DNA of 25,858 nucleotides from a virus: positions 1 to 25,858 of IMG/VR virus record IMGVR_UViG_3300006735_000210, one strand, 5' to 3'. The notes beneath the pieces are model-generated. The model was not told the origin of the DNA and did not search any database. It was given only the letters and a program-made list of their open reading frames with translations. A program made the position numbers and the translations under genes. Positions 1 through 25,858 of this stretch are shown here, in pieces. Positions within the stretch are counted from its first letter, which is position 1. Every line of letters begins with the position of its first letter.

Positions 1-3000
1 CTGCACGTTTGTATTCAGCAGGACAAAGGTTCCATCTGTCATGCCAGCCGCTGTATCAATGTTCACAGTTGCAGAGCCACCAACTAGATCAACGCTGCCG
101 CGATAGATATTGTCAGCTTGTGGCGCTTCCACAAACGAGTGAACAAGGTGGTGGGTATCTGTTTTAGCGGGTAGGGGGTGGTCAATCTTAAATGATCCAG
201 AACCCTTGGAAAGACTGCCTGGGATAGAGACAGCGCCAGAGTCAGCAATAATAATCCTCTTAGTGCCTTCATCTGTTTGCAGTGAAAGACCGCCAGACCC
301 ACTAGCAATAACATCACCACACTTGATGGCAACGCTCATAACAAGACCGTTATGGCTAAGGTTCATCCGCTCTGCGCTAGCAGTGTTGAAATACATAGTG
401 TCGTTTGAGTGAGCATACTGAACAACTGCCCGACCACGACCATCATTGTCTGAGAACAATATTCCGCCCGTGCTTCCGTTGGGAGTACGAATGTCCATCA
501 TCACTGAACCAGAATTTTCTAATATTAGTTGGTCGGCTGCGTCAGCGGAATACGATTTACCTGACCCGCCTTTGTAAACGTGGAGTCGCCCTTCAGCTGT
601 TGGTGCGACCCCGATGCCCACGGAGCCGCTGCTGTCGATGCGCATGGCTTCGGCTGGTGCTGACCCTGTTCTAAAGACTATATTTCCGTAGCCCGTCGTC
701 GTGCCGTGGGAATCAATGTAAAGATGCTCAAATCCGGTGGCGTCGTAGTTAATTTCACCGTAGGGAGTCGCAGCCGGATTACCAAATCTAATCGACTGAT
801 TCGCTTGTGTAGCATCATAGATGTGCAGCTTTTTAGCTGGGCTGCTAGTCCCTATGCCGACGGAGCCGCCCGAAATGCGCATGGCTTCGCTGCCGCCAAG
901 ACTAAACTTAAACGCACCTGTTGAGCTTTGAGCATCAAGCTCCACACCAGCATTACTGTTGGTGTTAGAAAACGTGCTTATTTTTAAGCCCCTGTTTGGC
1001 GTACCGCCTCCTGCGTGGAAGATAGCTATATCCGAATGATCAGTATTATTGTTGACGGTCAGAGGTGCTGAGATTGTGGCAGTTCCGATGCCCACGTTCC
1101 CATCGCCACGAACCTTAAAATAGGTCGCTGAGTTGTCGTGGTTTCTAACACTAAACGACTCATCGCTTGAGTTGCTACCAGCGCGAACCCACAACCCGTA
1201 ATTTCTACCGTCAGTTGCTTCATTGTTGCGAACAGTTAAAGCATAAGCATCGTCTGCAACACCGTCTGCTGGGTCAATTGTTACTGCGCCGCTGCTGGTC
1301 AAACCATCCGCAGTCACGTTGCCGCTGAAGGTGGAGTTTCCGCTGGAATCAATTTCTAAGCGATTGGTGTTGTTAGTCAGTAGCTTCAGTTCATGCGCGG
1401 TTGTCGTACCGAAAGACATGGCAGTGTTGCCGTCCTCATACGCCAGTTTACCTGCGACCGCACCCCCAGTTCGCTGGAAGACCATTAAAGATGTGTCAGC
1501 TAATGCGTTTGATGTAAGCGTTAAAACCGTTGAGCCAGACGAAGCGCCTGTAACAGATAACCCTGCTGACATATCCACAGCACCATCAATGTCCACGACA
1601 TCTAGGTTAGTGGTGCCATCAACGTCTATATCGCCTGAGATGTCTAACGTAGCAGCATCTAGCTCACCGCTAATCGTAAAGTTGCGAATGCCTGTGTAGT
1701 CTTTATTAGAATCAAGTATAACAGCCTTAGAAGCTATTGCAGTACCTACTGCTGTGCTACCAAGGTCTAATGCGTTTAGTTCGCCTACAACGGCTGTAAT
1801 GCCATCTAGGACGTTTAGTTCTTCAGGAGTAGAAGTAATAGCTGTAGTAGACACTGCTGCCAATACAGGCAAAGTACCGCTTTGGTCAGGCAAGCTAATG
1901 GTTCTATCAGCAGTAGCGTCTATACTTGTAAGCGTAGTTTCTGAAGCATCCGCTGTAGCTCCTTCAAAGATTACAGCGTTGTTTGCAGTCATCTGTACAG
2001 AGTCTACAATAGTAGTAGTACCAGCTACAGATAAGTCTCCAGTAATAGAAAAGTTCCTAACGCCTGTAAAGTCCTTGCTAGAATCTAATACTACTGCTTT
2101 AGATGCAATAGCTATACCTACTGCTGTGCTGCCTAAGTCCAGAGCGTTTAACTCACCAGTTACGGCAGTAACACCATCAAGAATGTTTAATTCTGCTGTT
2201 GTGGATGTAACTCCGTCTAGGATGTTAAGTTCAGCAGCGGTAGACGTAACTCCATCAAGGATGTTCAATTCTGCCGCTGTGGACGTTACGCCATCCAGTA
2301 TGTTAAGTTCAGCAGTAGTAGACGTTACACCATCAAGAATATTTAATTCAGCAGCCGTGCTTGTGACACCATCAAGGATGTTAAGTTCCGCTGCCGTAGC
2401 CGTAACCGCTGTGCCATTAATGGACAGTGCGTCAGTTTCCAACGTACCGTCAATGTCAGCGTCGCCTGAAATGTCAAGAGATCCTGCATCCAGTTCTCCT
2501 GTAAGTGTAATGTTACGGAAGCTGGTTACATCTTTGTTTGCATCTACTGTTACAACTTTACTAGCTACTACTGTGCCTACGGAAGACCCAGTGTCGCTGT
2601 AGTTCAATTCAGCAGTAGTGGCTGTTACACCGTCTAGTATGTTTAACTCTGCGGCAGTGCTAGTTACTCCGTCGAGGATATTAAGTTCTACCGCTGTAGA
2701 CGTAACACCGTCCATAATGTTCAGTTCTGCTGTAGTTGCAGTAACTCCGTCCATTATGTTTAACTCAGCAGTAGTCGCTGTAACACCATCTAATATATTG
2801 AGTTCAGCAGTGGTACTGGTTACACCATCAAGTATATTTAGTTCAGAAGCAGTGGAAGTAACACCGTCCAAAATATTGAGTTCTGCTGCGGTTGACGTTA
2901 CGCCATCTAGGATATTTAACTCAGCAGCAGTAGCGGTCACTCCGTCTAAAATGTTAATCTCTGCGGCTGTAGAAGTTATAGCTGTACCGTCTAAGCTAAT

Positions 3001-3399
3001 AGCGTCAGTGTATAGTGTACCATCAAAGTAACCGTCCTTAAACTCTAAGGAGCTAGTACCAAGGTCTACGTCATTGTCCGTTACAGGTGCAATAGCTCCA
3101 TCAGTCATTGTAAACTGTGCAGTACCTGCGGAACTAAATGCTAAGGTGTCCGCTGCGCTAAAAAACAGCCCAGTGTTAGTGTCACCTGTGTTTGTTATGG
3201 AAGGATCACCAGCAGTACCATCAGGAAAAGAAACTACACCTGTAAACGCTGGGCTAGCAATGTTTGCCTTAGTTGCGGATGCAGTTGCAATATTATCAAA
3301 CTCTGCATCAATCTCAGAGCCTTTGACAATCTTATTAGCATCACCAGATACTAAAGAGTCTTTAGCTGTAAAGTTGGTTGTCTTTGAGTAATTTGTCAT
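1..3399 (-). CDS. Tail fibre / receptor-binding protein, repeat-rich, C-terminus cut by window edge
   Basis: Open for 1133 codons from the ATG at 3399 to the left edge with no stop, so the protein continues outside the window. The N-terminus (MTNYSKTTNFTAKDSL) is followed by a low-complexity, beta-rich chain. Arrays of a 13-residue unit, TSTAAELNILDGV, come next in three blocks of 9, 6 and 1 copies, each followed by a related spacer (GELNALDLGSTAVG type). Further on are 'VGIGT.(S/A)P' turns (for example GGSVGIGTSSPAKKLHIYDA) typical of trimeric fibre shafts. Near the edge, about residues 1069-1115, lies SGSFKIDHPLPAKTDTHHLV, a block I recall from marine phage fibre proteins. The gene is last in the tail cluster and its start overlaps the upstream stop as ATGA, with AGGT about 8 bases before the ATG. 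Adsorption is the inferred role; the receptor is unknown. Confidence 0.88.
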   Translation of the reverse strand, partial: MTNYSKTTNFTAKDSLVSGDANKIVKGSEIDAEFDNIATASATKANIASPAFTGVVSFPDGTAGDPSITNTGDTNTGLFFSAADTLAFSSAGTAQFTMTDGAIAPVTDNDVDLGTSSLEFKDGYFDGTLYTDAISLDGTAITSTAAEINILDGVTATAAELNILDGVTSTAAELNILDGVTSTASELNILDGVTSTTAELNILDGVTATTAELNIMDGVTATTAELNIMDGVTSTAVELNILDGVTSTAAELNILDGVTATTAELNYSDTGSSVGTVVASKVVTVDANKDVTSFRNITLTGELDAGSLDISGDADIDGTLETDALSINGTAVTATAAELNILDGVTSTAAELNILDGVTSTTAELNILDGVTSTAAELNILDGVTSTAAELNILDGVTSTTAELNILDGVTAVTGELNALDLGSTAVGIAIASKAVVLDSSKDFTGVRNFSITGDLSVAGTTTIVDSVQMTANNAVIFEGATADASETTLTSIDATADRTISLPDQSGTLPVLAAVSTTAITSTPEELNVLDGITAVVGELNALDLGSTAVGTAIASKAVILDSNKDYTGIRNFTISGELDAATLDISGDIDVDGTTNLDVVDIDGAVDMSAGLSVTGASSGSTVLTLTSNALADTSLMVFQRTGGAVAGKLAYEDGNTAMSFGTTTAHELKLLTNNTNRLEIDSSGNSTFSGNVTADGLTSSGAVTIDPADGVADDAYALTVRNNEATDGRNYGLWVRAGSNSSDESFSVRNHDNSATYFKVRGDGNVGIGTATISAPLTVNNNTDHSDIAIFHAGGGTPNRGLKISTFSNTNSNAGVELDAQSSTGAFKFSLGGSEAMRISGGSVGIGTSSPAKKLHIYDATQANQSIRFGNPAATPYGEINYDATGFEHLYIDSHGTTTGYGNIVFRTGSAPAEAMRIDSSGSVGIGVAPTAEGRLHVYKGGSGKSYSADAADQLILENSGSVMMDIRTPNGSTGGILFSDNDGRGRAVVQYAHSNDTMYFNTASAERMNLSHNGLVMSVAIKCGDVIASGSGGLSLQTDEGTKRIIIADSGAVSIPGSLSKGSGSFKIDHPLPAKTDTHHLVHSFVEAPQADNIYRGSVDLVGGSATVNIDTAAGMTDGTFVLLNTNVQ
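1798..1836 (-). repeat. Single fibre repeat unit C
   Basis: One copy, TSTPEELNVLDGI, followed by TAVVGELNALDLGSTAVG as after array B. It is the third and shortest module of the same fibre architecture. Confidence 0.85.
2170..2403 (-). repeat. Fibre repeat array B: six 39-bp (13-aa) units
   Basis: Six tandem units of the same 13-residue motif (T-A/S-T-A/T-A-ELNILDGV), exactly 6 x 39 = 234 bases, ending in the degenerate unit TAVTGELNALDLG. It is preceded by a segment (GTLETDALSINGTAVT) that resembles the one before array A (GTLYTDAISLDGTAIT). Confidence 0.95.
2626..2976 (-). repeat. Fibre repeat array A: nine 39-bp (13-aa) units
   Basis: Nine back-to-back units of consensus TSTAAELNILDGV, exactly 9 x 39 = 351 bases, inside the tail fibre gene. 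Variants include AEINILDG (first), ASELNILDG, TTAELNIMDG (twice) and AVELNILDG. The DNA copies differ at many synonymous positions although the peptide is kept, so the array is old and held by selection on the protein. A degenerate tenth unit (TATTAELNYSDTG) follows. Confidence 0.95.
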
Positions 3400-4901
3400 A
3401 CTAATTTACCTATGAGTGCTTCAGTCTTTAGTTCCTGTATTGACAAAGACCTTCCATTAATTATTGCGTCTACCCCAATAGTAGCAACTGCGCCTGATCC
3501 TGTAGATTTTACTTTAGCGTCCTCTACAATAATAGAGGCACTGTACTCTGCTTCGCTTGTGTTGTATTCAGCAATCCCGTACTCTGCTATATTAGAGTTT
3601 GATATTGTTAACGCTTGTTTAGTGTACGCCTCTGTATAGTCGTAGCCCCAGTTAAGAACAAGACTACTACCTTGACCGCCAATAACCTTAAAAGACAGTT
3701 CTTTAAGTATTTTAAGTCTTGAAGGATCACCAAAAGCCAAAGGCTGTGTGTAATACTTCATTGTGTAGGGGCTGGTATCGTCTAAAAATTCTGAGTATTC
3801 GTTGATACCTTTTTCTGTACCTAAAAATACTGTACCGTCTGACCCTATACTTCCACAAAGTATTTTAGTAGAGGGCCAAGTAGTAACTCTATTACTACCG
3901 TCTTCTAAAGTTCCCCGCATATCGAAACAAAAAACAAGAGAACTAGAAGGAAAGAACAAAAGATAAAAAGCATTCTCTGGACTATATGTAGATTTTATAT
4001 TACCTGTTTCTAATCCTGTTCGTTGTATAATATCGTCGCGCACATTTTTAGAAACATTCCCAATTGGGTTTGATTTCTCTTGTATAGTTCTTCCTAAACT
4101 ACGTACACCAGAGTCAGACAGGAAAATTAAATCAGTTCCTGTATCCTGTACACTGTCTCTAGCTATACAGCCAATGCCTGTTATAACATCAGCCAATACC
4201 ATGCTTGCAGGAGCAGAAGCGCCTGAGTACAATAATATACTTTGCTTACCAAAAATAACTAAAAAGTTGTTAAACTCTCTAATAGCTACAATTTCATCAA
4301 ACCCTGTAGGCCAAACTGTGGTTAAGTCTAAAGATCCTGACGTACCCCCTGTCCAATCGTCACCATCAAGAGTGTCTGAAAAGTATAGAGTGTACTTGTT
4401 GCCTGTGACATCCCCAGCCCAAAGCCTACCAAACGCAGCACAGCCTTCATTAGCATCAGGAGCATCAGAGGATAATACCCCTATAGTCCCTGCGCTTGTA
4501 GTGTACTCTAGTGCGTCATGTCCTCTCTGGAAAAAGTATGCGTCGCCGTTAAACGACACTATTTTCCAGTTGTTGGCACTTATAGTCATGCTGTTTGTTA
4601 CATCAGTCAATGACGTAGTGCCAGTAAAAATTTTGTTGTTGCCTGTTGAGAATACTATTTTAGTACCGTCTCTTTTAGTAAACTCAAACACGCTTTCTAT
4701 ACCAGCACTAGACCCTAGAGGGGTAGTAGAGCTAGTAAGTTTTTTTATTCCCTGTCTGGCACCTATCCTACCAAACTTATCAATGACAGCATTCTCTGCA
4801 ATGGATGCAAAGGACGAATCTTGGTTGACAGGAGAATCCTGAGTGTTTAACCCACGAAACCCCGGCGCTCCTACATATATGCTTTGTCTTTGTTGTGCCA
4901 T
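3396..4901 (-). CDS. Tail nozzle / DNA stabilization-type structural protein (gp12- or gp10-like)
   Basis: 501 aa. The N-terminus (YVGAPGFRGLNTQDSP, then FASIAENAVIDKFGRIGARQG) has the 'few genomic features, then a reference to each vertex' style typical of podovirus tail tubular B or P22 gp10-type beta-propeller proteins. The rest is beta-rich with many short repeats of hydrophobic and Gly/Ser residues and no transmembrane segment. It sits directly after the adaptor gene (TAATG overlap, one shared base) and directly before the fibre gene (ATGA overlap), the expected place for the protein that closes the tail and holds the fibre. I recognise it by context and N-terminal style rather than by a diagnostic motif, so the exact family is uncertain. 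A general tail protein is the fallback call. Confidence 0.68.
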   Translation of the reverse strand: MAQQRQSIYVGAPGFRGLNTQDSPVNQDSSFASIAENAVIDKFGRIGARQGIKKLTSSTTPLGSSAGIESVFEFTKRDGTKIVFSTGNNKIFTGTTSLTDVTNSMTISANNWKIVSFNGDAYFFQRGHDALEYTTSAGTIGVLSSDAPDANEGCAAFGRLWAGDVTGNKYTLYFSDTLDGDDWTGGTSGSLDLTTVWPTGFDEIVAIREFNNFLVIFGKQSILLYSGASAPASMVLADVITGIGCIARDSVQDTGTDLIFLSDSGVRSLGRTIQEKSNPIGNVSKNVRDDIIQRTGLETGNIKSTYSPENAFYLLFFPSSSLVFCFDMRGTLEDGSNRVTTWPSTKILCGSIGSDGTVFLGTEKGINEYSEFLDDTSPYTMKYYTQPLAFGDPSRLKILKELSFKVIGGQGSSLVLNWGYDYTEAYTKQALTISNSNIAEYGIAEYNTSEAEYSASIIVEDAKVKSTGSGAVATIGVDAIINGRSLSIQELKTEALIGKLV

Positions 4902-5554
4902 TATGCGGGTCTAAAAATAAATTCTTCAGGATTCTTATATGCGTCTAGTGCAATCTCGTCTGATAAATGACGGTCTGCAATAAGGAAGTAATCTTGTGCA
5001 GTTGTACCTCCAGTTTCTCCTCTTTCTCTTGCCAACAAAGCTACAGCCGCATGTACAATAGGATTAGACGGTATTGCAGTTGTGTCTGTGTCGTTACTCA
5101 ATACGCCTTCTCTAGCTATCAAATCAAAGCGTAAAGAGTAAGAAGCGTCTGGAGTTGGGTATACAGTAACTTGTGTATCTCCTGACCCGTCTACACCTGA
5201 GTAAGTAAAGTAAGCAGGTGCGCCACTAGTAGACCCAGCATTGTATACTGCATTGTTTACCCAAGTAGGTGTTTGGTAAGTAATAAAGAAATTAGATGTG
5301 TCGTTAATGACACTATATATTTTAACACGTTCTCCTGCATTTGTCAAGCTATATTCTGAAGTTCCTGCTGATGCTGAAACAACTACTGTAGTCCTAAGTG
5401 CAGACCAATCGTGTGAATTCTCTACCTGTGTCTTTGCGTCATTTACAAAGTCACCTACCATCTTAGAGTACGCTGTGTTAGCTACTGCCGACACTTCATC
5501 TTCACGTAAGCGTCTAAGTACGCTGTTCACTAATGTTAAGTATTGTGTACTCAT
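4901..5554 (-). CDS. Head-to-tail adaptor (tail tubular protein A-like)
   Basis: 217 aa. The helical N-terminus (MSTQYLTLVNSVLRRLREDE, then VGDFVNDAKTQVENSHDWSALR) followed by beta strands (SASAGTSEYSLTNAGERVKI) is the pattern seen in podovirus gp11/P22 gp4-type adaptors, which form a ring under the portal. The C-terminus is helical (AAVALLARERGETGGTTAQD). Length is close to T7 gp11 (about 196 aa). Its position between the large virion protein and the nozzle-type protein fits. The start overlaps the upstream stop as ATGA and the stop overlaps the next ATG as TAATG, so coupled translation is likely. The assignment rests on fold style and gene order; no sequence search was possible. Confidence 0.66.
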   Translation of the reverse strand: MSTQYLTLVNSVLRRLREDEVSAVANTAYSKMVGDFVNDAKTQVENSHDWSALRTTVVVSASAGTSEYSLTNAGERVKIYSVINDTSNFFITYQTPTWVNNAVYNAGSTSGAPAYFTYSGVDGSGDTQVTVYPTPDASYSLRFDLIAREGVLSNDTDTTAIPSNPIVHAAVALLARERGETGGTTAQDYFLIADRHLSDEIALDAYKNPEEFIFRPA

Positions 5555-8157
5555 CCTATTATGTTCCTAAATAAACTGGGTGCAAACTCTGGTGTCTTAT
5601 ACATAGTTGCTCTTTGTACTTCTTGAGGTGCTTGATATGTAGGCTTAAACTCTAAGTCTTCAAACAAAGTACGAGTAACTTTGCCGGGGTTTAGCATTCC
5701 AAGGGCTAGTCCTGACGCTAAGCCTATTCCAGTCCCTGCACCAGCGCCTTCTCCACGCCCCTGCCCCTGACCCTCACCAAAACCCTCACCAAAACCTTCT
5801 TCGCGTCCTGCGGCTTCTGCGGCGGTTGCTGCGGCTTCTCCAGCAGCCACTGCTTCCGCTGTTGCAGTTTCTCCAGCAGCCACTGCTTCCGCTGTTGCAG
5901 TTGCACCTGCGGCTTCCGCTGCTTCTACAGCAGCATTTCCTGCGGCTACAGCAGCGTCTACAGCATCTTGACCAGCTTGCACAGCATTTGCTACGTTAGT
6001 TTCTCCTGCTGCTATGGCATTTTGTAAAGTTGTTGCTGATTCACTTATTGTGTTCTGTAGTGTAGTTTCAGCGGCTTCCATAGCTTCAGAAAGAGCAGTA
6101 TTACCAGCTTCTATTGCTGCGGCTTTAGCTTCCGTAACCTCAGTAAGTTTTGTGTTTAGAGAATCTATAGATCCTTCTAAAGTGGTTACTGAAGATTCTA
6201 AAGTTTGTATGCTTTCTGTTTGGGCTGCTATTGTTCCAGTTTGGTTAGATATTGCTTCATTAGCTGAATTTAGTTCAGCCTGTAATGACGACGCTGTATC
6301 TTGTGCGTTTTCTAAAGCTGTTGCGGATGTTTCTAATTTAGTTTCTAAACCTTCAATAGCTGTACCCGCTGATTCTAGTTCTCCTTCTAAACCCTCAATA
6401 GTTGATTCAAGACCTGTTTTTTCTGTAGTAAAATCTGCCTCTACTTCACTTACAGCTTTTTGAACAGCAGCATCTATATCCCCTTGGTCAAACAAAGTAG
6501 TGTCTTCAGGAAGATTAGCTAATACTGTTTGTTTGGCTTCTTCTACTTCTTCAGGCGTAAATAACCCAGAAGTAGCACCAGCTAAAGCAATAGATACAAA
6601 ATCATCTACCTGCTTTTGTGTGAACATTCCCCCAGAAGATGGTGGTGGTGGAGAAGCTGGTGGTGGAGCAGAAGGAGGAGGAGGAGGTGCGGAAGGTGAG
6701 GGTGCAGAAGGTGCTTTAACGCTTTCTTGTCCTTCTTGTGCTTCTGCTGCTTCTGCTGCTGATGAGGACTCACTACCGCCTACTTCACTTGTGTCAATTG
6801 CTGGTGGTGGTATGTTGAGAGCAGGGTCTTGTGGATCTTGCATATCAACGTCTGATGTAACATCGTTTAGATCAACAATAGTTTCAAAAGTTGTTTCTGG
6901 TGGTGGGGTAACTTCGTCAGGCTCGTCTGGCTTTACTGCTTTTTCAGTAGTGTCTGTAGGTTCTTCTCCAAGATCAACTTTACGAACAACTCCATAAGCA
7001 GTGTCTAAAATTTCTTTTATGGTAAAAGGGTCAAGATCTGCTTCAAGCAGTATCTTTTCTGCTTCTTGTCTGTCTGAAGTTCTATTTTTTACTTTTTCTG
7101 CGGCAGTTTCAATACGTTCTTCTTGGAGCAGCGGATCATCTGGGTCGTAGTATTTACCAGCAGTTGCTATAGAACTTAGCATATTAACAGGGCCAGCAAA
7201 CCCGCCTATAGAATCTCCTGCTGTTGCAGCAGATCCTCCTGAAAAAACGTCTCCAATAGTAGTTACACCGCTAGTGTCTACGTCATAAATAGGATTACCT
7301 GCTGCGTCTACTCCTGTAGTTACAGCTTCTTCGCCAAACAAAGGAACATCTGCAAAAATATTGCCTAATGCTTCTTTAGCTCCTCCCAAAACCTGAGCAA
7401 TCATAACAGCCTTGCCTACTTCAGCAAGAGTCCTTACGCCAGTAGCAAAATCACTTTCATTTATTTCGTATGTTCTTAGCTCACCAAAGCTAAAGGGGTC
7501 ATACAGGTACTGTCCTGTACCGTCTGAAAAAAGAGGATTGACACCGTACTGCCCCATAAGCTGTTGTACTTCAGGGTCTTTGGTGTATACGTCATAAAGT
7601 GCTTGTTCGTAGTTTGCACCTGTAGTCGCTTGTACTTGAGGTACTTTGTCAAGCAGTAGTGTTCTTATTGCGTTTTGAAAGTCACCAAGGTTTTCTTGAG
7701 AAGCGTTAGTAAATCTGTTTAGCTTACCTTGAAAGTCTCCTTGGTCTTGAGGAAGTTCAGGCAACTCCCCTGTAACTGAAGACAAGTAATCTTCTGCACT
7801 TACAATGTTTGATAATGCTGTAGGTGCGCCCCCCATACCTGCGGCTTCAGATCCAAAGGTATCAGCAAAAGGATCTAACCCTGAAGTTGTCTCTGCTTCT
7901 CTAAGGCCTAAATCGTAGTAAGAAGCTACTTCGTCAGGATCATCTGTAGTCGCCCCTGATGCTAAAATGTTCCTGTATACATCAGTAATAGAGCCTAGCT
8001 GTCCTGCTGTGTACAGAGGATTAGAAGCTAGTGGAGGAGTATATTTTTCTTCTTCCTTCTGTTCTTGTTCAGCAGAAGCCACACCACCCATAAAGCCGGG
8101 AGGTAAGTCAAACTCTGACTCAAAAGGATTACCAAAGAAGAACTGTTCTGCCCTCAT
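5551..8157 (-). CDS. Large internal virion / tail-associated protein with coiled coil and Ala-Gly-rich C-terminus
   Basis: 868 aa, no recognised enzymatic motif. Order of regions: an acidic N-terminal half (MRAEQFFFGNPFESEFDLPP) with many Gly and Thr; an acidic linker; a poly-Pro hinge at about residues 480-507 (PSAPPPPPSAPPPASPPPP); a long heptad-like region rich in Glu, Thr and Ser at about 545-720; an Ala-rich stretch at about 700-783 with a perfectly duplicated 11-residue unit; a Gly-rich segment (EGFGEGFGEGQGQGRGEG) and a hydrophobic Gly/Ala stretch (GTGIGLASGLALGML) near 810. Size, position between capsid and adaptor genes, and the possible membrane-active end suggest an ejected internal protein or a tail-lumen protein, as in T7-like phages. 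That is inference. Overlaps of ATGA type exist on both sides. Confidence 0.72.
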   Translation of the reverse strand: MRAEQFFFGNPFESEFDLPPGFMGGVASAEQEQKEEEKYTPPLASNPLYTAGQLGSITDVYRNILASGATTDDPDEVASYYDLGLREAETTSGLDPFADTFGSEAAGMGGAPTALSNIVSAEDYLSSVTGELPELPQDQGDFQGKLNRFTNASQENLGDFQNAIRTLLLDKVPQVQATTGANYEQALYDVYTKDPEVQQLMGQYGVNPLFSDGTGQYLYDPFSFGELRTYEINESDFATGVRTLAEVGKAVMIAQVLGGAKEALGNIFADVPLFGEEAVTTGVDAAGNPIYDVDTSGVTTIGDVFSGGSAATAGDSIGGFAGPVNMLSSIATAGKYYDPDDPLLQEERIETAAEKVKNRTSDRQEAEKILLEADLDPFTIKEILDTAYGVVRKVDLGEEPTDTTEKAVKPDEPDEVTPPPETTFETIVDLNDVTSDVDMQDPQDPALNIPPPAIDTSEVGGSESSSAAEAAEAQEGQESVKAPSAPSPSAPPPPPSAPPPASPPPPSSGGMFTQKQVDDFVSIALAGATSGLFTPEEVEEAKQTVLANLPEDTTLFDQGDIDAAVQKAVSEVEADFTTEKTGLESTIEGLEGELESAGTAIEGLETKLETSATALENAQDTASSLQAELNSANEAISNQTGTIAAQTESIQTLESSVTTLEGSIDSLNTKLTEVTEAKAAAIEAGNTALSEAMEAAETTLQNTISESATTLQNAIAAGETNVANAVQAGQDAVDAAVAAGNAAVEAAEAAGATATAEAVAAGETATAEAVAAGEAAATAAEAAGREEGFGEGFGEGQGQGRGEGAGAGTGIGLASGLALGMLNPGKVTRTLFEDLEFKPTYQAPQEVQRATMYKTPEFAPSLFRNIIG
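5837..5902 (-). repeat. Perfect 33-bp tandem duplication in the virion protein gene
   Basis: Two identical 33-base copies (5837-5869 and 5870-5902) encode TATAEAVAAGE twice. Identity at every synonymous position points to a recent duplication. A shorter 12-base repeat encoding GFGE lies just downstream on the coding strand (about 5775-5800). Confidence 0.92.
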
Positions 8158-8501
8158 TTGCCACCCCAGCTAGACAAGGTTTTGATACCAAAGCTGGCAG
8201 CTATAGCACCACCAAGGAATGCTTTGTAGTAATCTGGCATTGTGGACAATACAGTAAACCCCTGCTCAACGTATGGAACCATTGTAGGTATAAACGCACC
8301 TATCAATGGCAAACTTAAGATAATAGCAAACCACTCATCCTTCCAAGAAGACTGAGAGGCAGCGGCTTGTTGAGTTTCCCAATCAGCGTCCGCATCAATA
8401 CGTCGCATCTTGGAGTCATGTACAGCTTGCTTTTCAGCAGCTTTGTTTTTAAGGAAAGTACCTGCTAACCCAGTTATAGGCCCAATCAAAGATTGCCACA
8501 T
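8154..8501 (-). CDS. Small membrane protein, holin candidate
   Basis: 115 aa. An N-terminal weakly hydrophobic helix (MWQSLIGPITGLAGTFL), a charged helix (about 18-50), the block SSWKDEWFAIILSLP, then two membrane segments at about 58-77 and 92-109. This layout (amphipathic start, charged helix, 'W(K/R)DEW' before the membrane pair) resembles the three-segment holins linked with gene transfer agents and many marine phages. The gene follows a terminator-like hairpin after the capsid gene and overlaps the next gene by ATGA. AAGGTGAG sits just before the ATG. It might instead be a minor virion membrane protein, since it lies among structural genes rather than beside the peptidase gene. Confidence 0.62.
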   Translation of the reverse strand: MWQSLIGPITGLAGTFLKNKAAEKQAVHDSKMRRIDADADWETQQAAASQSSWKDEWFAIILSLPLIGAFIPTMVPYVEQGFTVLSTMPDYYKAFLGGAIAASFGIKTLSSWGGK

Positions 8502-8510
8502 ATACTCACC

Positions 8511-8545
8511 TTAAAAAGAAAGCTAGGGGCCACCTAAGCAGCCCC
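8511..8545 (-). terminator. Intrinsic terminator-like hairpin after the capsid gene
   Basis: On the minus strand GGGGC (8545-8541), a 10-base loop and GCCCC (8530-8526) are followed by TAGCTTTCTTTTT. The stem is short (5 bp, all G/C) and the T-run starts a few bases late, so it may only partly terminate, which would set capsid mRNA above that of the downstream tail genes. Confidence 0.5.
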
Positions 8546-8560
8546 ATGCTTAACCTACTA

Positions 8561-9529
8561 TTAGCTAGCAGGAACTACCAGAGTCAGACCAGACGCTGGA
8601 CGAAGTACAGCTACTCCGTACAAGGTGTCTGAAGTAAACAAGTTAGAGAGGAACTCTTGCTTGTACTGAGTCTGTGAACGTACACCCATTTGCTCTGCCA
8701 TGACGATAGCATCACTATGCATCAACAAGCAGCCCAAAGAGTCTACTGTGCTATTAGAGTTAGCACTAGCGGTTTCAACAACAGGACAGTTAGTGCTGAC
8801 AAAAACATCAATACCGTACAGTTGACCAATCTGGCCGTTTGTAACTTGACCGTTGTTTACGAAGTCAGAACTAACATAGCGATCAATACCCATAATGGTG
8901 TTGCGAACAACAGGTGGGATAATGAAGCTACGTCCGTCCATAGGAACGTCAGCATCGTCTAGCTTCTGAATGATACCACGGAATGCTGCATCAGTAAATA
9001 CGTCAGCAGAAACTACGGTGTCAACAGCGTAGGCAGAAAGACCATTAGAAGCGTCTACAAAGAAAGTACCTCCGTTGTTTGCGTAGGTCGTAGACGTTGT
9101 ACCAGACGCACCCAAGCCAGTAGCCAACGAGTGGAGGTCGGTGTCAACTTGCTTAGCCAGCGCATAACCAGCATCTTCAGTATAGAACTGACGCAAAGAA
9201 GACAAGGCTTGTACATCCGTAATATCCTCAATCAAGCGTGAGTATTCAAAGTGCTTGTTGATGGATACTTGCACTTCGCTTTCCGTAGCGTTCTGCACCG
9301 TTACAGCAGTATTTTCTGCTTTAGCGTGTGCATCGCCACGTACAGGCTTAGGTACATGGATCGTATCACCTTTCTTGCCAGCCATTGACATCTTTTTGAC
9401 AAGGTTTGCCAAGACAAGGTTTTTCTGGTAAGCGGCGATAATTTCGTCACTCCAGATTTCCGGGATGAAGGTTGCTGCGCTAGTATTGTCAACAAACCCT
9501 CCAGTTGCGGGATATGTAGAATCAGTCAT
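8561..9529 (-). CDS. Major capsid protein
   Basis: 322 aa. The N-terminus (DNTSAATFIPEIWSDEIIAA, then QKNLVLANLVKKMSMAGKKG) followed by DTIHVPKPVRG and the 'HFEYSRLIEDITDVQALSSL' block is the style of HK97-fold major capsid proteins common in marine podoviruses and cyanophages. Later parts (DDADVPMDGRSFIIPPVVRN; GIDVFVSTNCPVV) are typical of the A-domain and the end of this family. The gene directly follows the scaffold gene, has a strong GAGGAG ribosome-binding site 8-9 bases before ATG, and is followed by a terminator-like hairpin; all fit a highly expressed shell protein. No protease gene is seen nearby, so head maturation may not need one. Confidence 0.92.
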   Translation of the reverse strand: MTDSTYPATGGFVDNTSAATFIPEIWSDEIIAAYQKNLVLANLVKKMSMAGKKGDTIHVPKPVRGDAHAKAENTAVTVQNATESEVQVSINKHFEYSRLIEDITDVQALSSLRQFYTEDAGYALAKQVDTDLHSLATGLGASGTTSTTYANNGGTFFVDASNGLSAYAVDTVVSADVFTDAAFRGIIQKLDDADVPMDGRSFIIPPVVRNTIMGIDRYVSSDFVNNGQVTNGQIGQLYGIDVFVSTNCPVVETASANSNSTVDSLGCLLMHSDAIVMAEQMGVRSQTQYKQEFLSNLFTSDTLYGVAVLRPASGLTLVVPAS

Positions 9530-9549
9530 TTAATATCTCCTCAGATATA

Positions 9550-10332
9550 CTATTTGACCCTCTTTTCAGCATACGCTCTCATTATTTCATCTTGGAGAGC
9601 AGTATACCTATGAGGATCGTCTTTCATAAGTTTAATAATGTCTGCGCGTCTATAGATTTTCTTAGGGCTTGATTCAGAGCTACCACTGGCATTGCCTGTA
9701 CTAGCTGTACGTACTGCTTGCTTACGGCTCTGCTTTTCAGCATTAGCAGCTTGACCAATCATTTGTTGACGTTCTTTCCAAAGATTGAAAAGTTCATCAG
9801 CAGCTTCGTAGTCGTACTGTTTATCCGCTGCTACAAACAGCTTTGTCCTAATCTTAGATGCTTCAATCCACTCTGCAAATTTAGTATCCTTTAAGATACT
9901 TTCCATGTCAGGGTGATTAGTCTTCAGTGCAGATAATGCAGTTTGCATCTTGTACTGTTGGCTAACTGATTCAGCTTCCTTAATTTTAGGATGGTTCTGA
10001 ATAGCCTGTGCTACTGCCTTCTCAGGATCAGTAAAGAAATCTACTTCTTCGACTTGTTCTTGTTGTTGTTGGGGTTCCGTTGTGAGTTGTGTTTGGATGT
10101 AGTTGTCAACAACCTTACGTAGCTCACCTACCTCAGAACTTTGTCGCCCCAATAGCTTTTCAGCTTCTTGGTGCATCTGTACAAGTTCCTGTGCAGACTT
10201 GCCTTGGTATTTGTCAGGAATCTCAGGTTCACTAGGAGTTACCTGTTCTTCCACTTCCGGTTGCTCTTGTTGTTCAGCAAATACGTCTTCAGTAGACGCT
10301 TGCTCATCTTCACGCTCAATTATTTTAGCCAT
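9550..10332 (-). CDS. Head scaffolding protein
   Basis: 260 aa, very acidic and Gln/Glu-rich in the first half (AEQQEQPEVEEQVTPSEPEI), followed by helices with EKLLGRQSSEVGELRKVVDN and a basic C-terminus (KKIYRRADIIKLM; RAYAEKRVK). An acidic, helical protein with a basic end, encoded immediately upstream of the capsid gene, is the classical scaffold layout; the basic tail would bind the capsid protein during procapsid assembly. The segment PDKYQGKSAQELVQMHQEAE is a block I recall from scaffolds of marine podoviruses. No catalytic motif is visible, so it is not a protease-scaffold fusion. GGAG lies 7-8 bases before the ATG. Confidence 0.83.
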   Translation of the reverse strand: MAKIIEREDEQASTEDVFAEQQEQPEVEEQVTPSEPEIPDKYQGKSAQELVQMHQEAEKLLGRQSSEVGELRKVVDNYIQTQLTTEPQQQQEQVEEVDFFTDPEKAVAQAIQNHPKIKEAESVSQQYKMQTALSALKTNHPDMESILKDTKFAEWIEASKIRTKLFVAADKQYDYEAADELFNLWKERQQMIGQAANAEKQSRKQAVRTASTGNASGSSESSPKKIYRRADIIKLMKDDPHRYTALQDEIMRAYAEKRVK

Positions 10333-10367
10333 TATTAAACTCCGTACCTTAGTATTATGGAGAGATT

Positions 10368-10391
10368 AAAAAAGAGTTCTAGCTACGAACT
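10368..10391 (-). terminator. Weak hairpin with T-run between zinc-ribbon and scaffold genes
   Basis: On the minus strand AGTTC (10391-10387), a 7-base loop containing the zinc-ribbon stop codon, GAACT (10379-10375), then C and a run of six T. The 5-bp stem is weak, so it may attenuate rather than end transcription from the promoter at 10911-10939. Confidence 0.35.
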
Positions 10392-10613
10392 TTGCTTTTT
10401 TTCGTATTGGATGTGACTCTGCCTAGCCTTTGCCCAACGCTTAGTAGCGTCAGGGAAGTCTCCGCTTATTGGGTCAAGAGAAGACCTGATAGGTGAGATA
10501 ATCCTCTTAGCACTGTACCCGCACTTTTCGCACCTAACTGTGCGTTTATCTTCAGGTACTAGCGCCTCAAATACATGCCCATCTAAACACTTAAAATCAT
10601 ACAGCTTGAACAT
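10383..10613 (-). CDS. Small zinc-ribbon protein (FmdB-like)
   Basis: 76 aa. Starts MFKLYDFKCLDGHVFEALVP and continues TVRCEKCGYSAKRII, which follows the FmdB-type zinc-ribbon plan (xYDFxC..., then CxxCG). The first knuckle is degenerate: KCLDGH has one Cys plus a His rather than CxxC, so metal binding would use Cys-His-Cys-Cys or be lost. The C-terminus is basic and helical. Small zinc ribbons of this type are frequent next to scaffold and capsid genes in marine podoviruses; their role is unknown. It overlaps the end of the preceding 91-aa gene by 17 bases. Confidence 0.72.
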   Translation of the reverse strand: MFKLYDFKCLDGHVFEALVPEDKRTVRCEKCGYSAKRIISPIRSSLDPISGDFPDATKRWAKARQSHIQYEKKQSS

Positions 10614-10872
10614 TGTCTTCTAAGTCAAGTTCTTCCTGTGTTTCTTCCAAAGCGTCTTTTTCAGCATTGTTAATTTGAGTTTCTAAGTTAAACAGAGTAG
10701 CAAGTATTGCAAGTTGTCCTTTACGGAAGTGCAAGTTGTCGTTATCTGTTGTTAGTTCAACTGAGTTTATTTGCGCTACGTTTTGACCTAGATCTTTCAT
10801 TAGTTGTTTCCAACCTTCTGAACGAAACATCTCAAAGTAATTAGCAAAGTAAACTTCTAGTTCCTTAGTCAT
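10597..10872 (-). CDS. Hypothetical protein, first gene of the capsid operon
   Basis: 91 aa. Starts MTKELEVYFANYFEMFRSEG, then helical QLMKDLGQNVAQINSVELTT and an acidic C-terminus (EETQEELDLEDNVQAV). No signal peptide or membrane segment and no motif I recognise. It is the first gene after the promoter at 10911-10939 and has AAGGGA about 10 bases before ATG. The position, directly before the zinc-ribbon, scaffold and capsid genes, suggests a role in head assembly, but this is only context. Confidence 0.75.
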   Translation of the reverse strand: MTKELEVYFANYFEMFRSEGWKQLMKDLGQNVAQINSVELTTDNDNLHFRKGQLAILATLFNLETQINNAEKDALEETQEELDLEDNVQAV

Positions 10873-10910
10873 CTTATGTATTCCCTTAATTTAGTTAAGA
10901 TACAGTTTAG

Positions 10911-10939
10911 ATTATATCATACTTTTGACAAAAAGTCAA
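10911..10939 (-). promoter_or_regulatory. Sigma70-type promoter for the capsid/tail genes
   Basis: On the minus strand TTGACT (10939-10934), exactly 17 bases, then TATAAT (10916-10911), with TG one base before the -10 (extended -10, TGATATAAT). The -35 is part of an inverted repeat TTGAC-TTTTT-GTCAA. It starts only 7 bases after the stop of the previous small gene and 38 bases before the ATG of the 91-aa gene. Confidence 0.88.
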
Positions 10940-10946
10940 GTGTTTT

Positions 10947-11057
10947 TTAATACATTTTTCTACCAGTGGTTTTACGCATTGGTTTCTTTTTCATGGCCTT
11001 CTTTTTCTTTGCAGGTCTACCAACTTGTTTTCCGTAAGTTCCTTTTCCCATTGGCAT
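10947..11057 (-). CDS. Very small basic protein (36 aa)
   Basis: Sequence begins MPMGKGTYGKQVGRPAKKKK and is Lys-rich throughout, ending TTGRKMY. I recall peptides of the form MPMGKGTYG.KVGRP.KK from many marine phages, though not their function. AGGAAG lies 6-7 bases before the ATG, and the preceding gene stops one base upstream (TGATATG). The GRP core could act as an AT-hook-like minor groove contact. Short length and basic charge suggest nucleic-acid binding, perhaps packaged with DNA, but this is inference. Confidence 0.72.
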   Translation of the reverse strand: MPMGKGTYGKQVGRPAKKKKAMKKKPMRKTTGRKMY

Positions 11058-11058
11058 A

Positions 11059-11307
11059 TCAGTCTTCCTCTTTTTTTGGTGGATCTCTAAGTAACAGTTT
11101 AGTACCTACGTCAGCCACAGGCACTACTCTGGGTTCACAATACGCATCAAAATGTCTAGTCTTAGGCATAACGATAGCGTGTTGCCCTACGTCCTGATGA
11201 ACTAAGGCTGTTTTATATTCAAGGCAGGAAGTCAACTCTCTAAACGCTAACTCCATTGTAGGCACATTCTTTTCAAGAATTACCAACATAAAAATTAACA
11301 TGGTCAT
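11059..11307 (-). CDS. Hypothetical protein with hydrophobic N-terminus
   Basis: 82 aa. Starts MTMLIFMLVILEKNVPTMEL, a short hydrophobic run, then a soluble-looking part (GQHAIVMPKTRHFDAYCEPR) and a charged end (PPKKEED). The start overlaps the stop of the preceding gene as ATGA, and the next small gene starts one base after its stop, which supports the frame. The hydrophobic start is short for a membrane anchor. No family is recognised. Confidence 0.62.
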   Translation of the reverse strand: MTMLIFMLVILEKNVPTMELAFRELTSCLEYKTALVHQDVGQHAIVMPKTRHFDAYCEPRVVPVADVGTKLLLRDPPKKEED

Positions 11308-11537
11308 GCTTTAAGATCTACCGTGTACTTGTCTTGGTTAAAGACTTTTAAGATAGTGACCATTAGTTGTCCGTTTTTGTACTCATAGTAAAACTGTTCA
11401 AGATAAGTTATGGCCTGTACAGCGCCTTTAACTGCGTATGTTTTTTGTTTTATAGAGTAAGAATCTTTAACTCTGTCAGTTACTATAAACTCGTGTGCGT
11501 TAACACTATTGGGAAAAGGAGCAGCTACAGCTTCCAC
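11304..11537 (-). CDS. Hypothetical protein, GTG start
   Basis: 77 aa, starting at a GTG that overlaps the upstream stop (TAGTG) with AGAAGG five bases before it. It reads VEAVAAPFPNSVNAHEFIVT with later TYAVKGAVQAITYLEQFYYE and YKNGQLMVTILKVF. A compact alpha/beta look without motif, signal or membrane segment. Coupled on both sides (TAGTG and ATGA). Function unknown; its place among small genes between portal and capsid genes is typical of minor head genes or of small accessory genes. Confidence 0.66.
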   Translation of the reverse strand: MEAVAAPFPNSVNAHEFIVTDRVKDSYSIKQKTYAVKGAVQAITYLEQFYYEYKNGQLMVTILKVFNQDKYTVDLKA

Positions 11538-11776
11538 TATAGCCTTCTTTTCTGTTTAACAACCTGTGTTTTTACAGCAGTAGGTGCCTGTAGCTCCCAT
11601 GTTAACAAGAACAGCTTTGTGTCCCATGCGGTTCCAAGGACTCTTGGCGCTTGGTTCCGCACGTACACCACTGCTCCGTATCCGCACTTTTCGTGGTTGT
11701 ATTGCAGCCACATTTGCGCAACCCTGTGTCGCTTAGATGGTGGTTGCACGAAGCGTAACATCCTGTATTCTCGCAT
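11537..11776 (-). CDS. Hypothetical protein, start uncertain
   Basis: 79 aa from the ATG at 11776 (MREYRMLRFVQPPSKRHRVA); an in-frame TTG at 11788 and ATG at 11761 are alternatives, none with a clear ribosome-binding site. The middle reads WLQYNHEKCGYGAVVYVRNQ and then GTAWDTKLFLLTWELQAP, a plausible folded domain, and the end is basic. The stop is shared with the GTG start of the next gene (TAGTG), which favours this frame. A competing frame with a better-placed ATG (11808) exists on the same strand; see the findings. Function unknown. Confidence 0.55.
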   Translation of the reverse strand: MREYRMLRFVQPPSKRHRVAQMWLQYNHEKCGYGAVVYVRNQAPRVLGTAWDTKLFLLTWELQAPTAVKTQVVKQKRRL

Positions 11777-11811
11777 GTCGCAGAACAAGTTTGGGCGTTC
11801 TGGGTCATACT

Positions 11812-12111
11812 CTATTTGGACAGGAGGGCTTGAACCAATGCGGCGATTTGTTCGTTCGTTTTCTCTTGAATTTTCTCCTGTCGCTCCAAGCTGGAAACGA
11901 TGGCCTCCACTTTGGCGCTCGTCACTGCCTGTGCTTGACCATTCGCTTGAGCCTTTTTTGCAGTCTCCTCCGCTATCTGAGCTATACGCTCACGATCTTC
12001 TGCTGCGTGTGCAGTATTAGCTTGCAGTACACCCCAAGCGACTGCTAGGCTTACAGCGGCGGCAGCAATAGGTAACGCCCATTGTGGTATTTTAATAGAG
12101 TTTTCAGACAT
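11812..12111 (-). CDS. Single-pass membrane protein with coiled coil
   Basis: 99 aa. A short N-terminus, one clear membrane segment at about residues 11-29 (WALPIAAAAVSLAVAWGVL), then a charged helical domain (AEDRERIAQIAEETAKKAQA; SSLERQEKIQEKTNEQIAAL) with coiled-coil character to the end. An N-terminal anchor with a long coiled coil outside the inner membrane is the plan of Rz-type inner-membrane spanins, but no lipoprotein partner is found beside it, so this remains a guess. It could also be a minor virion or membrane-fusion factor. Confidence 0.7.
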   Translation of the reverse strand: MSENSIKIPQWALPIAAAAVSLAVAWGVLQANTAHAAEDRERIAQIAEETAKKAQANGQAQAVTSAKVEAIVSSLERQEKIQEKTNEQIAALVQALLSK

Positions 12112-12123
12112 TGGTTTTCCTTA

Positions 12124-12345
12124 TTATACTGCCCGTAACGTAGCGGACTTTTTGTTTACTATTTTATTACTAGCTTCCAAAACAAAATTAGAATGGTTTT
12201 TAATCATACGCAACACCTCCATCTGAATGTCAAGGTCTTGCGCTTCAATCAAAGAACCTCCAAGGTACGAAATTGTCTCTGCATTTAACCTTAGAGTGCT
12301 TATTTCAGGATTTTCAATCACAGGTACAAGTTCAGCATCTATCAT
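12124..12345 (-). CDS. Hypothetical protein (73 aa)
   Basis: Reads MIDAELVPVIENPEISTLRL, then ISYLGGSLIEAQDLDIQMEV and a basic end (NKIVNKKSATLRAV). Soluble and mostly helical, no known motif. It lies 9 bases after the basic 85-aa gene and 12 bases before the membrane/coiled-coil gene, in line with one transcript. Function unknown. Confidence 0.68.
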   Translation of the reverse strand: MIDAELVPVIENPEISTLRLNAETISYLGGSLIEAQDLDIQMEVLRMIKNHSNFVLEASNKIVNKKSATLRAV

Positions 12346-12354
12346 GGTTAGTCC

Positions 12355-12612
12355 TTATTTTTTTCGTGACTTAGCTCCTACACACTTCCAACGCTTTCTT
12401 GATAAATTGTTTGGAGTGTTAGGGTCATTTTGTTTTTTCTTAGGAAGTCTTTTTTTAATACCTAAACTTCTAGCGCAGTAGCTGTCGCCTTTGCTGGTTC
12501 CCGGCTTGACTCTAGGGCCACCGCCTTTTGCTGATCCAGCTTGCCCATAAGATACTCTTTTGCCGCTAGAGGTTACTTTTACCTTTGCTTTTCCTTTCCT
12601 TGGTTTTGCCAT
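12355..12612 (-). CDS. Small very basic conserved phage protein
   Basis: 85 aa from the ATG at 12612, which shares a base with the upstream stop (TGATG); a TTG one codon earlier is less likely. Rich in Lys, Arg and Gly: AKPRKGKAKVKVTSSGKRVS, then PRVKPGTSKGDSYCARSLGI and PNTPNNLSRKRWKCVGAKSR. The 'KPGTSKGD.YC.RS.GI' plus 'P.(S/T)PNNLSRKRWKC' pair is a pattern I recall from uncharacterised proteins of marine phages. The two Cys could bind metal or form a disulfide. Charge suggests nucleic-acid binding. Confidence 0.76.
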   Translation of the reverse strand: MAKPRKGKAKVKVTSSGKRVSYGQAGSAKGGGPRVKPGTSKGDSYCARSLGIKKRLPKKKQNDPNTPNNLSRKRWKCVGAKSRKK

Positions 12613-12764
12613 CAAGCAGCCTCTTGTTGTTTAGTCTTGCGCGTCTGCGCTGGCCTTTTCGCTTCATTCTTAGATTCTAGTTCCTTAATCTTGTTTTCAA
12701 GTTCTTCAAACTTGGCGTTGATTTGGTCTAATGCGCTTTGAAACTGTACTGAAGTTACTACCAT
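12612..12764 (-). CDS. Small coiled-coil protein (50 aa)
   Basis: Reads MVVTSVQFQSALDQINAKFE, then heptads ELENKIKELESKNEAKR and a basic tail (TRKTKQQEAA). A strong AAGGA lies 7 bases before the ATG, which starts one base after the portal stop (TAACATG); the stop shares a base with the next ATG. A short coiled coil with a basic tail could be an accessory head or scaffold peptide; no function is known. Confidence 0.75.
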   Translation of the reverse strand: MVVTSVQFQSALDQINAKFEELENKIKELESKNEAKRPAQTRKTKQQEAA

Positions 12765-12765
12765 G

Positions 12766-14769
12766 TTACTGTCCTTGTCCTACTGGGGGTTTGTTTTGCT
12801 GTACAAGTTTGAGATCAATCTCTTTCTCTTTCAGCATAGTTTGTGCCATCTTCAACCTACGGTCAAACTCCTTATCGTCTTGGTCACCTGCCTGTAAGTT
12901 GGTTGTGATAGCCTTGATCCTATCAATCTCTAGCTCCTGTGGTGCCAACTGAGTCTCTACGGCCATCTTCTGCGCCCTAGCTTGTGATTCAGTGGCTTGT
13001 CCATTCAACGCTGCTGTCTGTGACTGCTGGAACTGTAATTGTGCCTGTTGTGCAGCCTGTGCCAACTGTTGTTGCTCTGGAGTAGGTTGTGATTGCTGTG
13101 CTGCTTCCTGTAGTCTAGCAGTAAGGTCTTCACGGTTTGATAGGTTCATGTTGTCAATGATGGACTCTATTAACGTGTTGTACAGAGGTGAGTCCTGTGA
13201 CATTGTTTGCAGAAGTTGGACAAGCTGAGTTACTTCGTACTCACGAGCTATAATGCCCAGTGTAGACGTAGCGTCAAACTTGTAGTCAGCTACGGGATAG
13301 TTTTCAGGATCAAACTGCATGTAACGGTAGGCAGCTTTCTTTACAAACGGTATGAGGAAACAGTCTTGGAAGTTTATTAGTGTGCGTTTGTGACGCTTAA
13401 TAATAGCACCAAGAGACATGCTAATTCCAGCAGCGGTAGCTTCTCCATTGATACTTCCCGGAATGCCAGCAGAGTCAATCGCTCCTGTAGACATCTGTAC
13501 CATTCTTTGTAACGCATTTGCTTGCTCAAAAGTTATTTGGCTTACCTGACCAAAGTTAAAGGGTTGTAGGACTTGCCTTGGGTCACCGTTGGTTAAAACA
13601 ATCTTGCCGGGACGTACCTCTGGCCTAGACCCTCTAGGAAGCCGTGTAGCGTCCATAGCAAGCATTGGGTGTACAGTAAGGGATAACGCATCAATACGTG
13701 CGCGTAGCTCTGTATCAAGCGCCTTTTGGCTATTATAGCCTTTCTCACAAACACCTCTACCCCAGAACCTTCCCGGCACAACATCCCAAGGGAATGCTAC
13801 GATAGGGCGGTCACTCATCATGTAGGGGCTTTCTTCAGCCTTCAGGAGTATGCCACCGTTAGCAATGACAATGATTGCTTCCACGTAGAAACTTTCAGTT
13901 GTTTCGTCATCGTCGTCTTCTACAAGTGTTTCTATCTCAGCTATGTCCTCATCGTCAGCCATCATAAGTTCTTTTTCAGACTTAGTTAGCAGGTGTCGAG
14001 GTACTTTACCGTAGTATTTTGTTAAACGTACTTTATCGTCATCAAAGCTGGATAGCTCTTGGTCAGGCTCTAGTTCGTAGTCTCTTGGAGCGTTACCAAC
14101 GTACACATCAGCGTACACTCCAGACTCCTGTAGTTCCTCCACAAGATGTCGTGACACAAACTCATCTACAGCAACTCCAAGCGCATTGTCTACGTTTGTA
14201 GCTACAGGGTCAATGAGAAAGTTTTGAGGAAGGATGGGTCGCAGTTTGACCATTGTGCGGTCAGTCACATTAACACCCACTGCTGTCAACTCACCACCCA
14301 TGATAGGCTGAGTGGCGGGAGCCATCTCTTTAACTTCCTCAAGCACTACCTCACCAATCCCCGTACCAAAAACGGCTGAGTTGATGAGGCACTCTCCTAC
14401 TGCCTGACGTAGCTTTGATTTCTCTAGGTCAGCGTGGAGTTTGGTTCGCAGGTACACAATGTCCTGAGATTCTTGATCGTCCATATCGTCAGTAATACTA
14501 AAGTATTTGCCGCGACCAAACGTAGCTTCCTCAATCTCCGCTACACTGGACTCTACAGCTTGCTGCAATGCAGGGCTGATTATTCTACTTCTTTCGCTCT
14601 TTCTGTCTGAGTCTTGTGCTGCCCAGATACCTCTCCAGAGCCTGTAGTATTCTTCGTTACGCTCTGCGTAGTTTGATTCGTAGTGGTCACGCCAAGTATT
14701 GCACTTGTCTATGACCCAATCTTCAATATGTTGCTCAGTGGCAAGGGTGTCGTTGTCACCGTACTCCAT
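12766..14769 (-). CDS. Portal protein
   Basis: 667 aa. The N-terminal part (WRDHYESNYAERNEEYYRLW; SRIISPALQQAVESSVAEIE) and later VGECLINSAVFGTGIGEVVL and AFPWDVVPGRFWGRGVCEKG match the podovirus/P22-type portal plan: helical wing, beta-rich clip side and a core that ends in a long helix. The C-terminus, about residues 550-667, is Gln/Ala-rich and helical (PTPEQQQLAQAAQQAQLQFQ), as in portals with a barrel or crown. Dodecameric ring at one vertex that passes DNA during packaging and ejection is the known family role. It follows the terminase gene with two tiny basic genes in between, and its ATG overlaps the stop before it (TAATG). Confidence 0.92.
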   Translation of the reverse strand: MEYGDNDTLATEQHIEDWVIDKCNTWRDHYESNYAERNEEYYRLWRGIWAAQDSDRKSERSRIISPALQQAVESSVAEIEEATFGRGKYFSITDDMDDQESQDIVYLRTKLHADLEKSKLRQAVGECLINSAVFGTGIGEVVLEEVKEMAPATQPIMGGELTAVGVNVTDRTMVKLRPILPQNFLIDPVATNVDNALGVAVDEFVSRHLVEELQESGVYADVYVGNAPRDYELEPDQELSSFDDDKVRLTKYYGKVPRHLLTKSEKELMMADDEDIAEIETLVEDDDDETTESFYVEAIIVIANGGILLKAEESPYMMSDRPIVAFPWDVVPGRFWGRGVCEKGYNSQKALDTELRARIDALSLTVHPMLAMDATRLPRGSRPEVRPGKIVLTNGDPRQVLQPFNFGQVSQITFEQANALQRMVQMSTGAIDSAGIPGSINGEATAAGISMSLGAIIKRHKRTLINFQDCFLIPFVKKAAYRYMQFDPENYPVADYKFDATSTLGIIAREYEVTQLVQLLQTMSQDSPLYNTLIESIIDNMNLSNREDLTARLQEAAQQSQPTPEQQQLAQAAQQAQLQFQQSQTAALNGQATESQARAQKMAVETQLAPQELEIDRIKAITTNLQAGDQDDKEFDRRLKMAQTMLKEKEIDLKLVQQNKPPVGQGQ

Positions 14770-14927
14770 TACTTTTTCCTTGGCTTTTTAGCTGTTTTAG
14801 CTGCTTGCTTAAAGGCTTTTGCGGTTGGAGCGCCTTTGGCTCCTACCTTACGCATTTTTTCTCCAGACCCAGCAGCAATACGCTTGCGTTTGGCTTGAAT
14901 GTTAGAATACAGTCCTTGTTTAGCCAT
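14769..14927 (-). CDS. Small basic protein (52 aa) before the portal gene
   Basis: Reads MAKQGLYSNIQAKRKRIAAG, then SGEKMRKVGAKGAPTAKAFK and a Lys-rich end. Peptides of the form 'QGLY.NI.AKR..IAAG...MRK.G.KGAPT..AF' are frequent in phages with this kind of head module; the function is not known to me. Overlaps the portal start as TAATG; its own ATG is one base after the previous stop (TAACATG). Likely nucleic-acid binding by charge. Confidence 0.78.
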   Translation of the reverse strand: MAKQGLYSNIQAKRKRIAAGSGEKMRKVGAKGAPTAKAFKQAAKTAKKPRKK

Positions 14928-14928
14928 G

Positions 14929-15081
14929 TTACTTCCCTACCTTCTTTTGTGCTGTTTTGTGTGCTTGAGTAAAAGATTTACCAGCCCTCATAGCTTTACG
15001 CATCTCAGTCATGTGCTTTGCACTATGGTGTACTGAGTGTTTTTTCAACGTAGCTTGTTGTCTCTTAGTAAGTGCAGCCAT
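14929..15081 (-). CDS. Small basic protein (50 aa) after the large terminase gene
   Basis: Reads MAALTKRQQATLKKHSVHHS, then AKHMTEMRKAMRAGKSFTQA and HKTAQKKVGK. The pattern 'LTKRQ..TLK.HS.HH..KHM.EMR..M..G..F..AHK.A...VGK' is one I recall as recurrent next to terminase and portal genes in phages. ATG overlaps the terminase stop (TAATG), and AAGAAGGTAGGG near its end supplies a ribosome-binding site for the next gene. His- and Lys-rich; function unknown. Confidence 0.78.
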   Translation of the reverse strand: MAALTKRQQATLKKHSVHHSAKHMTEMRKAMRAGKSFTQAHKTAQKKVGK

Positions 15082-16334
15082 TAGTACCCCGTTACTGTGT
15101 CTAAAACTTCATGGTCATCTATTTCAAAGTCGTATGTGTACGCTATCTTAGCCAACTGGTCTATGTAAGCTAATGAGTCCACAAGGTCATCATGTGTCAG
15201 TGGATCAGGAAATTGAAATAACTGGTCTAAGAACCGACTGTTCCACTCCCCTTTGTCAAGGGTTACGAAACCATTTTCAAACCTGCCCTGTAGCGCCCAC
15301 ATGACCCTATCAGTCTTCTTTTTGTTTCCGTGGGTCAACTCATCAACCCTAAAAAACATCCCGTACCGCTTCATCATGTCCGTCAGAGGGGACATAACAG
15401 CCTGTCTAGCAATACCTTTCTCTATGCCTATCCCTACTGGCTTGTAGTCCCTGACAACCTCAAATATCTTTCTGGCTGTCTCAGACAACTCCCAGCGCCC
15501 ATGAACTATGTTTTCAACATGCCAGTGTCCACTGTCATTAACCTTGACAACCGCTATGGCTGTCTCGTCCAATTTACTGTTCTTAGTACGCTGCTTGTTT
15601 ACTTCCTCAAAGCCAGCTAGGTCAATGGCTATGTAGTAGTCACCGTACTCAGGGGATTCACCAAACTTGACCCAATCCTCCTTGAACATCTCAGAGCCTC
15701 TGGCCTCAAAGGAAGCCATAAACTCTTGTCTAAACGCATAGCTGGACATACTCTTTTTAGCTACGTTTATCTCCTCTGCGTCCAATAGAGGGTTGTCATA
15801 GCTTGTAAAGTGCCACGCTTTGTACGTTGGGTCATCGTCTAACTCAGCGTACTGATACAACTCATAAAAGTGATTACGTCCCATAGGCGTACCTATGAAC
15901 AACGCATTCCCCTTTTGGTCAGCCAATGCTGGCCTAAGAATCTGCTCAAATACTTCAGGCTTCATGTCTGCGTATTCGTCCATGACCAGAAACTTCAAGG
16001 ACACACCACGCATAGTCTCTGGCCTGTCCGCACCCTTCAACGATATTGTAGCACCATTGATTAGCTTTATCTGTAGGTTGTTAATGTGGCTGGACACAAT
16101 CACTGGATTCCCCAGTTCAAGCAGTGTCTGCCACATGATGTCCCTAGCCTGTCCCTGTGTAGGTGCAACGTAAAACACATTACCCTTACTGGACTCCAAG
16201 GCGTTAACAATCAACAACCATGCTGCTAGTCTGGACTTACCAGTACGTCTACCAGCGGCTACAATCTTAAACCTTGTATCGTCACTCCATACCTCTTGTT
16301 GCCAAGGGAGTAACTCAATGTTAAGATCAGTCAA
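15081..16334 (-). CDS. terL: Terminase large subunit (ATPase and nuclease)
   Basis: 417 aa. ATPase domain: Walker A at 27-34 (AGRRTGKS), Walker B at 115-120 (FLVMDE) with catalytic Glu120, followed by the coupling region FIGTPMGRNHFYELY. RNase H-like nuclease domain: Asp238 in YYIAIDLAG, an acidic residue at Glu305 (GIGIEKG) and Asp382/383/386 in HDDLVDSLAYID. All motifs needed for packaging motor and cutting seem present. It moves DNA into the prohead through the portal. Length is close to the compact podovirus terminases. It overlaps the preceding 111-aa gene by 8 bases and the next by one (TAATG). Confidence 0.96.
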   Translation of the reverse strand: MTDLNIELLPWQQEVWSDDTRFKIVAAGRRTGKSRLAAWLLIVNALESSKGNVFYVAPTQGQARDIMWQTLLELGNPVIVSSHINNLQIKLINGATISLKGADRPETMRGVSLKFLVMDEYADMKPEVFEQILRPALADQKGNALFIGTPMGRNHFYELYQYAELDDDPTYKAWHFTSYDNPLLDAEEINVAKKSMSSYAFRQEFMASFEARGSEMFKEDWVKFGESPEYGDYYIAIDLAGFEEVNKQRTKNSKLDETAIAVVKVNDSGHWHVENIVHGRWELSETARKIFEVVRDYKPVGIGIEKGIARQAVMSPLTDMMKRYGMFFRVDELTHGNKKKTDRVMWALQGRFENGFVTLDKGEWNSRFLDQLFQFPDPLTHDDLVDSLAYIDQLAKIAYTYDFEIDDHEVLDTVTGY

Positions 16335-16662
16335 AAGGCTTACCGTAATTTTTACTAAACTCTATAAACTTAGGAGTCTTATAACCTCCTTTAGCGTAAG
16401 TTAACGCTTCTTTTTTAGAATCCATTTGTAGAAAATTACCTGTCTTAAAATTATACTCTCTAGCTTGATCTGGGTCATCAAACTGATAAAGTTCTCCTGA
16501 GTCTAACATGACTATCGTAGGGAACACATACCAGTTGCCTCCCTCGTCAACTTCAGCAGCCATCCTGTGTGTGGATATAGACCCGTCTTTATTTTCAATA
16601 ACAGGGTACTTTTCAGGATTTTTTATTCTGTCTAAAAACTCTGGTTGTTTTTTCTTAGCCAC
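16327..16662 (-). CDS. Conserved phage protein of unknown function, GTG start
   Basis: 111 aa from a GTG at 16662 (AKKKQPEFLDRIKNPEKYPV), with GGAA upstream. The core reads NKDGSISTHRMAAEVDEGGN, WYVFPTIVMLDSGELYQFDD and NFKTGNFLQMDSKKEALTYA. The chain 'DGS.STHRM..E.D...VFPTIV' followed by 'A..YN.KTGNF..F.....A..YA' is a conserved block I recall within larger virion proteins and as free-standing small proteins of phages; here it stands alone. No catalytic residues are evident. Between the peptidase and terminase genes, overlapping the latter by 8 bases. Confidence 0.75.
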   Translation of the reverse strand: MAKKKQPEFLDRIKNPEKYPVIENKDGSISTHRMAAEVDEGGNWYVFPTIVMLDSGELYQFDDPDQAREYNFKTGNFLQMDSKKEALTYAKGGYKTPKFIEFSKNYGKPFD

Positions 16663-16681
16663 TTAAAGTTTCCATAGCTTG

Positions 16682-17032
16682 TTAATAACACCACACCACA
16701 GCATCAGTATCTCTAGTATCCACATGGATAAACCCATTAGCCACACCTATACCCCTAAAGCCCATAATCATTGCAGCTTTAATTATCTTATGGCGCTGTT
16801 GGCCTCCTGACACCTTAATGTCAGCAGCTATACCTTCAGAGTGTTTCCCCGGCTTAGCCTTCTTTGCCTCTATAGAGTGCTTAGGTGACCTATATCCGCT
16901 AGTGATTACAAAGGGAAAACCACATGCTTCCCTTAACTCATCTAGCTTAGCAACGAACTCTGGCTTTATCTGATTCTCACCTGTTTCTTGACAATCAAAA
17001 TCTTCTATCTTGAAGTATTTGTAGTTAGCCAC
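16682..17032 (-). CDS. M15-family D-Ala-D-Ala-type peptidase, endolysin candidate
   Basis: 116 aa from the GTG at 17032, which overlaps the upstream stop (GTGGCTAA) and has GGAAG just before it; a longer reading to 17191 would lie inside the small-terminase gene and has a non-protein-like Lys-rich start. Motifs: SGYRSPKHSIEA (about 45-56), KHSEGIAADIKV with His64 and Asp71, and FIHVDTR with His103 and Asp105: the HxxxxxxD and HxD zinc site of the peptidase M15_3 group. It would cut peptidoglycan cross-links or stems in the periplasm. No signal peptide, so release would depend on a holin, with the membrane protein at 8154-8501 as candidate. A virion-associated role is possible. Confidence 0.88.
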   Translation of the reverse strand: MANYKYFKIEDFDCQETGENQIKPEFVAKLDELREACGFPFVITSGYRSPKHSIEAKKAKPGKHSEGIAADIKVSGGQQRHKIIKAAMIMGFRGIGVANGFIHVDTRDTDAVVWCY

Positions 17033-17447
17033 TTTCTTCCGTAAACTCCCCTTCAATGGTGTTTTCTTCTTCTTGTTCTTGTTCGGTTGTTGCTTCTTTT
17101 TCACTCGTACCAGAGACACTTGTGGCGACTTGCCCAACACCTGAGATAGTAATTGACACAGACTGTCTCCCACCTGTAGAATCCTTTTCAAAATAACTTA
17201 AAGGCAACATCCTATCCATTACTAGTTTCCATGCTGCCGCTTGATTTTTATGGTCATCGTTAAGAGCAGCATTAAAAATACTATCCAGAACCTTGTTAGA
17301 TTTAGGGGAAGCAAGCATTCTAGCCTTATATTCGTTAATAATGCTAGCGTCACCTTTAGGGCGACCTACTTTACCCCTGTTTCCTGTAGTTTTAGAGACT
17401 ACATCAGTCTTCCTTGGTCTTCCTCTTTTACGTTTAGGTTGATCCAT
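17025..17447 (-). CDS. Terminase small subunit candidate with AT-hooks
   Basis: 140 aa. N-terminus with two AT-hook-like cores, KRKRGRPRK (about 5-13) and RGKVGRPKG (about 24-32), then a helical domain (INEYKARMLASPKSNKVLDS; LNDDHKNQAAAWKLVMDRML) and an acidic C-terminus (TEQEQEEENTIEGEF). DNA-binding N-terminus, helical core, acidic tail and position as first gene of the packaging operon fit a small terminase, which recognises the packaging site and loads the large subunit. No direct motif proves it. ATG follows AAGG about 11 bases upstream, 36 bases below the -10 of the promoter at 17483-17511. Alternative: a transcriptional regulator of the arm. Confidence 0.68.
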   Translation of the reverse strand: MDQPKRKRGRPRKTDVVSKTTGNRGKVGRPKGDASIINEYKARMLASPKSNKVLDSIFNAALNDDHKNQAAAWKLVMDRMLPLSYFEKDSTGGRQSVSITISGVGQVATSVSGTSEKEATTEQEQEEENTIEGEFTEESG

Positions 17448-17482
17448 AAAGTATTTACCTTAGTACCTAAGAATACTATCTG

Positions 17483-17511
17483 ATTATATCATATTTTGTG
17501 TCAAAAGTCAA
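17483..17511 (-). promoter_or_regulatory. Sigma70-type promoter for the packaging genes
   Basis: On the minus strand TTGACT (17511-17506), exactly 17 bases, TATAAT (17488-17483), with an extended -10 (TGATATAAT). The 12 bases TATGATATAATC are identical to those at the promoter at 10911-10939. Transcription would start about 25-30 bases before the ATG of the small-terminase candidate. Confidence 0.9.
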
Positions 17512-17593
17512 GGATTATTTTAGATTATTTAGTTATAAGAGTGTCCTTTTACTGTGTTTTTAGTAAATTCTAGTTTTCTTTTGTAAACAAGAG

Positions 17594-17609
17594 GTTAGTA
17601 AGCACTAAC
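17594..17609. promoter_or_regulatory. Perfect inverted repeat, operator-like
   Basis: GTTAGT, AAGC spacer, ACTAAC: six-base arms with no mismatch. Not followed by a T-run, so a protein-binding site is more likely than a terminator. Confidence 0.4.
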
Positions 17610-17717
17610 TATTGGTCATTTTAACCTAATTTTGGCCTATTTTGTACATGAGAGGGTACTATAATTTATTAAGCAGCACAAGCCCCTCCCCCGTCCCCTC
17701 TAGCATACCCCGGCCCT

Positions 17718-17888
17718 CATGTCAACCATAGACAAACCAAAGGTTGGCATGGTTATTGCATGTGTTGACTAGAGTTGGCATGAGTTTTGCATAGGAGCCT
17801 AGCCCTCTGGCTACCACAGCCAACCAGAGAATACAAGTGTTGACATGTGAGAGGCACTCTGGCACCCCATAGGTCAACATAGGTCAAC
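17718..17888. repeat. Cluster of eight GTTGAC/GTTGGC hexamers
   Basis: On the plus strand at 17743 (GTTGGCATG), 17764 (GTTGACTAG), 17774 (GTTGGCATG) and 17839 (GTTGACATG); on the minus strand at 17721-17726 (in CATGTCAAC), 17819-17824, 17873-17878 and 17883-17888. Two of them sit in a longer direct repeat (17743-17761 and 17774-17792, 16 of 19 bases equal), and the last two in an exact 10-base tandem CATAGGTCAA (17868-17887). Confidence 0.75.
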
Positions 17889-18023
17889 CCAACCAACCAC
17901 AAGCACACAACACCACCCATTGCAACTACTATATAGTTATATGCATAGATTAAATAGTTATTAGACACCAGTGATCCACACGCTATCATGGCTTCACAAA
18001 TTAATAACTACATAGGTAAACAC

Positions 18024-18182
18024 ATGAATATAAAAGAACAATATATAGAATCTTTAAACTGTGCACTGGACAGTTGTTACCGTGATCTCGATTACTACGA
18101 GAGCATTGGTCATCAGAGCAATATAAACGAGGTGGAGCAGCGCATTGTTTCACTTAAGCAACAAATTGAGGACGTAGTCTAA
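18024..18182 (+). CDS. Hypothetical early protein, first gene of the plus arm
   Basis: 52 aa from the ATG at 18024 (MNIKEQYIESLNCALDSCYR). An in-frame ATG at 17988 would add 12 residues but has no ribosome-binding site, while 18024 follows AGGTAAACACATGAA, almost the same context as AGGTTTACACATGAA before the gene at 18556. Helical with a Leu/Ile-rich end (EVEQRIVSLKQQIEDVV), coiled-coil-like. Stop overlaps the next ATG (TAATG). No family recognised; early host-takeover or regulatory roles are typical for this place. Confidence 0.68.
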   Translation: MNIKEQYIESLNCALDSCYRDLDYYESIGHQSNINEVEQRIVSLKQQIEDVV

Positions 18183-18478
18183 TGGGCACATTCACAACAT
18201 TACTAGACATCCGTAACGACATAGCCGACTCATTGCATACTGTTGGTTTAGACAACTGGTCGCAGCGCCTAGTCATAGGGAGCGAGTACAACAGCATGTC
18301 GCGAGCTATAGAGGCCTACTTAGGCATAGACAAGGACACAGAGCATGACATGCCTGAGACGCTGGAACAGATGAAAGCATGGTATTCTGCAAGCGGAGGT
18401 CTGACATGGCTGTTTAACGATGCAGTGCGAGAGTTCAACATACCAGTAACACTAATAGAGGAAACAATAGCAGCGTAG
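18182..18478 (+). CDS. Hypothetical early protein (98 aa)
   Basis: Reads MGTFTTLLDIRNDIADSLHT, then SQRLVIGSEYNSMSRAIEAY and WLFNDAVREFNIPVTLIEET. Soluble and helical, acidic in the middle, with no motif I recognise. ATG shares a base with the upstream stop. It lies in the row of small early genes. Function unknown. Confidence 0.75.
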   Translation: MGTFTTLLDIRNDIADSLHTVGLDNWSQRLVIGSEYNSMSRAIEAYLGIDKDTEHDMPETLEQMKAWYSASGGLTWLFNDAVREFNIPVTLIEETIAA

Positions 18479-18555
18479 TGTTCTATGGCTGACTATTGTC
18501 AACAGTAGTCAGCACTGGTAACATTGCCAAGTACATTAACAGTAGAGGTTTACAC

Positions 18556-18792
18556 ATGAAACTAAGACAAATCGCAGCTAACCAGACAGAACTAGAGTTA
18601 CCCTGTGGCGCTGTAGTTCTATTCAGTTACGAGACACCAGTAGCAGCACAGTTAGCGTCAGGTGGTTTTGTACGCACAGAACAAAAATGGTCTGTAACCA
18701 CTAGCCGACACATTAACAAATGGTTGCAGGGTATTGACGCGCAGGAAGTACCACAGGCAGACCTATACAATTTAACGGGAGAGGCAGCATAG
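18556..18792 (+). CDS. Conserved small phage protein with SRHINKWL block
   Basis: 78 aa from the ATG at 18556 with GAGGT six bases upstream; a TTG at 18496 in frame is less likely. Reads MKLRQIAANQTELELPCGAV, then VLFSYETPVAAQLASGGFVR and WSVTTSRHINKWLQG. The succession 'T.(I/L)....G..V.FSY.TPVAA......(Y/F)..T...(W/Y)SVTTS.HINKW' is conserved in many phage proteins of 70-90 aa, as far as I recall, without assigned role. Beta-rich N-terminal part and helical end. Function unknown. Confidence 0.82.
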   Translation: MKLRQIAANQTELELPCGAVVLFSYETPVAAQLASGGFVRTEQKWSVTTSRHINKWLQGIDAQEVPQADLYNLTGEAA

Positions 18793-18888
18793 ATGTTAAA
18801 AGACTGGAAATATAAATTAATGATTATTGGCCTAATGTTTATCCTAGTGGTAGACTGGGAACACACACTAACACTCTGGGGATTTTAG
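18793..18888 (+). CDS. Micro-membrane protein 1 (31 aa)
   Basis: Starts directly after the preceding stop (TAGATG). MLKDWKYKLMIIGLMFILVV is a short charged start plus one membrane helix, and the peptide ends LTLWGF. Its stop is part of a 17-base block repeated after the next gene. Too short for a confident call from one genome, but position and membrane character support it. Confidence 0.55.
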   Translation: MLKDWKYKLMIIGLMFILVVDWEHTLTLWGF

Positions 18889-18992
18889 GATGATTCGTAA
18901 CACTTTTGCAGCCATAGGCGTGTCTCTGTGCATTCTGTACACCATAACAGGCACCTATGTAATACTGCTACATGCGGGATTTTAGGATGATT
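18879..18992 (+). repeat. Identical 17-base stop/start junctions (18879-18895 and 18976-18992)
   Basis: GGGATTTTAGGATGATT occurs twice, each time holding the end of one tiny gene (GGA TTT TAG), an AGGA element and the start of the next (ATG ATT). The span listed covers both copies and the gene between them. Confidence 0.9.
18890..18985 (+). CDS. Micro-membrane protein 2 (31 aa)
   Basis: MIRNTFAAIGVSLCILYTIT, then GTYVILLHAGF: nearly the whole peptide is one membrane helix with a basic start. ATG one base after the previous stop (TAGGATG). Candidate membrane-active early peptide; no homologue recognised. Confidence 0.55.
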   Translation: MIRNTFAAIGVSLCILYTITGTYVILLHAGF

Positions 18993-19085
18993 TGGAGCGC
19001 GATAAAAGACTTTTGCACTGCCTATGTTGTAATACTGGTGCTGGTTGGTGTATTATTTTTGATTGAAACTTACTTACTGGGGTAA
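18987..19085 (+). CDS. Micro-membrane protein 3 (32 aa)
   Basis: MIWSAIKDFCTAYVVILVLV, then GVLFLIETYLLG: one membrane helix. Starts one base after the previous stop (TAGGATG), as with the gene before. Together the three make a row of single-pass peptides in one transcript. Confidence 0.55.
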   Translation: MIWSAIKDFCTAYVVILVLVGVLFLIETYLLG

Positions 19086-19088
19086 ATT

Positions 19089-19229
19089 GTGGACGATTTA
19101 GATATATTGTTGGACAGAGCGATTACATGGTCAGAATGGGAAAATAGTTACGTTTTGATTATGAACATGGTAGAATTTAAACAACGCATTAGAGAGATTG
19201 TGCAAGAGCAACAGGAGCAGAACACATGA
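19089..19229 (+). CDS. Hypothetical small protein (46 aa), GTG start
   Basis: From GTG at 19089 with GGGG seven bases upstream: VDDLDILLDRAITWSEWENS, then a helix EFKQRIREIVQEQQEQN. The stop overlaps the next ATG (ATGA), which supports the frame. Acidic start and coiled-coil-like end. No family recognised. Confidence 0.55.
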   Translation: MDDLDILLDRAITWSEWENSYVLIMNMVEFKQRIREIVQEQQEQNT

Positions 19230-19429
19230 GCAACGAATATAAAGAAGCTAACGACGAACGTCTCATGGAATCAGTCTATGAGATAGTGGACAGCCTGACA
19301 GAACCAGCAGCACGCAGGTTACTAGAGGACATGCTGTTTACACAAGGTATAGAAAGCGAAGCATTCGACTGGACGCTACGCAACCAGACTAAACAGTTTA
19401 TCGAACAGGCAGAGAAGGCAGTAGCATGA
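19226..19429 (+). CDS. Hypothetical early protein (67 aa)
   Basis: Acidic and helical: MSNEYKEANDERLMESVYEI, then LTEPAARRLLEDMLFTQGIE and a Glu/Lys end. Coupled to both neighbours by ATGA overlaps. No motif or membrane segment; function unknown. Confidence 0.74.
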   Translation: MSNEYKEANDERLMESVYEIVDSLTEPAARRLLEDMLFTQGIESEAFDWTLRNQTKQFIEQAEKAVA

Positions 19430-19908
19430 ATATATTTTATATCTCAACTGATCCTGTGCGTGCAGCAGTGTGGCAGTGTGACAAGCATGTAGTCAAAATG
19501 ATCCTAGAGTCAGCACAGATGCTATGCACAGCACACCATGAGTTCGGGAACCATGAAGTACCGTACAAAGTAGCGCACAGGAACCACCCCAGCACTATCT
19601 GGGCGCGTAGTGGTGCCAAACAGTACAATTGGCTCTATAGGCATTTTCAGGCTTTATCAGACGAATATACTCAAAGGTATGGTAGGGTGCACCTAACCTG
19701 GCAAAAGTGCGCACAGGCTCTCTCTGAGCCACCTATGGGCATTCCTGATATTGAGTGGACAGATCCACCACAATGTATGCCAGACGAATGCAAACGTGCT
19801 AGTAGTCGAGAGGCATACCGTGTATACTATTTCAAATATAAACCACAGGTTATCGACATGCGATGGCCTGAGAATCGACAACCACCAATGGAGCTATTTG
19901 CAGCATGA
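19426..19908 (+). CDS. Conserved phage protein of unknown function with conserved His blocks
   Basis: 160 aa. Reads MNIFYISTDPVRAAVWQCDK, HVVKMILESAQMLCTAHHEF, then AHRNHPSTIWARSGAKQYNW, LYRHFQALSDEYTQRYGRVH and later MPDECKRASSREAYRVYYF. I recall a family with the blocks 'MNIF.LD.D....A....DKHVVKM.LE.AQ.L...', 'NHP...W.R....NY.WL', 'EYT.RYGK.H' and 'MP...K....AYR.YY' in many marine phages and large viruses, of no proven function. The conserved Asp, His, Arg and Tyr look like an active site, possibly for nucleotides or DNA. ATGA overlaps on both sides. Confidence 0.85.
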   Translation: MNIFYISTDPVRAAVWQCDKHVVKMILESAQMLCTAHHEFGNHEVPYKVAHRNHPSTIWARSGAKQYNWLYRHFQALSDEYTQRYGRVHLTWQKCAQALSEPPMGIPDIEWTDPPQCMPDECKRASSREAYRVYYFKYKPQVIDMRWPENRQPPMELFAA

Positions 19909-20135
19909 GCGATACATTCTCACATGACATAGACGAAACAGATGAATCTGAGCCTGAGAACCTCAGTGTTCGTGAGTTAAAAGAAAACGACCTGATCGAA
20001 TACAGGTTGAACACCATGACCATATCAGAGGTATGCAATGCGGCCTCTAAATGGCTAACGATGACAATAGCCGACCACAGCGACGCACAGATTGATGCAT
20101 TACATGAAAAACTATTCAATAGGGAGCTACACTGA
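19905..20135 (+). CDS. Hypothetical acidic protein (76 aa)
   Basis: Very acidic N-terminus (FSHDIDETDESEPENLSVRE) followed by a helical part (ISEVCNAASKWLTMTIADHS; QIDALHEKLF). The acidic start could mimic DNA or bind a host protein, but nothing proves this. ATGA at the start, TGATG at the end. No family recognised. Confidence 0.74.
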   Translation: MSDTFSHDIDETDESEPENLSVRELKENDLIEYRLNTMTISEVCNAASKWLTMTIADHSDAQIDALHEKLFNRELH

Positions 20136-20332
20136 TGAGATGCAGAGCGTGCAACAGCGGCCCATTGGGTGAGATTGAGCTAGCTAGGAAAGACCACAAA
20201 AGCGGGGAGTTCCTAGACCTGTGCAACACTTGCTACACTGTGTCCAATAGAGCCATAATTGCTCAACAATATGAGTCGCTCTATCTGGACGATAGCCAAC
20301 TGGATGAGCTAGAATTTGAACTTTTTAACTAG
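20135..20332 (+). CDS. Small zinc-finger protein (65 aa)
   Basis: MRCRACNSGPLGEIELARKD, then GEFLDLCNTCYTVSNRAIIA and an acidic end. Two CxxC pairs (Cys3-Cys6 and Cys30-Cys33) about 24 residues apart form a likely treble-clef or ribbon-type zinc site. AGGGAG lies upstream, and the ATG shares a base with the previous stop. Last gene before the promoter of the replication genes; a role as regulator or host-factor binder is possible. Confidence 0.78.
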   Translation: MRCRACNSGPLGEIELARKDHKSGEFLDLCNTCYTVSNRAIIAQQYESLYLDDSQLDELEFELFN

Positions 20333-20338
20333 GAGGAC

Positions 20339-20366
20339 TTGCGTTGATCTGAAAATCCTGTATAAT
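20339..20366 (+). promoter_or_regulatory. Sigma70-type promoter for the replication genes
   Basis: TTGCGT (20339-20344), 16 bases, TATAAT (20361-20366). It lies in a 119-base gap before the SSB-like gene, giving a leader of about 80 bases that ends in GGAG seven to eight bases before the ATG at 20452. Confidence 0.72.
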
Positions 20367-20451
20367 ATACCTATGAAGCGAAGGAATAAACATAATGTAT
20401 ATTCTTAAAGTTTCATATTTAGTAACCTACAATAACCATAGGAGTCTATAG

Positions 20452-20823
20452 ATGGCTGTAGCAGAAATGAAAGTAGCCTTTAGTAACTTGCGCGAGACTG
20501 AGACTTATCAGGGACAAGATACTGGACGGTTTACCTTGACGGGTACTCTGGACGATGCAACAGCAGAGATGTTGTCAGCGCAGGGTGTTAAAATCAAAGC
20601 TTACGAGGACATGGCACAACGAAAGTTTGCCAGTAAGTTTCCGGTGAAGATCATAGACGCGAATGACGCGCCCTTCACTGGTGACATTCCCAGAGGCTCT
20701 CTTGTACGCATTAGCTACAAGACAGGCCCAGCACATCCAGTGCATGGTACGCCGACGTACCTGAACGCTGTGCGAGTGTTGGAACTTGCAGAAGATGCGT
20801 CGGGAATAGATGACGAACTCTAA
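20452..20823 (+). CDS. Single-stranded DNA-binding protein candidate
   Basis: 123 aa. Beta-rich body (MKVAFSNLRETETYQGQDTG, then RFTLTGTLDD; FPVKIIDANDAPFTGDIPRG, SLVRISYKTGPAHPVHGTPT) with the spacing of an OB-fold and an acidic C-terminus (ELAEDASGIDDEL). An OB-like body with acidic tail, encoded immediately before the primase-helicase and polymerase, is the layout of phage SSBs such as T7 gp2.5 (232 aa; this one is shorter). It would coat the lagging strand and contact the polymerase and helicase by its tail. It overlaps the next gene by 14 bases. No diagnostic motif exists for such SSBs, so this is a structural and contextual call. Confidence 0.77.
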   Translation: MAVAEMKVAFSNLRETETYQGQDTGRFTLTGTLDDATAEMLSAQGVKIKAYEDMAQRKFASKFPVKIIDANDAPFTGDIPRGSLVRISYKTGPAHPVHGTPTYLNAVRVLELAEDASGIDDEL

Positions 20824-22420
20824 GTTTATTAAGCATGAGTCCTGCCCAGTATGTGGCAGTAGTGATGCGCTGGCCCGTTATAGTGACGGGTCGGCCCATT
20901 GCTTCTCCGCTGGGTGTAACCACCATGAGAATGGTAATGGTGAAGTAGTGAGCATTGCAGAGAAAAGACCGCTAGAGTTCAATGGTGCCACGGCTTCCAT
21001 ACCAGAGCGTCGAATAACACAGGCTACGTGCGCCAAGTTTGGTGTTACTGTGGAGTTTGACAGGTCAGGTAAGATAAGCCGACATCACTACCCCTACTAT
21101 GCCGTGGACACTAACGAGGTGAAAGGCAGCAAGGTGCGCATTGTTCAGAATAAAGACTTCTACGCCACAGGCTCGTTGCAGGGTGTGGGGTTGTTTGGTC
21201 AGAACACTTGCAGAGGTAGAGGAAAGTTCATAACGATAACAGAGGGCGAACTGGACGCACTGAGTGTGTCTGAGATGTTCGACAACAAATGGGATGTGGT
21301 GTCGCTACGCTCTGGCGCATCCGCAGCAGCAAAGGAAATAAAAGAGCAACTAGAGTGGCTTGAGGGCTACGATCAGGTAGTGTTGTGTTTTGACAACGAC
21401 AAGGCGGGACAAGCTGCCATTGATGAAGTCAAGGACATATTTAGCCCTAGCAAGCTAAAGATATGCAAGCTACCTCTGAAGGACGCTAGCGAGATGCTGG
21501 TGGCTAAAAAAGTCAAGGACTTTGTGTCAGCATGGTGGGACTCTAAAGCCTATCAGCCTGATGGTATCATCTGTGGCAAAGAAACATGGGATGCTATTAC
21601 GGGCAAGATGAAAGTGAAGTCAGTACCGTACCCTTGGCAGGGACTTAATGACATGACCAAAGGCTTTAGGCCATACGAGCTAGTGACCATCACCAGCGGG
21701 TCAGGGATGGGTAAGTCACAGATTGTCAGGGAGCTAGAATATTACATTCTAAACGCTACTGAGGACAACATTGGCATACTTGCGCTGGAGGAAGACGTAG
21801 CACGTACTGCTCTGGGTATCATGTCAGTGGCCGCTGACTGCCCATTGCACCTAGAGGAAGACTTGGACGCTGACGCTGCTTTCCCTTTCTGGGAACAGAC
21901 GCTAGGCACTGGGCGCTTCTACCTGTTCGACCACTGGGGCAGCACAAGTGAGGACAAACTGTTGTCTCGTGTGCGTCACATGGCTAAGGCACTGGACTGT
22001 AAGTGGATCATACTCGACCACCTGTCCATCGTAGTGTCAGCACAGGACAATGGTGATGAGCGCAAGGCTATAGACGCCATTATGACTAACCTGCGAACAC
22101 TGGTGCAGGAGCTAGGCATAGGGCTATTCTTAGTGTCCCACCTGAAGCGTACCACAGGTAAGCCACATGAGGACGGAGGCAAGATTAGCTTGAGTGAGTT
22201 GCGAGGCTCACAGGCGATAGCGCAACTGTCGGACATGGTGATTGGCTTGGAGCGTAACCAGCAGGACGAGGACGAGGATAAGCGTAACACAACTACAGTA
22301 CGTATCCTCAAGAATCGCTACGCTGGTTTGACAGGAGCAGCCTGTTACCTGAAGTACGACAGGGTTACAGGTCGCATGACTGAGGTGGCAGCACCCAAGG
22401 ACGTAGACGATGACTTCTAA
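20810..22420 (+). CDS. Bifunctional DNA primase-helicase (T7 gp4-like)
   Basis: 536 aa. Zinc-binding domain with Cys12, Cys15, Cys31 and Cys36 (SCPVCGSS...HCFSAGC); TOPRIM-type primase core with Glu145 (ITEGELDAL) and Asp195/Asp197 (VLCFDNDKAG); RecA-like hexameric helicase with Walker A at 297-303 (GSGMGKS), Walker B at 400-406 (IILDHLS), motif H3/H4 with His444 (FLVSHLKR) and an arginine near RILKNRYAG (498-506). The last residues DVDDDF resemble the acidic, Phe-ended tail of T7 gp4 that binds the polymerase. All main motifs look intact. It makes RNA primers and unwinds DNA at the fork. It overlaps SSB by 14 bases and the polymerase gene by 11. Confidence 0.97.
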   Translation: MTNSKFIKHESCPVCGSSDALARYSDGSAHCFSAGCNHHENGNGEVVSIAEKRPLEFNGATASIPERRITQATCAKFGVTVEFDRSGKISRHHYPYYAVDTNEVKGSKVRIVQNKDFYATGSLQGVGLFGQNTCRGRGKFITITEGELDALSVSEMFDNKWDVVSLRSGASAAAKEIKEQLEWLEGYDQVVLCFDNDKAGQAAIDEVKDIFSPSKLKICKLPLKDASEMLVAKKVKDFVSAWWDSKAYQPDGIICGKETWDAITGKMKVKSVPYPWQGLNDMTKGFRPYELVTITSGSGMGKSQIVRELEYYILNATEDNIGILALEEDVARTALGIMSVAADCPLHLEEDLDADAAFPFWEQTLGTGRFYLFDHWGSTSEDKLLSRVRHMAKALDCKWIILDHLSIVVSAQDNGDERKAIDAIMTNLRTLVQELGIGLFLVSHLKRTTGKPHEDGGKISLSELRGSQAIAQLSDMVIGLERNQQDEDEDKRNTTTVRILKNRYAGLTGAACYLKYDRVTGRMTEVAAPKDVDDDF

Positions 22421-24131
22421 CAGCGCACTTTACTTAGACATTGAGACTGACGGGCTAAATCCTAGCGTGATCTGGATTGCAGTGACAAAGCAGGACGGTA
22501 AGGTTAGTAAGCACTACGCTTCTGAGTCTCTGGCTGCTACGCTGGAAGGCACGTTCCCAGTAGTGGGACAGAACCTGTATGGTTTTGACCTGCCTGTTCT
22601 GGAGCGCCTGTGGGGTATCAAGGTAGACCGTGAGCGTGTACAGGACACTCTGGTCATGTCACGACTCAGTAGCCCTAATCGTGCAGGTGGGCATAGCCTA
22701 CGGGCATGGGGCGAGCGTCTTGGGTTCTCTAAGGGCGACCATACTGATTGGTCACGCTTGTCACCTGAGATGGAAAAGTATTGTGTACGTGACGTTGAAG
22801 TAACTGAAAAACTGTACCAGCACCTACTGGATGAACTGGACGGGTTTGAGGTGAACTCAATACAACTAGAACATGAGGTGCAAAGGATAGTGAGTAGACA
22901 GGTCAGCCTTGGCTGGCTACTGGATCTAAAATATGCACACCAATTATTAGCTCTGCTAAAGGAAAAAAAATATGACTTGGAAGACAAAGTACAGGATACC
23001 TTTCGTCCTCTCCCTACATTTGTCAAGGAGATTACGCCACGGTGTAAGAAAGATAATACAGTCTCTACGGTCGGCCTAAAGTTTTTAGGTGAGCAGTGGA
23101 AGGATGTAAATGGCCCGTTTAGTCGCATTGACTTCCCTGAGTTTAACTTGGGGTCAAGGCAGCAGATTGGCAGATACTTACAGCATTTTGGATGGAAGCC
23201 TAAGAAGTTTACAGAGAAAGGCCAAGCCATTGTTGATGAAGCTGTGCTGTCCTCAATCACTGACATACCTGAAGCACAATTGATAGCTGAGTACCTTATG
23301 GTTCAAAAGCGCGTAGCACAGATAAAAAGCTGGATAGACGCTGCTGATGAGGAAGGTAGGGTACACGGCAGGGTAAACACAAACGGGGCTGTAACGGGCC
23401 GTATGACGCACTCAGAGCCTAATTTGGCACAGGTTCCAGCGTCCCGCGCTCCATACGGCAAAGAGTGTAGATCCTGCTGGACTGTCCCAGAAGGTAAGTC
23501 TCTGGTGGGCTTTGACGCTAGCGGCTTGGAGCTACGAATGTTGGCACACTACATGGGAGATAAGGAGTACACCAATGAAATTCTCCACGGAGACATTCAC
23601 ACAGCAAATCAAAAACTTGCAGGACTTGAATCGCGAGATCAGGCTAAAACTTTCATATATGCCTTCCTATACGGAGCAGGAGATGCAAAACTTGGTACAA
23701 TTGTCGGGGGAAATGCTCGTGCTGGCAAAACGCTTAGAGGCAGATTCCTTACTGGTCTGCCAGCACTTAAATCTCTTACTGAAAGAGTTGCAAGAAAAGC
23801 AGAAGGAGGATACCTCAAAGGACTAGACGGCAGGGTGCTACAGGTACGTAGCGCACACTCAGCACTCAATACGTTACTTCAAGGTGCTGGTGCCATAGTT
23901 ATGAAGAAGGCTCTTGTTATCCTAGATGAATATGCACAGGGGTACAAGCTGGACTATAACTTTGTGGGTAACATCCACGACGAAGTACAGGCTGAAGTAA
24001 CAAAAGGTCAGGAGGATAAGTACGGCAGACTAGCGGTGTCTTGTATAGAAGCTGCGGGTCTACACTACAACCTCAGATGTCCATTAACAGGAGAATACAA
24101 TGTTGGCAGCAACTGGTCAGAAACCCACTGA
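22410..24131 (+). CDS. DNA polymerase, family A (T7 gp5-like) with 3'-5' exonuclease
   Basis: 573 aa, shorter than T7 gp5 (704). Exonuclease: Asp10/Glu12 in YLDIETDG, Asn55/Asp60 in GQNLYGFDLPVL, Asp128 in YCVRDVEV. Polymerase: NGAVTGRMTHSEPNLAQVP, motif A with Asp369 (FDASGLELRML), motif B RDQAKTFIYAFLYGAG (409-424) with Arg409, Lys413 and Tyr417, and motif C HDEVQ with Asp524. Tyr417 is at the site of E. coli Pol I Phe762, as in T7 (Tyr526). GLDGR and 'SAHSALNTLLQGAGA' are as in T7. It copies the genome with proofreading, with a host factor such as thioredoxin possible as clamp; the thioredoxin loop cannot be judged by eye. No intron interrupts it. Confidence 0.97.
   Translation: MTSNSALYLDIETDGLNPSVIWIAVTKQDGKVSKHYASESLAATLEGTFPVVGQNLYGFDLPVLERLWGIKVDRERVQDTLVMSRLSSPNRAGGHSLRAWGERLGFSKGDHTDWSRLSPEMEKYCVRDVEVTEKLYQHLLDELDGFEVNSIQLEHEVQRIVSRQVSLGWLLDLKYAHQLLALLKEKKYDLEDKVQDTFRPLPTFVKEITPRCKKDNTVSTVGLKFLGEQWKDVNGPFSRIDFPEFNLGSRQQIGRYLQHFGWKPKKFTEKGQAIVDEAVLSSITDIPEAQLIAEYLMVQKRVAQIKSWIDAADEEGRVHGRVNTNGAVTGRMTHSEPNLAQVPASRAPYGKECRSCWTVPEGKSLVGFDASGLELRMLAHYMGDKEYTNEILHGDIHTANQKLAGLESRDQAKTFIYAFLYGAGDAKLGTIVGGNARAGKTLRGRFLTGLPALKSLTERVARKAEGGYLKGLDGRVLQVRSAHSALNTLLQGAGAIVMKKALVILDEYAQGYKLDYNFVGNIHDEVQAEVTKGQEDKYGRLAVSCIEAAGLHYNLRCPLTGEYNVGSNWSETH
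23575..23826 (+). CDS. Possible overprinted gene inside the DNA polymerase gene (83 aa)
   Basis: In another frame of the polymerase gene an ATG at 23575 is preceded by a perfect AAGGAG (23562-23567) with seven bases between. The reading frame runs 83 codons: MKFSTETFTQQIKNLQDLNR, then EIRLKLSYMPSYTEQEMQNL, an amphipathic Leu-rich helix (SGEMLVLAKRLEADSLLVCQ) and a charged end (ELQEKQKEDTSKD). The product looks like a soluble helical protein. It covers polymerase motif B and the fingers, where the polymerase frame is constrained, so chance cannot be excluded. Not proven to be expressed. Confidence 0.3.
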   Translation: MKFSTETFTQQIKNLQDLNREIRLKLSYMPSYTEQEMQNLVQLSGEMLVLAKRLEADSLLVCQHLNLLLKELQEKQKEDTSKD

Positions 24132-24633
24132 TATACCTTACAAAAGATATATAGAAAATAAATCAAGAGTTACTTTGAATGGTAAAAGGTACAGGCTAGG
24201 AAACCCCAATCACCCTTTTCATAGTGTGTACAAAAATAAAGGAATGGAAGCGGCTTTTAAGGCTATGAATTTAGTTCCTAACAAACTACAAGAAATAAAG
24301 TACACCGTACAAAAACTTTTTGATGAAGTTAGGAAGGGCCAAGTGTACGTCATACGCAACCCAGCTTTCCCTAGCTGGTGTAAGGTAGGCATGGCTATTG
24401 ATGCAGAGGACAGGCTAAAGCAGTACCAAACATCCTCACCGTACAGGGACTATGTTCTTGTTGCAGCATGGGATGTCGAGGACAGACGGGAGGCTGAGAA
24501 GCAAGCACACGCTTTGCTTGAGCAGCACTATGAGCGCCGTGGCGAATGGTTTGTAGCCTACAGTGACATGGCAGCGGAAAGACTAGAGGCTTTCTTTAAT
24601 AAGAATAGTGATGATGAAAAACAAAACAGTTAA
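24100..24633 (+). CDS. T5orf172-type (GIY-YIG-like) nuclease
   Basis: 177 aa. An N-terminal part with SRVTLNGKRYRLGNPNHPF and GMEAAFKAMN is followed by the T5orf172 domain at about 80-165: GQVYVIRNPAFPSWCKVGMA, then IDAEDRLKQYQTSSPYRDYV, a charged helix (REAEKQAHALLEQHYERRGE) and WF. Family features are the GIY-like VYVI strand (82-85), the Arg in DRLKQYQT (105) and Glu133/Glu149 regions. Such proteins are thought to be GIY-YIG-related nucleases, often free-standing homing-like genes in phages. It starts 32 bases inside the end of the polymerase gene and overlaps the next gene by 26 bases. DNA target unknown. Confidence 0.88.
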   Translation: MLAATGQKPTDIPYKRYIENKSRVTLNGKRYRLGNPNHPFHSVYKNKGMEAAFKAMNLVPNKLQEIKYTVQKLFDEVRKGQVYVIRNPAFPSWCKVGMAIDAEDRLKQYQTSSPYRDYVLVAAWDVEDRREAEKQAHALLEQHYERRGEWFVAYSDMAAERLEAFFNKNSDDEKQNS

Positions 24634-25489
24634 CAACCTTGTTTCCGACATCTACAAGTTAGTTAAAACTAAAAACGTAGACAAGTCCATAGATACTGAA
24701 GCTGAGATTGAGAAATTTGGCGAAGCTATGAAGGACTTAATGCGTAATGAGTTTGCTAACGGAGGATACCGTGACAGTCGTAAGCTACGCTTGTCAAACA
24801 TAGGTAAGGACGATAGATACCTGTGGAACCACTATAACGATGCAGGGCCAAAGGAGGAGATGCAGCCCTACACTTTAATTAAGTTTCTGTACGGTCACGT
24901 AATTGAAGAAATGTTACTGTTCTTGACAAGACTATCAGGACATGCAGTTACGGATGAGCAGAAGGTTTGCGAAGTGGAAGGCATTGTAGGACACATGGAC
25001 TGTCGCATAGATGGAGTAGTGACGGATGTTAAATCAACAAGCAGCTACGGGTTTAAGAAGTTTAAGGACGCTACGCTGGCTTTTGATGATCCTTTTGGTT
25101 ATATAGACCAGATAAAGGCTTACGCACATTCAGAAGGTGAGACAGAGTTTGGGTGGCTTGCAATGGACAAGCAGAATGGACACTTGACTTTTCTGAAGTA
25201 CGACCTGAAGGACACACAAGCGCCTGTGTACGAGGTACTGAAGGAAGACATAGTAGAGAGGATCAAGCACGTAAAAAAGGTCGTAGAGGCACAGGAAGCG
25301 CCAGAGCATTGCTACGCGCCTGTGCCAGATGGAAAGAGTGGGAACCAGAAACTCGCAATGGGCTGCTCTTACTGTCACTTCAAACTTTCGTGCTATCCCC
25401 AGTTACGCGCTTTTGCTTACGCCTACGGGCCAAAATACTTAACGGAGGTCGTGCATGAGCCGCGTGTACAAGAAATCAAGATTGCGTAA
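24608..25489 (+). CDS. PD-(D/E)XK exonuclease (RecB/Cas4-like)
   Basis: 293 aa from a GTG at 24608; ATGs at 24611 and 24614 are equal alternatives. Motifs of the RecB nuclease group: GHVIEEML with His97/Glu100, GHMDCRIDG with Asp131/Asp135, TDVKSTS with Asp140 and Lys142, and the QxxxY helix Gln168-Tyr172 (DQIKAYA). The C-terminus has four Cys: Cys235, Cys253, Cys256 and Cys262 (GCSYCHFKLSC), as in Cas4/AddB-type iron-sulfur nucleases. It is in the place of the T7 gp6 exonuclease; likely jobs are host DNA breakdown, primer removal or recombination. It overlaps both neighbours (26 and 35 bases). Confidence 0.88.
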   Translation: MMMKNKTVNNLVSDIYKLVKTKNVDKSIDTEAEIEKFGEAMKDLMRNEFANGGYRDSRKLRLSNIGKDDRYLWNHYNDAGPKEEMQPYTLIKFLYGHVIEEMLLFLTRLSGHAVTDEQKVCEVEGIVGHMDCRIDGVVTDVKSTSSYGFKKFKDATLAFDDPFGYIDQIKAYAHSEGETEFGWLAMDKQNGHLTFLKYDLKDTQAPVYEVLKEDIVERIKHVKKVVEAQEAPEHCYAPVPDGKSGNQKLAMGCSYCHFKLSCYPQLRAFAYAYGPKYLTEVVHEPRVQEIKIA

Positions 25490-25853
25490 CGACAGTATCT
25501 ACAGGTCAGGACTTGAGGCTTCCTTTGCGGCTATAGCTCCAAAGCGTAAGTTTAAGTACGAGCCTTTTGATGTCCCCTACGTTATGTACAGGAAGTACAA
25601 ACCAGACTTCGTACATACGCGCACAGGGATACTCTTGGAACTAAAGGGGTTCTTTAGGGCTGGGGATACGATGAAGTACAAATCAATCAGGGACTGTATA
25701 GACACAGAACTGATCTTTGTACTCTCTGATCCTAACAAGAAGCTACGTAAGGGTGCTAAGATGACTATGGGGCAGTGGTGCGACAAGGAAGGCTTTAAGC
25801 ATTACACACTAACTGACTTTGATAAGTTGATGAAATATGTTGACTCACAATAA
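25455..25853 (+). CDS. Endonuclease I, Holliday junction resolvase (T7 gp3-like)
   Basis: 132 aa. The T7 endonuclease I active-site set is complete: Glu21 (YRSGLEASF), Asp51 (YKPDFV), Glu62 and Lys64 (LLELKGFF). Other family blocks are EPFDVPYVM, DTELIFVLSDPNKKL and TMGQWCDKEGFKH. It cuts branched DNA such as four-way junctions, before packaging, and helps to degrade host DNA. A strong GGAGGT lies five bases before the ATG. The gene overlaps the exonuclease gene by 35 bases and ends five bases before the window edge. Confidence 0.97.
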   Translation: MSRVYKKSRLRNDSIYRSGLEASFAAIAPKRKFKYEPFDVPYVMYRKYKPDFVHTRTGILLELKGFFRAGDTMKYKSIRDCIDTELIFVLSDPNKKLRKGAKMTMGQWCDKEGFKHYTLTDFDKLMKYVDSQ

Positions 25854-25858
25854 ATACA

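Follow-up and report, generated by a model that had tools for sequence, protein, structure and literature searches.

What is the dense cluster of GTTGRC hexamers that lies between the two diverging gene arms of this viral DNA? The analysed DNA, referred to here as the window, has a divergent layout where the structural genes (terminase, portal and capsid) form the minus arm and the replication genes, among which an endonuclease is also counted, form the plus arm. The main landmarks are as follows.

1-25,858: the window, IMG/VR virus record IMGVR_UViG_3300006735_000210, 25,858 bases
15081-16334, minus strand: terminase large subunit (PHROG 2, 1.1e-44)
17025-17447, minus strand: first minus-arm ORF, TerS-like by position only, with an AT-hook-like N-terminus
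17483-17511, minus strand: extended sigma-70-type promoter of the structural arm, TTGACT-17-TATAAT, 11/12, with TG in front
17988-18182, plus strand: first plus-arm ORF, 64 aa, no function assigned
20452-20823, plus strand: Gp2.5-like ssDNA-binding protein (PHROG 112, 1.2e-4, a weak match)
20810-22420, plus strand: primase-helicase (Pfam DnaB_C and Toprim)
22410-24131, plus strand: family A DNA polymerase (Pfam PF00476)

A longer record, G001 (35,558 bases), is 99.2-99.9% identical to the window over the stretches compared and carries extra ORFs, named by eye, that are ribonucleotide-reductase-like or structural-looking; judged from its ends, it is probably a near-complete genome. No closely related cultivated phage was found by terminase, capsid, portal or polymerase, the polymerase being at most 50% identical to those of Pelagibacter phages, and megablast of two site-bearing loci gave no match. 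Terminase relatives in genome contigs amounted to 11 loci, all of them on MAG contigs, and since these span mixed phyla no host is assigned.

The first-pass annotation had described eight GTTGRC sites, four on each strand, and our counts agree: they are located at 17721, 17819, 17873 and 17883 on the minus strand and at 17743, 17764, 17774 and 17839 on the plus strand, spanning 168 bases (17721-17888). The background of about one per kilobase outside the cluster was likewise confirmed, with 34 GTTGRC in the whole window against a shuffle expectation of 28.4. Dinucleotide shuffles of 17718-17888 (n=5000) contained 0.28 copies on average and at most 3. The hexamer was picked post hoc, and when all hexamers with one two-fold position were counted, one other, CYGCTG in repetitive coding sequence near 5840, was also observed to reach 8 per 171 bases; three shuffles of the whole window gave at most 6 for the same class. 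Within the cluster we find the 19-base direct repeat at 31-base spacing (17743 and 17774), the exact tandem of CATAGGTCAA at 17868-17887 and the GTTGRCATG extensions at 17721, 17743, 17774 and 17839, all as originally described.

On sequence grounds, the 19-base repeat consists of two sigma-54 (RpoN) -24/-12 elements in tandem, both facing the replication arm.

17744-17760, plus strand: predicted sigma-54 site 1, TTGGCATGGTTATTGCA, PSSM 19.6 bits, second best in the window
17775-17791, plus strand: predicted sigma-54 site 2, TTGGCATGAGTTTTGCA, PSSM 20.3 bits, best in the window

Both copies follow the pattern TTGGCATG-N4-TTGCA, which is the sigma-54 consensus. Each has GG at -24, GC at -12, the fixed spacing and the YTGGCACG-N4-TTGCW context, with one mismatch to the consensus (T for C) that also occurs in E. 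coli sites. The strict pattern TGGCAYN5TTGC matches only these two sites in the window and only the same two in G001. The matrix was derived from sigma-54 ChIP-seq sites of E. coli, 42 in number and all intergenic (PMC4591121), and scanned on both strands; the third-best score in the window is 15.4 bits, and the E. coli sites have a median of 16.5 and a maximum of 21.1 bits. Among 300 dinucleotide shuffles, the best score reached 20.3 bits in 4 and the second best reached 19.6 bits in none. The gSELEX motif of the RpoN holoenzyme, TGGCACnnTTnTTGC (PMC8743547), is the same. Recognition of both sites by sigma-54 is thus predicted with high confidence. They share with bacterial sigma-54 promoters the -24/-12 elements, the spacing and the tolerated bases, and score in the upper E. 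coli range; they differ from them in lying in a phage, in close tandem and without an identified activator.

The same kind of site recurs among relatives. Over the 80 loci of a terminase search, 111 strict sites were counted against 4 for the reversed pattern, and site-bearing uncultivated relatives have 1-9 of them in the corresponding divergent gap, in some cases adjoining DnaA boxes. Pooling the terminase loci with later ones, which include loci picked by the sigma-54 pattern, gave 96 unique divergent regions with 203 strict sites (control 0). We therefore also used a terminase-only set of 68 unique regions, obtained after 28 of the 96 were dropped. Here strict sites were found in 23/68 regions (76 sites, control 0) and PSSM matches of at least 13 bits in 28/68 (83 matches against 0 in reversed sequence), both fractions being lower bounds as longer pattern-scan copies of the same contigs were kept and some sigma-54-bearing regions were lost. 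The remaining 40/68 relatives have no match at 13 bits, which means that phages of this type can do without the sites. Most of the strict sites in the terminase-selected regions (60/76) face the replication arm, as both window sites do.

The arrangement of the sites is variable. Same-strand spacings in the family are mostly 26-28, 36-37, 46-47 and 54-57 bp, a periodicity built on repeats that share descent and may not be independent; the 31 bp of the window is unusual. In some relatives plus- and minus-strand sites are interleaved as palindromes, and some have convergent sites that could not both fire. A quick terminase tree with 94 rows requires at least 27 changes of array type and at least 19 for the presence of sigma-54 sites alone. 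Conservation of the cluster in close relatives, which the first-pass annotation had made a test of its idea, is accordingly mixed: G001 is identical here and distant relatives keep sigma-54 sites, but L004, with a TerL 97% identical, has a different array in the gap.

The view of GTTGRC as one operator motif was abandoned. After masking of the sigma-54 sites it splits into two motifs, because GTTGGC in the 19-base repeat is the -24 half of the sigma-54 sites. Against the reversed motif, masked GTTGAC was found 72 times versus 13 in the 23 regions with sigma-54 sites and 54 versus 17 in the 45 without, while masked GTTGGC was at most weakly enriched (11 versus 3 and 24 versus 18, respectively). 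Masked GGTTGACA was enriched too, with 21 versus 1 in the 23 regions and 12 versus 1 in the 45. By these counts the GTTGAC copies outside the sigma-54 sites are a second, separate family motif, and they may be operators of a regulator or activator. Of the earlier suggestion of operators or origin iterons, the control region and the origin-like features stand and the single motif does not, the 19-base repeat being sigma-54 sites. The elements around the pair are listed below.

17628-17697, plus strand: left block TAATTTTGGCCTATTTTGTACATGAGAGGGTACTATAAT followed by a C-rich tract, with TATAAT at 17660 and no clear -35
17721-17726, minus strand: GTTGAC copy, the family-enriched motif outside the sigma-54 sites
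17764-17769, plus strand: GTTGAC copy lying between sigma-54 sites 1 and 2, from the pattern count
17819-17824, minus strand: GTTGGC copy outside any sigma-54 site, from the pattern count and PSSM
17839-17873, plus strand: right element GTTGACATGTGAGAGGCACTCTGGCACCCCATAGG, in relatives GTTGACAAGTGTGTG..TATGTTGGACCC
17868-17887, plus strand: tandem CATAGGTCAA with minus-strand GTTGAC copies at 17873 and 17883, a repeat seen in the sequence

The right-element pattern, of which GTTGAC is a part, was found in 36/96 unique family regions, and the copy in the window was paired with those of relatives by eye. A hairpin in this element was not supported: six stretches were folded, with z between -1.2 and +1.4, and one of them, L069:3400-3480, starts within the element and does not span it. 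Among the 52 regions listed with a loose pattern, most have a block similar to the left one, some rows being chance matches elsewhere. In the window (17683-17692) and in relatives, a C-rich tract CCCCTCCCCC was seen to adjoin a conserved TATTTTGT..GGNTACTA block.

We prefer the reading that the pair acts mainly as a sigma-54 promoter for the plus arm, to which we give a probability of about 0.6, because the window sites and 60/76 family sites face the replication arm and the arrays favour divergent gaps. RpoN would bind at the two sites and a host enhancer-binding protein would open the complex, sending host RNA polymerase-sigma-54 toward the genes for replication, namely those of primase-helicase, DNA polymerase and endonuclease. 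The structural arm would be served by its ordinary sigma-70 promoter, and the GTTGAC copies would be a separate motif for a regulator or activator, with the tandem promoters placed in or beside an origin-like region. Under the rule that the start lies at the motif centre + 19 (PMC4591121), transcription from site 2 is expected near 17802. This predicted start is ~185 bp before the first plus-arm ATG, a distance exceeding that of the majority of E. coli sites listed in that paper's Table 1, and this counts against promoters. The remark that no ordinary promoter for the plus arm is visible nearby was upheld: no strong sigma-70 promoter faces this arm, a weak sigma-70-like site (10/12) is located at 17962-17989, and sigma-70 promoter-like sites are no more frequent than chance would give (3, with 3.6 on average in shuffles). 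The 26-31 bp tandem spacing looks too tight for two holoenzymes together, which likewise counts against promoters.

Since no polymerase, sigma factor or activator domain was found in the records searched, such sites would most naturally be used by host RNA polymerase carrying sigma-54. Phage-type RNA polymerase (PF00940) was found in 0/14 family records, and when the search was repeated on 7 family records alongside T7, only the T7 control matched; this does not fit a T7-like phage with its own single-subunit RNA polymerase. Sigma-70 region 2 (PF04542) was found in 0/14 family records. Sigma-54 (PF04552) was found in 0/17 family records, where a whole MAG matched as control, and in 0/50 non-family records. 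The enhancer-binding activator domain (PF00158) was found in 0/50 records, 48 of them site-bearing and including 4 sigma-54-bearing family records of 35-37 kb. These zero counts led us to set aside a phage-encoded sigma-54 or activator, the records possibly being fragments where absence is not proof. Neither an activator gene nor a known activator site was identified.

Close tandem sites are not confined to this family. Among IMG/VR stretches, at least 120 carry close tandem sigma-54 pairs (complement control pattern, 1) and at least 120 carry triple arrays. The same tandem pattern occurred in 0/143 genomes of Gammaproteobacteria, a class picked via a MAG bin and not as host class. Such arrays therefore look like a viral signature, and a literature search of titles and abstract openings, which also covered DnaA and iteron origins, returned no report of sigma-54 arrays in phages. 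Among L115-L233 and L311-L350, 97/159 pattern loci have no 40% match to the core genes of the family. Outside the family, in the same loci, 30/49 gap arrays lie in divergent gaps, which make up 27% of gap bases (p=5e-7); arrays in same-strand gaps were 6 co-directional and 8 anti-directional, and 5/49 lie in convergent gaps. Direction and spacing tests covered the non-family loci among L115-L193. With one ORF caller 44/83 sites face a gene start against 50/82 when flipped, and with a second the downstream genes are co-directional in 16/25 clusters (p=0.23), so that the non-family loci show no clear directional preference. Genes adjoining a few of the non-family arrays are terminase, portal, helicase and similar.

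Several of these loci show unusual layouts. L339:1964-2237 has ten same-strand sigma-54-like sites between convergent ORFs, which are hard to see as promoters. Records G059 (locus L179) and G066 (locus L190) have 16 and 17 sigma-54-like sites (control 0), those of G059 being clustered in ~3 kb with little obvious coding. In a site listing of 80 loci (L115-L193 and L079), L189:2055-4550 has sigma-54-like site pairs every 0.7-1 kb, and both pairs inspected precede TGCCATTTTGGCAG repeats.

Other explanations of the pair were weighed against the promoter. A chance or repeat artefact is very improbable: the hexamer was chosen post hoc and one other is equally dense, but 0/5000 local shuffles reach the observed count and relatives conserve the sites with control matches at zero. 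The 19-base repeat could instead be bound by a phage protein, as iterons or operators that only look like sigma-54 sites. The roughly 10-bp periodic spacing and the dyads in relatives would suit such a protein. Base preferences at the non-anchor positions of 63 distinct anchored family sites, however, correlate with those of E. coli (r=0.81, reached by 0/2000 position permutations), so that the family sites vary only where sigma-54 tolerates variation, and the motif also occurs in the 97/159 loci that lack a core-gene match. We regard this explanation as improbable.

The sites might also serve as decoys, holding host RNAP-sigma-54 in inactive closed complexes and silencing the host sigma-54 regulon; no transcript would be necessary, and capture would grow as phage copies accumulate. 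The outside-family direction results, the tight spacing and the convergent pairs speak for a decoy or structural role. Overlapping arrangements, the convergent gap of L339 with up to ten sites, the viral bias of the tandem pattern and the missing activator domain are in keeping with it. The window has two sites only, though, and their location in a divergent control gap with the replication-arm bias suits promoters better, which leaves the decoy an unlikely alternative that still deserves some weight. It is somewhat more doubtful that the array is part of a replication origin, in which sigma-54 open complexes or bound sigma-54 would help to melt or prime the DNA by analogy with DnaA in relatives with DnaA boxes and with T7 RNA polymerase promoters at the T7 primary origin. 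In its favour are the DnaA boxes of the same gap, the order of sites in mixed regions, the frequent changes of array type, and the skew minimum with an A+T-rich stretch just downstream. The skew, however, is confounded by the divergent genes, the presence of both kinds of site side by side suggests separate jobs, and no initiator was identified.

Apart from the role of the sites, a replication origin probably lies in or next to the region, given the DnaA-box arrays that relatives have in this gap. The 96 unique divergent regions contain 110 DnaA boxes against 6 for the control, with at least two boxes in 21/96. By class, 38 regions have sigma-54 sites with fewer than two DnaA boxes, 13 have both, 8 have at least two DnaA boxes only and 37 have neither; several of the last class hold other repeats in the slot (11 regions displayed). 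In 10/13 mixed regions all sigma-54 sites are located downstream, on the plus-arm side, of all DnaA boxes. The window itself has no TTATNCACA DnaA box. Its cumulative GC-skew minimum is at 18011, a position confounded by the divergent genes, and one further feature was noted.

17921-17980, no strand: 70% A+T stretch (60-base window) separating the cluster from the first plus-arm ORF, a possible unwinding element

T7 RNA polymerase promoters act at the T7 primary replication origin, and promoters phi1.1A and phi1.1B were seen in the T7 record. The window resembles this origin in that two tandem promoter-like sites lie close to where the replication genes begin, in a phage that has a family A polymerase and primase-helicase; it differs in that T7 promoters are read by the phage's own polymerase, and none was found in the window's family. 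DnaA-box and iteron origins, such as those with lambda O iterons or plasmid iterons, are similar in their lineage-specific repeats in one slot near an A+T-rich stretch, with DnaA boxes in relatives; they differ in that the window has neither TTATNCACA nor an identified initiator. Dense DnaA-box arrays (TTATCCACA/TTATGCACA) were observed in L017, L021, L011, L027, L043 and L055, in the divergent gap that matches the sigma-54 slot, and repeated GTTAGACTtAGG-type units form another array in the same slot in L070 and L304.

The presence of side-by-side sites suggests that these viruses use or tie up host sigma-54. As a tentative and rather doubtful generalization, many unrelated uncultivated viruses may carry a portable array in the divergent control region that captures a host factor, where close tandem and sometimes palindromic sigma-54 sites would trap the RNAP-sigma-54 of the host. 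On this view the family exchanges the contents of its slot, which may be sigma-54 sites, DnaA boxes or other repeats, and the host factor by which the control region or origin is opened would be a replaceable module. A sigma-54 promoter gives no transcript before an activator that responds to a signal has opened it. Replication genes or an origin under sigma-54 would, if the reading is true, make phage development depend on the host's state with respect to nitrogen, stress or motility; alternatively, such a phage would disarm the host sigma-54 regulon. As the arrays look viral, phages that carry them may be ones with rpoN-bearing hosts, within a large uncultivated group.

No plus-arm gene was accepted as linked to the sigma-54 sites, the best uncorrected p being 0.005-0.013 over dozens of gene clusters. 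A 65-aa ORF with cysteines (20135-20332) has counterparts in 16/34 family regions with sigma-54 sites and 4/27 without (uncorrected p 0.013). At the other end of the window, a minus-strand tail-like ORF (1-3399) contains many AELNILDGVT repeats, and the ends of G001 have in common a 170-base repeat (88%) within the tail-like gene region.
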